Shown piece after piece: positions 1 to 64,000 of a DNA stretch of 64,000 nucleotides; position 1 is the stretch's first letter; each line of letters opens with the position of its first letter. Position numbers and translations under genes: made by a program. Below the pieces are notes generated by a model, which did not search any database, was not told where the DNA came from, and worked only from the letters and a program-made list of their open reading frames with translations. Source of the stretch: Hyphomicrobiales bacterium (GTDB lineage Bacteria; Pseudomonadota; Alphaproteobacteria; Rhizobiales; Rhizobiaceae); contig UCKS01000017.1 of assembly GCA_900473045.1 (NCBI GenBank), forward strand, positions 1 to 64,000, read 5' to 3'.

Positions 1-8
1 GGTGGGAG

Positions 9-599
9 ATGAATTGGCTCTGCACTGGTGTTGTTGGGACCATGTTTTGGACGTCGGTCGTATTGGCCGGCCCTTTGCACGATGCGGCCAAAAATGGAGA
101 TGTCGCGGGCACGAAACACCTGCTGGATCAGGGTGCTAGTGTGGCGGAACACGATAGTGCGGGCGATCCGCCGCTTGTTTTGGCATCGCTTGCCGGACAT
201 GCCGATGTCGTTGCCGTTCTGCTGACACGCGGTGCTGATATTGAGGTCCGAAACAAAGGTGGACTGACCGCCTTGCATGCCGCCGCCTATGGCGGAAATC
301 TCGACGTCGTAAAGCTGCTTGTCGCCAGGGGCGCAGCGGTGAACGATAACAGGAATTTCTATCATATGACGCCGCTTCATGCGGCCGCGGAGGAGGGTCG
401 CACGGATGTGGTCGCTTTTCTGTTGAAGAGCAAGGCAGACATCGAAGCGAAGGAACGAAACGGGGTGACACCGTTGACCCAGGCTGGCTGGCGGGAGCAT
501 TGGGAGGCCGCGGACTTGCTTTTGAAAGCAGGCGCTGTCTGCCAGCAAGCCAGTATCGTTGGTGAGTGGCTCTACTCCGAATGCACGAAACGAAAGTGA
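9..599 (+). CDS. Secreted ankyrin-repeat protein
   Basis: The 196-residue protein has a hydrophobic N-terminal segment (about residues 3-20, ending LAGP) that looks like a signal peptide. It is followed by four to five ankyrin repeats from about residue 22 to 175, with typical repeat cores such as TALHAAAYGG, LDVVKLLVARGA and TPLHAAAEEG. Ankyrin repeats bind protein partners, and a periplasmic location is inferred from the signal peptide. A GGTGGGAG stretch just before the ATG can act as ribosome binding site. The gene lies 45 bases upstream of a secreted YHS protein on the same strand, so the two may be co-transcribed. The partner and biological role are unknown. Confidence 0.85.
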   Translation: MNWLCTGVVGTMFWTSVVLAGPLHDAAKNGDVAGTKHLLDQGASVAEHDSAGDPPLVLASLAGHADVVAVLLTRGADIEVRNKGGLTALHAAAYGGNLDVVKLLVARGAAVNDNRNFYHMTPLHAAAEEGRTDVVAFLLKSKADIEAKERNGVTPLTQAGWREHWEAADLLLKAGAVCQQASIVGEWLYSECTKRK

Positions 600-644
600 G
601 ATTTTATTCAAACAGCAAGCCGGGCTGGCCAAACGGAGCAAGCT

Positions 645-1163
645 ATGTCTGATGATAAACGAAACCACTTTTTAAAGAGCGCGGTGACGGCAGGAGGCAT
701 AGCGTGCTTCCTGCTATTTGCCGCTAACGCGGCAGCGGATGACCCCTTGGTCAATACGGGTTATTTTGGCAATGTGGCGATCAGAGGTTACGATCCGGTC
801 GCCTATTTCACACAGAACGAAGCAGTGGAAGGCAGCTCAAAATACTCCCACCACTGGTTGGGCGCGACCTGGCATTTTGCAAGTGCTGAAAATCGTGACC
901 TTTTCATAAAGGAGCCGGCCAAGTACGCTCCACAGTATGGCGGATATTGTGCTGACGGGGTCTCGCTGGGAACGGTGACCACCAATATTGACCCGAAGGC
1001 CTGGCGGATCATCGAAGGAAAGCTTTATATCAGCTACGATCCAGGCGCTGCCGACGGCTTTGAAAAGAACCCGACCAAAGTCGGCAATTCACAGAAGCAT
1101 TGGGTAGACGTCCAGCAGACCCTCGTTACAGAAAAGCTGCACAAAGATTGGCGCGTCAATTGA
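645..1163 (+). CDS. YHS domain-containing exported protein
   Basis: This 172-residue protein has an N-terminal signal sequence (about residues 10-32, ending ANAAADD) and a YHS-type domain at about 45-100, with GYDPVAYF and a downstream YAPQYGGYCA motif. YHS domains are small, often metal- or haem-associated modules. The family is common in alphaproteobacteria as an exported protein of unknown function, sometimes near copper or stress genes. It follows the ankyrin gene on the same strand and converges on the cyclase gene, with about 30 bases between the two stops. The function cannot be set more precisely. Confidence 0.85.
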   Translation: MSDDKRNHFLKSAVTAGGIACFLLFAANAAADDPLVNTGYFGNVAIRGYDPVAYFTQNEAVEGSSKYSHHWLGATWHFASAENRDLFIKEPAKYAPQYGGYCADGVSLGTVTTNIDPKAWRIIEGKLYISYDPGAADGFEKNPTKVGNSQKHWVDVQQTLVTEKLHKDWRVN

Positions 1164-1195
1164 TCTGCCCATCGTGGCCGGTTTTGTGATTTCTG

Positions 1196-3412
1196 TCAGG
1201 GGGATAGCGAGAAAAATTTCAGGGCTTGTGGCGTGATATGGACATAAGGCGCGGCCTGGTTCTGCTTGTCCTTGTTGCGGTAGACGTATCCACAGACCAT
1301 GCGATCCAGGAAATAGCCGGCAAACGTCTCGCAGAGCCGGTCGCCCTGGATTTCCGTCACACCGGTAATGCTGGTATTGGCGCTGCGATAAGCGGTGTTT
1401 CCTGCCGTGTCGAAATACTGGATGAAATAAGTGCCGTTCTTGTGCTTGCCGATCCATGTCTTGTTGCTGACCAGATTACGCAGGTCTGCCCCGCTGATCC
1501 GATCGGCCTCAGCCCCTTTGAACCCGAAGGGCCATTCGGGAATGCCGGCTGCGCGCAGACCGGTCAAATGATACTGCAGGTCCTCCTCATGCCAGTAATC
1601 ATAGAGATAGCCGTAATAGGTGAGATTGCTGTCTGGAAATAGTTCAAGCAACCTTGCCTTTTCCTCCGCACCGCGCGCCGGTGCTCCCTGCGTCATGTAT
1701 GCCGCCGCCAGATATTCGTGCACCGGTTCGGCGTTGGGGAGCGCGATCTGCGCCGCTTCCATAAAGGGAATGGCCCGTTCGTTGTCGCGTGCCGTGTAAA
1801 AGACGATGCCGGCCAAGAGTTGAAAACTCGGCGGGGGGGAGGGATCAAGCCGCAGGGCTTTTTCCATTTCAGCGATGGCCTGTTGGTGGCTTCCAGTATG
1901 GGCCAGAATGAGGGCCAGATTCCCAAAGGCTTCCGCATCGCTTGGCTGGGCTTCCACAGCCTGGTTGGCGGAAGCAATCGCCTCGGTCTCCCTCCCGTCG
2001 ACGAGTTGAAGCAAGGCAAGCACAGCCAGTGCCCGCGCATTTTTGGCGTCCAGCTTCAAAGCTTGCCCCGCCGCGTCATAGGCGATCTTGCGGGCCACCG
2101 CCGCCGACCAGAGATAGGTGTAGTCGTTGCGCCAGACATCGACGGCGACGCGGGCGATGCCGGCATGCGCATTGGCAAAGTTCGGGTCGAGATCAATTGC
2201 CTTCTGGTAAAATGACAAGGTCCTGCGATAGGTCTCGACATCACTGTAGGTTATCCCTTCCTGCTCCGCTCTCAGATAGTAGTCATAGGCCTCCAGATTG
2301 TCGGTGGGGATCCGTGCCAACTGATCCCTTTCGCCCTCGCTTAGTTTGACCGCCAATGCGGAGATGATCTTGCTGATGACATCATCCTGTACGGCAAAGA
2401 GATCGGCATACTGGCGATCGTACCGTTCGGCCCAGAGCGAAAGTCCTGTAAGGGCGTCGATCAGCTTGACGTTGATGCGCAACCGTTGGCCGGCCCGCTG
2501 CAATGTCCCTTCGAGCACGTAATGGACACCTAGTTCAGCGGCTACGTCCTGAATTTTGCCGGATGTATCGCCGATCGCGAAGACGGAATGGCGGGCGATG
2601 ACGAACAGACCGGACACCTTTGACAGCTCGGTAATGAGGTCGTCTGTCAGGCCTTCAGCAAGGTGATCATGCTCCTTGTCGCCGCTGACATTGATGAAGG
2701 GCAGCACTGCGACTGATGGCTTGTCCGGTAGCGGGTAAGCCAGCCGGTTCAGGGCCGCCGGTGTTTGCAGAAGTGTCCAGGGTTGCCACCAGAACGCGGT
2801 ACCCGCCAACAGAAGGTAAACGATCGCCACCATTGCGGCCGGACCCCGCCAGGAACGCCGCCTTTCGGGAGCGCCAATCGTCTTGCCCTTCACTGCCGGA
2901 TCCAGCAAAACCCTGTACACTCGGATGGGCTCATTGATGCTTTTGACCTTCTGTTCACCGAGTGAGGCGTAGCCGACTGGAAGTTTCGTTTTAACCTGGT
3001 CATAGGCGGTACCGGAAATGGCGATGCCGCCCGGTTCGGCCAGCGCCTGTATCCGGTCCGCGATGTTGACGCTGTCACCGTGGATGTCCTCTCCCTCGAC
3101 GATGATGTCGCCGAGATTGACGCCGATGCGGAAATCGAGCCGCTGTTCGGCTGGCGCGGCCGCATTCTGCTTGGTTTTCTGCTGCTGCACGCCTATCGCA
3201 CAGCGCAAGGCATCGACGACGCTGTGGAATTCGACCAGCAGACCGTCTCCCATGGTCTTGACAAGCCGGCCACTGTGCTCGGCAATCCCCGGTTCGAAGA
3301 TTTGTTTCATATCGGACTGGAAGCGAACCCGCGTGCCTTCCTCGTCGGTCTGGCTCAAACGACTGTAACCAACGACATCGGCGATCAGGATTGCTGCGAG
3401 ATGACGCTCCAT
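1196..3412 (-). CDS. Class III adenylate/guanylate cyclase with TolB-like and TPR domains
   Basis: The 738-residue protein starts with a class III cyclase catalytic domain (about residues 1-175). It carries the metal-binding aspartates in IADVVGYS (D12) and MGDGLLVEF (D56). A single membrane segment follows at about 190-212 (MVAIVYLLLAGTAFWW). Next is a TolB/FlgO-like domain starting at KPSVAVLPF (about 231) and then several tetratricopeptide repeats. This layout is abundant in rhizobia, where the cyclase domain is cytoplasmic and the TPR part extends beyond the membrane. The product is probably cAMP, but specificity residues were not verified. The gene stands alone and converges with the YHS gene. 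Confidence 0.9.
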   Translation of the reverse strand: MERHLAAILIADVVGYSRLSQTDEEGTRVRFQSDMKQIFEPGIAEHSGRLVKTMGDGLLVEFHSVVDALRCAIGVQQQKTKQNAAAPAEQRLDFRIGVNLGDIIVEGEDIHGDSVNIADRIQALAEPGGIAISGTAYDQVKTKLPVGYASLGEQKVKSINEPIRVYRVLLDPAVKGKTIGAPERRRSWRGPAAMVAIVYLLLAGTAFWWQPWTLLQTPAALNRLAYPLPDKPSVAVLPFINVSGDKEHDHLAEGLTDDLITELSKVSGLFVIARHSVFAIGDTSGKIQDVAAELGVHYVLEGTLQRAGQRLRINVKLIDALTGLSLWAERYDRQYADLFAVQDDVISKIISALAVKLSEGERDQLARIPTDNLEAYDYYLRAEQEGITYSDVETYRRTLSFYQKAIDLDPNFANAHAGIARVAVDVWRNDYTYLWSAAVARKIAYDAAGQALKLDAKNARALAVLALLQLVDGRETEAIASANQAVEAQPSDAEAFGNLALILAHTGSHQQAIAEMEKALRLDPSPPPSFQLLAGIVFYTARDNERAIPFMEAAQIALPNAEPVHEYLAAAYMTQGAPARGAEEKARLLELFPDSNLTYYGYLYDYWHEEDLQYHLTGLRAAGIPEWPFGFKGAEADRISGADLRNLVSNKTWIGKHKNGTYFIQYFDTAGNTAYRSANTSITGVTEIQGDRLCETFAGYFLDRMVCGYVYRNKDKQNQAAPYVHITPQALKFFSLSP

Positions 3413-3774
3413 ATCCGGGCTTTCTCGGCGTGCTCTGGACGATATTCTACAGTAGGTCCATCGCCGATACCATCGCGGTTGTCTAAATCTTGGGCTGTCA
3501 AGCCAGACCTGCGAGCCCAGTTCGGGTTTTGCGGTCGCTCTTTTCCTCGCTATCCCAATTGATGCAGCCTTTATGGCCGCACCAATGCTCGAAATGCACC
3601 GGGGATTAGGTTCCTCCTGCCGTTCCGCATGTGCGGCAGGTTTCCCTGTCGCAGCCTCTCAGGGCGGCGGGGCTTTTATCACCACAGGCCAGCGCGACAC
3701 CAACCGCACCCACATTCGCGGCGCGCTGGCCGCTCCATTGAGTTCCGCCTAACCCGGTGGCGGCCAGGTCCTTT
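3413..3774. other. Intergenic stretch without a supported gene
   Basis: This stretch lies between the cyclase start and the promoter of the DUF982 gene. Short reading frames exist on both strands, for example 3606-3839 on the minus strand, but none has a ribosome binding site or recognisable domain. I see no RNA gene. It must contain the cyclase promoter, which I could not identify. Confidence 0.4.
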
Positions 3775-3800
3775 GGAACAAGATTGATGATTCGGAAGTT
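3775..3800 (+). promoter_or_regulatory. EcfG-type promoter upstream of DUF982 gene
   Basis: GGAAC (3775-3779), 17 bases, then AGTT (3797-3800). This resembles the alphaproteobacterial general-stress sigma consensus GGAAC-N16/17-CGTT with one mismatch in the -10 box. It ends 25 bases before the GTG start. The same element, with similar flanking bases, precedes the other DUF982 gene at 23034, which supports it as a conserved promoter. Confidence 0.55.
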
Positions 3801-3825
3801 TGTCCACGTTAAAAGGAGAAGCATC

Positions 3826-4077
3826 GTGGTCGAGATCACTTGGAGTCCAGTGAAGGTGAAGCCCAGAAACGGAGGCGCGCAGGTTATTACGGGGCCGAAC
3901 GAAGCTTTGAAGTTCCTGGACCATGATTGGGACGGCGCCGAAGGTGAATTCTATTACGAGGCCAAGCGAAACTGCCGGCGAGCCCTGCAGAGGTCTACCG
4001 ATACAGAACGCGCTCGTCAGGCGTTCGTTGGGGCCTTTCCCGATGCTTCCCTACCATCGCGTCAGGAGAACGTGTGA
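3826..4077 (+). CDS. DUF982 family protein
   Basis: The 83-residue product has the DUF982 pattern: ITWSPVKV at the start, GPNEALKFL, a central W, and RARQAFVGAF near the end. DUF982 is a small rhizobial family of unknown function, often in many copies per genome. I chose the GTG at 3826 because AAAAGGAG sits at 3811-3817 with good spacing. The upstream in-frame ATGs lack such a site and would put the start above the promoter. The stop overlaps the ATG of the next gene (TGATG), so the two are translationally coupled. The pair is repeated on the minus strand at 22.6-23.0 kb. Confidence 0.8.
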   Translation: MVEITWSPVKVKPRNGGAQVITGPNEALKFLDHDWDGAEGEFYYEAKRNCRRALQRSTDTERARQAFVGAFPDASLPSRQENV

Positions 4078-4304
4078 TGAGCATTCCTCCCGTCGTTCCG
4101 GTTCCTGGAGCCGACCCAGTGCCCAGCATTGGAGAACCACCACCCATGCCGATCAGGGAGCCAGACCCCGATCGGCTGCCTGACGAAGAACCTGTTCCTA
4201 ATCCCGATGAGAACCCGGACCCGCCGCATCACGCCGTCGCTTATTTGCGCTCGCCGAGCTGGGGGATCCTCTGCAACGGCGTGCAAATTCATTCGTCCGA
4301 GTGA
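4077..4304 (+). CDS. Small proline-rich acidic protein paired with DUF982
   Basis: The 75-residue protein is dominated by proline, aspartate and glutamate (for example MSIPPVVPVPGADP and DRLPDEEPVPNPDENPDPP). This suggests an unfolded, acidic chain. It has no signal peptide and no known domain. AGGAG at 4065-4069 precedes the ATG, which overlaps the stop of the DUF982 gene. A related protein (PGRLPGDKPEPNPDDP) follows the DUF982 gene at 22.8 kb. A decayed copy lies at 25.35 kb and shares the 3' flank with this copy. The function is unknown. Confidence 0.7.
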   Translation: MSIPPVVPVPGADPVPSIGEPPPMPIREPDPDRLPDEEPVPNPDENPDPPHHAVAYLRSPSWGILCNGVQIHSSE

Positions 4305-4375
4305 GGTGGTGTGGTCTAGGGCATCTAGCTTCGGAGGCGATTGTCACCCGCTCACGGGCGCCCGAAAGGGATCGG

Positions 4376-4411
4376 TCCCGCAAACCTGTGGGATGGTGGC
4401 TTTTTTTGTTT
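4376..4411 (+). terminator. Possible terminator after the DUF982 pair
   Basis: A weak stem (CCCGC pairing with GTGGG through a G-T wobble) is followed eight bases later by a run of seven T. The position after the DUF982/proline-rich pair fits a terminator, but the stem-to-T spacing is poor. Confidence 0.35.
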
Positions 4412-4518
4412 GGCCAAGCCATTGAGGTACCGGCGACTCTATCTCCGGCCGTCTAGTTTCGACTCGCTCCCTTGCATTGAAGACGGATCAGGCCATATCC
4501 CCCGTGAATGGAGAAAAT

Positions 4519-4881
4519 ATGACCACAAGAACTATGATGATTTTTGCGGGCCTTGGCCTTTCATGCGCGACCCTCGCTGGGTGTGTGAGCGAAGGGGGCT
4601 CTTATGAAACCCGCCAACCGTCGGTTTACCGCGACCGTGTAGTGATTGAACGGCGTGACGACCGCCCACGCCGTATCCCGGATTACGGTCGGCGCGATGG
4701 CAGGGATAGGGACCGTGACGGCATGGATCGTGATCGGACTCATGATCGAAATGACGCGCGCGGCCCACGTAGCGACCAGAGTGATCCGCGGAAGTGCGTA
4801 GCCCCAAACTGCTTAGACCTAAGGGATGGTTCGCGTCCGGACGATAATCGACGTCCTGATCGCCGCAGAAGCATCGACTAG
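4519..4881 (+). CDS. Small Arg/Asp-rich lipoprotein
   Basis: The 120-residue product begins MTTRTMMIFAGLGLS and has a lipobox LAGC near residue 20, so it should be a lipid-anchored envelope protein. The mature part is highly charged, with Arg/Asp-rich repeats (GRDRDRDGMDRDR) and two cysteines near the end (CVAPNC). The ATG at 4519 is chosen because GGAG lies six bases upstream and the signal peptide starts there. A longer in-frame start at 4477 would bury the signal peptide. A terminator follows. Similar Arg/Asp-rich secreted proteins are common in rhizobia, and their function is unknown. Confidence 0.75.
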   Translation: MTTRTMMIFAGLGLSCATLAGCVSEGGSYETRQPSVYRDRVVIERRDDRPRRIPDYGRRDGRDRDRDGMDRDRTHDRNDARGPRSDQSDPRKCVAPNCLDLRDGSRPDDNRRPDRRRSID

Positions 4882-4941
4882 GTCCTGTTGGAACAGGGAC
4901 GCTAGCCAAGGTCCGCGGCGCACCAGTGCAGCCGATCGCGA

Positions 4942-4974
4942 GCCGTCACCCTCATAAGGTGGCGGCTTTTTGTT
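4942..4974 (+). terminator. Rho-independent terminator
   Basis: GCCGTCACC (4942-4950) pairs with GGTGGCGGC (4958-4966) with one G-T pair and a 7-base loop, followed by TTTTTGTT. It ends the lipoprotein transcript. Confidence 0.8.
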
Positions 4975-4995
4975 GGTGGGTTTCAGGGTGCCTAA

Positions 4996-6065
4996 CTACC
5001 TGAATAAAGCCATCACGTTCTCGGAGTTAGAATTCGCGATCTGCAAGGCCTGGATGCCGAGCTGCTGTTGCGTTTCGAGCGCCTTGAGCCGGGTGGACTC
5101 TTCGTTCATGTCGGCGTCGACCAAGCGGCCGATGCCCTTGTCGATTGTGTCCATAAGCTCTGCTGTGAAGTCAGATTGGATGTCGATACGGGACTGCAAG
5201 GCACCCAGCACCGAGGCACCAGAAACGACGGCTTCCGTCATAACGTCTACAGCGGAGATCAGGTCGTCGACGTCCGCTATGGGGTCGGTAACGTCGATGG
5301 ACAAGAAGTCGAACCCGCTCATGGTGACATAGGTGGAGGTCGTTTCTACGGTCAGGATATCGGTGACGGCCATGTTCGATACGCTGAATATCGCATGCCG
5401 ACCGATATATGGACCAGACGGATCAGGCGAGATCCAAAGATTGCCGCTGCTCTGGGAGAAGGACAGGTCGCTGACAGGCTACTACCGCCGGACGTCGGCC
5501 AGTAATGATAGTCACGCGAACTGTCCGCAGGCACTCCCGCAGCCGCCAGGGCAGCCTTGAGGACGCTCGACATTTCGGACGAGTTAGTGATCGATCCGTC
5601 GCTTTTGCCCAGCGACGCATTCACCAGTGCCTGGTCTATCGTCACGTTATAGCTATTGCCTGCGGAATAGGCGCCGTTGGCATCAACCGAAATGTCGAAG
5701 GAAATCTGGTCGGTAGCACTCAGGCTGCGGGTGCCAGAGAAAATGAACCACGAGTGCCCGTAGTGGGGCAGATCGGAGGCCGCACCATTCTGAAGGCCGC
5801 CAATATCGGAAACCAGGCCACCTGGAGTGCTGACCGTCTTAGTGATCTTCGCTGACTGCAGAAGGCCACCGCCCGTCTTGTTAAAAAGCGAGATTTCGTC
5901 GAGGCTGAGGTCCGCGGTCTCTACTGCCACGGAGCCGCCGGGCGATCGGACAAAGGAGGAAACGAACGAAACCTTGTTGAGGGCGGGATCAATGAGTTCG
6001 GCGATATCGGTGTTCAGCCAGTTTTGCCCGCCGAAACTGGCTGAGGTGGAGATGCTCACCACGCC
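4996..6065 (-). pseudogene. Flagellin remnant, 5' truncated and frameshifted
   Basis: The minus strand encodes the middle and C-terminal parts of a rhizobial flagellin. These start at SISTSASFGGQNWLNTDIAE (about 6060) and end in the typical C-terminal helix (LGIQALQIANSNSENVM, then ALFR). The conserved N-terminal D0/D1 segment is missing. The reading frame breaks near 5469-5472, where one base appears to be lost: frame one reads SSLSATCP, while the correct continuation (DLSFSQSSGNLW) lies in the next frame. No flagellar genes surround it. It cannot make filament protein. A second, independent flagellin remnant lies at 31.5-32.2 kb. Confidence 0.85.
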
Positions 6066-6120
6066 GGGTTCCAGATGTTGGGTGCAGCGCCGCCGCCGGA
6101 GAATAACGGGGAGGTGATCC

Positions 6121-6825
6121 TTAGAGGCGGAAGGCTTCCTTGAGGTCGCTGCCCTTGTTTTCGCGCATGTCGAGATCCTTCTCGATATGGTCGATATGGT
6201 GGATCATCAGATGGCAGGCACGGTCGGAATCGCCGCATTCGATGGCGGTGACGATGTCCTGGTGCTCTTGGTGGCCGCAGCTTGAAATGGCCGATTGACC
6301 ATAGAGCGCGATGACCAGCGACGAGCGGGCGACGAGCTCATCCATGAAGCGCTGCATGACGGCATTGCCGGTCATCGAGGCAAGTATCAGGTGGAAATCG
6401 CCAGAGGCCTTGATCTCGGCACGCCGTGCCGTCTGGCCGCGTTCGTTCATCAGGCGGCCTTCTTCCATCAGCAATTGCCGCAGATGCTGGAAATGCGAAG
6501 GACCCATATGTTTTGCGGCTTCGCGCAAAATGCCGGGCTCGATCATCCGGCGGGTGGCAAAAATCTGGCGGGCTTCTTCTGGCGAGGGGTAGGCGACGAA
6601 CGCGCCGCGGTTCTTCTCGACATTGACGAGGCCCTCATAAGAGAGCGCCTGAAGCGCGCCACGGACCAGCGTTCGGCTGACATTGAACAGGGCGCCGACA
6701 TCGGCTTCCGAAAGCTTAGTGCCCGGAGCAAGCCGACGATCGACGATCGCATCGCGGATGGAGTCGCGGATATAATGCGTGCTGACGTCGATCTGTTCTT
6801 CTGCGGGCGCCGCTGCGGTTTTCAT
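6121..6825 (-). CDS. GntR-family (FadR/FCD) transcriptional regulator
   Basis: The 234-residue protein has an N-terminal winged-helix GntR domain (IRDAIVDRRLAPGTKLSEADVGALFNVSR, split here at about residues 18-46, with SRTLVRGALQ as recognition helix). A C-terminal all-helical FCD ligand domain contains the usual histidines (DFHLIL, HQEHQDIV, HHIDHIE). The ATG at 6825 is preferred because the longer frame to 7005 runs through the divergent promoter region. The gene is divergent from a five-gene importer/racemase operon and is probably its local regulator, likely through the palindrome at 6912-6923. The effector is unknown, perhaps a small carboxylate or ureide. Confidence 0.88.
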   Translation of the reverse strand: MKTAAAPAEEQIDVSTHYIRDSIRDAIVDRRLAPGTKLSEADVGALFNVSRTLVRGALQALSYEGLVNVEKNRGAFVAYPSPEEARQIFATRRMIEPGILREAAKHMGPSHFQHLRQLLMEEGRLMNERGQTARRAEIKASGDFHLILASMTGNAVMQRFMDELVARSSLVIALYGQSAISSCGHQEHQDIVTAIECGDSDRACHLMIHHIDHIEKDLDMRENKGSDLKEAFRL

Positions 6826-6911
6826 CAAGTCTCGTTCCGGGTTCGCTGCATGTATCCTAGCGTTCTTTTCGGGCGAAGTTAACCGGAATTTGTCGGCATG
6901 TGATTGGTGAA

Positions 6912-6923
6912 ATTGTATACGAT
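6912..6923. promoter_or_regulatory. Candidate GntR operator
   Basis: ATTGTATACGAT is palindromic except for one base pair and resembles FCD-type GntR operators (T-N-GT...AC-N-A). It lies in the divergent region, 87 bases upstream of the regulator start. Confidence 0.45.
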
Positions 6924-7049
6924 CGAGTGCTGGCATTGCGGACGAACGATTATATTTTAAGCAAGCCTTATGTTGTCGAAATTTTTGGCAATCGCCGCGC
7001 AACAATAATTATAGTGGCTTTTCAAGTGTTTGTTTCTGAGCCATCAGTC

Positions 7050-7065
7050 TGGCACGCTTGATGCA
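7050..7065 (+). promoter_or_regulatory. Candidate sigma54 (RpoN) promoter of the importer operon
   Basis: TGGCACGCTTGATGCA carries the -24 GG and -12 GC dinucleotides separated by exactly 10 bases, as in the consensus TGGCACG-N4-TTGCA (one mismatch in the -12 box). It ends 28 bases before the ATP-binding gene start. RpoN control would fit a nitrogen-source transporter. No enhancer-binding site was identified. Confidence 0.55.
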
Positions 7066-7093
7066 TTGCTCTCCTCGTCACAGGGGAGACATG

Positions 7094-8182
7094 ATGTCCA
7101 AAGCGGCTGAAATCGATATCGTATCCGTTTCCAAGATCTATGGCAGCACCACTGCCGTCCATTCCATTAGCTTGAAAATACCCTCCGGCAGCTATTGCTG
7201 CTTCCTTGGTCCGTCCGGCTGCGGCAAGACTTCGACGCTCAGGATGATTGCGGGCCACGAGAGCATTTCGTCGGGCGATATCCGGCTGGGCAATATTGTC
7301 GTCACCGATTTCCCGCCGGCCAAGCGTGGCACGGCGATGATGTTCCAGTCCTACGCGCTGTTTCCCCATCTCGACCTCATCGACAACGTCGCCTTCAGCC
7401 TGAAGATGAAGGGCGTCGAGAAAGAACAGCGCCGGGCAAAGGCGCTCGACATGCTTAAGCTGATGCAGATGGAGCCCTACGCCAACCGGCGCCCGGCCCA
7501 GCTTTCCGGCGGCCAACAGCAGCGTGTGGCGCTGGCGCGGGCGCTCATCACCGATCCGGAAGCGTTGCTGCTCGACGAGCCGCTGTCGGCGCTCGATCCA
7601 TTCCTGAAGATCCGCATGCGGGCCGAGTTGAAGAAACTGCAGAAGAGCCTCGGCATCACCTTCGTGCACGTCACTCATAGCCAGGAAGAGGCGATGGCGC
7701 TGGCCGATATCATCGTCATCATGAATGACGGCCGCATCGAGCAGGCGGCCCATCCGCGCGAAGTGTTCGAGCGTCCAGCCACCGCCTTCGTCGCCCGTTT
7801 CATGGGCGATCACAATGTGCTGACCGGCCGTGTCGTCGCAAGCGGCGACGGCAAAGTGACGCTGGAGGTACCAGAAGGCCAGACGTTTACCGTCGCCGGT
7901 CCGGCGCAGGAGCCGGGCGCGCCGATCGATATCGGCGTGCGCACCGATCGCGTCCGGCTTGCGACTCCTGCGGAGAAGACGCTCGGATTCCATGGCGTCG
8001 TCTCCAATGTCGAATATCGGGGCGCATCCGTGAAGATCACCGTCATCGGTGCCGGTAGCGACGATTTCACCGTGATCGCCACAGATGCCGACTATTTCGA
8101 GAAGCCCGTAGCGGTCGGCGATGCGGTGCCGCTCTGCTGGGGCCTCGAGGATGCCGTCCTGCTCGGCCGGATTGCCGCCTGA
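7094..8182 (+). CDS. ABC transporter ATP-binding protein (PotA type)
   Basis: The protein of about 362 residues has all nucleotide-binding motifs: Walker [11 protein letters not shown]-loop [11 protein letters not shown], signature LSGGQQQR, Walker [12 protein letters not shown] and the switch histidine (HVTHS). A C-terminal TOBE-like beta domain follows. Among importers it resembles the polyamine/spermidine/putrescine and opine class. The ATG at 7094 has GGGGAG five bases upstream. The ATG at 7091 is only two bases from it, and the ATG at 7058 overlaps the putative sigma54 promoter. It heads the operon with a Tat-exported binding protein and two permeases. Confidence 0.93.
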
Positions 8183-8218
8183 TCCTTTCCATCACCATCA
8201 CAAAAAGAGGGAACTGAC

Positions 8219-9508
8219 ATGACCAATGACACCAAGACTCCCAAGGGCATTTCAAGGCGCGGCCTGCTCAAGACCGGTGCCGCCGCCACCGGCGCCTTCG
8301 TCGGCTCCGGCCTCATCACCGGCTTCCCCACCATTTGGGCGCAGAACCCGATCACGCTGCGCCAGTTCGGCACCGGCGTCTCGAACATCAACGCCATCGC
8401 TGAAAAGTGCAAGGCCGATCTCGGTATCACGCTCGAGATGACGGCAACGGACAGCGATGCCGCTGCTCAGCGCGCCGTCACCCAGCCGGATAGCTACGAT
8501 ATTGCCGACATCGAATACTGGATCCTGAAGAAGGTCTTCCCGGCCGGCGTCATCCAGCCGATGGATATCAAGAAGCTGAAATATTACGACAAGATCGTGC
8601 CGCTGTTCAAAACCGGCAAGCTGAAGCCGGACAGCGTTATCGCGCAGGGCACAGCGCCGCACACCGTCGGCTATGTCGAAGCGATCGGCGACAAGACCTT
8701 TGCCAAGGACGAAACCCAGTTCTTCACCATGGTTCCGACCATTTACAATGCTGACACGCTCGGCATCCGGCCCGACCTGGTCGGTCGCGACATCACCTCC
8801 TGGGCCGATATCATGGACCCGGCCTTCAAGGGCAAGACGTCGATCCTCAACATCCCGTCGATCGGCATCATGGATGCCGCGATGATCATGGAAGCCATGG
8901 GCAACATCAAGTATGCCGACAAGGGAAACATGACCAAGGAAGAGATCGACGCAACAATCGACTTCCTGATCAAGGCCAAGCAGGACGGACAGTTCCGCGC
9001 CTTCTGGAAGTCGTTTGACGAATCCGTCAACCTGATGGCTTCGGGCGAAGTCGTTATCCAGTCGATGTGGTCGCCGGCCGTTGCCGCCGTCCGCTCGAAG
9101 GGCATTGCGTGCAAGTACCAGCCGCTCAAGGAAGGTTACCGCTCGTGGGGCGGCGGCCTCGGCCTTGCCGCGCATCTTGAAGGCGCCCAGCTCGACGCGG
9201 CCTATGAGTATATCAACTGGTACACGTCCGGCTGGGTCGGCGGTTACCTCAACCGCCAGGGCTACTATTCCGCCGCCATGGACACGGCCAAGGAATTCAT
9301 GACCGCCGACGAATGGGGCTATTGGATCGAAGGCAAGGCCGCGACCGGCGATATCATGTCTCCGGAAGGCAAGATCATGGAGAAGGCCGGTGCCGTACGC
9401 GACGGCGGCTCGTTCGAGGAACGCATGGGCAAGGTCGCCTGCTGGAACTCGGTCATGGACGAGGACCGCTACATGGTGAAGCGCTGGAACGAATTCATCG
9501 CTGCTTAA
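8219..9508 (+). CDS. ABC transporter substrate-binding protein (PotD type), Tat-exported
   Basis: The 429-residue periplasmic binding protein has a twin-arginine signal (ISRRGLLKTGAAATG, then a hydrophobic stretch to about residue 42). The PotD/spermidine-putrescine-like fold follows, seen in stretches such as YDIADIEYW, VPTIYNADTLGI and YINWYTSGWVGGYLNRQGYY. AGAGGGAAC precedes the ATG. Ligand specificity cannot be read from sequence. The downstream racemase suggests a hydantoin, ureide or amino-acid-like compound. Use of the Tat route is common for this subclass in rhizobia. Confidence 0.92.
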   Translation: MTNDTKTPKGISRRGLLKTGAAATGAFVGSGLITGFPTIWAQNPITLRQFGTGVSNINAIAEKCKADLGITLEMTATDSDAAAQRAVTQPDSYDIADIEYWILKKVFPAGVIQPMDIKKLKYYDKIVPLFKTGKLKPDSVIAQGTAPHTVGYVEAIGDKTFAKDETQFFTMVPTIYNADTLGIRPDLVGRDITSWADIMDPAFKGKTSILNIPSIGIMDAAMIMEAMGNIKYADKGNMTKEEIDATIDFLIKAKQDGQFRAFWKSFDESVNLMASGEVVIQSMWSPAVAAVRSKGIACKYQPLKEGYRSWGGGLGLAAHLEGAQLDAAYEYINWYTSGWVGGYLNRQGYYSAAMDTAKEFMTADEWGYWIEGKAATGDIMSPEGKIMEKAGAVRDGGSFEERMGKVACWNSVMDEDRYMVKRWNEFIAA

Positions 9509-9565
9509 GGGAAATCCCTCCCCTTGTGGGACAGGGGACTTTCTTTTTCAAAAAGTACCCATCCC

Positions 9566-9603
9566 GGCCCTTCGGGCCACCACCCTCCCCGCAAGGGGGA
9601 GGG
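9566..9603 (+). repeat. Tandem hairpins between binding protein and permease genes
   Basis: GGCCC-TTC-GGGCC (9566-9578) is followed by CCCTCCCC-GCAA-GGGGGAGGG (9583-9603). Such C/G-rich palindromes are frequent intergenic repeats in rhizobia. Placed after a binding-protein gene, they may act as a processing or partial termination site that keeps binding-protein mRNA in excess over permease mRNA. Confidence 0.55.
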
Positions 9604-9697
9604 AAAGTGCCCGCCCTTAATCCTCAAACAAGTTGGACGGATGAGGGGCTTCCCCCCTGTCCATGAATGCAGTTCGACCGAACCGGAGACGCACGAC

Positions 9698-10624
9698 GTG
9701 ACAGCAGCTTTTACGGAAGACGAGACGCAGATCGAAGCGGCCGGAAAACCGGGGCTGACTACAAGGATTGGCAGGACCGCGGCGCATCTTGCCTCCTATC
9801 TGCAGGCGGTGCCGCTGGCGTTGATCCTCGGGTTCTTCTTCCTGCTACCGATCCTGATGATCGCTGTCGTCAGCTTCTGGGACTATGACTTTGCAGGTCT
9901 CTATCCCGATTTCCTGACCATGAACTATACCGACACGCTCGGTTCGTGGGTCACCTGGAAAACCTATCTCAACACGTTGAAATACACAGCGATGGTCTGG
10001 GGCCTGACGCTGCTGATCGGCTTCTGGGTCGCGTATTTCCTCGCTTTCCATATCCGCACGACGACGATGCAGATGGTGCTGTTCCTCGTCTGCACCGTGC
10101 CGTTCCTCACCTCCAACATCATCCGGATGATCTCCTGGATCCCGGTCCTCGGCCGCAACGGCCTGGTCAACACGACGCTGATCGAGATGGGCATCATTCC
10201 CCAACCGATCGAATGGCTGCTCTATTCCGATTTCGCCGTGGTGCTGGCCATGGTGCATCTCAATACCTTGTTTATGGTGACGCCGATTTTCAACACGCTG
10301 ATGCGCATCGATCGTTCGCTGATCGAGGCGGCGCGTGATGCCGGCGCCAATGGCTGGCAGATTCTCTGGAACGTCATCATTCCACTGGCCAAGCCCGGCA
10401 TCGCCATCGGTTCGATCTTCGTCGTGACGTTGGTGATGGCGGATTTTTCCACCGTCCAGGTCATGTCCGGCGGTCAGAGCGCGTCCGTTGCGCTGATGAT
10501 GAAGAACCAGATGTCGCTGTTGCAATATCCGGCCGCTGCCGCCAATGCCGTCGTGCTTCTGATCGTCGTGCTGCTGATGGTCGCCGCCATCCTGCGCGTC
10601 GTCGATATCCGCAAGGAGCTGTGA
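9698..10624 (+). CDS. ABC transporter permease (PotB type)
   Basis: The 308-residue inner-membrane protein has about six transmembrane helices. The first is at about residues 35-57 (PLALILGFFFLLPILMIAVV), and the EAA loop reads IEAARDAGANGWQILWNVIIPLAKPG. I chose the GTG at 9698 (VTAAFTEDE) because CCGGAG lies nine bases upstream. The longer frame from 9524 runs through the palindromic intergenic repeats and encodes low-complexity sequence. It overlaps nothing and is followed by the second permease one base after its stop. Confidence 0.9.
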   Translation: MTAAFTEDETQIEAAGKPGLTTRIGRTAAHLASYLQAVPLALILGFFFLLPILMIAVVSFWDYDFAGLYPDFLTMNYTDTLGSWVTWKTYLNTLKYTAMVWGLTLLIGFWVAYFLAFHIRTTTMQMVLFLVCTVPFLTSNIIRMISWIPVLGRNGLVNTTLIEMGIIPQPIEWLLYSDFAVVLAMVHLNTLFMVTPIFNTLMRIDRSLIEAARDAGANGWQILWNVIIPLAKPGIAIGSIFVVTLVMADFSTVQVMSGGQSASVALMMKNQMSLLQYPAAAANAVVLLIVVLLMVAAILRVVDIRKEL

Positions 10625-10625
10625 G

Positions 10626-11447
10626 ATGAGCCACGAAAAACGCACTCTCGAATTCTACGTTCTCGCGGCCTTCTTCACGCTTTTCGTGCTGTTCCTCTAT
10701 GGTCCTCTGTCCGCCGTCTTCATCCTGTCTTTCCAGGGGCCGGAGGGCGGCCTGACGTTCCCGCTCAATGGCGTTTCCGTGCACTGGTTCTTCAACTTGT
10801 TCGAACAGCAGGCGGTCGGCGACTTCGGGGCATCGTTCAAGCGCTCCTTTACGCTCGGCCTGATGGTGATGATCGTCAACGTCGTCGTGTCGCTGCTCGC
10901 CGGTCTTGCCTTCCGGCGCAAGTTCCGCGGCTCGACCGTGCTGTTCTACCTGACGGTCGCCAGCCTCGTCGTGCCGTCGATCATCATCTCGCTTGGCATC
11001 GGCGTCGTCTTCCAGCAGTTCGGCCTTAAGCCCGCCTGGTATTCCTCGGCTTTTGGTGCGCATCTGACCTGGACGCTGCCGTTCGGCGTGCTGATCATGT
11101 TCGCCGTCTTCAACCGGTTTTCGCCGGCCTATGAGGAAGCGGCGCGCGATCTGGGCGCCACCTCGTGGCAGACGTTTGCCCATGTCGTGTTGCCGATGAT
11201 CACCCCCAGCCTGATCGGCGTCGGCCTGTTCGGATTCACGCTGTCCTACGACGAATTCGCCCGCACGCTGATGACATCCGGCACCTACAACACGCTGCCG
11301 CTCGAAATCTACGGCATGACAACGAACGTGACGACCCCGGTGCTCTATGCGCTCGGCACGGTCACCACCGTCTTTTCCTTCTCCATCATCCTGCTGGCGC
11401 TCGCGATCATTCTCGGTCTGCGCCGCCGCCAGGCGAAAGTGGTCTGA
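10626..11447 (+). CDS. ABC transporter permease (PotC type)
   Basis: The 273-residue protein has six predicted membrane helices, starting with FYVLAAFFTLFVLFLYG, and the EAA motif YEEAARDLGATSWQTFAHVVLP. AAGGAG overlaps the end of the upstream permease gene, which shows tight translational coupling. It completes an importer of the binding protein, two permeases and ATPase type. The racemase gene begins seven bases after its stop. Confidence 0.92.
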   Translation: MSHEKRTLEFYVLAAFFTLFVLFLYGPLSAVFILSFQGPEGGLTFPLNGVSVHWFFNLFEQQAVGDFGASFKRSFTLGLMVMIVNVVVSLLAGLAFRRKFRGSTVLFYLTVASLVVPSIIISLGIGVVFQQFGLKPAWYSSAFGAHLTWTLPFGVLIMFAVFNRFSPAYEEAARDLGATSWQTFAHVVLPMITPSLIGVGLFGFTLSYDEFARTLMTSGTYNTLPLEIYGMTTNVTTPVLYALGTVTTVFSFSIILLALAIILGLRRRQAKVV

Positions 11448-11453
11448 CACCGC

Positions 11454-12188
11454 ATGCGCATCCTCGTCGTCAATCCCAACACCACCCAATCCATGACGGA
11501 CAAGGCGGCAGAAGCAGCCCGCGCCGTCGCTGGCCGGGGTACCGAGATCATTGCTGCCACCTCACAGATGGGCCCGGTCTCGATCGAAGGCCATTATGAC
11601 GGGGCCATAGCTCTGCCGGGGCTATTGGCCGAGATCAGGAAAGCCGAAGCCGCCGGTGCTCAAGCCGCGGTGATCGCCTGCTTCGATGATACCGGCCTCG
11701 ATGCCGCACGCGCCCTTGCCGGCTTCCCCGTTCTCGGTCTCTGCGAATCCGCCCTGATCACCGCCGGTTTTCTGGCTCAGCGTTTTACCGTTGTGACGAC
11801 GCTGGAGCGGTCACGTGTGCTCTTGGAAAACCTGTCGCGCCACTATGGCTTTGGCGGTCGCGCCAACGTGAGGGCGGCGGATATTCCGGTGCTCGAGCTG
11901 GAAGACCCTGCCTCCGGTGCGCTCGGCAAGCTCCGCTTCCAGATCGAACTGGCGCTTGAGGAGGACGGTGCCGAGGCTATCGTGCTTGGCTGCGCCGGGA
12001 TGGCCGATCTCGCCCATGCGCTGCAGGAGGAATATGGCGTGCCGGTCATCGACGGTGTGTCTGCAGCGGTGAAACAGGCGGAGGCGCTGATTGCACAGCG
12101 TCTGACGACCAGCAAGCGTGGCTCCTATGCGACGCCGCTGGCAAAGACATATATCGGCGCTATGGCCGGGTTCACGCCGACAGCGTGA
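11454..12188 (+). CDS. Asp/Glu/hydantoin racemase family protein
   Basis: The 244-residue protein has the two catalytic cysteines of the family, in IACFDDTGLDAA (about residue 75) and VLGCAGMADL (about residue 182). The N-terminal VVNPNTTQSMT is typical of hydantoin and allantoin racemases. These cofactor-independent enzymes invert a chiral carbon through a two-cysteine mechanism. It is the last gene of the GntR-controlled importer operon, so it probably converts one enantiomer of the imported compound. No hydantoinase or allantoinase is present in the window, so the substrate remains open. Confidence 0.88.
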   Translation: MRILVVNPNTTQSMTDKAAEAARAVAGRGTEIIAATSQMGPVSIEGHYDGAIALPGLLAEIRKAEAAGAQAAVIACFDDTGLDAARALAGFPVLGLCESALITAGFLAQRFTVVTTLERSRVLLENLSRHYGFGGRANVRAADIPVLELEDPASGALGKLRFQIELALEEDGAEAIVLGCAGMADLAHALQEEYGVPVIDGVSAAVKQAEALIAQRLTTSKRGSYATPLAKTYIGAMAGFTPTA

Positions 12189-12362
12189 TCGCCATTTTCG
12201 ACGGGCATTCCCATTTAATGTTTTGCCGCGACAGTGTCTGCTGACTGGTGGCGATAGGACGCGCGCAGGGCATAGGTCAGGATCACCGTCCAGCGCCGCA
12301 GGTACGAGCGGCCGAGGAAATTGCCGGTATAGAAATAACGCTGGAAGGGCCTGAAACTCCGC

Positions 12363-12866
12363 ACGCCTTTGCCACGTTCGACGCGCAGCAGCATCCGCTC
12401 GCTGTCGACGTCGGCGACCTTCAGCATGGAGACCTCCGCAACACGTAGGCCGGCGCCATAGGCGACCGACAATGCTGCGTGGTGCTTGAGGCAGGTGGTG
12501 GCATTGAGTTAACCGGGCAACCTCGTCGCGGCTCAGCACCACAGGCAGGTTCCGAGGATGCGCCAGGCGGACGAGCCTGCGCGCCAGGTCCGGGCGGTCG
12601 AGGGTCTGGGTGAAGAAGAACCGTAGCGCCGACACGATGCTGTTCATCGTCGGAACGGGAGCGCCATCCTCCTGCTGCTCGATTTGGAACCGGCGCAGGT
12701 CGTCGGCGGTCGCCGTGTCTGGTGAACGCCCGAGGAAGGTTGCCAGGCGACCGATGTCGCGCAGATAGCTGCGCTGCGTTTCGCGTGAGAAACGTCGCAT
12801 GTTCATGTCGTCGATCAACCGCTGGCGCAGCGGGCTGACGAGCGTGTCGAGATGGGGGTACTGCAT
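12363..12866 (-). pseudogene. Tyrosine recombinase/integrase fragment (IS91-associated type), frameshifted
   Basis: Minus-strand frames encode the N-terminal SAM-like domain (RLIDDMNMRRFSRETQRSYL, VPTMNSIVSALRFFFTQTLD) and the beginning of the catalytic domain (SVAYGAGLRVAEVSMLKVAD) of a tyrosine recombinase. The two parts are in different frames. Removing one base of the GTTAAC at about 12509-12512 restores an unbroken reading through ARLLNATTCLKHHAALSVAYG. Homology stops at about 12363, before the catalytic His-x-x-Arg and Tyr motifs, so the gene is also truncated. Integrases of this type accompany IS91-like elements, but no transposase was found here. Confidence 0.8.
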
Positions 12867-13108
12867 GGTCAGGCTCCTTGTGGAAGAAGCTCGTCATGCT
12901 CCGCCCTTGCCGGACGACGTTCAACCCAGGCACAAACTCCAGCCTGTGCCCCCTAATTCAACCGCAGACACCCTCCCGCGCAGCGGGTTCGTTCATCGGC
13001 CCCAAATCAGCCAATCGAACAGACTAAGTCCTTGTCGGAAGCTAGAAAAATTTTGTTATAAACGAGAATTATAAATACGGGTCGTCGGTTCGGATGCTTT
13101 CAAGGCGC

Positions 13109-14167
13109 TTATCTATAGTTTGACGGCGTCGCGCCATTCAGACTGCTGCCGCGGGCGATGAACGAGGGGGCGTTGGTGAGCGACAATGGTTGCTTCCGCC
13201 CATCGATGCGCGAGAGAAGGGTCTCGATGGCGAGCACACCGAGCGCACGACCGGACTGATCAATGCTGGATAAGTTGATGAGACTCAGTGCGGCTACCGG
13301 GGAATTGTCGTAGCCAATAACAGTCAAATCCTCCGGTATACGGATCTCCATTTCTGCCGCCAGGTTGAGCAGGGTGACGGCGTCAAGGTCGCTCCAACAG
13401 AAGACTGCCTCAGGACGATCAGGGCGGCGGAGAAAGGCGCGGATGCTGTCCTCCCTATCGGGGGAAAAGACGGGTACGCTGTGAATATCGACTTCTGCGG
13501 CGAAGCCCGCCGTTTCCATGGCCTCGCGGTAGCCTATTTCCCGTTGACGCACGACAGAAACCCTATGTCCTTCGCGAGAGCCGAGCGTCAGCATTGAAAT
13601 CCTGCGGTAGCCGCGCTCGATAAAGGCCTGTACCGCGAGCGCCGCGCCCTGTTGATCGTCGCAATTGACCGTGTCGAAATTCTCCGCTGTCGGGTCGTGA
13701 TAGCCCACGGCGACGATTGGGATCTGTTCGGCAAAGCGCGAGATGATCTCGGAGGGTAAGCGGGGGGCGACTAGGATGAGGCCGTCCATCTTGTAGTCGA
13801 TCATCGATTCGATCAGTGATGTTTCCAGCTGAATTTTGGCCTCGCTGACGCCGATCATGGCGCGGTAATTGGACGGCGCGAGAACACCGTTCACGCCGTC
13901 GATCACTTCCGGCAGGAAGGGGTTGCGGATATCCACAAGCAAGAGGCCGATGGTGAAGGTGCTGCCGCGAAGGCCCCGCGCCGTGCGGGAAGGGCGGTAG
14001 TTAAGGGTGTCGATCGAGGTCTCGACGCGCCCACGCAGTGCTTCGCTAACGCCATAGGCATTGCGCAATACCTTGGAGACGGCGGCAACCGATACGCCCG
14101 CGTGAGCCGCGACCGTGCGGATGGTCACACGCTCCCTCACCGCTTTATTCTCGTCGGTTTCAGACAT
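13109..14167 (-). CDS. LacI-family transcriptional regulator
   Basis: The 352-residue protein has the LacI helix-turn-helix at about residues 15-35 (TIRTVAAHAGVSVAAVSKVL) and a hinge helix (RPSRTARGL). The periplasmic-binding-like effector domain ends with VIGYDNSPVA. It is divergent from the alpha-L-rhamnosidase/ABC importer operon. It is probably its local repressor, acting at the CG-centred palindrome at 14247-14262. The inducer is likely a rhamnose-containing oligosaccharide or its breakdown product. The gene begins 128 bases from the rhamnosidase ATG. Confidence 0.92.
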   Translation of the reverse strand: MSETDENKAVRERVTIRTVAAHAGVSVAAVSKVLRNAYGVSEALRGRVETSIDTLNYRPSRTARGLRGSTFTIGLLLVDIRNPFLPEVIDGVNGVLAPSNYRAMIGVSEAKIQLETSLIESMIDYKMDGLILVAPRLPSEIISRFAEQIPIVAVGYHDPTAENFDTVNCDDQQGAALAVQAFIERGYRRISMLTLGSREGHRVSVVRQREIGYREAMETAGFAAEVDIHSVPVFSPDREDSIRAFLRRPDRPEAVFCWSDLDAVTLLNLAAEMEIRIPEDLTVIGYDNSPVAALSLINLSSIDQSGRALGVLAIETLLSRIDGRKQPLSLTNAPSFIARGSSLNGATPSNYR

Positions 14168-14246
14168 TTTTTTTTCCTCGAACTTTCAACTGTTTCGCCA
14201 CCATGGCAGATGCTGCGAAAAATTTCTATTGCATCGGGATAAAAAA

Positions 14247-14276
14247 TGTAGAACGTTATACATAGACCGTTCTACA
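14247..14276. promoter_or_regulatory. LacI-type operator with an extra half-site
   Basis: TGTAGAACGTTATACA (14247-14262) is a 16-base palindrome broken by one pair and centred on CG, the hallmark of LacI-family operators. The half-site CGTTCTACA at 14268-14276 is a perfect inverted copy of the left arm. The element sits 20 bases before the rhamnosidase ATG, where binding would block transcription. Confidence 0.7.
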
Positions 14277-14295
14277 CGACGTCAGCGAGGACATC

Positions 14296-16620
14296 ATGAA
14301 CATGCACGCGACCGCGAGCCGCAAGGGGCTGACGCAGCGCAACTGGGCCGCGGAGATGATCGCGCCTTTGTCGGATGAGGGCGTCGGTCGTCCTGCAAGT
14401 TTCGTTTCGAAGACATTTGCGCTGGAGGCCGTTCCGGCCGCCGCCGATCTCTTCATTTCTGCTCAGGGACTCTATCGCTGCTTCATCAATGGCAAGCGCG
14501 TCGGCGAAGACCTGCTGACACCGGGCTGGACCAACTACGACCATCGCATTGCCTATCAGCGCTATGATGTTGCGCCGCTTCTCGTTGCCGGGACAAACCG
14601 TATCGAGATCTGGCTGGCGGATGGCTGGTATCGTTCGCCGATCATGTGGGGTGAAAACGCCATTCCCAATTGCTGGGGCGACCGGATCGCCGCGATTGCC
14701 GAACTGGTCGCCGGTGACCGCACGCTGCTTTCGACCGATGCAAGCTGGAAGAGCGGTGCCCTGCCAGTCGTGAAGTCCGGCATCTATTTCGGCGAGATTT
14801 ATGACGCGCGTGTGCTGCTGGCCGAAACGCATGGCGCTGAAGCCATCGTCTTCAACAAGGCGTTGCTTGTCGCTCATGAAGCCGCACCAGTGCGCGAGCT
14901 TTCGGCGCTGGCTCCGGTCGAGCAATGGCGGGATGCCGAGGGGCGTCTGGTCTGTGATTTTGGCCAGAATGTCGGCGGCTATGTGCGTTTCACCGTGCGG
15001 GGTAAGGCAGGCGCGCAGGTGCGGGTCGAGCATTCGGAAGTGCTTGGGCCTGAACGCTATTTCGACAATCGCAATTACCGCACGGCCGTTGCCGAAACCC
15101 ACTACACTCTTGCAGGCGAGGGGGATGAAACCTATGCGCCTTACTTCACCTTCCAGGGATATCGTTATGCCCGCGTGACGATTGCCGGAGAGGCGGAGAT
15201 CGTTTCGATCACTTCCGTGCCGATCACCTCTGTTGCTGACATCAAGGGCGGTTTCGAAAGCGGCTCCCGCCTCGTCAACCGGCTGGTTCTGAACACCCTC
15301 TGGTCACAGCGCGGCAACTTCATCGAGGTGCCGACCGATTGCCCGCAGCGCGACGAGCGCCTTGGCTGGACCGGCGACGCCCAGGTCTTTGCACCGACCG
15401 CCTGCTGGCTGGCCGATAGCGAGGATTTCCTGCGCAAATATCTCCGTGACGTGATGGCCGATCAGCGGCCGGATGGCGCGATCCCACATGTCTCGCCGGA
15501 CCCGACGCGGCTGCATCCCGAGCATTTTCCGGGCTATGCCGGCTCGACCGGCTGGGGCGATGCCATCGTCATTATTCCATGGGTGCTCTATACCCACTAC
15601 GGCGACCGCGCTGCGCTCGACGAATGCTTCGATTGCATGGTTCGCTGGGTGGATTTCCTTTGGTCGATCTCTGATGGACCAATCGTTCGCCCGCCGCCGC
15701 ATTGGGGCGATCGTGGTTTTACCTTCGGTGACTGGTTGCAGCCGGTGGGCGACAACCGCAAACCGCGGCCGACCATTGCCGACGACTGCGCCGCGACCCT
15801 CTATCACTTCATCTCGACCGAGCTCTTGGCACGTATTGCTGGCGTCCTCGGGCGCGACGATCTGCGTCAGGTAATGGAGCGCCGGGCCACTGAAATCCGA
15901 GACGCCTTTGCCTTTGAGTTCATCTCTCCGTCGGGACGTCTCGCCCATAACGACCAGACATCCTATGCGCTGGCCTTCCTGAACGATCTGATCCCGGCCG
16001 AGCATGTCGATGCGGCGAAAAGCCACTTCCGCCGTGTTGTCGAGGATGCAGACTATAAGATCGGAACCGGTTTCATCGGGACTCCGGCCCTTCTGCCGTC
16101 GCTGACCAAACTTGGAATGGATGACCTGGCCGAGAAAGTTTTCCTGCAGGAAGAAGTGCCGGGTTGGCTCTATCAGGTGAAGCAGGGTGCGACGACAATC
16201 TGGGAACGCTGGGACTCCATGGCGCCGGACGGAACGATCTACGATCCCGATATGAATAGCTACAACCATTATTCCTACGGTGCAGTGTGCCAATGGCTGT
16301 TTGAAAGCGTGGCCGGCATTTCACCCGATCCGGAGCACCCCGGCTTCGCTCGCGTGAAAATCTCGCCGACACCGCTCGAAAAACTCAATCCTGTTTCGGC
16401 CTGGCACGAGATCGCCAAAGGGCGGATCGAGGCTGCGTGGACGATTGCCGATGGCAAGGTCGAGTACCGCGTCAGCCTTCCCGAAGGCTGCGAGGGACTG
16501 TTCGTTCCGACCGCACGACACGTCAATCCGGTGCTTGATGGCAAGCCGGTTACCGGCGAAACCCTGATGGCGGCGGGCCGCCATTTGATCACCTTTGAAA
16601 TTCCCAAAAGCAGCGAGTGA
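14296..16620 (+). CDS. Alpha-L-rhamnosidase (GH78)
   Basis: The 774-residue enzyme has an N-terminal carbohydrate-binding beta domain (YRCFINGKRVGEDLLTPGWTNYDHR, split at about residues 60-84). The GH78 (alpha/alpha)6 catalytic core includes the family signature DCPQRDERLGWTGDAQ at about residue 350. A C-terminal beta domain follows. No signal peptide is visible, so it should act in the cytoplasm on imported rhamnosides. It removes terminal alpha-L-rhamnose from glycosides such as plant flavonoids or cell-wall oligosaccharides. It leads an operon with a family 1 sugar ABC importer and is probably repressed by the divergent LacI protein. Confidence 0.93.
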   Translation: MNMHATASRKGLTQRNWAAEMIAPLSDEGVGRPASFVSKTFALEAVPAAADLFISAQGLYRCFINGKRVGEDLLTPGWTNYDHRIAYQRYDVAPLLVAGTNRIEIWLADGWYRSPIMWGENAIPNCWGDRIAAIAELVAGDRTLLSTDASWKSGALPVVKSGIYFGEIYDARVLLAETHGAEAIVFNKALLVAHEAAPVRELSALAPVEQWRDAEGRLVCDFGQNVGGYVRFTVRGKAGAQVRVEHSEVLGPERYFDNRNYRTAVAETHYTLAGEGDETYAPYFTFQGYRYARVTIAGEAEIVSITSVPITSVADIKGGFESGSRLVNRLVLNTLWSQRGNFIEVPTDCPQRDERLGWTGDAQVFAPTACWLADSEDFLRKYLRDVMADQRPDGAIPHVSPDPTRLHPEHFPGYAGSTGWGDAIVIIPWVLYTHYGDRAALDECFDCMVRWVDFLWSISDGPIVRPPPHWGDRGFTFGDWLQPVGDNRKPRPTIADDCAATLYHFISTELLARIAGVLGRDDLRQVMERRATEIRDAFAFEFISPSGRLAHNDQTSYALAFLNDLIPAEHVDAAKSHFRRVVEDADYKIGTGFIGTPALLPSLTKLGMDDLAEKVFLQEEVPGWLYQVKQGATTIWERWDSMAPDGTIYDPDMNSYNHYSYGAVCQWLFESVAGISPDPEHPGFARVKISPTPLEKLNPVSAWHEIAKGRIEAAWTIADGKVEYRVSLPEGCEGLFVPTARHVNPVLDGKPVTGETLMAAGRHLITFEIPKSSE

Positions 16621-16659
16621 ATTCCATCGTGTCGTCTTACTATTCGGAGGAGGAACATC

Positions 16660-17940
16660 ATGACATTGCGTATGAAGACAAAACTGACGGTTGTGACTGC
16701 CCTGACAGCGCTTCTGCTGTCGGGCACGGCATTTGCCGATACCACGCTCACCTTTCTGGTCGATAACAACGCCGACTCGGTTGCGGCCGCCGAAGCGCTC
16801 GCCACTGCCTATTCCGAGAAGAACCCCGAGGTGACTGTCGAAGTCGAGCAGCGTCCGGGCGGTGGCGAGGGTGACAACATCGTCAAGACCCGGCTTGCGA
16901 CCGGCGAGATGACCGACGTCTTTCTCTACAATTCCGGTTCGCTGCTGCAGGCGCTGAAGCCCGAGACGTCGTTGCTGGACTTGAGCGACCTGCCGTCCCA
17001 GGCGAAGGTTGCCGACGGCTTCAAGTCGGTCGTTTCGACCGATGGCAAGGTGTACGGCATTCCCTACGGCACCACCATGGCCGGCGGTATTTTCTATAAC
17101 AAGAAGATCTATTCCGAGCTTGGCCTGACGCCACCCAAGACGTGGGCCGAGTTCATGGCCAACAACGATAAAATCAAGGCGGCCGGCAAGGTTGCCGTTG
17201 CCCAGACCTATCGCGATACCTGGACATCGCAGCTCTTCGTGCTGGCGGATTACTATAATCTGCAGGCGCAGGCGCCGAACTTTGCAGCCGATTACACGGC
17301 TAACAAGGCGAAATACTCAACGACGCCGGCAGCTGTCAAGGGCTTCGAGCGTCTGCAAGAGGTGCATGACAAGGGTCTTCTCAATGAAGATTTTGGCGCG
17401 GGCACCTATGACGATGGTCTGCGCATGGTGGCGACCGGCGAGGCTGCCCATTATCCGATGCTGTCCTTTGCGATCGGCGCCTTGAAGCAGAATCATCCCG
17501 ATGAAATGGCTGATGTCGGCTTTTTTGCCCAACCCGGCGATGACGCGGCCAACAACGGCCTGACGGTCTGGATGCCGCCGGCCGTCTATATTCCGAGGAC
17601 CACGGCCAATGTGGAAGAGGCAAAGAAGTTTGCCGATTTCGTCGGCAGCGTCGATGGCTGCAAGGCGATCATGGCCGTCAACACCGTGCAAGGTCCTCCA
17701 CTGATCGACGGTTGCGATCTGCCGCCGGATGTTCCGGCCGCGATCACCGACATGTTACCCTACTTCAAGGACGGCAAGACTGCTCCAGCGCTGGAATTCC
17801 TGTCGCCGATCAAGGGGCCGGCGCTGGAGCAGATCACCGTCGAAGTCGGCTCCGGCATGCGCCCCGCTGCTGAGGCGGCCGCCCTCTACGACGAGGATGT
17901 GCGCAAGCAGGCCAAGCAACTCGGCATTCCGAACTGGTGA
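16660..17940 (+). CDS. Sugar ABC transporter substrate-binding protein (family 1)
   Basis: The 426-residue protein starts with a Sec signal peptide ending TAFADT (about residue 28) and continues with a family 1 extracellular solute-binding fold (TTMAGGIFYNKKIYSELGL, KTWAEFMA). GGAGGAGG lies just upstream of the ATG. It follows the rhamnosidase by 39 bases and precedes two permeases and an ATPase, forming a complete carbohydrate importer. The ligand is inferred to be a rhamnosylated oligosaccharide from the operon context. Confidence 0.92.
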   Translation: MTLRMKTKLTVVTALTALLLSGTAFADTTLTFLVDNNADSVAAAEALATAYSEKNPEVTVEVEQRPGGGEGDNIVKTRLATGEMTDVFLYNSGSLLQALKPETSLLDLSDLPSQAKVADGFKSVVSTDGKVYGIPYGTTMAGGIFYNKKIYSELGLTPPKTWAEFMANNDKIKAAGKVAVAQTYRDTWTSQLFVLADYYNLQAQAPNFAADYTANKAKYSTTPAAVKGFERLQEVHDKGLLNEDFGAGTYDDGLRMVATGEAAHYPMLSFAIGALKQNHPDEMADVGFFAQPGDDAANNGLTVWMPPAVYIPRTTANVEEAKKFADFVGSVDGCKAIMAVNTVQGPPLIDGCDLPPDVPAAITDMLPYFKDGKTAPALEFLSPIKGPALEQITVEVGSGMRPAAEAAALYDEDVRKQAKQLGIPNW

Positions 17941-18008
17941 GCTGATTAAGTGCAAGAACAAGCCGCCCGCGAAAGCGGGCCGTCCCCCATGCCGTGGAAG
18001 GAGGACCC

Positions 18009-18888
18009 ATGGTCGAGGCCATAAAACCGAAACGCAAAATCGCCCTATCCGCTGTGGTTCTTTCTGCCGGCGGCGGTGATCTACGGCGTGTTTTTCCTTC
18101 TGCCGACGGCCACGTCCTTCTGGTACAGCCTGACGCGCTGGGACCTGATGACGGCCGAGTTCATCGGCCTTGAAAATTTTCACCAGTTCTTTTCGGAGCC
18201 GTTTCTGGTTCAGGGGCTGATCAACACGCTGATCTATGCCGCCATGACCTCTGGCTTGAAGACGATCTTCGGCCTGCTGCTTGCCGTGCTGCTGACCAGC
18301 AATCTGATTGCTCGCGGTTTTTTGCGCACAGTGGTGTTCTTTCCCGTTCTGGTGTCGACCATCGGTATCGGCATTACCTTTACCGTGATGATGCATCCGA
18401 CCCGCGGTATCATCAATGTGGCGCTGGAAGCCATCGGCATCGATGGGCCGGGCTGGCTCACCGACCCGGCGCTCGCCCTGTTTTCCGTCGCGCTCGTCGA
18501 TCTCTGGAAGGGCGTCGGTCTTGCAACATTGATCTTTATTGCAGGTCTTGCGGCCATCAGTCCTGATTATTACGAGGCTTCGCGTATCGATGGGGCGACC
18601 CGCATGCAGCAGTTCCGCCGTATCACGCTGCCTCTGGTCCAGCCCGCGACGATAACCGTTATCACGCTGTCGCTGATTGGGGGGCTGCGTTCTTTCGACC
18701 TGATCTGGGCGATGACGCGGGGCGGGCCGGGCTTCTCCTCCGATGTCGTCGCCTCGGTCATCTACAAGCAGTATCAAGCCGGTTTCTATGGGCTTTCGAC
18801 AGCGGGCAACGTCATCTTGTTCGGCTTGATCGCGGTTATTATGGTGCCGCTTACGTTTATGTTCAATCGCCGGGAGATCGAGCAATGA
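18009..18888 (+). CDS. Sugar ABC transporter permease, frameshifted near the 5' end
   Basis: The main frame encodes a six-helix MalF-type permease (first helix around AAVIYGVFFLLPTATS; EAA loop YYEASRIDGATRMQQFRRITLP). Its N-terminus lies in another frame. The best start is the ATG at 18009, five bases after AAGGAGG, which reads MVEAIKPKRK. Loss of one A from the four-A run at 18036-18039 would join this to SPYPLWFFLPAAVIYG. As written, translation from 18009 runs out of frame. The only in-frame start is a GTG at 18076, which has no ribosome binding site and falls inside the first membrane helix. It may be a real mutation, slippage in the A-run, or a sequence error. The gene ends 4 bases inside the next permease gene. 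Confidence 0.8.
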
Positions 18889-19712
18889 GGCGCACCCGTC
18901 CCATCGTCGTCGGGGGCATTTCGCTTGCCGTCTCCGCCGTTGTCTTCATCTTGCCCTTTCTGTTCATCGCATTGCAGGCGGTCAAGTCGCGCTCCGAGGC
19001 GTCGCGGCTGAACTTCCTGCTGCCCAAGGAATGGCTGCTCTGGGACAATCTCGTCGCAGTCGTTGAAGCGCGCAATTACCAGCTACTGCTCGCCTATTTT
19101 AATTCGACTGTTATCACCGTGTTCTCCGTGACGATCCTTGTCGTGTTTTCGGCGATGGTGGGTTATGTGATGCAGCGGCGGAAGTCGCGGTGGAATAGCG
19201 TCGTGCAGGGGGCCGTCCTGATCGGTCTAATGATGCCGCCGGCCGTGGTGCCGACCATCGGTCTGCTGCAGTCGATCGGCTTGTTCAAGACCATGACCGG
19301 CATGGTTCTTATTCAGGTCGCCTATAATCTCTCCTTCTCGACGCTGCTCTATCGCTCGTTCATCGGCACCATTCCGCGTGATCTCGATGAAGCCGCGATG
19401 ATTGATGGCGCAAAACCGTGGCAGATCTTCGTCAGGGTAGTGATGCCGCTTCTGAAGCCGGTGACGGTGACCAACATCGTCGTGCAGTCGATTGCCATCT
19501 TCAACGACTTCACCAACCCGCTCTACTACCTGCCGGGCAAGGAAAACGTGACGGTGCAACTGACGCTCTACAATTTCCAGAGCATGTATACGAGCCAGTA
19601 CAATCTGCTCTTCATGAACATCCTCCTCGTAACGATCCCGCCGCTCATCGTCTTCATCTTCTTCAATCGACAGATCGTTGCCGGCATGACCGCCGGTGGT
19701 GTGAAAGGCTAA
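18885..19712 (+). CDS. Sugar ABC transporter permease (MalG type)
   Basis: The 275-residue protein has six predicted transmembrane helices and the EAA loop [26 protein letters not shown]. Its ATG overlaps the stop of the preceding permease (ATGA), which indicates translational coupling. If the upstream frameshift is real, coupling from that gene would be impaired. It belongs to the rhamnosidase operon and forms the membrane channel with the partner permease. Confidence 0.93.
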
Positions 19713-19717
19713 GTACC

Positions 19718-20701
19718 ATGTCAGGCGTTCAACTGAAGGACATCCGCAAGAGTTTTGGTGCGCTCGAGATCATCAAGGGCATCGACCTTGATATCCAGCC
19801 GGGCGAATTCGTGGTCTTCGTCGGCCCTTCCGGCTGCGGCAAATCGACATTGCTGCGCATGATCGCGGGGCTGGAGGACGTCACGTCCGGCGTTTTGAAC
19901 ATCGGAGGAAAGGATGTGACCTATGCGGACCCTTCCAAGCGTGGCATCGCGATGGTGTTCCAGTCTTACGCGCTCTATCCACATATGACCGTGGCGGAAA
20001 ACATCGGTTTCGGCCTGTCACTTGCCGGCCGTCCAAAGGTGGAGATCGAGGCGAAGGTGCGGGCGGCGGCGGAATCGCTGCAATTGATCCATTTGCTCGA
20101 TCGCAAGCCCAAGGCGCTTTCCGGTGGCCAGCGCCAGCGGGTCGCGATTGGCCGCGCCATCGTTCGCAATCCCGATGTCTTCCTGTTCGATGAGCCGCTT
20201 TCAAACCTCGATGCATCGCTCCGCTCGCAGATGCGGCTTGAAATCACGGACCTGCACAAGAAGCTCGGGGCAACGATGATCTATGTGACCCACGATCAGG
20301 TCGAGGCGATGACCATGGCCGATAAGATCGTCGTGCTAAAGGATGGCCGCGTCGAACAGGTCGGCAGCCCGATGGATCTCTACAACAAGCCCGCAACGCC
20401 CTTCGTTGCCAGTTTCATCGGCAGCCCGAAAATGAATCTCTATTCGGGTGTGGCGGCCGAGGGGCTGGGCTGCAAGACCTACGGCATCCGGCCGGAAGAC
20501 CTGACGTTGTCCTTCGAAAAGGGACGCTGGAACGGCAGAATCCGTCACGTCGAGCGGCTGGGCGCCGATGCATTGGTGTATCTTAAGGTTGAAGGCTTGG
20601 GCGACATGGTGGCCCGCACCTTGGGCGGTGCGAAGTTCCAGCCAGGTAACATCGTTTGGGCGGAACCCGATGCGACTAAAGAGCACCGATTTGATCTTTA
20701 G
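19718..20701 (+). CDS. Sugar ABC transporter ATP-binding protein (MsmX/UgpC type)
   Basis: The 327-residue ATPase has Walker [10 protein letters not shown], signature LSGGQRQR, Walker [13 protein letters not shown] and the switch histidine ([10 protein letters not shown]). A short C-terminal TOBE domain follows. The ATG at 19718 is five bases after the permease stop. A longer in-frame extension to 19418 lies wholly inside that permease gene and is rejected. It energises the importer of the rhamnosidase operon and is the last gene before a 640-base intergenic stretch. Confidence 0.93.
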
Positions 20702-21254
20702 CATTTTTGTAGAACACGAGTGGATAATATTTTTATTGTCCTGCCGTGATCACTGTGATGGGATAGCGTGACCCTTGGCGGCGCCATTGAAGTAGGACTT
20801 TTTCAGCTCGACAGCTGCGCTCGCATCGCTGCTTCCGGCCACGACACGTAGCTGCGTGGATATTGCAAGTGTCGACCCATGCACCAGGGCAACGTCCATG
20901 CGTGGTAGACCCTGTTAATTAATAGACTTGCCAAATGTCCCGCGATTTACGTCTCAGACAAACTTCCATAAATCGCCTTATGCACTGAATCCATTTTTAT
21001 CAAGCACTTAACCCGTTTGGGCAAGGCATCGACGGTTCCGATCCAATCAAGGCGTGAGTTGATAGTATCAAACGCTCAGGAGCTCTGCGTCTAGGATGCT
21101 TGAGGAAGTCAGGCTAGCTCTCCGGGCATTGTCACCCAGGCCCTGGTAAATAAGTTCTCGGTTAGTGGTGAACCCTTAACGTTCGCATGCCCACCTGCAA
21201 AGCGCGCAAGCACCAGAGACGTTGCGCGACGTTCACTGCGCGTACGCACACTAA
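20702..21254. other. Long intergenic stretch, no gene seen
   Basis: Between the sugar ATPase and the toxin-antitoxin promoter region I find no supported coding region, tRNA or strong terminator. TGTAGAAC just after the ATPase stop (about 20707) matches one LacI operator half-site but has no inverted partner. Confidence 0.4.
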
Positions 21255-21309
21255 ACGTACATAGATTCCGTGCACCAACTTGACGAGTACGTCATTTTGA
21301 CGTACATAG
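21255..21309 (+). promoter_or_regulatory. Operator region of the DUF1778/GNAT toxin-antitoxin operon
   Basis: Two direct copies of ACGTACATAG (21255-21264 and 21300-21309) start 45 bases apart. Overlapping the second is a perfect inverted repeat TACGTC-ATTTT-GACGTA (21288-21304). It ends 33 bases before the antitoxin ATG. Ribbon-helix-helix antitoxins usually bind such sites to repress their own operon. Confidence 0.6.
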
Positions 21310-21342
21310 CGCTGCACTGTTACACCCGAATAGGAGGCGACT

Positions 21343-21651
21343 ATGCTTGCTTTCAAAGACACGACTGCCGAAATCGATGAACCAAACGACGCACGTATGG
21401 GCTTCCGTACGAAGGCGCGCATCAAGGCGGCAATTCAACGCGCTGCTGCGCTATCCGGTGTAGACGACTCCGCTTTCACGATCAACGCTGCTTATCAATC
21501 TGCCATAACGACAATTGCCGCTCATGAACGGACTGTTTTGCAGCCAACCGATCATGCTGCGTTTTTTGCTGCACTGGATAACCCGCCAGAGCCGACAGAT
21601 AGACTTAATGCTGCTTTCAAGCGTCACAGCGAGACTGTCGTTTCGAAATAA
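21343..21651 (+). CDS. DUF1778 (TacA-like) antitoxin
   Basis: The 102-residue protein has an N-terminal ribbon-helix-helix-like part (MGFRTKARIKAAIQRAAALSG) and a C-terminal tail of the type that wraps the acetyltransferase toxin (FFAALDNPPEPTDRLNAAFKRH). AGGAGG precedes the ATG. Its stop overlaps the toxin ATG by one base (TAATG), the usual order for this type II toxin-antitoxin class. It should neutralise the toxin and repress the operon. Confidence 0.88.
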   Translation: MLAFKDTTAEIDEPNDARMGFRTKARIKAAIQRAAALSGVDDSAFTINAAYQSAITTIAAHERTVLQPTDHAAFFAALDNPPEPTDRLNAAFKRHSETVVSK

Positions 21652-22193
21652 TGCCGCAAAACGAAGCGCCAAAACCCATCATCGAGCCGCTCGATCCACT
21701 TAGACATGATCGGGCGGCTTTTTCGTGCGGCATCGAGCAGGTCGATAATTTCTTTCATAAGACCGCAAACAAGCTTCAGAAGAGCGACTATCTTCGTGTT
21801 TTCGTGATGACGCAAGACGAAGGCCCGGTGATGGGCTTCTACGCCATCAACAGCCACGCTGTTGACTATACGGAGCTTCCGAAAAGGTTCGCGCGTGACC
21901 GGCCCGGACACGGGTCAATCCCCGCGGCCTACATCTCAATGATCGGTCGCGATTTGAAATTCGTTGGCAGCGGATACGGCGGTGACCTGCTGATCGACTG
22001 CTTGACGCGAATAGTGCGTATCTCCGATGACATAGGTACGGCAATCGTAATGCTCGATGTCCTGGACTGTGGTGACGCAGAGCGGACCGAGAAACGAGTA
22101 AAGCTTTACAATGACTACGGCTTCCAGCCTCTGCCAACAAATGCGATGCGGATGTTCCTCCCGATCGAGACGATCAAGAAGATGCTCGACTAA
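21651..22193 (+). CDS. GNAT acetyltransferase toxin (TacT-like)
   Basis: The 180-residue GNAT protein has the typical start of this toxin class (IEPLDPLRHDRAAFSCGIEQVDNFF). It also has the acetyl-CoA binding loop region (VGSGYGGDLLIDCL) and a late tyrosine/phenylalanine segment (LYNDYGFQPL). Such toxins acetylate the amino group of charged tRNAs and block translation. The antitoxin lies directly upstream with overlapping stop and start codons. Length and motifs are those of an intact member. Confidence 0.88.
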   Translation: MPQNEAPKPIIEPLDPLRHDRAAFSCGIEQVDNFFHKTANKLQKSDYLRVFVMTQDEGPVMGFYAINSHAVDYTELPKRFARDRPGHGSIPAAYISMIGRDLKFVGSGYGGDLLIDCLTRIVRISDDIGTAIVMLDVLDCGDAERTEKRVKLYNDYGFQPLPTNAMRMFLPIETIKKMLD

Positions 22194-22557
22194 CCCCTGA
22201 CGCTCTTGGAGTTTCGGGCGACACTGGTTCGTCTCGGTTTCTCAATGGGACTGCGCTCCCAGGCCAGGCCTTCAGTGCGAGATCGATCAGCCGCTTGAGC
22301 CGCGCATTGCAGGCGCCATCGCAGGCCTGTGCAGACATGCAATGGATAAAAGCCCCGTAGAAGCGAGCGTATCTGGATCGGTCTGCGGCGGAAACTCGCC
22401 TTCCTCGACGGAACGGGTGAGCGGGCTTATCGGGATCACAAGCTCGGGACGTTCGGACCTGCATCGGAATGCAAGTGTATCGACCCGGCCGTGTATTTGG
22501 TCGAGAGCGCGGCGCGGGGTGAGCTTTGACACTTCAGAAAAAGGACACGTCAACTGT
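22194..22557. other. Intergenic stretch after the toxin gene
   Basis: Open frames cross this stretch on both strands, for example 22287-22553 on the minus strand, but they lack ribosome binding sites and recognisable domains. It may contain an unrecognised gene remnant. Nothing can be supported. Confidence 0.35.
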
Positions 22558-22752
22558 CTAACTCAAGTCTGTGAGTATATCACCTATGCTCGGGTCGTCT
22601 GGATTCGGCTCCGGCTTATCGCCAGGAAGGCGGCCTGGGTCCGGCCGGGGCTCCCGTTCGGGCTCAGCTGGAGGCAGGTCCGGAACGTCGATCGGCTGAA
22701 CCGGTGGGGTGGGGCCGGGCAAGTCCGGACCGGGAGTTACAGGAAGGGTCAC
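22558..22752 (-). CDS. Small proline-rich acidic protein paired with DUF982
   Basis: The 64-residue product is rich in proline and acidic residues (TLPVTPGPDLPGPTPP, PGRLPGDKPEPNPDDP), like the 4077-4304 protein, with a short non-proline end (SIGDILTDLS). GGAGG at 22760-22764 is seven bases from the GTG at 22752. A TTG two codons earlier is too close to that site to be the start. It lies just downstream of a DUF982 gene on the same strand, repeating the pair seen at 3.8-4.3 kb. The function is unknown. Confidence 0.65.
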   Translation of the reverse strand: MTLPVTPGPDLPGPTPPVQPIDVPDLPPAEPEREPRPDPGRLPGDKPEPNPDDPSIGDILTDLS

Positions 22753-22770
22753 AGTCAATCCTCCAAAGTG

Positions 22771-23034
22771 TCATTTCGCGCGAAGTTCTTGATCCATCGT
22801 AGCGGCGATAAACGCTTGACGAGCCTGTTCCGGCGATATCTTTCGCTCCACAGCGAGCCTGCAGCAGCGAGCTGCGTTCGCGGTGATGTGGCTCTGAGGT
22901 CCGACTATATGGCGGTTCAAAATCTCAAAACCCTGAAGAGGGCCGCATACTTTTTTCTGAATACCGCCCCGCAGATTTACGGTCACCGGCTGCCACAGAA
23001 TTTCGGTAGGGGTGCAGATTTCATTCGGGTGCAT
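22771..23034 (-). CDS. DUF982 family protein
   Basis: The 87-residue protein carries the DUF982 pattern: ILWQPVTVNLRGG, a GPLQGFEIL segment, a cysteine-containing middle (AARCCRLA) and the ending EQARQAFIAATMD. The ATG at 23034 is chosen because GGGAGGAG lies three bases upstream. The longer frame to 23121 would run over the promoter at 23064-23088. The proline-rich gene follows 18 bases after its stop. The function of DUF982 is unknown. Expression under general stress is inferred from the promoter. Confidence 0.8.
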   Translation of the reverse strand: MHPNEICTPTEILWQPVTVNLRGGIQKKVCGPLQGFEILNRHIVGPQSHITANAARCCRLAVERKISPEQARQAFIAATMDQELRAK

Positions 23035-23063
23035 TTGCTCCTCCCAATTCTTGCTGGCCGACA

Positions 23064-23088
23064 AACTCGAATCCTCGATTTTTGTTCC
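23064..23088 (-). promoter_or_regulatory. EcfG-type promoter upstream of DUF982 gene
   Basis: On the minus strand, GGAAC (23088-23084), 16 bases, AGTT (23067-23064), ending 29 bases before the ATG at 23034. Bases around it (GGAACAA, GATTCG, AGTTTGTC) match the promoter of the other DUF982 gene at 3775-3800. Confidence 0.6.
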
Positions 23089-23317
23089 ATGGAGGACGGT
23101 ATGACCGGTAGTCGCGTTCACCGTATCGACATCTAAAAGATAGCACGGGAATGCAACGCGAGGCCCATGGAACCCATCTGCACAGCCCCGCCAGGCGCCG
23201 GCCGTTGAGTGCTACCGCAAGCTCACAGTGCGCGAGATCGGCGCCAGACACGGGGGAGGGGCATTTGCGCCTTGTCCTGCAGCTCATGACCGATACGTGG
23301 CAGAATGTCCGCGAGCT

Positions 23318-23557
23318 TTACTTTGACATGCTCAAGGCTGTCTCCCGGCTGCCCAAAACCCCGACCTGATCAACCGGAGCTCTCTCGTCGCCGACTTCGA
23401 TTCCATCAACCTCGGTAACCTCCGCCGGAAAGCCAAGGCTAAGCGTGAGGTCTCGGCTACCTCGGAACACGCCAACGAAGGACATCTGCTGGGATGTCGC
23501 CAACCTGCGCGCCTCGGCATCCGTGCCGACGGGGATGATGTTGATTCCGATGGCCAC
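23318..23557 (-). pseudogene. Fragment of an LLM-class flavin monooxygenase
   Basis: The minus-strand frame of about 79 residues reads MAIGINIIPVGTDAEARRLA, TSQQMSFVGVFRG and GSRETALSMSK. This resembles the C-terminal part of bacterial luciferase-like monooxygenases (AGINVIPADTDAEAE..ATSQQMSFV; VGSPETV). Neither the N-terminal two thirds nor the true C-terminus is present. It is a short remnant and the assignment rests on these motifs only. Confidence 0.5.
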
Positions 23558-23635
23558 GTACGATTAGCGTTGATGAGGCGATGAAGCGATAGCACCGGAA
23601 TCGGTCAAGCATGATCAGCCCTCTAAGTTGTCAGC

Positions 23636-23760
23636 GATGCGCGGGGAAGCAGCGTCCCAGAGAGGAGGACTGCCGAGCGCAAGCATACGTGATGGACCCA
23701 ATAGGGAAGGCCGGATTCTTTCCTTCCCGTTCGCTTGCAAAAGAAACATCCTCGAGAAGG
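23636..23760. repeat. Dispersed noncoding repeat, copy 1
   Basis: By eye this segment resembles 43532-43660. Shared blocks include CCCAGAGAG, GAGGACTGCCG, AGGGAAGGCCG and GCAAAAGAAAC, in the same order and spacing. Neither copy has a conserved reading frame. It may be an intergenic repeat or an RNA gene on the minus strand. This copy lacks the terminator hairpin seen beside copy 2. Confidence 0.45.
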
Positions 23761-23982
23761 CCAATCTCGTGATAAGCGTTTTTCCCGAGGAGTGATCGGG
23801 GCTGAAGCGAGCGAGCTTGCGGCTGCGATATGGGGCGTCTCTTGTTTGATTTCAGATCTGATCCGCCAAGAGCCGCGCTGAGATAGAGGCCAGCCGCACA
23901 AGTAGCGCGACCAGCCTCCGTATCGCCTCCGCCAGACGACGGGGACAGGTAGCATTTTGATTCAGCGGAATCAACCTTCCGG

Positions 23983-24007
23983 GGAACATTCTCGCCATAA
24001 GCGGGTT
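23983..24007 (+). promoter_or_regulatory. EcfG-like promoter of a 62-residue gene
   Basis: GGAAC (23983-23987), 16 bases, GGTT (24004-24007), ending 20 bases before the ATG at 24028. One mismatch to GGAAC-N16-CGTT. Confidence 0.45.
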
Positions 24008-24027
24008 TTCCGGCGAAGGAGACTATA

Positions 24028-24216
24028 ATGAAGATTCCCGCACCAACGTACGAGCCTGGAGAGATGCAGCGCACCATGGAGTGCGAAGAACTCATCCATC
24101 CTCTGATAGATACGATCGTAACTTCTGCCGTTGCTTCTGGCTGGACAATTGATGAGGCGCTGATTGCTGTTGAGGAGGCAGTAAAGGATATCAGGACGGC
24201 TAAGCCTAGTGGTTAG
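24028..24216 (+). CDS. Small helical protein, GWTIDEAL family
   Basis: The 62-residue product has GAAGGAG six bases before its ATG. It reads as a mostly helical acidic protein: ELIHPLIDTIVTSAVASGW, then TIDEALIAVEEAVKDIRTA. The second half matches 25696-25857 (GRWSSEELLLAIGDAADSAL) and 43272-43448 (GRTRDEVLLAISDGADRAL). It is therefore one of three related small genes in this window. No known domain was recognised. Stress expression is suggested by the upstream promoter. Confidence 0.65.
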   Translation: MKIPAPTYEPGEMQRTMECEELIHPLIDTIVTSAVASGWTIDEALIAVEEAVKDIRTAKPSG

Positions 24217-24225
24217 GCTCGCAAT

Positions 24226-24258
24226 AAAAAGCCGCCACTCCGTGTAGGGAATGGCGGC
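24226..24258 (-). terminator. Hairpin, terminator in minus orientation
   Basis: GCCGCCACTCC (24231-24241) pairs with GGAATGGCGGC (24248-24258) with one mismatch. Five A lie on its left, which is a T-run for minus-strand transcripts. It may also stabilise the 3' end of the gene at 24028. Confidence 0.55.
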
Positions 24259-24259
24259 G

Positions 24260-24876
24260 CTGAAATGGCTCACAATACATAACCTGCAATATGGAATGCA
24301 CTGCCTCTCTCCCAAGAGAACATGTATACCACTGCAATTTTAGGGGTTTATCAAGTGCCATTTTTGGGGTTGTTGTGCGTCTGTATAATATTGTTCAACG
24401 AAAGGGTCCTTGGCCACCAACTATCGCGTCAAGCCAAGTTTCTCGGCTGTACGAGCAACGCTCTCTCGCTTCATTCGCTGCCAGGCTTCAGCCGTGCGTC
24501 AATGGCCCGATTGTTCAAATTCCGCGTGCCGTGAATTGCTCGTGGCATCTTGTGAGTGGACACCCATAGGCTGAAGATCGACTGGCCGGTACCTCAGTAT
24601 TCAGCCCTTCCTTACGGTCAATGAGGCAGGGGGAGTTATCGTCGGTCACGGTTTCGCCTCGCTGCGATCATCTCTTCGATCCATGACCTCCGTCTTGACT
24701 AAGGCGACACGGCGATCGCCCAAATCGACTGTATCCTAGAAGCGGCCTTTAGCCCTGTATGTGTTTATCATCGACCTGGATGTACTGGTTGTGATGGCGG
24801 CTAGGTTCAACGAAACAAGAATCGCGATGTCCTCAATGGGCTTTTGGCGCCGGCGACCGCATTCAGATATTTTCTA
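24260..24876. other. Intergenic stretch, no gene seen
   Basis: No reading frame here has both a ribosome binding site and a plausible protein. No RNA gene or repeat was recognised. Confidence 0.35.
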
Positions 24877-25014
24877 ATGGTGGCGGAACTCCCACCCCCT
24901 AACTTTGAACAACCAAGGCGTTTCGTCCTAAACGAAATCATCGGTTTAACCCTCTTGGTCGGAATAGTGGCCGGTGTCGGGGCATTGGCGCGCCGATTGC
25001 TGCGGGCAGCCTAA
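24877..25014 (+). CDS. Possible small membrane protein
   Basis: This 45-codon frame encodes a proline-rich start (MVAELPPPNFEQPRRFVLNE) and one strongly hydrophobic helix (IIGLTLLVGIVAGVGAL) ending in a basic tail ARRLLRAA. That is a sensible single-pass inner-membrane design. No clear ribosome binding site precedes the ATG and no homologue is recognised, so it may be fortuitous. Confidence 0.35.
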   Translation: MVAELPPPNFEQPRRFVLNEIIGLTLLVGIVAGVGALARRLLRAA

Positions 25015-25104
25015 TCCGACCAATCGCACACTCGGCGAAGGCAGTCAAAAAAATGCCGCAACTCGAGTTGCGACAATGAAATAGCCCAAAGCGTTTTATA
25101 TTGA

Positions 25105-25179
25105 TCACCGAAGTCCGAAGAAGGACAGGATGGCTATTACGATGACGACTAGGCCAACAATGTAAATGATGCGGTTCAT
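25105..25179 (-). CDS. 24-residue conserved-type membrane peptide
   Basis: The minus strand encodes a 24-residue peptide beginning MNRIIYIVGLVVIVIAILS and ending FFGLR, a single transmembrane helix. AAGGA lies seven bases before the ATG, and a perfect EcfG-type promoter lies 31 bases upstream. Very similar tiny peptides are annotated in many rhizobia. A role in the membrane under stress is inferred from promoter and topology only. Confidence 0.7.
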   Translation of the reverse strand: MNRIIYIVGLVVIVIAILSFFGLR

Positions 25180-25210
25180 GATGGGTTCCTTACTGTGCAG
25201 ACAACGATGG

Positions 25211-25235
25211 AACGCGGCGCCAAGCACTTGGTTCC
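25211..25235 (-). promoter_or_regulatory. Perfect EcfG (general stress sigma) promoter
   Basis: On the minus strand GGAAC (25235-25231), exactly 16 bases, CGTT (25214-25211). It ends 31 bases before the ATG of the 24-residue membrane peptide and matches the consensus at all nine positions. Confidence 0.75.
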
Positions 25236-25348
25236 ATGATGATTTAAATCGGCCGTTGACATGGAGCGGGTGGTTTCGCTCACCGTCGGCGGAACAAACT
25301 TTGGCCGTCGTCGGTTCGTCGTTGTTAGAACTCAGGAGAACACCGATA

Positions 25349-25560
25349 TGAGTATCCCCCAGTCATGCCGGTTCCGGGCGCCGACCAGTGCCTGGCATTG
25401 GGGTTAAAGAGCCAGATCCAAATCGCCTGCCCGACGAAGAGCCGGTACCCAATCCCGACGAGAATCCCGATCCGCCACAACAGGCTATCCATACTTGCGC
25501 CCGCCGGTCTGGGGGATGCTCTGCCACGGAGTGCAATTCATTCGTCCAAGTGAGGTCTAC
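25349..25560 (+). pseudogene. Decayed copy of the proline-rich DUF982-linked protein
   Basis: Translating in alternating frames recovers MSIPPVMPVPGADQ, PGIGVKEPDPNRLPDEEPVP and NPDENPDPPQQA. These match the intact gene at 4077-4304. Against that copy, one C is missing near 25360, another near 25386, and further single bases are missing near 25505 and 25535, so no continuous frame remains. The ribosome binding site (TCAGGAGAAC) and the 3' flank (GGTGTGGT..CTAGGGCATCTAGCTTCG) are still recognisable in both copies, showing a duplicated segment. No DUF982 gene remains upstream. Confidence 0.8.
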
Positions 25561-25695
25561 CGCCTTTTGGTGTGGTTCTAGGGCATCTAGCTTCGGGATG
25601 GCGTCACGCGGAACGTCTCACGAATCGCGGACAACCAAAAATACCAAAGGAGCATTCTATTCGTTCAGGGGTTGTGCAGTGAATCGAGGCCTACA

Positions 25696-25857
25696 ATGAT
25701 GAATGTTGTTCCTGTTGCGCCGACCTGCAAAGCCGAAATGTCGATCTTGATCGCCGAGTTTCTCAAGAGTTCACTGAATGGACGTTGGTCAAGCGAGGAA
25801 TTGCTGCTTGCCATCGGAGACGCCGCTGACAGCGCATTGATGGATATGACTGAATAG
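25696..25857 (+). CDS. Small helical protein, GWTIDEAL family
   Basis: The 53-residue protein reads MMNVVPVAPTCKAEMSIL, then IAEFLKSSLNGRWSSEELLL and AIGDAADSALMDM. The second half matches the 62-residue protein at 24028 and the product at 43272, including the aromatic or charged residue before an acidic pair and a helical LLLAI-D-AD core. A short AGG precedes the first ATG, so initiation is probably weak. An alternative TTG start at 25672 is less likely. The function is unknown. Confidence 0.55.
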   Translation: MMNVVPVAPTCKAEMSILIAEFLKSSLNGRWSSEELLLAIGDAADSALMDMTE

Positions 25858-25900
25858 TCCGCACCTCTGTATGCTGTCCTGGCTTTGTCGTTGTTGGGCG

Positions 25901-25925
25901 GGAACCAATGCCCGTGCGTGGCGTT
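25901..25925 (+). promoter_or_regulatory. Perfect EcfG (general stress sigma) promoter
   Basis: GGAAC (25901-25905), exactly 16 bases, CGTT (25922-25925), followed 29 bases later by the ATG at 25955. All nine consensus bases match. Confidence 0.75.
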
Positions 25926-25954
25926 CAATGCACCGAGCATGTAAAAGGAATTCA

Positions 25955-26356
25955 ATGAAAAAGCTAATTTAGACCGTCGGCGCCGCTGCCATTGCAGTGA
26001 TGGCTGGTCTTACGGCCGTTACGCCAGTGTCAGCCGCTCCATTCGCTCCAGCGAAGTCTGAAGCGACGTCTGACGTGCGCCTCGTCCAAGATGGATTCGG
26101 CGACGATGATGATGGCGAACAACTCTGGACGAAGCGCCAGAACAGTAGGCATGATCGCGCAGAGCGCCGCCACGATAGGCGCAGCGATCGTTTTGATCGA
26201 CGATACGATCGCCGCCACGATCGTGCTGAGCGACGCCAGGACCGGCGCGGGTATTGGAATGGACACCGTGGCTATCGTGAACATCGTCGTGGTTATCGCC
26301 GCCACAGCGACGGCTACTACTATTCAAACGACGTGTTCCAGCTGTTCGTTCGCTAA
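25955..26356 (+). pseudogene. Exported Arg/His-rich protein gene with an early amber codon
   Basis: AAAAGGAATTC precedes ATG 25955, which opens a signal-peptide gene: MKKLI, then TAG at codon 6 (25970-25972), then TVGAAAIAVMAGLTAVTPVS and a cleavage site AAPF. The mature part is dominated by Arg, Asp and His (HDRAERRHDRRSDRFDRRYD). Only a GTG/ATG at about 25997-26000 could rescue translation. That would leave a very short, weak signal and no ribosome binding site. The perfect promoter, the good start and a downstream terminator show the gene was recently functional. Amber readthrough or a sequencing error are alternatives. Confidence 0.75.
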
Positions 26357-26363
26357 CTGCATG

Positions 26364-26392
26364 GTCGTCACGTTAATTGGTGGCGGCTTTTT
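26364..26392 (+). terminator. Rho-independent terminator
   Basis: GTCGTCAC (26364-26371) pairs with GTGGCGGC (26380-26387) using two G-T pairs, then TTTTT. It closes the transcript of the Arg-rich exported protein gene. Confidence 0.6.
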
Positions 26393-26964
26393 ATCGGAGA
26401 GGGCACCACTGACTTACCCGAGTTCTGCAGAGGCCGCACGATGAGAGATGGTAACCAAGACCGCGCGCTAGGCGCCAGCTTTGACTCCTGAATCTCGCGG
26501 GGGATCACGGGGAGCCTTTCGATATCCTTCATTGCCGCTAAGACATTGCCCGCTGCGGCGTTGAACTCGGTCTTTGCTTCCGCTGGGCATTGCAAGGAAC
26601 GAGTTCGCCTGTGTCGAGAACCAGGGATTTCTTTGAGGATATCGGGAGGCGCGCCCGCATCTAGAGAAGTATTCCGTGCGCGCGCACCGACGATCCAAGG
26701 GTGGCTTTCGATGGCAGCGTCCATGTCCCATGGACTTCGATGTCGTTCTTCTCGTGCCTCGGCATCATGCCTAGATGGGTTTGGCGACCAGCCAAGTCAA
26801 CGTAGGGCGGGGCGGCCCGTTAGACACCAGAGTGTGCCATCACTGTGGTTTGGCGGATATTTCGAACGACGCGAACCAGGCGTATGGTTTCGATCTCCAA
26901 GCCGAACGCGATGTAGACGGTAGAGAATCGTCCGGGCAGGCTATCCTCCCTGAGGCGGTTGGCC
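26393..26964. other. Stretch without a supported gene
   Basis: Frames on both strands, such as 26368-26724 minus, are open but have no recognisable domain and no good ribosome binding site. I could not assign anything. Confidence 0.3.
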
Positions 26965-27501
26965 TTAATAACTGGCGCGTGCTTGCGTCTCCTTACGTAC
27001 GCGCTTCCATCGGTCGAATTCGAGAAGCGCGTCGGGGAGCGCGCGATGAGGCGGCGAGGCGGGTTCAGTCTGTTCGATGACTTCATTGACGATGAGCAGC
27101 ATTTCCTCCTCCGACAGCGATTTTCCGAAAACCGCTTGGGCGACAGCCACGAAGGACTCGTCCGATTTCCGAAGTCGAAGCGCGTGGCGAGGATGCCCCG
27201 CCGCCCGTAACAGAGCGCTCAGCCACTTCCCGTCCCATGACGGTGCGCTTGCGTAGAGATCATGTCCCGAGAGGGTCTCGACCATTTCGTCTGCAATGAT
27301 CGACACCGTGACACCCTCCTTTTCGAGTAGCTCCCTCGATATTCCGTGGATGGCTTCCGCTTCCGAAGACCAGTCGGTCCAGTCAGGTGCAGGTCTGATC
27401 AGGAAAGTCCGCGAGCGCCCATCCTCGAATACCCAAGCGACTTCTACAGGGTAGCTCTGCTTGCTGAGCGAGGAGGCTTCGAAGTCAAGGAAAACGAGCA
27501 T
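26965..27501 (-). CDS. DnaQ-like 3'-5' exonuclease domain protein
   Basis: The 178-residue protein starts MLVFLDFEASSL, the Exo I motif with paired acidic residues D and E. It continues with WTDWSSEAEAIHGIS, a middle segment with HDLYASAPSWDGKWL (Exo II-like D), and ends with PPHRALPDALLEF (Exo III-like HRALPDA with H and D). This is the DEDDh pattern of DnaQ-type exonucleases and RNase T relatives. It is a stand-alone domain without a polymerase partner, so it may act on RNA or in DNA repair. No operon partner is evident. Confidence 0.8.
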   Translation of the reverse strand: MLVFLDFEASSLSKQSYPVEVAWVFEDGRSRTFLIRPAPDWTDWSSEAEAIHGISRELLEKEGVTVSIIADEMVETLSGHDLYASAPSWDGKWLSALLRAAGHPRHALRLRKSDESFVAVAQAVFGKSLSEEEMLLIVNEVIEQTEPASPPHRALPDALLEFDRWKRVRKETQARASY

Positions 27502-27799
27502 GGACGGCCAGAGCGTTGTTCGGATAGTTGTAATCTAGTGCGCGATCCCATCGGCGGAAGGGCAGGACCTGCATTTTGGTGTTCTCGGTGAGGTCCAATT
27601 CCATGTGCCTAGCCGCCACGCATCAGTCGCCTGCGACAGTGTCCTTTCGCACCAAAAACAAACGAAGCGGAACAGATCGGGACTTCACGAGTTTGACACT
27701 GCTCGGCACGGAGCCGAACCGTGTTGGCTCGCTATAACGGGGTGCTAGTGCACCGGAATTCCTGCGTTCTCCCAGACCAAATTGAAGAAGGCATCCGCC

Positions 27800-28674
27800 A
27801 TGCAAGACCCGACGACGAAGTATCCTAACCCTCCATTCCCAGAACAAAAGCAACCATTTCCGGGTCTTGCTGCCAAGATGACCCCCAAGCCAGATCACGG
27901 CGAGACTACGTATAAGGGGTCCGGTCGGCTGGGAGGCCGCAAGGCGTTGATCACAGGTGGCGATTCAGGAATGGGGCGCGCCGCTGCGATAGCCTACGCA
28001 CGCGAGGGTGCAGACGTTGCCATCAACTATCTGCCGGAGGAGGAGCCGGACGCTAGAGAAGTCATTGCGCTGATCGAAAGGGAAGGCCGCAAGGGCATTG
28101 CCTTGCCGGGCGACCTTCGCCAAGAGGCCTTCTGCGAGAAGCTCATCGAGGATGCGGTAAAGGCACCGGGCGGTCTCGATATTCTGGTTAACAATGCTGG
28201 TCGCCAGCAGCAGGCCGCATCGATATCCGACCTGACGACCGAAGCGTTCGATGCGACGATGAAGACCAACATCTATGCAATGTTTTGGCCGACGAAAGCG
28301 GCGCTAAAGCATCTCCAGCAGGGGTCGTCGATCATCCAGACCACCTCCGAACAGGCTTATGACCCATCCGAAAATCTCGTTGATTACGCCATAACCAAAG
28401 CGGCGGGCATGAGCTTCACCAAGTCGATGGCCAAGCAGCTCGGCCCCAGGGGTATCCGCGTCAATGGCGTCGCTCCCAGTCCAATTTGGACGCCGCTGCA
28501 GGTTGCGGGCGGTGCGACCATGGAGAAGCTCGTAAAGTTTGGTGGTGACACGCCAATGGGCCGCCGGGTCAACCTGCGGAACTGGCATCGATTTACGTCC
28601 AGCTTGCAGACAACAGTGCGAGTTTTTCGACGGGTCAAGTCTACGGGGCTGCCGGCGGGGGCGGCCAGCCTTGA
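27800..28674 (+). pseudogene. SDR oxidoreductase (YghA type), C-terminal frameshift
   Basis: The product starts MQDPTTKYPNPPFPEQKQPF and has the NAD(P)-binding motif TGGDSGMGRAAA, NNAGRQQQ and the catalytic Tyr-x3-Lys (VDYAITKAAG). It belongs to the long SDR group that includes E. coli YghA. At 28564-28566 one C is missing, so the frame changes to RRVNLRNWHRF. Restoring it gives GRPGQPAELASIYVQLAD and GAAGGGGQP with a stop at 28672-28674, the normal family ending. The altered C-terminus (about 37 residues) would probably prevent folding or tetramer formation. ATG 27800 is preferred over a TTG at 27782. It is followed by a zinc dehydrogenase gene. Confidence 0.82.
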
Positions 28675-28720
28675 TTGAAATCCGGGTAACGACTGGACAA
28701 CCAGAAACGAGGAAAGACCA

Positions 28721-29884
28721 ATGAAAGCTCTCACATGGCACGGAAGCGGCGACATTCGTTGCGAGGAAGTCGACGATCCGATCATCCAGGATGACCGCGA
28801 CGCCATCATCAAAGTGACCAGCTGCGCCATCTGTGGCTCTGACCTTCATCTCTATGGTGGCTTCGTCCCCGGCATGCATGCGGGTGATGTCATGGGTCAT
28901 GAGACGATGGGCGAAGTGGTCGAGGTTGGCAGCGGCAATTCGAAACTCAAAATAGGCGACCGTGTCGTTGTCCCCTTCACCATCTCCTGCGGTGACTGCC
29001 GTATGTGCAAATGGAAACTCTACTCACTTTGTGAGCGTTCCAATCCATCTGGCGCAATGCAGGCCAAGCAGATCGGCTACCCCACTGCAGGCCTGTTCGG
29101 CTATTCCGAGCTCTACGGCCGTTTTCCCGGCGGACAAGCTCAGTATTTGCGCATTCCGTACGCCGACGTGGGGCCGATCGTGGTGCCCAACGGGCTAAGC
29201 GACGAGCAGGTACTGTTCCTGTCGGACATCTTCCCGACTGGCTTTATGGCGGCCGAAAATTGCGATATCAAGCAGGGCCAGACCGTGGCCGTGTTCGGAT
29301 GCGGTCCCGTCGGCCTGTTCGCCATCAAGTCTGCATTCCTGCTGGGAGCGGAGCGCGTAATTGCAATTGACACCATCCCGGAGCGTCTCGCGCTGGCGCG
29401 GCAATCCGGCGCGGAGACGTTGGACTATACTGACGAGGACCTGCAACAGCGTATTCTCGATATGACGAAGGGTGAAGGACCCGACGCCGTAATCGAGGCA
29501 GTCGGATTGGAAAGCCACGGCGCTGGCGGTGTGATGGAAACTCTGCAGACCAAGCTGACGTCAACCGAACGGCCCTACGCTTTAAGCCAGGCGATCCTAG
29601 CCTGCCGACCAGGCGGCGTTGTTTCGCTTCCCGGAGTATTTGTCGGTTCTGCCGTTCCTGCCCCACTTGGGGCATTTATCGGCAAGGGGCTGACGCTCAA
29701 AACGGGTCAGACCCACGTTCAGCGTTATCTTGAGCCGTTAATGAGCTTGATTATGGAGGGCAAGATCGATCCGTCCTTCCTAATTACCCACCGCATCAGC
29801 TTGGAAGAAGGTCCGGAGGCATACAAGACTTTCCGCGACAAGGAAGACGGTTGCATCAAGGTTGTCATCCGACCGAACGGCTGA
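28721..29884 (+). CDS. Zinc-dependent alcohol/formaldehyde dehydrogenase-like protein
   Basis: The 387-residue medium-chain dehydrogenase has the catalytic-zinc ligands in [12 protein letters not shown] and GHETMGEV. The structural-zinc cysteines are in [15 protein letters not shown], and the Rossmann motif is [13 protein letters not shown]. It resembles the glutathione-independent formaldehyde dehydrogenase or threonine-dehydrogenase-like subgroup. GAGGAAAG lies upstream of the ATG. It lies just downstream of the broken SDR gene and upstream of a converging, decayed GFA-family gene. The substrate is unknown; aldehyde detoxification is a reasonable guess from the subgroup. Confidence 0.9.
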
Positions 29885-30353
29885 CAACCTCGAGGCCCGC
29901 GGCGCATGTGTCCGCGGGCCGAACCTGTTTTCGACCCGCCGTCGACATTTCACGCGACGTTCGAACAACGCTATGCGGTGATCTCACTCGTCGTTTATTT
30001 CCTGTCCTGTCGAACTGTTCTGAATTTGGTATAGCGGGAAGCCAATGCTCTCGTCGTTTGATCCACAACTCGTAATTTGGCACGAGGCCAGTCGGAGCGT
30101 CCTGCAAGCTTCCATGCTTGGTTCCGGCTTCTTGCTCCTCCACTGAATAGAGCCGTGAGCCGCATGAAGGGCAGAACTGGCGACCTTCGTGCACAGCCGT
30201 CTCGCCTTCAGTTTTGAAGTCAGCGGCAGCCACGCCAAAATACGTGAATGCCGATCCGCTTTCCTGTCTGCAGTCAGTGTAATGGCACATTCCCACTCGT
30301 TTCGGGTCACCATTCACCGAAAACGCCACCTAGCCACACGCACGTGGTGGCAT
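29865..30353 (-). pseudogene. GFA-family (CENP-V/GFA) zinc protein, decayed at both ends
   Basis: The minus-strand frame contains the GFA zinc motifs CHYTDCRQESGSAF and FCPSCGSRLYSVEE and is close to the intact paralogue at 39010-39384. Its start is damaged: the expected GGCxCG-E-VAFSV segment reads MPPRACG, then TAG (30330-30332), then VAFSVNG. The first CxC zinc pair and a usable start are therefore lost. At the 3' end the frame overshoots the paralogue's stop and runs into the zinc dehydrogenase gene. A shorter product from the GTG at 30329 would lack a zinc ligand pair. Confidence 0.7.
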
Positions 30354-30409
30354 TTGGTACATATTCCCGGAACACCGCGGGCCATATTCTCGAGTTCGGA
30401 GTACAGACC

Positions 30410-30855
30410 ATGAGCGACCTCTATAACCTCTCACGCTTCATCGAGGCGCAGGCACCCGCTTACGACACTGCCCTTCGCGAGTTGGAGAGGGCAGCAAACA
30501 AAGCCACTGGATGTGGTTCATTTTCCCGCAGCTCGCCGGCCTCGGCCATTCGCCAACCGCGATCAGGTTTGCGGTTTCCGGGCTGGACGAGGCTCATGCA
30601 TATCTCGCCCACCCGTTGCTTGGTGATCGCCTTGTCCAGTGTACCTGCGCGATTAACGTGGTCCGCAATCGCACCGCCCATGAGATGTGCTGCTCTCCAG
30701 ACGACCTGAAGCTACACTCGTCGATGACGCTGTTTCGGGAGACGGCCAACGATCCCGAGCCGTTCCGCACGCGCTACTTTGGCGGTGAGGCCGGTGCGAG
30801 GACCCTCGAACTTCTTAAAGAAGGACTTGCGCGCAGCGCAGGGCATCGATCGTAG
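30410..30855 (+). pseudogene. DUF1810 family protein, frameshifted
   Basis: The first frame reads MSDLYNLSRFIEAQAPAYDT and the second reads MWFIFPQLAGLGHSPTAIRF, then SPDDLKLHSSMTLF and RTLELLKEGL. These are the N- and C-terminal parts of a DUF1810 protein. One missing G at about 30494 (RAANKAT instead of RAGKQSHWMWF) separates them. The restored protein would be about 148 residues, the usual family length. The function of DUF1810 is not established. Confidence 0.85.
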
Positions 30856-30948
30856 GCATTTTATTAAGATTGTTGGCAAAGAGTCCTTTCTTGTAGCCGA
30901 CCGAATTCGTCGGGAGTGCGTTGTACATAACGAACGAAGGAGGCGAGC

Positions 30949-31350
30949 ATGTATCAGCGTACCGTCCTAGTCGTAGACGACGAACCATTGATCAGGATGG
31001 CCCTGGCGGATTGCCTTGCAGACGAAGGCTATGCTGTCCTGGAGGCCTCGAATGTCCTGGAGGCTGTTGCAGTGTTGGGTCGGCATCGGATCGACGCGCT
31101 GATTACCGACGTGGACATGCCTGGCGCGTTAAACGGCTTTGATCTGGTGAGACTGGTTGCCAGCTATGGGGCAAGGGTCGCGATGATCGTGACCTCGGGT
31201 GGCCACAGCGCAGCCGAGATCGAGGGAGAGCGGGTCTGCTTTCTGGCGAAGCCGTATCGGATGGAATCCATTCTTATGGAATTGGATAACCGGATGCCGT
31301 CATTTGAATATCCCGCGGCGGCTCTAACGGACGACGGGCTCCGAGCGTGA
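30949..31350 (+). CDS. Single-domain response regulator
   Basis: The 133-residue receiver has the acidic pair in VVDDEP, the phospho-acceptor aspartate in ITDVDMPG and the conserved lysine in FLAKPYR, with no output domain. GAAGGAGGCGAGC precedes the ATG. Stand-alone receivers of this kind act as phosphate relays or bind partners. In rhizobia many are linked to HWE kinases, of which two lie at 37.1 and 40.0 kb. It most resembles the receiver at 38272 (same TDVDMPG/TDIDMPG motif). Confidence 0.9.
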   Translation: MYQRTVLVVDDEPLIRMALADCLADEGYAVLEASNVLEAVAVLGRHRIDALITDVDMPGALNGFDLVRLVASYGARVAMIVTSGGHSAAEIEGERVCFLAKPYRMESILMELDNRMPSFEYPAAALTDDGLRA

Positions 31351-31497
31351 ACGAAATTGGGTGAGATCCCAGCATTTTTCCCTATCCAGCTTCTCTTTTT
31401 ATTGTGATTCATTAACCAGTCATTAATCCAAAATAGGTTGTATCGGCGAAGCTTCCCGGCTCATGAAGCGCAAATTTCAGTTTTAAGATGCTCTAAT

Positions 31498-32172
31498 ATG
31501 ACCAGTATTCACATGAATAATGGGACCGTTTCCGCGCTCCACACCCTCAGATCCTTAAGCTCAGACATGGCCACGACACAAAGCCAGGTAAGCTCTGGCC
31601 TCCGCATAAAAACAGCCGCCGGCAATGCTGCCTAGTGGTCGATCTCCACGACCATGCGTTCAGACAACACAGCGCTCGCTGCAGCTGCGGATGCGATTGG
31701 TCTCGACGCAGCGAAAGTCGATTGCCTATTCTGGCATGAGTGCCGTCATCAAGGTGCTGTCCGAGGTCAAAGCCAAGCTTGTGGCCGCGAAAGAACCTGG
31801 GGTGGACAAGGCGAAAATCCGGGCTGAGCTGGAGTAGCTCAAGGCACAGGTCGTCAGCATAGCGGAGTCGGCCAGCTTCAGTGGTCAAAACTGGCTGGAC
31901 ACCGATATAGCGGACATTAAGAACAGAGCACTTAACAGGTGTTCGGTGGTGTCTTCGTTCGTTAGGAACGGTGCTGGCGGTGTTGCAGTAAAATCGATGG
32001 AGATCGACCTCTCGATGATAGCCTTGTTCAACACCAACGGGTACGGCCTGCTTCAGACGGATGTACCTGTCGTGGCAACGGGTCCGACGACTCGGCAACT
32101 ACCACGTACAAGAGTATTTTAGTTTTGACGGGCCGATCACGCTGTCGCCAGCGGACAGCATTAGCTTCGATC
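31498..32172 (+). pseudogene. Second flagellin remnant
   Basis: The ATG at 31498 opens a typical rhizobial flagellin (MTSIHMNNGTVSALHTLRSL, QVSSGLRIKTAAGNAA). It is interrupted by TAG at 31633-31635 in place of the conserved tyrosine before WSISTTMRSDN. A frame change near 31715 follows (AKVD to AYSGMSAVIKVL), and then another TAG near 31835 (ELE then LKAQVVSIAESASFSGQNWL). Homology ends at SPADSISFD, about 32172, where a truncated ParE gene begins. Several independent lesions indicate an old pseudogene. The C-terminal third is missing. Confidence 0.9.
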
Positions 32173-32418
32173 GCCGAGCAGGGTACCCGTATGTTCGGAG
32201 TAGACCAGGCAAAACGCTACCACGATGAACTTTTCGCACTATTTGATCTGATAGCTGCTAATCCACGCATCGCACGCGAACGGAATGAGATCGAACCGCC
32301 CGTCAGAATTCATCCCTTCAAAGCACATCTCATCGTCTATCGGGTTGAACACGATGAGAAAATTTTCGTAGTGCGAATTCGCCACGGGCATGAAGATTGG
32401 GCAAGTATTTCAATATAG
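32168..32418 (+). pseudogene. ParE-family toxin, N-terminally truncated
   Basis: From about 32168 the frame reads SIAEQGTRMFGVDQAKRYHD, LFDLIAANPRIARERNEI, VRIHPFKAHLIVYRVE and IVRIRHGHEDWASISI, the body of a ParE/RelE-type plasmid stabilisation toxin. The first 18 or so residues of the family are replaced by flagellin sequence in another frame, and no antitoxin gene precedes it. The open frame starts artificially at 32125 inside the flagellin remnant. A catalytically important C-terminal region is present, but without start and antitoxin it is probably dead. Confidence 0.8.
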
Positions 32419-32506
32419 CGCCCCGGATGGAGCTGTGGGGTTTGGTAGGCCTTCGGTTCGAATTGGTTCAACGCGGTATGTGTCGCTGTACTTGAAAACT
32501 TGGTAG

Positions 32507-33442
32507 CTAAAGCGATAGTGAGATTGGGCAGTGCTCCTGATATCGGGCCGCTGCGCGAGAACCGCGCACATGCTCCACCAGCGCCTTCAGTTTCGGTGCC
32601 ATGTTGCGGCGGCTCGGATAGTAAAGATAGAAACCGGGAAAACGAGGGCAAAATTCTTCCAGGATCGGCACCAACTCCCCGCGCGCGAAGGCCGGGCGAA
32701 ACGTGTCCTCCATACCAAAGCTGACCCCTGCGCCCGCGACTGCAAGATTGATCATCAACGCCATGTCGGTGGTCGTGATCGTCTCCCCAACCGACACCGA
32801 GAAGGCACGGCCCCCCTCTTCAAACTCCCAGCGGTAGGGTGCGACACGCGCTTCCCGACGCCAACCAATGCAGCGGCGACCAGCGAGCTCGCTCGGATGC
32901 TGCGGTGTCCCGTATTGTTCAAGATAGCCCGGCGACGCCACGGCCAGTTGGCGCTGCTCACCCGAAACAGGTACGGCGATCATGTCTTGGGCAATCACTT
33001 CCCCGAGCCTCACCCCGGCATCATACCCTTCCGAAACGATATCGAACTCCTCGTCGGTGACGGTGACATGCATAGTCATGTCCGGATTTTCCTCAAGAAA
33101 GGAGGCTAGCAGCTGCCCGGACATAAAGCTCTCGGCAATCGACGAAACCGCAAGCGTCAGCCGCCCACGCGGCCGCCCGCGAAGATTCGCGGCCGCCTCG
33201 AGGGCACCCTCCATTTCGAGAAGTGCGGGAGCCGCCTCGGCGTAGAGCCGCTCGCCGGCCTCCGTCAGCGCAACGCTGCGGGTCGTACGACTGAGAAGCG
33301 CGATACCTACCGCCTCTTCGAGCTTTCGGATCGTCTGGCTGACGGCAGAGCGCGTCACGCCCAGTCGGTCGGCAGCGGCGCGAAAACTCTTTTCCTCGGC
33401 AACAAGAGAAAACACTGCAAGCGCGTTAAAGTCAGGTAGCAT
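32507..33442 (-). CDS. LysR-family transcriptional regulator
   Basis: The 311-residue protein has the LysR winged helix-turn-helix at about residues 4-60 (FRAAADRLGVTRSAVSQTIR) and a two-lobe effector-binding domain (GRLTLAVSSIAESF, then DAGVRLGEV). It is divergent from the short-chain dehydrogenase gene at 33552 with about 109 bases between starts. It should control that gene and the genes after it. The effector is unknown. It resembles the AaeR/LeuO-like regulators that flank short oxidoreductase clusters in rhizobia. Confidence 0.92.
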   Translation of the reverse strand: MLPDFNALAVFSLVAEEKSFRAAADRLGVTRSAVSQTIRKLEEAVGIALLSRTTRSVALTEAGERLYAEAAPALLEMEGALEAAANLRGRPRGRLTLAVSSIAESFMSGQLLASFLEENPDMTMHVTVTDEEFDIVSEGYDAGVRLGEVIAQDMIAVPVSGEQRQLAVASPGYLEQYGTPQHPSELAGRRCIGWRREARVAPYRWEFEEGGRAFSVSVGETITTTDMALMINLAVAGAGVSFGMEDTFRPAFARGELVPILEEFCPRFPGFYLYYPSRRNMAPKLKALVEHVRGSRAAARYQEHCPISLSL

Positions 33443-33551
33443 TGGTTAACTCTCCTTACCTCCCAGTAAACAAATAGGTGCCTTATCAGGACAATGCCTC
33501 AGGCTTATCTTCCGGGCAACCGCAGTGAAGCGGACAAAAGAGGAGAAAGTC

Positions 33552-34274
33552 ATGGACAAGGTTGTTCTCATCACGGGCGCTTCCAGCGGCATCGGCGTCG
33601 GCATTGCACACGAACTGGCAAAGGCTGGCGCGACCGTCGTGCTCGGCGCCCGCCGCAACGAGCGGTTGGAAGCCGTGGCCGAGGAAATTCGCGTGGCCGG
33701 CGGCAAGGTCATGACCCGCAAGGTCGACGTGACCGATTGTGCCGACGTCGCAGCCTTCGCCGAGGCTGCCCGCCAGAAATTCGGCGGGATCGATGTCATA
33801 GTCAACAATGCAGGCGTCATGCCGCTCTCGCTGATGGCGTCGTTGAAGGTCGAAGAATGGGACAGGATGATTGACGTCAACATCAAGGGCGTGCTCTACG
33901 GCGTCGCCGCCGTCCTGCAGGAAATGACCGAGCGCGGTTCGGGCCATATCATCAACATCGCCTCCATCGGCGCACTGGCGGTGTCACCGACTGCGGCTGT
34001 CTACTGTGCCACCAAATATGCTGTCCGCGCGATCTCCGATGGCCTTCGCCAGGAGAACGACAAGCTGCGCGTCACCTGCATCCATCCGGGTGTCGTCGAA
34101 AGCGAACTGGCCAGAACAATCAGCGATCCGACCGCGATCGAAGGTATGAAGACATACCGCGCCATCGCGTTAACGCCCGATGCCATTGGCCGAGCCGTCC
34201 GCTTTGCGATCGAGCAGCCCAACGATGTCGACGTCAACGAGATCGTCATCCGCCCGACCAGGGCAGCTTTCTGA
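33552..34274 (+). CDS. Short-chain dehydrogenase/reductase
   Basis: The 240-residue classical SDR has TGASSGIGVGIA, NNAGVMPLS and the catalytic Ser/Tyr/Lys in IASIGALAVSPTAAVYCATK. The ATG at 33552 (MDKVVLITG) follows GAGGAG with good spacing and starts directly at the Rossmann fold. The frame to 33525 is a needless extension. It is the first gene of a cluster with a broken carboxymuconolactone decarboxylase-like gene and an Atu4866-domain gene, divergent from LysR. The substrate is unknown. Confidence 0.92.
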   Translation: MDKVVLITGASSGIGVGIAHELAKAGATVVLGARRNERLEAVAEEIRVAGGKVMTRKVDVTDCADVAAFAEAARQKFGGIDVIVNNAGVMPLSLMASLKVEEWDRMIDVNIKGVLYGVAAVLQEMTERGSGHIINIASIGALAVSPTAAVYCATKYAVRAISDGLRQENDKLRVTCIHPGVVESELARTISDPTAIEGMKTYRAIALTPDAIGRAVRFAIEQPNDVDVNEIVIRPTRAAF

Positions 34275-34311
34275 CGAGCCGCTCAGGCATCAGCCAGTAA
34301 AGGAGGTTATC

Positions 34312-34799
34312 GTGCTTCAACAGATCAGGTCGCATTTCGCCGCGTCGCTTCTCGGCCTCTTTTCCGACGCCGTATTCACCCAGCCCACGGACCAAAGGCG
34401 GGAGCGCGGGCAGGCGGTGGTCCGTAGCCTGAACAACGGCATGACGCAGTCACGCTTGAAGGCATGCGGCGGGAATTCCCGTTGCTGGCCGAGGAGACCG
34501 AAGCCTACACACTGGACGACGTCTGGTCGCGCCCGGGTCTCCACAATCGGACACGCCAGCTCGCTGCGGTAGCGGCCTTCGCCGCCATTGGCGAGACGAC
34601 TTTCATGAGGGTTCATGCCGGCTACACGCTCAATATCGGCGGGTCGGAGGAAGAGCTCAAGGAGGTCATTTACATGGTGGCCGTACCGGCGGGCTTCCCT
34701 AACGCAATCGCCCGCCGCCCAAGTCCTGTCGCAGCTCTTCGAAGAGCGACGCCAAGCCAACGGTGGCGGACTCGCAGAAAAGCCCTGCAACGGCGACAG
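34312..34799 (+). pseudogene. Carboxymuconolactone decarboxylase-like protein, two frameshifts
   Basis: AAAGGAGG precedes a GTG at 34312. Reading in three segments gives an N-terminal part (FTQPTDQRRERGQAVVRSLN), a core (TLEGMRREFPLLAEETEAYT, ELKEVIYMVAVPAGFPNAIA) and an end (AAQVLSQLFEERRQANGGG), which together form a CMD/AhpD-type protein. The frame changes near 34450 (one base lost) and near 34711 (one C gained in CGCCCGCCGCCC). The two lesions make it non-functional as written. The family's catalytic cysteine/histidine motif was not evident, so the enzymatic role is uncertain even before decay. Confidence 0.8.
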
Positions 34800-34815
34800 G
34801 GAAGGAGGTTCGGCC

Positions 34816-35184
34816 ATGAGCAACCCTATTTTGATCAGCGCCGCCATCACCGTCGCCACCGCCGCGCCTCTTGGCGCGGGGGCCCAAATCGCCAAGGCAG
34901 AGGACACCATGCCTATTCAATCAAGCACGCAGGCCCAGCCGCAAAACCATACCTATCTGGGTATGTGGGTCACCGGCGACGGCCGCATCCGTCAGGAACT
35001 GCTCGCTACCGGCTGCTACGACGAGGCCCGTGGTAATCGTCAAAGTGCCTACCTGAGCCGCTACGCCGTGACCGGCGAACACATCGACTACTCAGACGAC
35101 ACCAGCTTCACCGCCGATGGCACGTTTATCGATACCGACACGCTGCATCACGGCGGTATGATCGTTTACAGGGAAAAGCGTTAG
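34816..35184 (+). CDS. Atu4866-domain protein with signal peptide
   Basis: The 122-residue protein has a short N-terminal hydrophobic leader (ILISAAITVATAAPLGAGA, about residues 5-23). The Atu4866 domain follows (YLGMWVTGDGRIRQELLATG, YDEARG, VTGEHIDYSDDTSFTADG, LHHGGMIVY), a small lipocalin-like beta barrel known from Agrobacterium. GGAAGGAGG lies a few bases before the ATG. It ends the LysR-divergent cluster, and a hairpin with a T-rich tail follows. It probably binds a small hydrophobic ligand in the periplasm, but this is inference from the fold. Confidence 0.88.
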   Translation: MSNPILISAAITVATAAPLGAGAQIAKAEDTMPIQSSTQAQPQNHTYLGMWVTGDGRIRQELLATGCYDEARGNRQSAYLSRYAVTGEHIDYSDDTSFTADGTFIDTDTLHHGGMIVYREKR

Positions 35185-35314
35185 CTCTGCCAACTCCGTT
35201 TCAGCAGCTGTGACCTTGCCATCGCGTTTTGCCGTCGAGCAACCAGAAGATGTCGAGATCTTTAGCATCGGACATGATCGTTGGCCTGCAATCCACCTTT
35301 AAACTGGATAAAGC

Positions 35315-35350
35315 GGCGTCGCGACCTATCGCGCCGCCATTTTCGCTTGT
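35315..35350 (+). terminator. Probable terminator of the LysR-divergent cluster
   Basis: GGCG-T-CGCG (35315-35323) pairs with CGCG-C-CGCC (35330-35338), with one internal mismatch and a 6-base loop, followed by ATTTTCGCTTG. The rest of the 35185-35628 interval holds no gene I can support. It must contain the promoter of the KaiC-like operon. Confidence 0.55.
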
Positions 35351-35628
35351 TATCAATCCTACTCGTAAGCGATCAGTCAGCTGGCGGCCGCAAATCCGTC
35401 ATTGAGCCAAGTCCAAGCCAGAGTTAATGCACAGCCGCTCTATTGCTGATCGTCTTTCTCGCTGTGAGGCGGTTTATCCCGCAACGGTCGCTCCCACTTT
35501 CGCTCCCGCTAGGCGCCTACATCGTTGAAGTTTTGAGAAAGACACATATAAGAACAAGGCTGCTCTTCCCTGGATGATGCACGCCACCGATTTTCAATAT
35601 GCGCCGAGCATTTTAGCGGAAGACGAAC

Positions 35629-37071
35629 ATGCCCAAACAGAAGAAGTCAGCAGTTGTCAGCACCGGAATTGCAGGACTGAATGAAATCCTGCGCGGTGGC
35701 CTACCTGCGTCGAACCTCTACATGCTTCAGGGGGCGCCGGGATCGGGCAAGACAACAGCCGCGCTACAGTTTTTACGCACAGGGGTCGAGGCCGGCGAGA
35801 GCTGTATTTACGTAACGTTGTCTCAAACGGCCGCGGAGCTCGAGGCAATCGCCGTGTCGCACGGATGGACGCTCGACGGGATCCGGGTGGAAGAGTTGTC
35901 CACATCGGGCACCCTTAATGAGGCCGATGACCAGAGCATATTTCTGACCGCCGATCTCCGTCTGGACGAGACGAGAAAGACCATTGAAGCCGCAATCGAG
36001 GAACATAAGCCTCGCCGCCTTGTCTACGACTCCCTCCTTGAGATTCGACTAATTACCGGCGATAGCCCGCGCTTTCGCCGTGAACTGATCGGCTTCAAAT
36101 CGTTCCTTGCCAAAAAGAACGTTGTCGCACTGCTGCTCGACACACAGACGCCCGGCTACGACCGTAGCGGCGAGGAGGTCGAAGGGCTTGCCCACGGCGT
36201 TATCCGGTTCGACAAGTCGCTGGAGGAATATGGTGGCGTGCGCCGCCGTATCGAGGTCTCCAAGATGCGCGGCGTGCCGATTGCCGACGGCTATCACGAT
36301 ATGGCTATCCGTGAAGGCGAGGGCGTTGTCGTGTTTCCACGCATCATGCCCAGCGCTGCATCAGAAAGCTCCAAGCCGCAGCTCATCAAATCCGGGGTTG
36401 CCGAACTTGACGAAATGTTCGGCGGTGGCCAGGAGCCTGGAACGACTACATTGGTCATCGGGCAGTCAGGCACTGGTAAATCGACGATGTCTTCCCTTTA
36501 TGCGACGGCGGCGCTTGAACGCGGAGAGAATGTCGCTCTTTTTCTATTCGAGGAGCGGCTGGAAACCTTCTTTCGTCGGTCCGAAGGTTTGGGCATGGAG
36601 CTCAGGCAGTTTCACAAAGATGGCAAGCTCATCCTGCGAGATTTCAATCCCAACGAAATCTCGCCCGGCGAGTTTGGCCAGATCGTCCAGGATGCCGTCA
36701 CACAAAACAAATCACGAGTCGTGGTCATCGACAGTCTGACGGGATACCTGAACTCTCTACCCCATCGCGAGAAAGCGGTTCGAGACATCCAGTCGTTGTT
36801 GAAATACCTTGCTCGTTCGGGTGTTCTGACGATGCTGATCGTTGCTCAGCACGGTCTGATCGGTCAGAATGTCGGCATCGACGTGGATGTGAGCTTTCTC
36901 GGCGACACCGGTCTGCTGCTGCGGATCATGGAACACGAAGGGCGCCTTCGCCGAAATATTACCGTCGTCAAAAAGCGTCACGGTCCGCACGATCTTAATA
37001 TTCGTGAACTGATCATCGAAAGCGGTCGCGTCAGTGTGGTCGCATATAATCCCCTACCTGATCCGAAATGA
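35629..37071 (+). CDS. KaiC-like double RecA-domain ATPase
   Basis: The 480-residue protein has two RecA/KaiC domains. Walker A1 is GAPGSGKTT (residues 35-43) and Walker A2 is GQSGTGKST (about 280). Walker B-type segments are RLVYDSLLE and VVVIDSLTGYL. In cyanobacteria KaiC is the clock ATPase and autokinase. Outside them, homologues act in stress or signalling without KaiA. The region matching the KaiC phosphosites reads VSFLGDTGLLLR, which keeps a serine but not the adjacent threonine. The stop overlaps the start of an HWE kinase gene (ATGA), so the two proteins are made together and probably interact. Confidence 0.9.
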   Translation: MPKQKKSAVVSTGIAGLNEILRGGLPASNLYMLQGAPGSGKTTAALQFLRTGVEAGESCIYVTLSQTAAELEAIAVSHGWTLDGIRVEELSTSGTLNEADDQSIFLTADLRLDETRKTIEAAIEEHKPRRLVYDSLLEIRLITGDSPRFRRELIGFKSFLAKKNVVALLLDTQTPGYDRSGEEVEGLAHGVIRFDKSLEEYGGVRRRIEVSKMRGVPIADGYHDMAIREGEGVVVFPRIMPSAASESSKPQLIKSGVAELDEMFGGGQEPGTTTLVIGQSGTGKSTMSSLYATAALERGENVALFLFEERLETFFRRSEGLGMELRQFHKDGKLILRDFNPNEISPGEFGQIVQDAVTQNKSRVVVIDSLTGYLNSLPHREKAVRDIQSLLKYLARSGVLTMLIVAQHGLIGQNVGIDVDVSFLGDTGLLLRIMEHEGRLRRNITVVKKRHGPHDLNIRELIIESGRVSVVAYNPLPDPK

Positions 37072-38111
37072 AGGCGGTCCCCACCGAAAGTGAACTGGAC
37101 TGGGTGCTCGTCCTTGCTCCCTTTCGCAAGGACGCCGATTACGTCGCAGCCTCTCTTCGTGAACAGAAGATCGAGGTCAAGGCCGCCAAGGCGGACGGAG
37201 ATCTGGTCGAGCACCTCTCTTTGTCTCCGGGCATCATCGTCATTACCCACGAGGCCCTTAACCCGCAGGTTGTTGCGCGCATTGCCAAGCATCTCGCCGA
37301 GCAGCCCGACTGGTCAGAAGTGCCGATCATCGTCCTTTTGGAGCGCGCGGCGGCGATTGCACGAATTCGCAGTCAATTGCTGAATTCCTTGCCCGGCTCG
37401 CGTCTCTTGTTTTACACGCGTCCGATCGCGCCATTGGAGCTTGTAAACGGGATCCAGTCGAACCTTTTGGTGCGGCTGCGCCAACGCCAGGTCCGGGATT
37501 CCATCGAGCGCGAACGAGAGCTGCGACTGGAGCTCAATCACCGGGTAAAAAACATTCTAGCGAGTGTAACGTCGATCTTCCAGATGACACGCCGCGGCGC
37601 CACGTCCGTTGAGGGACTGGCGAGCGATTTCGCCGGTCGGCTCCAGGCACTATCCAACGTCCACAGCGCTGTGTTTGAGGCCGGCGGCGAGGAGGTCTCG
37701 CTTTCAGCTGTCGTTGAACTGACCGTTTCTCCATACAACAGTGATGGCGTGAGCCGCATTAATGTCAGTGGGCCGGATATTGTCATCAACCGGGAAGCTG
37801 GAACGACGATCGCGCTTTGCCTCCACGAACTGATAACGAACGCCATTAAATATGGCGCGCTTTCGCTCCCTGAGGGGCACGTTGAACTCGTGTGGTCAAT
37901 TGCCAAAAACAACAGTGACGAATTTTTCGTGAGCTGGACCGAGGTTGGCGGGCCGGCGGTACGAGAACCGACCAGACAGGGCTACGGAACGCGATATGTC
38001 CGCTCCGCGCTGGGATCGTTATTCGGTACGGTTCCTGAGGTCATATTCGCTCCGGAAGGTTTTCGTTTCGTAGTCAAGGGGCCTCTTAGCCGAATTTCAG
38101 CACAGAAGTGA
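37068..38111 (+). CDS. HWE-family histidine kinase with N-terminal pseudo-receiver
   Basis: The 347-residue protein begins with a receiver-like alpha/beta domain (about residues 5-125) in which the usual phospho-aspartate strand reads GIIVITHEAL, so it lacks the acceptor Asp. Then comes a HisKA_2/HWE dimerisation segment with the phospho-histidine in LELNHRVKNILAS (about residue 158). The HATPase part has HELITNAIKYGALS and the HWE-specific W-x-E (SWTEVGGP). There is no membrane segment. It overlaps the KaiC-like gene by four bases, so its pseudo-receiver may sense the state of that ATPase. HWE kinases often feed the PhyR-EcfG stress pathway. Confidence 0.9.
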   Translation: MKAVPTESELDWVLVLAPFRKDADYVAASLREQKIEVKAAKADGDLVEHLSLSPGIIVITHEALNPQVVARIAKHLAEQPDWSEVPIIVLLERAAAIARIRSQLLNSLPGSRLLFYTRPIAPLELVNGIQSNLLVRLRQRQVRDSIERERELRLELNHRVKNILASVTSIFQMTRRGATSVEGLASDFAGRLQALSNVHSAVFEAGGEEVSLSAVVELTVSPYNSDGVSRINVSGPDIVINREAGTTIALCLHELITNAIKYGALSLPEGHVELVWSIAKNNSDEFFVSWTEVGGPAVREPTRQGYGTRYVRSALGSLFGTVPEVIFAPEGFRFVVKGPLSRISAQK

Positions 38112-38271
38112 TTGTGACATTTCCGTCAATCACGGGTTGAAAAGGCCTTTGTCATAACCCCCTGAAAAATTAACCAGCTTCTCTTCGGATCAATTTGCAT
38201 TTCTGCGCGTTCATCCGGCTCGCACATATAAAAAAAGACATATCGATAGCGTCAAGTGGAGAGTGTGAGGG

Positions 38272-38643
38272 ATGACGCAAGAGGGGATCACGGTGATGGT
38301 CGTAGAAGACGAGGCGCTCGTCCGGCTGGACATCGCCATTTCGCTTGAGAATGAAGGTTTCCTCGTGCTCGAAGCTTCGAATGCGGATGACGCCATCGAC
38401 ATGCTGAACGCACATCCGGAGATCCGATTGATGTTCACCGACATTGACATGCCGGGCAGCATGGACGGATTGAGGCTGGCAGCTGCCGTTCGCAACAGGT
38501 GGCCCCCTGTCAAGATCATCGTGGCTTCCGGCCACCGCCAAATGAGTGACAAACTCTTGCCGGTTGAAGGCAGGTTTTTCAGCAAGCCGTACGACCATGC
38601 CCGCGTTATTGCGACCATGAGGGAAATGCTGGCCGCAGCCTAG
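38272..38643 (+). CDS. Single-domain response regulator
   Basis: The 123-residue receiver has VVEDEALVRLD with the acidic pair, the phospho-aspartate in MFTDIDMPGS, the conserved T/S position in IVASGH and the lysine in FFSKPYD. It has no output domain. The gene follows the KaiC/HWE kinase pair by 160 bases on the same strand and is a likely phospho-acceptor for that kinase. It is closely related to the receiver at 30949. A second possible role is as phosphate sink in a branched relay. Confidence 0.9.
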   Translation: MTQEGITVMVVEDEALVRLDIAISLENEGFLVLEASNADDAIDMLNAHPEIRLMFTDIDMPGSMDGLRLAAAVRNRWPPVKIIVASGHRQMSDKLLPVEGRFFSKPYDHARVIATMREMLAAA

Positions 38644-38869
38644 GCATGCAGCGCGGTGGAGAGCCCCATTTACAGGCAGCCTTCGCATTGATGAATTCCC
38701 TGGAATTGTCCGCCGGATCCTTTTGTTTTCATGAACAAATAAGCGAAATGGACGAGCCGCCGGTTCGGAGCCTTTCAAGGCGCCTGGTTTGCATGGGGGA
38801 TATCTCAAGGATCCGGCCTAGGCGGCGAGGTAACCGCCCTAGATGCATTTTGCAAAACAGGAGAAAACA

Positions 38870-39010
38870 ATGAAGATCCGGAAATTCAGCCTGTTCGAAG
38901 CAAGTTGGTCAAGTCGCCGCGCCAGGATGCGGATTTCTTTCGCGGAAATCTAATCGATAAAAGGCATGGCGGCCCGGTCACCATCGGTTACGGCTGCTAC
39001 GCACAGGGCC
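38870..39010 (+). pseudogene. Remnant of an unidentified small enzyme or cupin-like gene
   Basis: AGGAG precedes ATG 38870 (MKIRKFSLFEA). After about 11 codons a one-base change moves the sensible reading to the next frame (LVKSPRQDADFFRGNLIDKR, then HGGPVTIGYGCYAQG). The gene is then cut off by the 3' end of the GFA gene at 39010. The restored sequence looks like the N-terminus of a cupin-type protein, but this is a guess. As written, only a 27-residue peptide could be made. Confidence 0.4.
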
Positions 39011-39384
39011 TATGTTTTGTCTTCGTCGAACTGCTCAGCGCCTTCCAAGGGCCCAAGCCAAGGCTCCCTACGCTTAATCCAGAGTTCGTAGGTTGGCACA
39101 AGTCCTGTTGGCGCGTCGCGCAGGCTCCCTAGCTTGATCTCCGCCTCATGTTCATCGACAGAGAAGAGGCGCGAACCGCACTCAGGACAAAATCGTCGGC
39201 CGTCGTGATCCGTGGTAAAGCCCTCGCTCGAAAATTGCTCGGAGGGCCAGACCCCGAAATACGTGAAAGCCGATCCGCTTTCCTGTCGGCAGTCCGTACA
39301 GTGGCATAGCCCAACCCGAGTAGGTTCGCCTTCGACCGAGAATTTCACCTTGCCGCAGTGGCAGCCGCCTGTTCGCTTGAGCAT
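39010..39384 (-). CDS. GFA-family (glutathione-dependent formaldehyde-activating-like) zinc protein
   Basis: The 124-residue protein has the complete set of zinc ligands of the GFA/CENP-V fold: GGCHCGKVKFSV, CHCTDCRQESGSAF and FCPECGSRLFSV. Most members of this family do not act on formaldehyde and have unknown roles. The ATG at 39384 is preceded by GAGGAGAAGG. An EcfG-like promoter lies 21 bases upstream, so stress expression is likely. A decayed paralogue lies at 29865-30353. The family is intact here in length and motifs. Confidence 0.88.
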   Translation of the reverse strand: MLKRTGGCHCGKVKFSVEGEPTRVGLCHCTDCRQESGSAFTYFGVWPSEQFSSEGFTTDHDGRRFCPECGSRLFSVDEHEAEIKLGSLRDAPTGLVPTYELWIKRREPWLGPLEGAEQFDEDKT

Positions 39385-39405
39385 GTCCTTCTCCTCTCTG
39401 TCGTG

Positions 39406-39430
39406 AACCCATCAGAAACGTTCAAGTTCC
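39406..39430 (-). promoter_or_regulatory. EcfG-like promoter of the GFA gene
   Basis: On the minus strand GGAAC (39430-39426), 16 bases, GGTT (39409-39406). It ends 21 bases before the ATG at 39384. One mismatch to consensus. Confidence 0.45.
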
Positions 39431-39472
39431 TCGATGTCAGAATATTGACCCAAGGGGATCGTTTACGGGCGC

Positions 39473-39748
39473 TCAACCGAGTTCCTGAGCAAGCCGTATG
39501 AGAAGGCCTTCGGGTCCGCGGATGTAGCAGAGCTTGTAGGCGTCCTCATATCGGACGACATCGCCGACAAGCTGGGCGCCGTGCGTGCGCAGCCTCTCGA
39601 CTGTGTCGTCGACATCATCGACTGTGAACATGGTCGCCCAGACCGGTGACACGGGCGGCCCACTCGCCCTCTATCGGCGCCCGATCTTCGAGTTCCAGGC
39701 CCAGCTCCTGAAAAAAGTCCCGATGTTGTCCATTCGCTTGAGCGCCAT
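39473..39748 (-). pseudogene. VOC/glyoxalase-family gene with internal deletions
   Basis: CGGAGGGGAG precedes ATG 39748 (MALKRMDNIG). The sequence then jumps into FFQELGLELEDRAPIEGEWA and VTGLGD, and after another jump to MFTVDDVDDTVERLR, GDVVRYEDAYKLCYIRGPEG and LAQELG. Compared with full-length VOC proteins of about 140-150 residues, roughly 20 residues are missing after the start and about 55 in the middle. The parts lie in different frames. The metal ligands of the central strands are lost, so it is dead. Confidence 0.75.
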
Positions 39749-39962
39749 GCTCTCCCCTCCGTTTTCGTTCCGATTTCCATCTAGGAAGTGGATGGCCCAT
39801 GGTTCCCGACATGGCTATCAAAATCTTTAGGGAAAATATTCATATGATGTCACCCTTGCCAGCGTCGTGCTGTTATTGATTCCATTTGACGAATATGGTC
39901 GGCGCTGCGCCAGGCGGATTGACCGCTCGGCGTCTAAAAATACTTTGATCGATGGGGTGTAG

Positions 39963-41036
39963 ATGTCTATTTCCGGTGACCAGCAACACGAGGGGCAGGT
40001 ACAAGGCCGTCTGCAGCAGTTAGAAGCTGATGTCGAAGCTGCGCAGGCGGGACATATTGCTGCAGCTTTTCTTGCCGCGATCGTCGAGTCCTCCGACGAT
40101 GCGATCGTCAGCAAGACTCTCAACGGCGTCATCACGACCTGGAATAAAGGCGCCGAGCGCCTTTTCGGCTATGCGGCCGACGAGGCAATCGGCAAGCCGA
40201 TCACGATCGTCATTCCACCCGATCGCCTAGACGAGGAACCAGCCATTCTGGCCCGCATCCAGGCCGGCGAACGCGTCGATCACTTCGAGACGATACGACG
40301 ACGTAAAGACGGTAGCCTGATCGATATTTCTCTCACCATCTCACCTATTCGGGACGGCAACGGAAAGATCATCGGCGCATCGAAGATCGCCCGCGATATC
40401 TCAGAGCGCAAGCGAGCTGCCGAGCATCAGGAACTTTTGCTTCGAGAAATGCATCACCGCGTAAAAAACCTATTCGCCATTACCGGCAGCATCATCACCC
40501 TTGCGGCAAGGACGGCAACGACGACTGCTGAGCTGGCCGCCGGGATGAAGGACAGATTGGTGGCTCTGTCCCGAGCGCATGAGATGACATTGCCAAGCCC
40601 GAACGCTGAGGCTGCGACCGGCGGACCGCAGACCACGCTGTTCCGGCTTTTGTCGAGTATTCTCGCGCCCTATGAGCGGGACGGTGCCAATCGTTGGGAG
40701 CTAGCCGGAGATGACATCGACGTTAGCGGCAACAAGATTACAGATTTCGCGCTGCTGTTCCATGAATTCGCAACCAACGCCGCGAAATATGGTGCGCTGT
40801 CCGTCGAAGAGGGGAAGCTGGATATCGGAGTGACGCAGAAGGGCGAAATCCTGGATATCGTCTGGCTCGAGAGCAACGGTCCCCAACACGTTCCGTCGCA
40901 GACACACTCGATCGGTTTTGGAAGCCGGCTCGAGCAGATAATCGGAAAGAGCCTCGGGGTCGATATCTCGCGCGAGTGGATGTCGAACGGCCTCTCAATT
41001 CGACTGTCCGTTCCCCTCGGCGTTATCAGCGATTAA
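39963..41036 (+). CDS. PAS-domain HWE histidine kinase
   Basis: The 357-residue soluble kinase starts with a short coiled segment. One PAS domain follows at about residues 38-145 (IVESSDDAIVSKTLNGVITT, WNKGAERLFGYAADEAIGKP, and a PAC end ISERKRAAEHQ). Next comes an HWE dimerisation motif with the phospho-histidine in REMHHRVKNLFAI (about residue 165), then HEFATNAAKYGALS and the W-x-E signature (VWLESNGP). It lacks a transmembrane region, so it senses a cytoplasmic signal such as a redox cue or ligand. In alphaproteobacteria such kinases often phosphorylate PhyR or single receivers. Orphan in position. Confidence 0.92.
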   Translation: MSISGDQQHEGQVQGRLQQLEADVEAAQAGHIAAAFLAAIVESSDDAIVSKTLNGVITTWNKGAERLFGYAADEAIGKPITIVIPPDRLDEEPAILARIQAGERVDHFETIRRRKDGSLIDISLTISPIRDGNGKIIGASKIARDISERKRAAEHQELLLREMHHRVKNLFAITGSIITLAARTATTTAELAAGMKDRLVALSRAHEMTLPSPNAEAATGGPQTTLFRLLSSILAPYERDGANRWELAGDDIDVSGNKITDFALLFHEFATNAAKYGALSVEEGKLDIGVTQKGEILDIVWLESNGPQHVPSQTHSIGFGSRLEQIIGKSLGVDISREWMSNGLSIRLSVPLGVISD

Positions 41037-41729
41037 AACCACGCAGCGCAGTTGGCCCGCGCGTCAACCGGCCGCACCGGGTCGCGGACCTTTGCGCCGA
41101 CCGACGCGTCGGTTGACCGTTCGAACCGATCAGCGATTTTCTGTCCTTCCAGGTAAGCGCGTCCATCAAGTCGCTAATTAGACAATTAATGACGCCCCTT
41201 GCGACGACCTCTGCGCTAGAAGGAATGGCAATCTTTTTACGACGTTGTCGCGCGATCGATCCTCGTCAGTTTTCGACAAGAGTTCACCACATTGCCCGGT
41301 CCATTTGTAGACAGGCACGCGGGGGTAACTGCCCGAGAGGCCTACTGCAAAAGAATGGGATGGAAAGAGAGTGCTGACTAAAGTTCGAAGAGCCTCCGAA
41401 GTTTACTGGAGCCCACAATGACCGCTGCGAAACATTCTCGCATGAAGGCCGACATCAGCTTTACCCAAGGCGTCTGGGAGGTCGCCGGCGGTGTCTCAGG
41501 ATGACCCCGATAGGATGATGTCGGTGGTGCTGTACGCGGCAGTGCATCCTAATGTATTAATTGCTGCGAGAGGAAGTGCGGAAATCAAACCGGATCAAAG
41601 TTTACCCTTGCGCGCTGCGGGTCCCGCGGTCGGCCATGTTGAGCGAAATCCAGTACTTCGATCGATAAAAATATTTGTGCGTTCAGGCCAACGTCCACGA
41701 TATCAATCTCTGCCAGGTGAAGCCGTTTC
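41037..41729. other. Long stretch without a supported gene
   Basis: A 28-codon frame at 41418-41504 (MTAAKHSRMKADISFTQGVW) has a GGAG six bases before its ATG. It ends early and resembles nothing known, so it may be another remnant. A frame at 41491-41733 has no start signal. I see no RNA gene or repeat. Confidence 0.35.
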
Positions 41730-41972
41730 TTAGTCGATAACCTCGGTCTCGCCATCCACCTTCGTCCAGGTCAACGACCACTCGTCGATGCTGCCTTCGT
41801 TGTGGGTATAGGTGCCGTGGTCCGCGACTTCCGCGTCGATGGTGATAAATTCCGGCGGCGCCAATCCGGGAAGATCCATGACGCGCAAATAGTCACGAAG
41901 TTCCGCCAAGTCGGTGACGTGCTGGACGTCCTTGCGTCCCGGCATTTTGATGGTCCAATCGTAGATGGTCAT
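41730..41972 (-). CDS. Small hypothetical protein
   Basis: The 80-residue protein (MTIYDWTIKMPGRKDVQHVT; PEFITIDAEVADHGTYTHNE; IDEWSLTWTKVDGETEVID) is acidic, has no membrane segment or signal peptide, and suggests a small beta-rich fold. Its ATG overlaps the stop of the gene before it (ATGA), so it is translated by coupling. There is no strong ribosome binding site of its own. The family is not recognised. Confidence 0.65.
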   Translation of the reverse strand: MTIYDWTIKMPGRKDVQHVTDLAELRDYLRVMDLPGLAPPEFITIDAEVADHGTYTHNEGSIDEWSLTWTKVDGETEVID

Positions 41973-42264
41973 GTTTTTTCTCGCTCATCTACAAAGGCCT
42001 TGACCAATCCATCTGCCGAGGGGAAGGTGCCGAAGTCGTTGGCATTGCCGCTGTCTGCCAGCGGGTCGTCAGTAATATCTGGGTCCTCGGCATGGGCGAG
42101 GCGCAGATTTTTCAGCACCTTTTCCATAGCTGTGATCGTTTCATGGTGTCCCAGCCGTGCGTGGTCGCCAGATCAAGGACCATCCGCAGCGGACCCTCAA
42201 CGTCTTCCTGGCAGACCAGGTGACGATCTTCATGGGAAGCAGGGTACTTGGGCGTGTTGATCAT
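41969..42264 (-). pseudogene. Small hypothetical protein, one-base frameshift
   Basis: AAAAGGAGG lies seven bases before the ATG at 42264. The first frame reads MINTPKYPASHEDRHLVCQE and LATTHGWDT. Near 42143-42147 one base is missing, and the next frame continues HETITAMEKVLKNLRLAHAE and FGTFPSADGLVKAFVDE to a TGA that overlaps the next gene's ATG. The restored protein would be about 98 residues. An EcfG-like promoter precedes it. The function is unknown. Confidence 0.75.
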
Positions 42265-42285
42265 CGTCGTGCCTCCTTTTCCCGA

Positions 42286-42310
42286 AACCAGACTACGGAC
42301 GAAATGTTCC
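42286..42310 (-). promoter_or_regulatory. EcfG-like promoter
   Basis: On the minus strand GGAAC (42310-42306), 16 bases, GGTT (42289-42286), ending 21 bases before ATG 42264. One mismatch in the -10 box. Confidence 0.45.
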
Positions 42311-42315
42311 GGCGA

Positions 42316-42489
42316 CTACTTTGGCGGGGAGTTCAGCTTTTCGGCCAACCTTAACTCCCGTAGGCGCTGAGTTTTGCGGGCGTCGGCTTCGCGACGTTCC
42401 CTGATCGTCTCCTCAGCAATAGCTTTGGACTGCTCGAAGTTTCCATAAGGGGATGTTCCGCGCTTGCGTCTCGGTTTGCGCTCTTCCAA
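42316..42489 (-). CDS. Small basic helical protein with TTG start
   Basis: The 57-residue product reads MEERKPRRKRGTSPYGNFEQ, SKAIAEETIRERREADARKT and QRLRELRLAEKLNSPPK. It is a charged, helical protein, possibly nucleic-acid binding or coiled coil. The TTG start is supported by AGGAGG six bases upstream and by its position 10 bases after the response-regulator gene on the same strand. No ATG exists in frame. No family was recognised. Confidence 0.65.
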   Translation of the reverse strand: MEERKPRRKRGTSPYGNFEQSKAIAEETIRERREADARKTQRLRELRLAEKLNSPPK

Positions 42490-42499
42490 TTGAAACCTC

Positions 42500-42877
42500 C
42501 TATGCTTGGCTGGCCACCTTTGCTTTGGCCTGTGTGAGTGCTGCGATTAACTCGTCGGGAATGCAGGGTTTTGAAACCCAAAGTCCATGGAGAAATGCCG
42601 GATCTGCATCCTCCTTGCTTGAGCCCGAACAAACGACGAAGGGAATACCCTTGTTCCTCAAAAGCATTGCAACGTCGGAGCACGGTCCATCCTTTAGGCG
42701 GACATCCAAAAGGGCAACGTTGGGGGTATTTGACCGGAGCCATTCGTGGGCGGAAGCGCACGAGGAAAATATCGTGATCTGCATAAAGCCAGCACGCTCG
42801 ACGATTTCATCGTGATCCAAAGCGATGAGCGGCTCGTCTTCAAGAATAAGGATCGATTTGGCTGTTCTGGCGTCCAT
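42500..42877 (-). CDS. Single-domain response regulator
   Basis: The 125-residue receiver has the acidic pair in LILEDEPLIAL, the phospho-aspartate in VALLDVRLKDG, the T/S position in FVVCSGSS and the lysine in WVSKPCIP. The ATG at 42877 follows GAGAGGAG. The longer frame to 42970 has no signal of its own. It is closely related to the receiver at 52588 (LDVRLKDG/LDVYLKDG; CSGSS/CSGGS), so the two are paralogues. The next gene (TTG start) is co-transcribed. Confidence 0.9.
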   Translation of the reverse strand: MDARTAKSILILEDEPLIALDHDEIVERAGFMQITIFSSCASAHEWLRSNTPNVALLDVRLKDGPCSDVAMLLRNKGIPFVVCSGSSKEDADPAFLHGLWVSKPCIPDELIAALTQAKAKVASQA

Positions 42878-43271
42878 TGGGGTCTCCTCTCTGACCCGTA
42901 GGTGTTTCAACAACTCAGGATTAAAGAGACGAATTCGTGCGATAACAATAAAATATTTTATACACATCACATTTTTTGCTGGGGAAGTATCTGTTTACGG
43001 TCGGGTCAGTTTAGTGGCGCACCGCCGGCCAGTAGTCCCAATAATCGCGCGCCAGGTGCTCCATGCAGGTCGTCACGTCGTTCCGAGCCAAGCACCCTGC
43101 CGTTAACCGATGAGGGGCTTTGTGCGTTCAGGACGCCTGCGAGGACCACCTAACAATAATTCAGCCACAGGGAGAATGGAACGATGAGACGCATCCTGGA
43201 GTTGTTGCGGGGAAATAAGAGGAAATTCTGAAGAGCATCACTTTACCAAACGGCCTTAAAAGGCGTCATGC
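42878..43271. other. Intergenic region with a possible stress promoter
   Basis: An AT-rich stretch near 42950 probably holds the promoter of the receiver gene at 42877. On the plus strand GGAAC (43178-43182), 17 bases, AGTT (43200-43203) resembles the stress promoter and lies 68 bases before the small gene at 43272. A 15-codon frame at 43163-43210 is not claimed. Confidence 0.35.
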
Positions 43272-43448
43272 GTGCGAAAAAGCGTTGCAGTTGGAGGTGT
43301 TCCGAATGGTGGAAAGGCCTCTCTTGGGGGGCGGACGCGTGACGAAGTGCTCTTAGCCATCTCCGATGGCGCTGATCGCGCCCTCATTGACCTGACAGGG
43401 GATGCTCCCGCACCTGCGCGTTTTAAGGATTGTCCCAGAGCAGCTTAG
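43272..43448 (+). CDS. Small protein of the GWTIDEAL family, possibly decayed
   Basis: This 58-codon GTG-started frame encodes GRTRDEVLLAISDGADRALI, then DLTGDAPAPARFKDCPRAA. Its core matches the small proteins at 24028 and 25696 (EELLLAIGDAADSAL). The N-terminal half, expected to be an amphipathic helix, is replaced by a glycine-rich sequence (GGVPNGGKASLGG). No good ribosome binding site precedes the GTG, so this may be a partly decayed copy. A terminator hairpin follows. Confidence 0.4.
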   Translation: MRKSVAVGGVPNGGKASLGGRTRDEVLLAISDGADRALIDLTGDAPAPARFKDCPRAA

Positions 43449-43478
43449 TCAAATTGCCAGCGGTCCGACGCCGGGCAT

Positions 43479-43505
43479 AAAAAACCCCGCCGAATGAGGG
43501 CGGGG
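43479..43505 (-). terminator. Strong hairpin, terminator in minus orientation
   Basis: CCCCGCC (43485-43491) pairs perfectly with GGCGGGG (43499-43505). Six A on its left form a T-run for minus-strand transcripts. It sits directly downstream, in minus orientation, of the repeat at 43532-43660, as expected for the 3' end of an RNA transcribed leftward. Confidence 0.65.
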
Positions 43506-43531
43506 CAAATACGCATCTGACACTTGGCAAT

Positions 43532-43660
43532 GTGGATGCGGGGAAGTGGCCGCCCAGAGAGTGAGGACTGCCGTCCGCCACAATAAGCGGACACGTCCAA
43601 CAGGGAAGGCCGAATTCCGCTTTTCCGGTACGCTTTGCAAAAAAGAAACCCGCCGAAACG
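43532..43660 (-). repeat. Dispersed noncoding repeat, copy 2; possible small RNA
   Basis: It shares ordered blocks with 23636-23760 (CCCAGAGAG, GAGGACTGCCG, AGGGAAGGCCG, GCAAAA..GAAAC). Followed leftward by the hairpin and T-run at 43479-43505, this could be a minus-strand small RNA of roughly 180 bases. Frames across it, including 43445-44026, look like chance. Orientation and transcription are inferred. Confidence 0.4.
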
Positions 43661-43758
43661 GGGAAAGTGAAGTAGATGAAAGTGACGTGCGCGTAAGAAA
43701 AACATGTCGCGCTTACCAGTACACTGCCCGCTAAGGGTAAAGGCTTGGTAAACCGAAC

Positions 43759-44072
43759 TTAGGTTTCTCGCGCCGCCTTTATGATCACCTCTACCTGGGC
43801 ACTCATCACAATCCGCAGATCTCGGAGCATGGCAGCGGCGTTCAACAGTGCAGAGCGGGCCTCTTTGTTCGGTCGCCGGTCGATAGACGCCGCTACGGTG
43901 GCTATTCCGCTCAACGGATCCGCCTCGGTGCCACTGGTCGGAATATGTCGCGCATGTCGCGGATCGTAACGATAGCGCGCTGCAGCAGCCGGACCCTTTC
44001 CAGCGTCGCCAACTTCTCGATCTCATTGGCTGCTCGGAATAATTCTGCGATGAAATCCGTGGTAGCTGTCAA
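43759..44072 (-). pseudogene. Small hypothetical protein, one-base frameshift
   Basis: A TTG at 44072, overlapping the previous gene's stop and preceded by AAGGGA, starts MTATTDFIAELFRAANEIEK and LERVRLLQRAIVTIRDMRDI. Near 43933-43938 the frame changes and continues SGTEADPLSGIATVAASIDR, NKEARSALLNAAAMLRDLRI and QVEVIIKAARET to TAA at 43759. The restored protein, about 104 residues, would be all-helical. The family is unknown. It is coupled to the gene at 44069-44265. Confidence 0.65.
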
Positions 44073-44265
44073 TGCGTCGATCCCTTGCGACGGTTGATAC
44101 ACTCGAGATTTAGCAAATCCACGAGATCGTCGGCAATCTGAATGTCAAGACCATCTTCCGGGATGCCGTTCACTTCCGCTGTCTGCCCGGTGAAGATGGC
44201 ATAGACGGCCCAAGTGCTACGCCGTCTGTGCGCAGGTCGTAGCGGTTCTGGGATACGGTCTTCAT
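44069..44265 (-). pseudogene. Small hypothetical protein, one-base frameshift
   Basis: From ATG 44265 the frame reads MKTVSQNRYDLRTDGV. One base is missing near 44219-44222, and the next frame continues STWAVYAIFTGQTAEVNGIP and IADDLVDLLNLECINRRK to TGA at 44069. The restored product of about 64 residues is a compact acidic protein. The stop overlaps the TTG of the next gene. No known family was recognised, though the layout is typical of small conserved rhizobial proteins. Confidence 0.65.
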
Positions 44266-44377
44266 GACAAGGATCGTCATTGAGCAGGGCAACAGTGTCA
44301 ATCGACCTCATAGAGAAAAGGACGGGCGATTGCCTGAGTTCTTCAAGTGCCTGACGGCAAAGCTAGTACATCCATGG

Positions 44378-44578
44378 TTAAACGCCGGGCGAGGCATTCT
44401 CCGAGTGGGAAACCTCAAGCATTTCGTACGCCCAAGTCTCTCGCGCGAAAACTTTGGCAGCGTTTTCCGCGCTGTCTTTATCCTCAAACTGTTCGGATAA
44501 AACGTGGCTGTTGTTCCCGAGTTGCAAAAGAACGGTTTTGCTGATGCAATCGTAGTGAATCCGAAGCTGCTCGCCCAT
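44378..44578 (-). CDS. Small stress-type hypothetical protein
   Basis: The 66-residue product begins MGEQLRIHYDCISKTVLLQL and continues through a helix (DKDSAENAAKVFARETWAYE). AAGGG precedes the ATG at 44578, and a perfect EcfG-type promoter lies 31 bases upstream, which supports this start over the longer frame to 44842. The protein has no signal peptide. The family is not recognised. Expression under general stress is inferred from the promoter. Confidence 0.65.
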   Translation of the reverse strand: MGEQLRIHYDCISKTVLLQLGNNSHVLSEQFEDKDSAENAAKVFARETWAYEMLEVSHSENASPGV

Positions 44579-44609
44579 GTGGCCCACCCTTAAGTTGTTT
44601 CGGCACAAG

Positions 44610-44634
44610 AACGTCAGGGCGAGCGATTTGTTCC
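44610..44634 (-). promoter_or_regulatory. Perfect EcfG (general stress sigma) promoter
   Basis: On the minus strand GGAAC (44634-44630), exactly 16 bases, CGTT (44613-44610). It ends 31 bases before ATG 44578 and matches all nine consensus bases. Confidence 0.75.
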
Positions 44635-45705
44635 GCCGGACGTTTTCGAGGCCGACAAAGGCGTCGAGGGCATTTCGGCTCGCCCGAGACTGCCTTTGCA
44701 ATCTCGAAAAACTGGCTTGGCTCGTCACGAGGGAAGCCGTCGCCTCCGAGATGGAGCCAGTCGCGACCGGCTTCGTTTCGCCTCCGCCTGGCGACCGTGG
44801 CAAGGAGCTTTGCCGGATCGAGGAGTACGAGAAACAGTCCATCCCTACCTTCGTGCCGGTTATCGTGTCGGATGCCGCACCGGCAGCCCAGCCTGCGGCC
44901 CCGGCCGAACGAAAGAAGTAGTTGGCCCTGTTAGAATGTTAGCACAGGTCCGCCGGGGTTAGCATTCGGCGCCGAAACGGGTCAGAGTTCCGTGCTTTAA
45001 ACACAGCCCGAGAGAGGATTGCTTCGGCATTGGGTGCTTTCAGGGAACCATACTTATTCCAATGCATAGGAAGTATCGTACTATGCATCATTTCCGGGAC
45101 AACATGAAGTTGGACCGTCGCCCCACAGGTGTTGAAGATCGGCCAGTGCGGTGTAACGTCCTTCTTTTGTGATTTGAGAGAGCATAGTATCACACGCCTG
45201 TCCCAGGCCTTGTCGAAGCAAAAGGCCTACCAGTTCGGCTACTTCCGGTTAATCCCTGACCACCATTTTAAGATTGCGCGGGCGGACAGATCCGCCGTTG
45301 CGGATGTTGCAAATACGCGTGCGGCCACGAGCAGATGATCTCGTGCCCGGCATTTAACTTGGACCGGTGTCCCTGGTATCTGCAAACGCCTGGCGCCTCC
45401 TTGTTGGGCCCGAACGCGGGCAGGCGCAATTCACCGTTCGCAATGCCGTCGAATTCTTCGATATCCGGCTGGTGGCCGTACTTCTGATTGACCGGTCGGC
45501 GCCTATCACAAGGACCGGCACGGTTGGCGATCAAAAGAAGATCCCGCCAGCAATGGTCATCAGTGTGCTATGGACATGGCACCGGTTGCGTCGTTCCTGG
45601 CACCGGTTTCTCAATGGTGGTCGCGATGATATTGGCAGGTGTCCAATCTGCCCGGACACCTCTTGCCGAGCAGAGGTTGCCCGCACCGAAGCCAAAGCTC
45701 TGATT
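44635..45705. other. Long stretch without a supported gene
   Basis: Several frames are open (44577-44921 plus, 44939-45193 minus, 45367-45978 plus) but none has start signals or recognisable domains. An inverted repeat AGGTGTCC/GGACACCT (45637-45644 and 45654-45661) lies just after the methyltransferase stop on its 3' side and may end that transcript, although no T-run follows. Confidence 0.35.
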
Positions 45706-46764
45706 TCACCCGCCGTCAGTGGCTTCGAGGATCATATTCAGGGGGGTCTCGGCCGCGCGCCGGACATGCGTGAAACCTCCGGACCGGATCACCTCTGCCA
45801 GCCGCTTCTCTCCCGCCTGGGCACCCAGAGCACGCCCTGTCTCCTGGGCCAGCGACGTGGGAACGCAGATCATTGTCGACGCCGAATAGTAAAGCCTGCC
45901 GACCGGATTGATGTTGTCTTCCAGCGTGTCCCCGGCCAATGGCTCAACAACCATCCAGGTGCCGTGGTCCTTGAGTGATCGGCGAATATGCGTTGCTGCT
46001 GCCGCAGGATCACCCATGTCGTGTAAGCAATCGAAACAGGTGATCAGATCGAAGTCGCGCCCGGCAAAGTCCTCGGCCTTGCCGACTTCGAACTGCGCGT
46101 TTGTCAATCCATGCGATCGGGCATGCGCAGTCGCAGCGGCGATCGAGCCTGGATGGAAGTCATAGCCCTTGAACCAAGAGTTGGGGAAAGCTTGCGCCAT
46201 CAGGATCGTCGATAATCCGTGCCCGCATCCCACGTCGGCAACATCGGCTCCGGCTTTCAGCTTGTCGACGACCCCATTCAGCGCCGGAAGCCAGTCCTGC
46301 ACGAGGGCATTGACGTAGCCCGGCCTAAAGAGCCTTGCCACGGCGCAGAACATGCAACCGGCCTGGTCGCCCCAAGCCACACCGCGGCCGGTCTTGAAGG
46401 CGGATTGCACCTTCGGCTGATTTTCCATCATCGCTGCAGCGGTATCGAATGCACCGATCAGATTGACGGGGCTGTCGGGCTCCGCAAACACCAACGCCTG
46501 CTCTGGAGTGAGAGAAAAGCGCTCGTCCTTGTAATGCACGTAGCCGGAGGCAGCTTGGGCGGCAAGCCACTCACGCACATAGCGGGGGGAGCATCCTGCA
46601 GCATCGGCAAGCTTGTCCGCCGTCGCCGGCCCTATCGTCTTGAGTGTCCGGTATAGGTCGAGAGCATCTCCGATCCGCACCAGCGGCACGCTAACCGCTC
46701 CGCCTAGGTCGCCCAGCACGCGGCCCACGAGTCCATGAAGGGCCGCTTCGTTTACATCCGTCAT
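45706..46764 (-). CDS. SAM-dependent methyltransferase with winged-helix N-terminus
   Basis: The 352-residue protein has an N-terminal winged-helix dimerisation domain (about residues 20-90: LYRTLKTIGPATADKLADAA, SPRYVREWLAAQ), like O-methyltransferases and the Rv2258c-type group. A class I methyltransferase fold follows with motif I VADVGCGHGLSTILMA (about residue 175), FDLITCFDCLHDMGDP and WMVVEPLAGD. It lies downstream of the hydrolase-LuxR gene on the same strand (167 bases). The methyl acceptor is unknown. Confidence 0.88.
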   Translation of the reverse strand: MTDVNEAALHGLVGRVLGDLGGAVSVPLVRIGDALDLYRTLKTIGPATADKLADAAGCSPRYVREWLAAQAASGYVHYKDERFSLTPEQALVFAEPDSPVNLIGAFDTAAAMMENQPKVQSAFKTGRGVAWGDQAGCMFCAVARLFRPGYVNALVQDWLPALNGVVDKLKAGADVADVGCGHGLSTILMAQAFPNSWFKGYDFHPGSIAAATAHARSHGLTNAQFEVGKAEDFAGRDFDLITCFDCLHDMGDPAAAATHIRRSLKDHGTWMVVEPLAGDTLEDNINPVGRLYYSASTMICVPTSLAQETGRALGAQAGEKRLAEVIRSGGFTHVRRAAETPLNMILEATDGG

Positions 46765-46931
46765 ATCAATTCCTCCGATCGCAACGGCACAGCGCCGTCA
46801 GGACCCAAGTATGGGCTCGACTGCGAGGAGTGCATGAGGCACACGTCCCGCCGCCATAGAGAAAGCCAAAAAGCCTGGGGACAGATGTCCCGTTCCGCAG
46901 TACGGGCGACAGGGTGCCCGCACGAGGCCTG

Positions 46932-47990
46932 CTATTGTGATAACGCAATGACTATCGCTTGGGCGCGGCTGCGTACTCCCAGCTTTCCAAAAATCGCTGA
47001 CAGCTGGTTGCGCACTGTCTTCACGCTCTTGCCGACGCGCTGGGCGATGGCGCGGTTGTCGAGCCCCTCTGCTATGAGATCCAAAAGGATGACCTCGGCA
47101 GGCGTCAAACCTGCGTCACGGACCGCAGGCGGGCGAGGCGGTTGACCGTTTCCCAGAAACGATCCGAGCTCGGCGAGGAACACGGCCCAGGCTGGCTCGT
47201 CCGGCAAAAGGACGTGGTTCTTGCTCTCGAGCGGTACGAAGCGGGATCCCGGGATCGCTCCCGCAAGCTTGCGGCCCTGATCGAACGGTACGCGCATGTC
47301 ACCACGACTGTGTGCGATCAGCGTTTTGACACGGAGCGTCGCCGCAAGGTCCAGGACATCGATCCCTTGCATGTTCCTAAGCAGTTGAGCGGCAACGTCG
47401 CCGGTTGCTGTCTGACGTTCGAGATCGCCCCACCAGCGATGCTGTTCCGCCGTCCCGTCCGGAATGAAGAGATTGGTGAAAAACTGGGCGAACGCCGGAT
47501 TGTCGCGTCCCCAGCCCACGCGAATGAAGTTGACGAGTGTCTCGGCTTCCAGCCGCTCTGCGTCCGTCTGGGCTCTAACCCGGGCGCCTTGGCCATAGGC
47601 GTTGAGCAATACGAGATGTGATACGCGCTCGGGATGGCGTGCTGCATAAGCAACGGCAAGAGCGCCGCCCTGCGAGAGGCCGAGGAGGATGAAACGCGGC
47701 TCTTCGATCGACGCGGCGACAGCATCCAGATCCGCGTGCCACGCGTCAACCGAGAGATCGGCGACGTGGCGGTCGGAAAGCCCGCAGCCACGTGGATCGT
47801 AGCGTACGAACTGGTTTTGACCCGAAAGCGCCTGTAGCCACGGACGCCACACGGGGCTCTGGAGATCGTAGTCGACATGACTGAGCCAGTGCGCAGCCCT
47901 CAGAATAACCGGCCCTTTCCCGCAGGACGCAACGGCGATACGGGTGCCATCTGCAGAGGTGGAGAACCCTATGGTTTGGCCGAGCTTCAT
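46932..47990 (-). CDS. Alpha/beta hydrolase fused to a LuxR-type DNA-binding domain
   Basis: The 352-residue protein has an alpha/beta hydrolase domain (about residues 10-265) with the nucleophile elbow GLSQGG, an oxyanion-region RYDPRGCGLSDRH and a late catalytic histidine (ESKNHVLL). A C-terminal LuxR helix-turn-helix follows (about 290-350: LTPAEVILLDLIAEGLDNRA, VGKSVKTVRNQLSAIFGKLG). This arrangement suggests a regulator that senses or hydrolyses a small ligand and binds DNA. A TTG at 48008 is an alternative start. It likely controls itself and the methyltransferase gene downstream. Confidence 0.88.
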   Translation of the reverse strand: MKLGQTIGFSTSADGTRIAVASCGKGPVILRAAHWLSHVDYDLQSPVWRPWLQALSGQNQFVRYDPRGCGLSDRHVADLSVDAWHADLDAVAASIEEPRFILLGLSQGGALAVAYAARHPERVSHLVLLNAYGQGARVRAQTDAERLEAETLVNFIRVGWGRDNPAFAQFFTNLFIPDGTAEQHRWWGDLERQTATGDVAAQLLRNMQGIDVLDLAATLRVKTLIAHSRGDMRVPFDQGRKLAGAIPGSRFVPLESKNHVLLPDEPAWAVFLAELGSFLGNGQPPRPPAVRDAGLTPAEVILLDLIAEGLDNRAIAQRVGKSVKTVRNQLSAIFGKLGVRSRAQAIVIALSQ

Positions 47991-48142
47991 CGGCCAAGAA
48001 TATCGCAACAGGCCTTTCTACGACAGAGTAAACCTCGCAGCCAAAAAGGAGGTCGGGTCTGTCATTGCCGTCAATGGTTGACGAAGACGAGAGCCCTATA
48101 GTTTGCTCGCGTTATCCAGACGATTTACCAAGTAAAGAAGCG

Positions 48143-48313
48143 ATGCGGCAACGGGAACAGTCAAGTTTTTCAACGACGCAAAAAGCTTTGCCTTTTATCA
48201 CGCCGGAGCGCGCGGTCGGTAGTTCGCTGCGCGAAGGTGACACGGTCAGTTGCGAGGTCGGACAGGATCGAACGACCGGAAAGGCAAAGGCAGAGCACGT
48301 TTCGGTCCTCTAA
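48143..48313 (+). pseudogene. Cold-shock protein remnant
   Basis: The sequence reads GTVKFFNDAKSFAF, then after an extra T in the run near 48190 ITPERA, then jumps to VGSSLREGDTVSCEVGQDRT, TGKAKAEHVSVL and the stop at 48313. This is a CspA-type cold-shock protein in which the middle (the RNP2-like VFVHISAVE segment, about 15 residues) is deleted and the frame is broken. Glycines of the first RNA-binding motif (KGFGFI) are also changed (KSFAFI). It cannot work as a nucleic-acid chaperone. Confidence 0.75.
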
Positions 48314-48930
48314 GGTTCCATCGCGGATGACCTGCCGCCAACGGTAGACAGGGCGTCAATATCACCTGTCGGTCGGCGCGAAAGGCGAGACTGGCGATCG
48401 AGACGTCAGGCGGATTACGACGCAGCGTCTTGGACCACGGCCATCGGTGCCTTGAAGGTCGCCGTAAAACCGGCCGTAAGATAGAAATTTTCGGCAGCGA
48501 GCGCCGCTGACACCATCCCGCAAAATCACTCCGTGAAAAATGTTGTGTTCGTTCCATCGGGGGTTTCGGGGTAACGACTTTGATCTTCGGTTTATTGCCT
48601 CACGCGCAGGGAACTTTCATAAGGCTGATTGGTTTCGGACTCGAGGTCGCGGCGCGTCAATCGGACACGACGGAGATGATGAACGCAGTGATTTTTCCGA
48701 TTTCTCGCTGCGGGCAACGAAACGCCAGGCGAGCATCCAACCCGTCCGTCGCGCCCTCCACCCCTCCACTGAACGTGGATTCGGCCAATAACATTAAGGC
48801 GAAAAAGGTGAAACACTGTCGGCATCTCTAGGCCGCACTGAAATCATGGACGAGAAATGGAAGTTCCCCGACTCGGCACAATGAATAGCATGGCGAGATT
48901 ACCCCAGGGCAGTTCGCGGGAGAAAAGCCC
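48314..48930. other. Stretch without a supported gene
   Basis: No frame with a ribosome binding site and plausible protein was found on either strand. Frames at 48246-48557 minus and 48540-48831 plus appear to be chance. No RNA gene was recognised. Confidence 0.35.
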
Positions 48931-49311
48931 TTAGGAATGTCCCGCGCTGTCGTCCACGCTCAGCGTGTTCAAACCTTCGACATATTTGGCGGCCTCGATC
49001 CCAGCCGTCTGGGCCTGTTTGAGGTTGCCTTCCAGATCGGCTTCTTTGACGGGTCTGGCCAGCCGATCCGATGCCACCCGATGCACAAAGGCTTCATCGC
49101 TCTCGCCCTCACGCTTGGTTCGAGCATCTACAGCGAAGACAACTGGATCGGAGCAACCCTCAGCCTTCAAACGCTCAATTGACCAGCCGCCTTTTTCAAC
49201 GACATCATGCAGATAGGCGACGATTTTTTCGTAGATGGTGGATACTGCAGCCGCAACGCGGTTGCAGTGGAGGTAGTAGGGCTCGCCATGCACGTGTCTC
49301 GCCTGCTTCAC
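48931..49311 (-). CDS. HD-domain phosphohydrolase-like protein (SpoT/MESH1 type), shortened
   Basis: The frame encodes EPYYLHCNRVAAAVS, YEKIVAYLHDVVEKGGWS, VFAVDARTKREGESDEAFVH and RLARPVKEADLEGNL. This is the HD metal-binding core (H of YLHC and the HD of LHDVVEK) of small proteins related to (p)ppGpp hydrolases. The usual N-terminal helix with its first metal-ligand histidine (A-x-x-AH) reads QARHVHGEP and looks shortened, and no ATG is available. The GTG at 49311 with GAGG nearby is the best start. It may be a truncated, inactive member. Activity is uncertain. Confidence 0.6.
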   Translation of the reverse strand: MKQARHVHGEPYYLHCNRVAAAVSTIYEKIVAYLHDVVEKGGWSIERLKAEGCSDPVVFAVDARTKREGESDEAFVHRVASDRLARPVKEADLEGNLKQAQTAGIEAAKYVEGLNTLSVDDSAGHS

Positions 49312-49443
49312 CTCGCCTCTTACCTCCGATGGACCAGCGGACAGGTCGCGACACAACCGCTCAGGGCAATGCCGACGAACCCAACTGCATTAATCCCCTA
49401 TTCCGGTTTCATTGACCATTCAGCCGGGAGTATCTCGGCGTTC

Positions 49444-49468
49444 GGAACAAAATGACCGCTCATGGGTT
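49444..49468 (+). promoter_or_regulatory. EcfG-like promoter of the secreted/stress-protein pair
   Basis: GGAAC (49444-49448), 16 bases, GGTT (49465-49468), 43 bases before the ATG at 49512. One mismatch. A CGTT also lies five bases further on, at N21 spacing. Confidence 0.45.
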
Positions 49469-49511
49469 GCGTTTCCAAGACCGCTGATGGTCCAAATAGG
49501 GAGGAGTCTTC

Positions 49512-49832
49512 ATGAAGAATTTGCTCATCGCCACTGCTGCAATCGCGTTTTCCGCGACCTCGGTGTTCGCGCAGACCGCGACGCCAACACCTAACCCTGA
49601 CGGTGATACCCCAGCCGTCGCAACGCCTTCCGACCAGAACGCAACCGCGCCGGTCGAGGGTGCGAACAGCTTCACGGAGGGGCAGGCGAAGGACCGTATC
49701 GTCGAAGCCGGCTACGCTGATGTTACTGAGTTGAAGCTCGACGACAAGGGCGTCTGGCAGGGCAAGGCAACAAAGGACGGCAAGCCCGTTGCGGTGACGC
49801 TCGACTATCAGGGCAACATCGTTGCCAAGTAA
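49512..49832 (+). CDS. Small exported PepSY-like protein
   Basis: The 106-residue protein has a Sec signal peptide (MKNLLIATAAIAFSATSVFA, cleavage before Q). A Pro/Thr/Asp-rich linker follows, then a PepSY-like domain (FTEGQAKDRIVEAGYADVTE, DKGVWQGKATKDGKPVAVTL, DYQGNIV). PepSY domains often inhibit or bind proteases, and the protein is probably periplasmic. AGGGAGGAG precedes the ATG. It is followed after 32 bases by the YflT-like stress protein gene, so the pair forms an operon, probably under the stress promoter at 49444. Confidence 0.85.
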   Translation: MKNLLIATAAIAFSATSVFAQTATPTPNPDGDTPAVATPSDQNATAPVEGANSFTEGQAKDRIVEAGYADVTELKLDDKGVWQGKATKDGKPVAVTLDYQGNIVAK

Positions 49833-49864
49833 TCATACCTTTTCAGACAACAAGGAGACGTCTC

Positions 49865-50473
49865 ATGACGAAAACCGTTACAGGACTTTTTGACAGCTAT
49901 TCCGATGCCACAAGTGCGGTCGATCAGCTAAAAGCTTCGGGTATTTCCGACGGCGACATCAGCATCGTCTCGAACAATGCGGACGGACGGTACAAGGATG
50001 GTGACAACGATGCCGCCGAAGACGCGGGCACGGGGGCAGGCATTGGTGCGGCCGTTGGTGGTGTCGGCGGGCTGCTGACTGGTTTGGGCATTATGGCAAT
50101 CCCTGGCGTCGGTCCAGTCGTCGCCGCAGGTTGGCTCGCTGCGACTGCAGCAGGTGCCGTCGCCGGCGCTGTTGTTGGAGGCGCGGCTGGCGGGCTGATC
50201 GGTGCGCTAACGGATTCCGGCGTAGATGAACGCGATGCCCATGTCTATGCGGAAGGCGTTCGCCGCGGCGGAACACTCGTGACCGCAAAGGTAGACGAGT
50301 CCCAGGCGGCTGAAGCAGAAGCTATCCTTCAACGGTCCAACTGGGTCGATCTGCCGACGCGCCGGACCGCATACGAGGGCGAAGGCTGGACGGCATTCGA
50401 CGATGCGGCTGACCCATACACCCAGGCCGAGATCGATGCTGAGCGGAACCGTTACCCTAAGCGCGGTTTGTAA
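49865..50473 (+). CDS. General stress protein with YflT/17M-like domain and glycine-rich membrane segments
   Basis: The 202-residue protein starts with a YflT-type domain (VTGLFDSYSDATSAVDQLKA, GDISIVSNNADG). A long glycine/alanine-rich hydrophobic region follows at about residues 58-120 (GAGIGAAVGGVGGLLTGLGI, AAGAVAGAVVGGAAGGLIGA), similar to glycine-zipper membrane segments. A C-terminal domain contains YAEGVRRGGTLVTAKV. Such proteins are induced by heat or osmotic stress. CAAGGAGACG precedes the ATG, and a strong terminator follows the stop. Confidence 0.9.
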   Translation: MTKTVTGLFDSYSDATSAVDQLKASGISDGDISIVSNNADGRYKDGDNDAAEDAGTGAGIGAAVGGVGGLLTGLGIMAIPGVGPVVAAGWLAATAAGAVAGAVVGGAAGGLIGALTDSGVDERDAHVYAEGVRRGGTLVTAKVDESQAAEAEAILQRSNWVDLPTRRTAYEGEGWTAFDDAADPYTQAEIDAERNRYPKRGL

Positions 50474-50484
50474 TTTGAGACCCT

Positions 50485-50516
50485 CCGAGGCCGCCCCGTG
50501 GCGGCCTCGGATTTCT
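50485..50516 (+). terminator. Strong Rho-independent terminator
   Basis: CCGAGGCCGCC (50485-50495) pairs perfectly with its inverse at 50500-50510 around a CCGT loop, followed by ATTTCTAAAT. It ends the 49512-50473 operon. Confidence 0.8.
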
Positions 50517-51177
50517 AAATCTACCTGCCACGGCACGACTGTCAAACTTCTCCAAAAGGAATTTCCTAAAATTTAAGGGTTTCGACACGCTCCGATTGAG
50601 ATACAATCTTTGACGCAGGTGTTGATGAGAGGGTTTAGAAAGGAAAATAGGACTACGCCAAAGACGCCCAAGTTGTGTTTCGAGAACTCGACTGCGCGGC
50701 TCCTGGAGTAACACACGTCATCAACGCTGTGGAAAAGCTAGTCGACGAAAGCTAGCGCTCTGAATTGGGATCCGTATGTGGGATCGGTGGTTGACTCTGT
50801 AGAAGGGTATTGCCGGGACCATATCATAAAGCAATTCCGATCATCGCTGGATCGGGCAAACACCCGATTGATTATGAGCCGCTCATCAGTGAACCCCGTT
50901 TTGCGTGCAAGATAATCCCAACCGATCCACCAGCTTGTATATAGTTGAGCGGATGACGGGAGGATAGAATGGCTGATGAGCCGGCTCAACGGTTTTCGCA
51001 GTCACAGACAAGCGTTGATGTTCACGTCCTCTTTTCCACCGACAATGGAACCGAAAAGCGAGGTCGAATACGCTGCGGATGGCCTCAAGTTCCATCTCTC
51101 ATTTGTCTTGCATCCCACCGACAACCTGAAAAAACACTCGTAGCCACAAATACCCGGTCGGAGCTACCAGCGTCCCG
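50517..51177. other. Stretch without a supported gene
   Basis: Open frames such as 50738-50989 minus and 50969-51196 plus lack start signals and known domains. The interval may contain decayed coding sequence. I see no RNA gene. Confidence 0.3.
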
Positions 51178-51225
51178 GAAGTGTTGGTGGCCTTGATGTG
51201 CGAAGTGTTGATGGCCTTGATGTGC
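51178..51225 (+). repeat. Tandem repeat, two 24-base units
   Basis: Two adjacent 24-base units (51178-51201 and 51202-51225) start GAAGTGTTG and end GATGTGC, differing at one base. The unit length keeps any frame open. On the minus strand it would encode two copies of an HQGHQHFA-type octapeptide, but no gene there is supported. Confidence 0.8.
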
Positions 51226-51350
51226 AAAGTATACGCCGGAGAGGTGGCCCGGCATCACAGCTGCGTTCGCGACGTCTATCACCACAAATTCCGCTTCTTC
51301 CAGGCATCTATCGCGGAAAGGCGAATCAATCGCAACGCCAAAGCGGGTGC

Positions 51351-51641
51351 CTAATCGTCATTCGCGTCGGTGCTGTCAATGTCCTGCGCTGTTGGTGTGC
51401 GAACATCGTCGGTGCGCTCTGGATCCAGATCGAACGTCGCGATCTGAACCATCACCGCCTTTGCCTTATCTTCCGCGTTAAGGCGGTTGAGACTTCCACC
51501 GTCATGTTTTTTCATGTGAAGGGAGACGACATCGCCGCCTTCGCCATCGAATTCCACCGTCACACTAGATTTCTCTTCGTGGGCATGCTTGCGAATAATT
51601 TCCATGACACCGTCCGGGAATTGGAGGTCCACCGCGGACAC
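51351..51641 (-). CDS. Small hypothetical protein
   Basis: The frame of 96 codons reads MSAVDLQFPDGVMEIIRKHA, HEEKSSVTVEFDGEGGDVVS and LNAEDKAKAVMVQIATFDLD. It suggests a small acidic protein with an alpha/beta core. The GTG at 51641 or the ATG at 51605 could start it, with weak signals in both cases. It lies 21 bases after the DUF892 gene on the same strand, probably the last gene of that operon. No family was recognised. Confidence 0.6.
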   Translation of the reverse strand: MSAVDLQFPDGVMEIIRKHAHEEKSSVTVEFDGEGGDVVSLHMKKHDGGSLNRLNAEDKAKAVMVQIATFDLDPERTDDVRTPTAQDIDSTDANDD

Positions 51642-51662
51642 GGTGGACCCAAAACTGCTCGT

Positions 51663-52157
51663 TCAGCCTTCTGCCTTCCGGTTGACAACGGATGTTGCAA
51701 TGGAGGTCAGAGCCAGATCGGTCGCCTGCTCTTCGTCAAGTGTCGTCTGCAAAAGTCCGGCGGCATCGTTAAAGCCTAACTCCAGTGCCCAGGTCCGCAG
51801 GGTGCCGTAGCGCGACATCTCGTAGTGCTCGACCGCTTGTGCGGCGGCGAGAAGACCAGCGTCCAACGCAGGGGAGCCTTCATATTCTTCCATGATTTCG
51901 GCGCCTTCGTCGGTGATGCCGAGGATTGCGTCACAGGTCTTTGCCTCCGGCTCCTCGCCGATCATCTCAAACACCTGCTCAAGGCGTTCGACGTGGACCT
52001 TTGTCTCGGCAAGATGCTTGGTGAAAGCATCTCTGAGCTGCACGCTCTTTGCTGCTTCTTCCATCATCGGAAGAGTTTCGACGATCTTCTGTTCTGCAAA
52101 ATAGACGTCCTTGAGCGTGTCAAGAAACAGGTCTTCAAGCTTCTTCGTTTCGGCCAT
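51663..52157 (-). CDS. DUF892 (YciF-like) ferritin-like protein
   Basis: The 164-residue all-helical protein starts MAETKKLEDLFLDTLKDVYF and has the DUF892 pattern with helix-borne acidic/histidine residues (AEQKIVETLPMMEEAA, TKVHVERLEQVFEMIGEEP, AQAVEHYEMSRYGTLRTWA). This is a four-helix ferritin-like fold often found with stress genes. The ATG at 52157 begins at the first helix. The frame to 52355 runs back over the neighbouring gene. Metal binding is suggested by E and H residues but not shown. It is the second gene of a three-gene operon with a stress-type promoter. Confidence 0.9.
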   Translation of the reverse strand: MAETKKLEDLFLDTLKDVYFAEQKIVETLPMMEEAAKSVQLRDAFTKHLAETKVHVERLEQVFEMIGEEPEAKTCDAILGITDEGAEIMEEYEGSPALDAGLLAAAQAVEHYEMSRYGTLRTWALELGFNDAAGLLQTTLDEEQATDLALTSIATSVVNRKAEG

Positions 52158-52212
52158 TTGGATATCCGTTCTTCGTTGGAGAACCCGCTGGCACAATGCC
52201 CGCGAGTGGTAG

Positions 52213-52389
52213 TTAGGCAATGCGACGATCAGAGACATTGATGACGAGCGCACGCTTGGTCCCGAAAACGCCGCCAAACCAGGCCGCGACCGCACCGAAC
52301 GAGCGCCAAGAGCTGCGATCTCCGCCAAAAGCTTCAGCGGCTGCTTGTGCCGCATCGAGTGCTTTTTGCTTCGCAGGGGGTGCGGTCAT
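52213..52389 (-). CDS. Small hypothetical protein upstream of DUF892 gene
   Basis: This 58-residue frame reads MTAPPAKQKALDAAQAAAEA, GGDRSSWRSFGAVAAWFGGV and FGTKRALVINVSDRRIA. The product is a basic protein with an Ala-rich helix and a hydrophobic middle that may be membrane-associated. No strong ribosome binding site is seen. The EcfG-like promoter lies 40 bases upstream, and the DUF892 gene follows after 55 bases on the same strand, which supports an operon. Confidence 0.5.
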   Translation of the reverse strand: MTAPPAKQKALDAAQAAAEAFGGDRSSWRSFGAVAAWFGGVFGTKRALVINVSDRRIA

Positions 52390-52429
52390 ATTCGGTTCGT
52401 TTGCAGTCTCACGTTTGTGATGCCTACTG

Positions 52430-52454
52430 AACTCGGTTTCCCGATATTAGTTCC
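52430..52454 (-). promoter_or_regulatory. EcfG-like promoter of the DUF892 operon
   Basis: On the minus strand GGAAC (52454-52450), 16 bases, AGTT (52433-52430), 40 bases before ATG 52389. One mismatch to consensus. Confidence 0.45.
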
Positions 52455-52587
52455 GTCTGCCAATACTTTGGATGGTGCCGAAAAGCATGTCATGCATTTG
52501 TCTCAGCCGGCTAATGCACCCCGTGCACCGAGACATTCCTGGCTAATTGCCTGATGGCGTCTTCAGCAACGGGGGATGTTTCCATCG

Positions 52588-53004
52588 TCATGGTTGCGCC
52601 TCCATTTCCTCAACGGGTGGAGCCGCTCCCCTAACATTGCTGACTGCGTGTAGAAGCTCTCCGCCCATAAATGGCTTGTGAACACACGATGCGGCTCGGA
52701 AGTCTTCGGGGAGGTCGTAGGGACTTCCCCCCGAACAAAAGATGATGGGTACGCCTCGGTCTCGCAAAATTAACGCGATCTCCGTACCGTCGCCATCTTT
52801 CAAATAAACATCCAGAATGGCGACGGATGGGGTGTTTTCAGAAAGCCACCTCAAGGCATTTGTTCGCGACGAGCGCGCTTCAACCGAATACCCCGCGTTC
52901 AAGAGCGTCTCTTCCATATCGATTGCGATAAAGGGTTCGTCTTCCACCATGAGAATAATATCGGTCACGGGCACAACGGTGCGAAACGGATCAAAAAGAG
53001 ACAT
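52588..53004 (-). CDS. Single-domain response regulator
   Basis: The 138-residue receiver has LMVEDEPFIAIDMEE, the phospho-aspartate in VAILDVYLKDGDG, FCSGGS at the T/S position and HKPF with the conserved lysine. A Pro/Glu-rich tail follows (APPVEEMEAQP). The start at 53004 (MSLFDPFRTVV) is chosen over 53040. It is a paralogue of the receiver at 42500. Both lack an output domain and could accept phosphate from the HWE kinases in the window. Confidence 0.88.
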   Translation of the reverse strand: MSLFDPFRTVVPVTDIILMVEDEPFIAIDMEETLLNAGYSVEARSSRTNALRWLSENTPSVAILDVYLKDGDGTEIALILRDRGVPIIFCSGGSPYDLPEDFRAASCVHKPFMGGELLHAVSNVRGAAPPVEEMEAQP

Positions 53005-53309
53005 AGCTCTGCTCCATCGAAGTTGGGCGAGAGCAAACAATCTCTCAAACAGTACACCCGAGGAAAAAGGGTGGGTCAGTGGGGCTGGTACTCATACTGC
53101 GGGCCAACTCCGTCGGCTGGCTATTAACTTTATTAATGCCCGAATAATAATTCCAGCGTGCGCTCGGTACGGCTTGTATGGTTTCTTCCGCAATACGGCA
53201 CAGTATCAGCCAAGAACTTGTGTACGCGCATGCCTCATGCAACTGAAGCGCTGTCTACGGAACTAAAGCTGTTCGTGAGCATTTTTCTCTTTTGCAGGGG
53301 AGATGGCAG
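53005..53309. other. Intergenic region upstream of the first ku gene
   Basis: GGAAC (53259-53263), 16 bases, CATT (53280-53283) sits 26 bases before the ku ATG. It resembles the stress promoter but has a mismatch in the core -10 box. Nothing else is recognised. Confidence 0.35.
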
Positions 53310-54170
53310 ATGGCACCACGCGCGAACTGGAAAGGGTTTCTCAAGATCGGTGAGCTTACGTGCGCTGTCTCCCTCTACACTGCAGCTTCGACATCAGAGC
53401 GAATTGCCTTCCACACCCTGAACCGCAAGACCGGAAATCGTGTCCGACGCGAGTTCGTCGACGGCGAAACGGGTAAGGTGGTTGAGCGGGATGACCAGGT
53501 TAAGGGTTACGAAGATTCCAACGGGCACTACGTCGTCTTCGAGCCAGAAGAGGTCGCCGCAGCGGTTCCGGACGCGGACAAAATGCTCGACGCGGACATG
53601 TTCATCGATTGCGAGGACATCGATGACGTCTACTTCGACAAGCCATACTACCTTTCCCCGTCGGATAAGCAGAGCCGCGAAGTCTTCATCCTGATTCGTG
53701 ATGGGCTAGAAAAGAAGAAAGTGGCCGCTATTGCTGAGACCGTACTGTTCAGGCGGGTCCGCAAGCTTTTGATCAGACCCCACGGAAAGGGGCTCGTCGC
53801 ATCAACGCTCAATTTCGAATACGAGGTCCGCTCGGCAGAAGATGCCTTCAGCGATACGCCGAACCTGAAAATTGAAAAGGAACTGCTCGATCTGGCCGAC
53901 CACATTATCGCTGGCAAGATGGGCAAGTTCGATCCCAGCAAGTTTGATGACCGCTATGAGGACGCACTGACGGAAGTGGTAAAGGCCAAGCTCGAGGGCA
54001 GGGAGATCAAATCACGCCCGGCTCCGGAACCAACGAAGGTTGTGAACCTGATGGATGCCCTCCGGCAGAGTGCCGGCCTCAAGAACGATGCGAGAAAGCA
54101 AAGCAAGAAATCGGCGAAAAGCGCTGACACCCCGCAGAAGAAAAAGGCTCCGACCCGCAAGGCGAGCTGA
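53310..54170 (+). CDS. ku: Ku homodimer/heterodimer DNA end-binding protein
   Basis: The 286-residue protein is a bacterial Ku: MAPRANWKGFLKIGELTCAV, TSERIAFHTLNRKTGNRVRR, DDVYFDKPYYLSPSD and AETVLFRRVRKLLIRPHGKG. A lysine-rich C-terminal tail (KKSAKSADTPQKKKAPTRK) can touch DNA or LigD. Ku forms a ring on broken DNA ends and recruits LigD in non-homologous end joining. The ATG at 53310 starts at the conserved MAPR..WKG; the TTG at 53292 is not needed. A second, convergent ku ends 12 bases downstream. Sinorhizobium meliloti also has adjacent ku genes whose products work as a pair. Confidence 0.95.
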   Translation: MAPRANWKGFLKIGELTCAVSLYTAASTSERIAFHTLNRKTGNRVRREFVDGETGKVVERDDQVKGYEDSNGHYVVFEPEEVAAAVPDADKMLDADMFIDCEDIDDVYFDKPYYLSPSDKQSREVFILIRDGLEKKKVAAIAETVLFRRVRKLLIRPHGKGLVASTLNFEYEVRSAEDAFSDTPNLKIEKELLDLADHIIAGKMGKFDPSKFDDRYEDALTEVVKAKLEGREIKSRPAPEPTKVVNLMDALRQSAGLKNDARKQSKKSAKSADTPQKKKAPTRKAS

Positions 54171-54182
54171 CTAATCTGGAGA

Positions 54183-54980
54183 TTATTTTTTCTTTGACGC
54201 TTCCAGGCTCTTTTTGAGAGCGTCCATGATGTTGATCACGTTGCTTGACCCCTTGCCCTCGGCCTTTGGGGCGGCCTTCTTCTTCGATTTGCCCTTTTTC
54301 TTGGCGGCGATCATGTCGAGGATGCGGTCTTGGACCGGGTCATCAACGATAGACGGGTTCCATGGCGTTGAGCGAGCCTCGATGAACTTTTCCATGAGCT
54401 GCATGTAGTCAGATTCGGATTTTTCCGGTCCGATAGCTTTAAAATATTCATTCGGATCACGCACTTCGTCGCCGTAACGCAGTGTCCACAGGACGATACC
54501 ATTATCGCGGGGTTCAAGCATCACGGCCCGTTCCCGCCGATACATCACAAGTCTAGCAATTCCGACCACGCCCTTGATCGCCATCGCCTCGCGGATAACG
54601 GCGAACGCTTCCTCTCCGACCTTGTCGCTCGGTGTGAGGTAATGCGGTGTGTCGTACCAGATCCATTCGATCGAATCTTTTGGGACAAAAGTCTCGATAT
54701 CAATCGTACGCGTACTTTCCAGCGCGACGGCATCTATCTCGTCGTCTTCCAGCATGACGTATTCATCTTCGCCACGCTGAAAACCTTTGACCTCGTCGTC
54801 TTCACCCACCTCGCGCCCGGTCACGGAATCGACGTAGCGGCTGACGACACGGTTTTCCGTGGCTCGGTTCAGGGTATGGAACCGTACCTTCTCACTCTCG
54901 TTGGTCGCTGGGACCATGGAGACCGCGCAGTTCACCAGAGAAAGCTTGAGGTAGCCTTTCCAGAATGACCGAGGTGCCAT
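54183..54980 (-). CDS. ku: Ku DNA end-binding protein, second copy
   Basis: The 265-residue Ku reads MAPRSFWKGYLKLSLVNCAV, SEKVRFHTLNRATENRVVSR, IEWIWYDTPHYLTPSDK and ARLVMYRRERAVMLEPRDNG. It has a lysine-rich tail (KKKGKSKKKAAPKAEGKGSS) and ends in a conserved helix with MDALKKSLE. It is clearly different from the neighbouring Ku, so this is not a recent tandem duplication. It starts at 54980, 28 bases after a perfect EcfG-type promoter. The gene is divergent from ligD. A heterodimer with the other Ku is plausible. Confidence 0.95.
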   Translation of the reverse strand: MAPRSFWKGYLKLSLVNCAVSMVPATNESEKVRFHTLNRATENRVVSRYVDSVTGREVGEDDEVKGFQRGEDEYVMLEDDEIDAVALESTRTIDIETFVPKDSIEWIWYDTPHYLTPSDKVGEEAFAVIREAMAIKGVVGIARLVMYRRERAVMLEPRDNGIVLWTLRYGDEVRDPNEYFKAIGPEKSESDYMQLMEKFIEARSTPWNPSIVDDPVQDRILDMIAAKKKGKSKKKAAPKAEGKGSSNVINIMDALKKSLEASKKK

Positions 54981-55008
54981 GCAAGATACTCCGTGGGAAT
55001 TCTTCGTG

Positions 55009-55033
55009 AACGGCGAGATGCCTGGTTTGTTCC
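55009..55033 (-). promoter_or_regulatory. Perfect EcfG promoter driving ku
   Basis: On the minus strand GGAAC (55033-55029), exactly 16 bases, CGTT (55012-55009), 28 bases before the ku ATG at 54980. All nine consensus bases match. It links this end-joining gene to the general stress response. No such site was found before ligD. Confidence 0.75.
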
Positions 55034-55153
55034 TCACTTGGGGTCACTTTAGCGGAAGGTAAGTCGCTATTTTTGCCAGGAGCCGGCAGCTAACGCATCT
55101 TTTGCAGAGGCCGCGCGTTATGGCGATCATCATCGAAGTGTTCCGAGGGTCCG

Positions 55154-57805
55154 ATGGCAGACGACAAGCTTTCCAAATACAAGGAAAAACGTGATTTCAA
55201 GCTGACGAAGGAGCCGAGCGGGGCAGGCAAGCTGAACGCCTCCAACCGTCTGCGCTTTGTCATTCAAAAGCACGATGCCACGCGTTTGCATTACGATCTC
55301 AGACTGGAATTGGACGGGGTTTTCAAATCCTGGGCGGTGACCCGCGGTCCGTCGCTCGATCCGCACGATAAGCGTTTGGCCGTCGAAGTCGAAGATCATC
55401 CCTTGGACTACGGTGATTTTGAGGGAACAATTCCCAAAGGCCAATACGGCGGCGGTACCGTCATGCTCTGGGATCGGGGGTATTGGGAGCCGGAAGGAAA
55501 AAAGACCCCCCAGCAGGCGCTGGAAGACGGCGACTTCAAGTTCTCGCTCGAGGGAAAGCGCCTGCGCGGCAGCTTCGTCCTTGTCCGCATGAAACATGAT
55601 CGCAACGGCGGCAAGCGAACCAACTGGCTGCTTATCAAGCACCACGACGACCATGCCGTTGAGAGCAGAGGCGAGGCTATTCTTGACGATGCCACCTCCG
55701 TAGCATCCGGGCGGACCATGGACGTCATCGCCACTGGCAAAGGCCGCAAGCCCAAGCCGTTCATGGTCGCTGGCGAGGCCGCGCCTGCCGATGCTGTTTG
55801 GGACAGTAAGCATGGGCTCGCCGCAGAAGAGCGGAAAGGCCGAGTATCGAAACCTGCTCGGACGACACCGCCGAAAACGCAGACATCGGCAATGCCCGAG
55901 TTCATCCAGCCGCAGCTCTGCGAGAGCCTTTCCCGTCCCCCGTCAGTGGACGGTTGGATCCACGAAATTAAGTTTGACGGCTACAGGATTCAAGCCCGAA
56001 TCGTTGAAGGCGAAGTTACATTGAAGACCCGCAAGGGACTTGATTGGACGGCAAAGTATCCATCGATCTCGAAATCGTTCTCAGCACTGCCCAGCGCGAT
56101 CATCGACGGTGAAATCTGTGCACTCGACGAACATGGCGCGCCGGACTTCGCCGCACTCCAGGCGGCTCTGTCCGAGGGAAAGACAGACGATCTTGTCTAC
56201 TTCGCGTTTGATCTGCTTTTCGAGGGAGACAAGGACTGGCGCGACGAGCCACTGGTGGTTCGGAAAGAACGCCTCCAAGACTTGATGAAGGAAAGCGGCG
56301 ACGATCCTCGTTTTCGATTTGTCGATCATTTCGATACAGGCGGCGATGCGGTGCTCAAGTCAGCCTGCAAACTGTCTCTAGAAGGCATTGTTTCCAAGCG
56401 GGCTGATGCCCCATACAGATCCGGCCGGACGAAAACCTGGGCCAAATCCAAATGCCGGGCGGGCCACGAGGTCGTCATCGGTGGTTGGGCCAAAACGAAT
56501 GGAAGGTTCCGTTCGCTTCTGGTCGGCGTGAATCGCGGCGACAGCTTCGTCTATGTCGGGCGCGTCGGGACCGGGTACGGAGCGGCCAAGGTCGCTACGC
56601 TGGTGCGGAAGTTGAAGGAGGTAGAGGCGAAGACCTCGCCGTTCACCGGGATTGGCGCTCCGAAGCGGGATCCAGACGTGGTCTGGGTCAAACCCGAGCT
56701 CGTTGCCGAGATAGAGTTCGAGGGATGGACCGGCGACGGCATGGTTCGACAGGCAGCATTCAAAGGCCTGCGTGAGGACAAGCCCGCATCGGAGGTGGAG
56801 GCCGAGAAGCCAGCGGACCCTGAAGCAGCAGAACTCCCGGAGCCGCCGAAGGACGCGAAAGTTTCCAGCCATCGTCGTTCCGGCGCAAAAGCGAATGTGA
56901 TGGGAGTGTTGATCTCCAATGCGGCCAAGCCTCTTTGGCCCGATGCAAGCGATGGCAAGCCGGTCACAAAACAGGACCTCGCCGAATATTATGAAGCGGT
57001 CGGCCCCTGGTTGATCGATCACATCAAAGGGCGACCTTGCTCGATCATCCGAGCCCCGGACGGCATCGATGGCGAGCAGTTCTTCCAACGACACGCGATG
57101 ATGGGGACTTCCAACCTTCTCGAGCTCGTCACGGTGTTCGGTGACAAAAAGCCCTACCTCCAGATTGACCGCGTCGAGGGGCTGGCGGCGGTGGCTCAGG
57201 TCGCAGCACTTGAGCTCCATCCTTGGAATTGCGAAACAAAACAGCCTGAAGTCCCAGGCCGCCTTGTGTTTGACCTCGACCCCGGACCTGACGTTCCTTT
57301 TTCGATGGTGGTGGAAGCAGCTAAGGAAATGCGTGATCGTTTGGATGCGCTGGGTCTTGTCAGTTTCTGCAAGACGACAGGCGGGAAGGGGCTTCACGTC
57401 GTAACCCCTCTTGAGGTCGGCAAACGCAGCAACCTGACGTGGCCGGAAGCCAAGACGTTTGCCCACGACGTTTGTCTCCAGATGTCACGCGACGATCCGG
57501 AGAAATTTCTGGTGAAAATGGCCAAGAAGCTTCGCAATGGCAGAATATTCCTCGACTACCTAAGGAACGACCGAATGGCTACCGCAGTTGCGCCCTTGTC
57601 GCCACGGGCACGACCGGGTGCGACCGTGTCGATGCCGTTGACTTGGTCTCAGGTTAAATCAGATCTCGATCCGAAGCGGTTCACGGTGCGCACCGTGCCC
57701 TCGCTCCTGAAGAACACGAAAGCTTGGGACGATTATTGCGACGGTGAACGTCCATTGGAGAAAGCAATCAAGCTTTTGGCTAAGTCGAACAGGGCAGTCG
57801 CGTGA
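55154..57805 (+). CDS. ligD: LigD multifunctional non-homologous end-joining ligase
   Basis: The 883-residue protein has the rhizobial order phosphoesterase-ligase-polymerase. The N-terminal 3'-phosphoesterase domain (about residues 35-180) has [13 protein letters not shown] and [17 protein letters not shown]. The ligase domain (about 250-560) has the adenylated lysine in HEIKFDGYR (about K273), [10 protein letters not shown] and the OB part. The C-terminal primase/polymerase domain (about 590-880) has the DxD metal motif in [10 protein letters not shown] and [11 protein letters not shown]. It seals and fills double-strand breaks brought together by Ku. It is divergent from the second ku gene (173 bases between starts). 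Confidence 0.96.
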
Positions 57806-57826
57806 TGTCGAAAGAACCTTCACTCT

Positions 57827-57900
57827 GATCAGGGTTGGCAGTACGAGCCCAAAAGGGACGGCTTCAGATGTCTTGCGTTCAAGGACGAGCAAATCGAGGC
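57827..57900 (+). pseudogene. Small fragment of an ATP-dependent DNA ligase
   Basis: Just after ligD the sequence encodes DQGWQYEPKRDGFRCLAFKD, which resembles motif I and its surroundings in LigC-type ligases (FEPKWDGFR). Here the tryptophan of KWDG is replaced by arginine, and nothing before or after it is conserved. It is a short remnant, perhaps of a second ligase gene once linked to ligD. Confidence 0.5.
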
Positions 57901-57957
57901 TAAACACCCGACGTCCTGGCCGACCATCGGGCTGTTGAGACCTGGCTGCGGCAGCCG

Positions 57958-58487
57958 GTGACGAACTTTATCTATACCAATAAGGTCTGCGAACTCATTA
58001 CCCATTTAAAACGGTTTGAGGACACCCAATCCTTGGTGGAGGACTTCGGGTATATCGCCGATATGCTCGGATAGCAAATGGGATGCTTTCTTTTTCAACG
58101 GCCACCTAGCAATCGATATAGTGCCGAAACGTTGCATCGAATCCTATCGTACCTGGACTCATCGCGTCGAAACGTTGTCGAGTTTCGCCACAAGAGCTGG
58201 TGGAATGACAATGTCTACGATGCATTCAGTGCGGCCGGTACAATCTTTTGTCCTGCAGCGGGCCACGATTGCCGGATGAACTGGTCTGGACCGCCGATGA
58301 TATCTACGTGCGTTTTCACGGAACCACACGATGGTACTGCCACGACTATAGCGACGCGGAGCTGTTGATCTGGGCCGATCGTATCCGAGCGAGTGGGGCT
58401 ATGACGATTTGGATATATTTCAACAATGGTCGTGACCGCCACTCCATAAAGAATGCCAAGCCACTCGCGGGGCTCCTTAACAGGTAA
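57958..58487 (+). pseudogene. DUF72 family protein remnant
   Basis: The reading is TNFIYTNKVCELITHLKRFE, VEDFGYIADMLG, then TAG at 58072-58074, then MGCFLFQRPPSNRYSAETLH, NVVEFRHKSWWNDNVYDAFS, a frame change near 58245, and SCSGPRLPDELVWTADDIYV, RFHGTTRWYCHDYSDAEL and WIYFNNGRDRHSIKNAKPLA. This is a DUF72 (YecE-like) protein lacking its first third. A nonsense codon and a frameshift show it is dead. The family often lies near ligD or ligC in rhizobia, so the locus was probably larger. Confidence 0.82.
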
Positions 58488-58550
58488 CCAGCGCACAGTC
58501 GTTGCCAGATTCGAGCAAGGATTATTCTTGCGGGTGTAAACCGGGCTTCA

Positions 58551-60827
58551 TCATACCGGCGGGGGTTTGTTGTGCAAGGAATCAAACTGTAGTCGGATTT
58601 GACTGATCTCACGTGCAAGAGGCTCGTAAACGTCCCGACCGGACGCTGTGAAATTCATTGAAATCAGACCGTTTTCGCATCGCCGTTCATCGTCCCAACC
58701 GAGGTGATTGATGATGGGATAGAGGCAGATACCTTCTACAGGCACGCCCGCATTCATTGCGGCACGCACCTCGGCGTGCACGTAGACAAACCAGTCCGCC
58801 CGCCTTTCGGCCTCAATCCCCGTTTCGGCTATAAAAATCGGCTTGCCATAGCGCGCGTAGGTTTCGATCAGGATCGTGCGGAGCGGCTTGTAAAGGGGGT
58901 GATCCATGTCAATCGGGGGCCCCGCATGGATCCACTGGTTGTTGTGATAGTAATTGACTCCGACAATATCGAGATAGTTTTCGGCACCACCAACCTGGGG
59001 CCAAAGACGACCCGCAATGAGATCCCAGCCTTGGAACTGGGACTGCCGATGGCCTTCTGCGACCTTTTGATCCCACGGCCGGTATGGATCGGTGACGACG
59101 TTTATGACCGGATCGCAGTGCACAAAGCGTGCCCGCCGATCAATGCTACGTATGGCGTCCATAGCGGCAATCGAGGCGCGTGCGAGTTGGACTTTAAGTT
59201 CGAAGCCGCGTCCATGGGCGAACGGATTGAGGTAACCTGCATCGCCACCCCCCCAAGAGAAAAAAGAGATTTCGTTGACGGGCGTATAGAACGGCGTGGT
59301 CCCACTCTCTTCTTTCACAATTTGTGCCACTGCTTCGGCAAACCGCGCGAAGCGCATGACGAAGTCTGGCTGCCAGATGTCGATATCGTCCGGCCATCCA
59401 TAATGCAGCAGATCCCAAATGACTTGGGTATCTGTCGCCCGCGCTGCGCGTAGCATGGGTAGGAAGCTCGACCAGTTGTATTTTCCAGGAACCGTCTCGA
59501 TGAGATGCCAGCGCAATCCATCCCGCACAGTTCGGATCGAGTACTGGGCGAGTTGAGCGTAGTCACTCGCGACGTTGACATCATGTCCGGTGGCTGTGAT
59601 CATGTCGAGCCGTTTTCCGGTTTTTTCGCCCTCACGGGGGCGCAGGCGGTGCGTTGAACACTCAAAACCCCCCTGCAGAAACGATTGGAATAGACCCTTA
59701 GGGCCGGAGCTCGCCCTTTGGGACAGAACTTCGCTGAAAAGGTGCTGCCATTGTGGAATAACGGCAGCGGTGCTGTAGTGAGTCTCCACCTTCGAACGCA
59801 GCGTTCGGCCTAGCGTTTTACGCAAGTCTGTGGACTTGATCAGCGTTTTCATGGCGTTCGCAACGGAGGCGGGGTCGCTAAAGCTCACGAACAGGCCCGA
59901 TATTCCGTCTTCAATTTGCTGGAGAACGCCGTTGTCGGGCGTTGCGATTACAGGCAAACCAGCAGCGCCCGCCTCTGCGATCACATGAGGCATGCCTTCG
60001 CCAGAGGACAACCATACGAAGATGTCAAAAGCGGCGAGGAGCGCTGGGATGTCTTTCCGGTCGCCTAGAAAGGTCAACGCTTGCGTCAATCCACGGGCCA
60101 CTGCGAGCGACTGCAGTTGGACGGCGTAATCTGGCATGAAAGCATCTGGTCCTCCGACGATGACAAAGCGCGCATCGGCATATTCTGCATGCACGATCGC
60201 CGCCGCCTCGATGAAGTCTTCGACATTTTTCTTACGATCGAGCCTGCCCACCCAGCCAATCACTACATGGCTCTCCGACACGTTAAGTGATCTGCGCATC
60301 TCGCCGCGCTGAGCCGGATCGTACTCCAAGAGATCCACCATCGAAGGGATCTCTAACGCATGGTTTTCCCGTCCCGGCATAGCCGAGGCGGCAGCGTCGC
60401 GTATAGACCGGCAGACGCCGACATAGCGCGTGGTGAAATGCTTGGGGCCCGCCAAAGCTTCAGAAACAAGCCCCCCGTGCTCTATAAGCGGGGGGCGCAG
60501 ATGAATACGATCCAGCGCCGGATAAATATCGGCCACATTCTGGCAAGAGACGATGACATCATATCCCGCAATCTTGCTTGCCAGATAGGAAACTGTGTCC
60601 TCGAACGACAGTTCGTAGGGCATCGTGTCCACGTCAACGCCGAGTGCCGCGAGCTGTTCATGTGTCTGTTCCGGCATATTGGATTTGCGGAAACACGCAA
60701 CGACATCGACCTTATAGCGAGAGGGGTCGAGATTGCGGGCGAGCAGTCGCACTTCCGTTTCTTCGCCCCCGACCACAAGCCATGCGAAAACGAATAAAAT
60801 GCGGATTGGCGGTTCGGCCGGGCTCAT
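58551..60827 (-). CDS. GT4 glycosyltransferase fused to a clan-A-like glycoside hydrolase
   Basis: The 758-residue protein joins two enzymes. Residues 1 to about 385 form a GT-B glycosyltransferase of family 4 (ILFVFAWLVVGGEETEVRLL, VIGWVGRLDRKKNVEDFIEA and the donor-site E-x7-E EGMPHVIAE). Residues about 420-750 form a TIM-barrel hydrolase, with an acid/base candidate in FYTPVNEISF (about 518) and a nucleophile candidate in PIFIAETGIEA (about 666), like GH1/GH5-type beta-glycosidases. No signal peptide or membrane helix is present. Its ATG overlaps the stop of the upstream three-domain gene, so both are co-translated. It may extend and trim the same glycan. The substrate is unknown. Confidence 0.88.
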   Translation of the reverse strand: MSPAEPPIRILFVFAWLVVGGEETEVRLLARNLDPSRYKVDVVACFRKSNMPEQTHEQLAALGVDVDTMPYELSFEDTVSYLASKIAGYDVIVSCQNVADIYPALDRIHLRPPLIEHGGLVSEALAGPKHFTTRYVGVCRSIRDAAASAMPGRENHALEIPSMVDLLEYDPAQRGEMRRSLNVSESHVVIGWVGRLDRKKNVEDFIEAAAIVHAEYADARFVIVGGPDAFMPDYAVQLQSLAVARGLTQALTFLGDRKDIPALLAAFDIFVWLSSGEGMPHVIAEAGAAGLPVIATPDNGVLQQIEDGISGLFVSFSDPASVANAMKTLIKSTDLRKTLGRTLRSKVETHYSTAAVIPQWQHLFSEVLSQRASSGPKGLFQSFLQGGFECSTHRLRPREGEKTGKRLDMITATGHDVNVASDYAQLAQYSIRTVRDGLRWHLIETVPGKYNWSSFLPMLRAARATDTQVIWDLLHYGWPDDIDIWQPDFVMRFARFAEAVAQIVKEESGTTPFYTPVNEISFFSWGGGDAGYLNPFAHGRGFELKVQLARASIAAMDAIRSIDRRARFVHCDPVINVVTDPYRPWDQKVAEGHRQSQFQGWDLIAGRLWPQVGGAENYLDIVGVNYYHNNQWIHAGPPIDMDHPLYKPLRTILIETYARYGKPIFIAETGIEAERRADWFVYVHAEVRAAMNAGVPVEGICLYPIINHLGWDDERRCENGLISMNFTASGRDVYEPLAREISQIRLQFDSLHNKPPPV

Positions 60828-63800
60828 TCGCCGACCTTGAAGACGATCTGCAGGAAATCCGGCCGGTTCTCCACGAGATCACTGAGGAATTTGGGGGCGT
60901 CATCAAACGGTATGACATGCGTGATCATGTGCTCGCGGATGAGGACTCCATGGCTTTGCATCAATTTGATAGTTTCCCCGGCAAGCCTGCGCCTGTCCCA
61001 GAGTGGCGCCAGTCCGCGCGGCACACGATTGATCTGTGCGCAGCGGATGTTAAGTCCGTTGTGGTGAAATTCCTCGCCGAGCCGGAGTGCATCCGCGCCG
61101 TCTTGATAGAACGCAAGATCGATCACAGTGCCTTGCGGGCGTAGAGCTTTGAGGGCCACATGAAGACTCCTGGAATATGCGCGCGTCTGGAACACGACAT
61201 CCGCTCCACGGTCGCCAGCTCCACTGTGCCACAGGGCTTTCACGTGCTGCCAGACATCTTCTTCGGTCATGGATATCAGGCCCATGGCCCGGGCTTTTTG
61301 ACGCCGATATTCCGAAGGATCTGCAATGATAACGCCAGCCGCCCCCAACTTCTGCGCAAAGAGAGCAGTCATGAGGCCGACCGTCCCGGCTCCCAGTACC
61401 ACGACATTGCGCCCGGCTACTCCCGATCCCAGTTCGCGCACGGAGTTGCCGAGGGCATCTGCATCGGCATGGAGAATGCCATTGGCTGCAATCGGGCCCA
61501 TCTGCGCAACAAAGACACCGAGCATAGGATCGATCTCGGCCGGCAGGGAGACCAGCACATCATGAAACGGATTGGCAGTGTGGCCGCTTTTATGCGCGTA
61601 GGTCGTGGCCAAGACCGCACCGTTTGTAAATCCGGCAGCCCTTGAGTCTGAGATGCGAGCCACTTCCATGTAGCCAAGAAAGGGTACGGGATAGTGAAGG
61701 TCTGGCTCGTTTTCGATAAACACACCGCGCCCGGCGTCGAAACGGGAATGGAAGTAGGGGTTCGTGTTCTTCATGAAGGTCAATTCGGTCCCGGCGGAAA
61801 AGCCGGTGTAAAGCGTCTCTAGCCTGACCTGACCGTCGGCCGGGGGACCCTCTTCATACTCGACGAAGAATGGTTTGCCGGGGCTTTCAATCCCAAGCGA
61901 GCGGATGTGGCGGTGGCCCGGCTGAAGTCCCTGCGAGGCCTCTGATTGAGGTTGAGGCTGCAGCGGCGCTATCGCGTTGCGCCTGATGACCGGAGGATCG
62001 AGTTTGACGGGCTGGCCGCGACGGGCCGAGGATGCAACCGCGAGCGCCAACCGGTGCGTTGCCAGTGCATCCGCGTAGGAACACCGGATATGATTGTCGC
62101 CGCCGCGCACGGCATCGACAAAATCACGGTCCTCCCGCCAAACGGGATCACCCTTCGCGTCCCGCACTGGGCGACCGGCTCCAACATCGACCATGATGTC
62201 ATGGTCCGTAAGTTCGATGGCAAGCCGGTCTGCGAAAATATTCAACCCGACCTTGTGGCTCCAGCCAAGCAGGCATGTCGAGGCAATGTTAGCAATAACG
62301 CCGGACTGAAAGGTGAGGCTCGCGGTAGTGGCGGCCGGAACATCCAGCCCGGGGAAGTCGGGACGATCCTTGAAGCCGACGCGGCCGTAGACCTCCGTGA
62401 CCTCTCCTATCAGGTATCGTGCCAAGTCGATAATGTGCGTTGTCTGCTCGACGATCTGGCCACCTGAACGATCCAGTTTCCACCACCACTGCGGGGGCGG
62501 CGTCTGGTCGAGCCAGTAGCCAGAGAGCAGCTGAGCTGGATTGTCCGCCAAAAGACGACGGGCTTCCTCCACGGTATCCAAGTAGCGCCAGTGGTATCCC
62601 ACCGCCGTAATCAATCTCGCATCTTCAATAGCCGCAGCCAGTTCTTCTGCCAAGCCGACATCGAGTGTGATCGGCTTTTCTACGAAGAACGGGATGCCGC
62701 GCACGATGAGGTCCCGCTCCGCATCGCCATGGGCAAAGGGCGGGATGCAAATGTAGACGCTGTCTAGCGCCTCTGCATCCAACATCGCTCGGTGGCTTTC
62801 AAAGGCCCTTCCACCGAAGTTCGATGCGGCTTTTCGCGCTCGATCGAAATCCGGATCGGCAAATGCAACCAGTTCCACGTCCTCGAATCCTGCGAGAATA
62901 TCGAGATGGCGGTGAGCAATACCGCCGACGCCGATGAAGCCGATGCGTGTCTTGTCCATGTGAGCATGTCCCTGGTTGTCGTCTGGATGTGCGGAAATAA
63001 AGCGTCGGTAGATGGCAGCGGTTTCGTCCGCCATGCGTTGCGCTGAGAAATTTGTTTGAAATCGTTCGCGGCCGCTTTGGCCGATTGTTTTTGTCCGTTG
63101 CGGATCTTTCAGAGCCTCGATCAGCGATCGGCTCAATTGCGCGGGATTTTCGCATTCCGCTAGGAAAGGATGGCGTGGCCCAAGCGCCTCGACCGTGCCG
63201 CCGATGCGGGTTGCGACAACGGGCAACCCCAACGACATGGCTTCGAGCACCACCAGCGGCAGGCCCTCAAAACGAGACGGCAGGACCAGAAGGTCGGCAG
63301 TTGCCATCAGTTCGGCAATGTCGGCGCGTTGCCCCAGGAACAGAACGTGCGACGCCAGTGCCAGCTTTTCCACCAGCTCCCGCATCGGCCCCATCTCCTC
63401 ACCGGTGCCGGCAAGAAGCAGAATAGCGTCTGGATCGGTGGCAAGAACTGCCGGTAGAGCATGGATGAGTGTCGCGTGATCCTTCTGCTTTGTGAAGCGT
63501 GCCACCGTAAGCAGGACTTTCTTTCCCTCGAGCCCAAGTTCAGCTCTGGTGGTTCCGCCAACCGCGCGGAGGGCAAAAATTCCATTGCGCACCACCGTCA
63601 TTCGGACGGGATCGATTCCGTTTTTTGCGAAACTTAACCGCGAGGCCTCGGACACCACGATGTGATGACAAAGCACCTCACTTTGTTTTGCATAGTGCTC
63701 CATCTGCGCGCCGTCGGTCAGAAGATAGGGAAGATGCTCTGTCCGAATGACCGGGATGCCGCAGTTCGCTCCTGAATGGGCAATACTGTGCCCCTCCCAA

Positions 63801-63997
63801 CCTATTCCGGCATGCACATGCAACAAGGACGTGCCGGAAGACCGCAGCCATTGATCAAATGTACCGTCTTCCAAAATGGATTTGACAGCGAGCCCCGCAA
63901 CTGCGGCCCTTGACAGCAAATCGCTGCCTGTCCCATCACAAGCAGCGGCAAGCGTAACGTCGAACTGCGGCTTGAGTGCCTGTCCAAGCGTTAGCAT
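60824..63997 (-). CDS. Three-domain protein: GT4 glycosyltransferase, Gfo/Idh/MocA oxidoreductase, zinc-type dehydrogenase (5' end probably outside window)
   Basis: At least 1057 residues. About 1-335 is a GT4 glycosyltransferase that has lost its first beta strand at the window edge (VLLTVARFTKQKDHATLIHA; E-x7-E in EGLPLVVLE). About 348-690 is a Gfo/Idh/MocA sugar oxidoreductase (RIGFIGVGGIAHRH; EKPITLD with the catalytic-region lysine; GGQIVEQTTHIIDLARY). About 700-1057 is a medium-chain dehydrogenase (SAGTELTFM; VVVLGAGTVGLMTAL). It lacks the usual catalytic-zinc motif, like those in bi-domain oxidoreductases of polysaccharide loci. The M at 63997 is only the first in-frame Met in the window, so the true start lies beyond. 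It is coupled to the next gene by ATGA overlap. Confidence 0.88.
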   Translation of the reverse strand: MLTLGQALKPQFDVTLAAACDGTGSDLLSRAAVAGLAVKSILEDGTFDQWLRSSGTSLLHVHAGIGWEGHSIAHSGANCGIPVIRTEHLPYLLTDGAQMEHYAKQSEVLCHHIVVSEASRLSFAKNGIDPVRMTVVRNGIFALRAVGGTTRAELGLEGKKVLLTVARFTKQKDHATLIHALPAVLATDPDAILLLAGTGEEMGPMRELVEKLALASHVLFLGQRADIAELMATADLLVLPSRFEGLPLVVLEAMSLGLPVVATRIGGTVEALGPRHPFLAECENPAQLSRSLIEALKDPQRTKTIGQSGRERFQTNFSAQRMADETAAIYRRFISAHPDDNQGHAHMDKTRIGFIGVGGIAHRHLDILAGFEDVELVAFADPDFDRARKAASNFGGRAFESHRAMLDAEALDSVYICIPPFAHGDAERDLIVRGIPFFVEKPITLDVGLAEELAAAIEDARLITAVGYHWRYLDTVEEARRLLADNPAQLLSGYWLDQTPPPQWWWKLDRSGGQIVEQTTHIIDLARYLIGEVTEVYGRVGFKDRPDFPGLDVPAATTASLTFQSGVIANIASTCLLGWSHKVGLNIFADRLAIELTDHDIMVDVGAGRPVRDAKGDPVWREDRDFVDAVRGGDNHIRCSYADALATHRLALAVASSARRGQPVKLDPPVIRRNAIAPLQPQPQSEASQGLQPGHRHIRSLGIESPGKPFFVEYEEGPPADGQVRLETLYTGFSAGTELTFMKNTNPYFHSRFDAGRGVFIENEPDLHYPVPFLGYMEVARISDSRAAGFTNGAVLATTYAHKSGHTANPFHDVLVSLPAEIDPMLGVFVAQMGPIAANGILHADADALGNSVRELGSGVAGRNVVVLGAGTVGLMTALFAQKLGAAGVIIADPSEYRRQKARAMGLISMTEEDVWQHVKALWHSGAGDRGADVVFQTRAYSRSLHVALKALRPQGTVIDLAFYQDGADALRLGEEFHHNGLNIRCAQINRVPRGLAPLWDRRRLAGETIKLMQSHGVLIREHMITHVIPFDDAPKFLSDLVENRPDFLQIVFKVGE

Positions 63998-64000
63998 ATG

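Follow-up and report, generated by a model that had tools for sequence, protein, structure and literature searches.

Polysaccharide gene clusters contain bi-domain oxidoreductases in which a medium-chain dehydrogenase (MDR) part comes first and a Gfo/Idh/MocA (Gfo) part second. The gene described here lies in the window, the 64,000-nucleotide stretch of a Hyphomicrobiales contig that was analysed, and resembles them in carrying a Gfo and an MDR part in one chain within a glycan cluster. It departs from their order, since its Gfo match (residues 374-491) precedes its ADH_zinc_N match (896-990), and a GT4 glycosyltransferase (GT) is added in front. In further contrast to the bi-domain oxidoreductases, it derives from adjacent genes, which some relatives still carry as separate units. 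A second point of comparison comes from type III secretion, where SpaO and HrcQ are described, in the available text of two reports (PMC13059759, PMC8553256), as yielding a full-length protein and a C-terminal product from one frame via an internal start. Two products are reported there, whereas here we infer them, and our gene differs in being an enzyme fusion whose start site is inherited from a once separate gene. Among the matches listed in a search of open-licence papers, the titles and abstract openings contained no description of the fusion, its operon or its product. We consider it probable (about 0.7) that the locus represents a genuine, conserved three-gene fusion with a leaky GT-Gfo joint, at which the stop was lost and an inner start was kept, with two products predicted from one gene.

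The whole fused gene occupies positions 60824-64066 of the minus strand (60824..64000 within the window) and encodes 1080 amino acids in 1080 codons. Its frame is free of stops from 60824 to the window edge. The initial annotation had described an unbroken minus-strand frame of more than 1057 codons and left the 5' end to be found from flanking sequence. The frame is indeed unbroken, but 1057 does not hold as its length: on the host contig (283,323 bases) the start lies at 64066, 66 bases past the window edge, giving 1080 residues. The first 22 codons thus fall beyond the edge, and the ATG at 63997 is codon 24 rather than the start. The proposed layout, a single frame with the GT in front and Gfo ahead of the dehydrogenase, agrees with the Pfam order of Glycos_transf_1 (174-335, E 2.9e-35), GFO_IDH_MocA (374-491, E 2.6e-23) and ADH_zinc_N (896-990, E 4.9e-11), while the best NCBIfam matches to the chain all fall far below their cut-offs. 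Because the AlphaFold model of the 1080-residue chain reaches a pTM of only 0.40, with a poor C-terminal half of Gfo, we make no claim on domain packing. Fold searches with this model returned mostly or only GT-B glycosyltransferase chains among the best 50 matches of each, and are uninformative on the other domains.

The GT4 domain (residues 1-357; 62996..64000, minus strand, true 5' end 64066) is identified by Pfam (PF00534/PF13439), invariant columns and fold. Both hallmarks of the family are present in the fused chain: a GT-B fold, matching HepE (4xso_A) with Z 37.9 and rmsd 2.2 over 339 residues, and the E-x7-E motif, whose E267 and E275 are invariant in a 26-row alignment. The nearest named GT4 enzymes, HepE (4XSO), BshA (2JJM/3MBO) and the PEP-CTERM/XrtA glycosyltransferase TIGR03088, share the GT-B fold, but HepE is only 21% identical to the domain, and the TIGR03088 model scores 128 against a cut-off of 409.

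The Gfo domain (residues 370-690; 61997..62959, minus strand), delimited by Pfam and motifs, belongs to the Gfo/Idh/MocA family: PF01408, the Rossmann domain, scores over its cut-off, and EKP and the putative catalytic His/Asp are present. E463-K464-P465 and H544..D547 are invariant in the 26-row alignment, and both motifs occur at 45 of 45 loci. The Rossmann domain, EKP and H..D are common to IolG (TIGR04380), UDP-GlcNAc 3-dehydrogenase (NF040723) and DgpA (7XR9), but the IolG model scores only 107 bits where its cut-off is 355, and none of the seven NCBIfam models matching the domain attains its cut-off. Haloarchaeal matches (five among those listed) have Gfo alone, at 29-43% identity, and the one inspected, in Halomontanus, has no such operon near its Gfo.

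The MDR domain (residues 726-1080; 60827..61891, minus strand) rests on motifs and PF00107. It carries the NAD motif G892-x-G-x-V-G, and PF00107, the NAD-binding half of the MDR fold, matches at 43.1 bits against a cut-off of 31.8, placing it in the MDR superfamily. Zinc-dependent MDR alcohol dehydrogenases bind their catalytic zinc through a Cys and a Gly-His-Glu motif. A motif search found Gly-His-Glu at none of the 45 loci; SAGTE and GYME stand in for the zinc motifs at all 45, with a Cys close to SAGTE at one. By this motif test, as distinct from a structural one, the domain falls outside the zinc-dependent group. It shares the NAD-binding half with threonine 3-dehydrogenase, scyllo-inosose 3-dehydrogenase IolM and BchC, but lacks the usual catalytic-zinc motif Gly-His-Glu. 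When a class-wide sample was queried with the MDR domain at E 1e-60, one of 289 matched, the window's own genome.

The three-part frame recurs, far more often than chance would give, at 29 of the 45 loci, the window included, with lengths of 1076-1085 residues and 60-91% identity to the window's sequence (26 of the 29 fused orthologues aligned). Seven loci have GT and Gfo fused with MDR separate, one (Rhizobium tibeticum) has GT separate and Gfo fused to MDR, and eight carry three genes; Gfo and MDR thus share a chain at 30 loci, the window among them. Many of the 45 loci, and several of the held-out loci used below, are close kin, and the counts do not represent independent events. L050, L051 and L052, on the same contigs as L022, L020 and L031, were excluded from the tree and junction counts. 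Outside the 45 stand L043 (fused, on a short contig, starting from query residue 21), L065 (Nonomuraea, where Gfo and MDR lie side by side as two genes), loci without Gfo-MDR, and L101-L112. Alignment A1 draws on 26 of the 29 fused orthologues; for A2, 42 rows were usable and 26 were taken. Carriers of the fused gene are soil and root-nodule bacteria.

The initial annotation had feared a frame error at about 62960 or 61900, and held that homologues found only as three separate proteins would speak against a fusion. The first fear is unfounded, as both positions are inter-domain linkers that are open in orthologues too; as for the second, the same architecture recurs in relatives and three genes occur at just eight loci, so the test fails to refute the fusion. 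A sequencing or assembly error that joined separate genes has next to no likelihood, since orthologues on independent plasmids and in independent genomes are joined in the same way. Of 65 plasmid records matching the fused protein, 56 align over 80% or more of the query at a single site; Sinorhizobium medicae WSM419 is among the carriers, and plasmids of R. leguminosarum WSM1325, Pararhizobium qamdonense and S. meliloti M162 carry it as a single CDS annotated 'glycosyltransferase'. Further, 9 of 26 genomes of the window's genus have the fusion, each as one open frame of at least 1081 codons. The fusion is real and not peculiar to the window's genome.

On the tree, few changes of fusion state are required, three for GT/Gfo and two for Gfo/MDR, and the R. 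tibeticum split is nested within a fused clade. The AU test does not reject a single origin of the Gfo-MDR fusion (p 0.31), and forcing the eight fully split loci into one clade gives an AU p of 0.06. Judged from these sequences, the fusion was built up stepwise within a conserved operon.

The initial annotation took the fusion to suggest a channelled intermediate, with, for example, a keto group formed and then reduced on one residue, a scheme that is speculative. In its obligate form, this would make the single chain the sole product, passing a sugar intermediate through GT, Gfo and MDR, with Met370 merely structural. The fused frame at 29 loci and the retention of catalytic-type residues in GT and Gfo and of the NAD motif in MDR are what such channelling would lead one to expect. 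Against it, the parts are separate or half-fused at 16 of the 45 loci (separate at eight, half-fused at eight more, one of these being the nested re-split in R. tibeticum), and the AlphaFold model (pTM 0.40) offers no domain packing in its support. Obligate channelling is also at odds with the GT/Gfo junction, the only one that retains an ATG with a Shine-Dalgarno sequence, and we regard it as unlikely.

At that junction, linker 1 (residues 358-369; 62960..62995, minus strand) is variable, with low pLDDT at 359-370 and a mean identity to the window's sequence of 0.33 over residues 358-368 (29 fused rows). The ATG that follows (Met370; 62957..62959, minus strand), a putative internal start, is the Gfo start in split genomes and is retained at all 36 GT-Gfo-fused loci. 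A strict Shine-Dalgarno core (AGGA and the like) precedes it at 34 of these and at 6 of 9 split loci; of 597 in-frame ATGs taken as controls, 54 have one, and the median duplex energy is -4.9 versus -2.7 for 607 control ATGs. The core falls in codon registers 0, 1 and 2 at 22, 8 and 4 loci, a spread that selection on the protein would not produce and a further point against channelling. Ten plasmid loci were held out; with L100 (Sinorhizobium sp. M103), whose frame breaks within Gfo, excluded from the fused count, 9 of 9 have the ATG and 8 of 9 the strict core. The window's own junction is one of two among the 36 without a strict core, its putative Shine-Dalgarno being AGGGA (62969..62973, minus strand; duplex -4.6). 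L021 and the held-out L097, also without it, are both of GAGAG type (duplex -8.3). The pairing of conserved in-frame start and Shine-Dalgarno that marks a dual-product gene is found at most of the fused loci, the window having the ATG but only AGGGA.

The joint could also be a neutral or near-neutral outcome of stop loss in a tight operon, bringing no gain and leaving start codon and Shine-Dalgarno as relics. The compact or overlapping gene borders of split genomes, the three GT/Gfo state changes and the further fusions in the same operon fit such a history, to which we give only a small chance. Relics would not be expected to remain as constant as Met370, which is present in 36 of 36 and shows no parsimony changes, while the 12 preceding columns show 9-23 each. 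Nor would they account for the codon choice where the junction peptide is Gln-Gly, written CAAGGA at 17 of 20 loci compared with 5 of 95 other Gln-Gly pairs, or for the other junctions, where ATG plus core is lacking. At three further joints between fused genes of the operon, the pair occurs at 0/30, 0/31 and 0/43 loci; in wider search intervals, an in-frame ATG without the core occurs at 11/30, 1/31 and 3/43. Within the gene itself, linker 2 (residues 691-725; 61892..61996, minus strand) does not preserve the start codon of the formerly separate MDR gene with a ribosome-binding site; Gfo and MDR are truly fused, by way of this proline-rich linker. The ancestral gene border may have left part of the Shine-Dalgarno signal at the GT/Gfo junction as a relic. 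Strings that resemble a Shine-Dalgarno can also pause ribosomes within coding sequence rather than start them, which is a point against an internal start. The old start codon of Gfo, along with its ribosome-binding site, has apparently been kept by selection on nucleotides, and the retained start with its mostly present Shine-Dalgarno suggests that Gfo-MDR is in part produced independently.

The fused gene is joined by ATGA overlaps to an upstream gene and to a downstream one (58551..60827, minus strand), a 758-residue fusion of a GT4 and a GH1-like glycosidase whose Glu519 and Glu668 are invariant in a 26-row alignment. UDP-galactopyranose mutase is another member of the operon, which is often plasmid-borne and holds further gene fusions. 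In several genomes, the operon adjoins DNA-repair and stress genes. The EcfG/RpoE2 general stress regulon has the consensus GGAAC-N16/17-CGTT. With at most one mismatch to this consensus, sites occur at 15 of 42 loci, a count that includes both L031 and its duplicate L052, compared with 8% of random windows, and an EcfG-like motif (N15-18, C/T in the -10) occurs in 9 of 46 upstream regions (three duplicate loci included) against 2.25%. Upstream of the operon, the window's genome has neither form, showing two mismatches to GGAAC-N16/17-CGTT. In the available text of a study of Sphingomonas melonis, the EcfG list includes two neighbours, 'Glycosyltransferase' and 'Glycosidases', that have EcfG motifs (PMC6599016).

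In the leaky fusion that we favour, three neighbouring genes of one glycan-modifying operon, encoding a GT4, a Gfo/Idh/MocA protein and an MDR without zinc motifs, became one frame, losing the stop at the GT-Gfo joint but retaining the old Gfo start codon and ribosome-binding site. One product would be the 1080-residue GT-Gfo-MDR chain, its translation coupled to the upstream gene through the ATGA overlap; the other would be a 711-residue Gfo-MDR protein starting at Met370. Going by family membership, the most likely role of the two NAD(P)-type domains is to oxidise and then re-reduce a sugar hydroxyl in an epimerisation-like manner, and that of the GT domains, UDP-galactopyranose mutase and the GH1-like partner is to build or trim a galactofuranose-containing oligosaccharide. 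There is perhaps an even chance that the complete picture holds, with one gene giving a three-enzyme chain and, at a tuned ratio to it, a free chain of two enzymes, from an operon that is often on plasmids, lies near stress genes and makes a galactofuranose-type glycan.

Living relatives represent a graded series, from three genes through half-fused and fully fused to re-split, which allows a direct test of how fusion affects the pathway. If the retained inner start is true, it would be a clear case of gene fusion adding a product rather than replacing one. Annotation of the gene as a single 'glycosyltransferase' misses both oxidoreductases and, if the inner start is used, a second product as well.

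The fusion of a GT4 glycosyltransferase (GT), a Gfo/Idh/MocA oxidoreductase (Gfo) and a medium-chain dehydrogenase (MDR) is a real, conserved and unusual architecture. The minus-strand frame, first given as 60824-63997, reaches the window edge without a stop; with flanking DNA added from the 283,323-base host contig, whose first 64,000 bases are the window, the gene runs from a start at contig position 64066 down to 60824 and encodes 1080 amino acids. The single unbroken frame described in the initial annotation is therefore borne out, its length of more than 1057 codons holding as a lower bound on the full gene. Pfam recovers the same domain order as had been proposed, with PF00534 (GT4) at residues 174-335, GFO_IDH_MocA at 374-491 and ADH_zinc_N at 896-990. 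The comparison covered 45 loci with all three enzymes (the window, L004-L039, L053-L058, L077 and L078). All three are fused in 29 of the 45, GT and Gfo are fused with MDR apart in seven, Gfo and MDR are fused with GT apart in one, and the remaining eight have three separate genes. That the fused chain channels an intermediate is unproven.

On a maximum-likelihood tree of Gfo and MDR, three state changes are needed for the GT/Gfo joint and two for the Gfo/MDR joint. A topology that groups every Gfo-MDR-fused row is not rejected (p 0.31); one that groups the eight split loci gives a borderline result (p 0.06). Since the proline-rich linker between Gfo and MDR is alike in Aureimonas and Rhizobium, a single origin of this fusion is possible. 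The GT/Gfo state of Rhizobium tibeticum is a secondary split: the linker between its GT and Gfo contains an in-frame TGA, and on the tree it pairs with R. mongolense, which has the fusion (support 100/100).

Of the new points, the best supported is a putative translation start kept inside the fused frame at the GT/Gfo joint (Met370; window 62957..62959, minus strand). Where GT and Gfo are apart, Gfo begins with ATG in all nine loci, six of them with a Shine-Dalgarno core (AGGA and the like). Where they share a frame, this ATG is retained in frame in 36 of 36 loci, and a strict core lies 5-10 bases ahead of it in 34, as against 54 of 597 control in-frame ATGs of the same frames (Fisher p 6e-30, the rows being related). 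The Met column shows no changes on the tree; the 12 preceding columns show 9 to 23 each. The core occurs in three codon registers (22, 8 and 4 loci), so that the peptide varies while the nucleotides stay constant, and where the site encodes Gln-Gly it is written CAAGGA in 17 of 20 loci, versus 5 of 95 other Gln-Gly pairs in the same frames. At three other fused joints, taken as controls, ATG with core was absent from Gfo/MDR (0/30), GT/mutase (0/31) and GT/glycosidase (0/43), ATG without core occurring in 11, 1 and 3, respectively, of the wider stretches searched. Ten loci fetched later, several of them near relatives of earlier rows, include nine fused ones, with the ATG in 9/9 and the strict core in 8/9. 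Counting against the inner start, the window's own site, CAGGGA, lacks the strict core, as do those of two other loci (L021 and L097), and has a duplex value of -4.6, compared with -2.2 for the fused gene's first start and -3.8 for the downstream gene's start. Given the kept inner start, the most likely reading is a two-product gene, with a predicted short protein from the inner start.

The fused gene shares an ATGA overlap with each neighbour, and for this reason four genes look like one operon. Upstream lies a fusion of a GT domain and UDP-galactopyranose mutase (contig 64063-66441; mutase part TIGR00031, 369 bits against a cut-off of 304), preceded by 44 bases and a further glycosyltransferase gene (contig 66486-67739); downstream is a fusion of GT4 and a GH1-like glycosidase (window 58551-60827). 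The operon shows other fusions as well, such as the one in L031 (4301-7969), where GT, GT and mutase share a single 1223-codon open frame. Of the 45 loci, 14 had no mutase that could be found on the strand of the operon.

E267 and E275 of GT are invariant in a 26-row alignment, and all 45 loci have the EKP and H..D motifs of Gfo and the NAD motif of MDR. In place of the usual catalytic-zinc motifs, however, all 45 MDRs have SAGTE and GYME; none has Gly-His-Glu, and only one has a Cys close to SAGTE. Judged by these motifs, MDR is probably zinc-free. The best Gfo matches are inositol, UDP-GlcNAc and glycoside dehydrogenases, every one far under cut-off. In the downstream glycosidase, Glu519 and Glu668, which match the clan GH-A pair, are invariant in 26 rows, yet no Pfam model matched this part even at E 1. 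It probably represents an uncovered glycosidase subfamily.

The spread of the fused gene is patchy. A single genome-contig scan yielded 33 relatives, spread over Rhizobium, Sinorhizobium/Ensifer, Agrobacterium, Shinella, Mycoplana, Aureimonas, Devosia and Rhodobacter-type bacteria. Counting the window's own genome in each sample, positives numbered 9/26 in the genus and 11/151 in the family (both E 1e-100), 4/199 in the order with a Gfo-MDR query (E 1e-40; one Gfo only) and 1/289 in the class with an MDR query (E 1e-60). The plasmid collection has 65 matching records, in 56 of which a single site covers 80% or more of the query; the three plasmids inspected for annotation list the fused gene as one CDS, 'glycosyltransferase'. 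A copy in Sinorhizobium sp. M103 (L100 773-4238), for which the gene table of PLSDB gives no CDS, has its frame broken within Gfo, and related strains carry intact copies.

The glycosidase domain with GT and mutase has a broader range than the Gfo-MDR fusion. The glycosidase domain itself occurs in 15/199 genomes of the order (E 1e-60), and glycosidase relatives are also found on plasmids of Azospirillum, Deinococcus, Pantoea and Mesorhizobium. When the 14 other loci were mapped, GT and mutase turned up close by in 11, with no Gfo-MDR within the stretch taken; two have the full set and one neither. A smaller set of GT, mutase and glycosidase is seen in other families of the order (L079-L086, L088-L090), often on opposite strands. 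The set of these three is possibly the ancestral module.

Around the window's operon lie DUF892, response regulator and LigD genes and two Ku-domain genes on opposite strands (window 53292-55037), which adjoin LigD with the DUF892 gene close by, and on the other side exonuclease, Y-family polymerase and SRAP protease genes. R. leguminosarum pR132503 carries ImuA, Y-family polymerase, error-prone polymerase, ferritin-like and DUF892 genes, and in Mesorhizobium AR02 a shorter GT-mutase-glycosidase set lies ~9 kb from LigD; the Pararhizobium surroundings differ, with type II secretion and other genes. An ArdC-type antirestriction protein and a DUF3991/Toprim protein (L003 1389-2549, L002 18934-19974) are encoded ~8-12 kb past the operon's 5′ end, which suggests that the operon is carried on a plasmid or integrated element. 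It is plausible that the operon is tied to stress.
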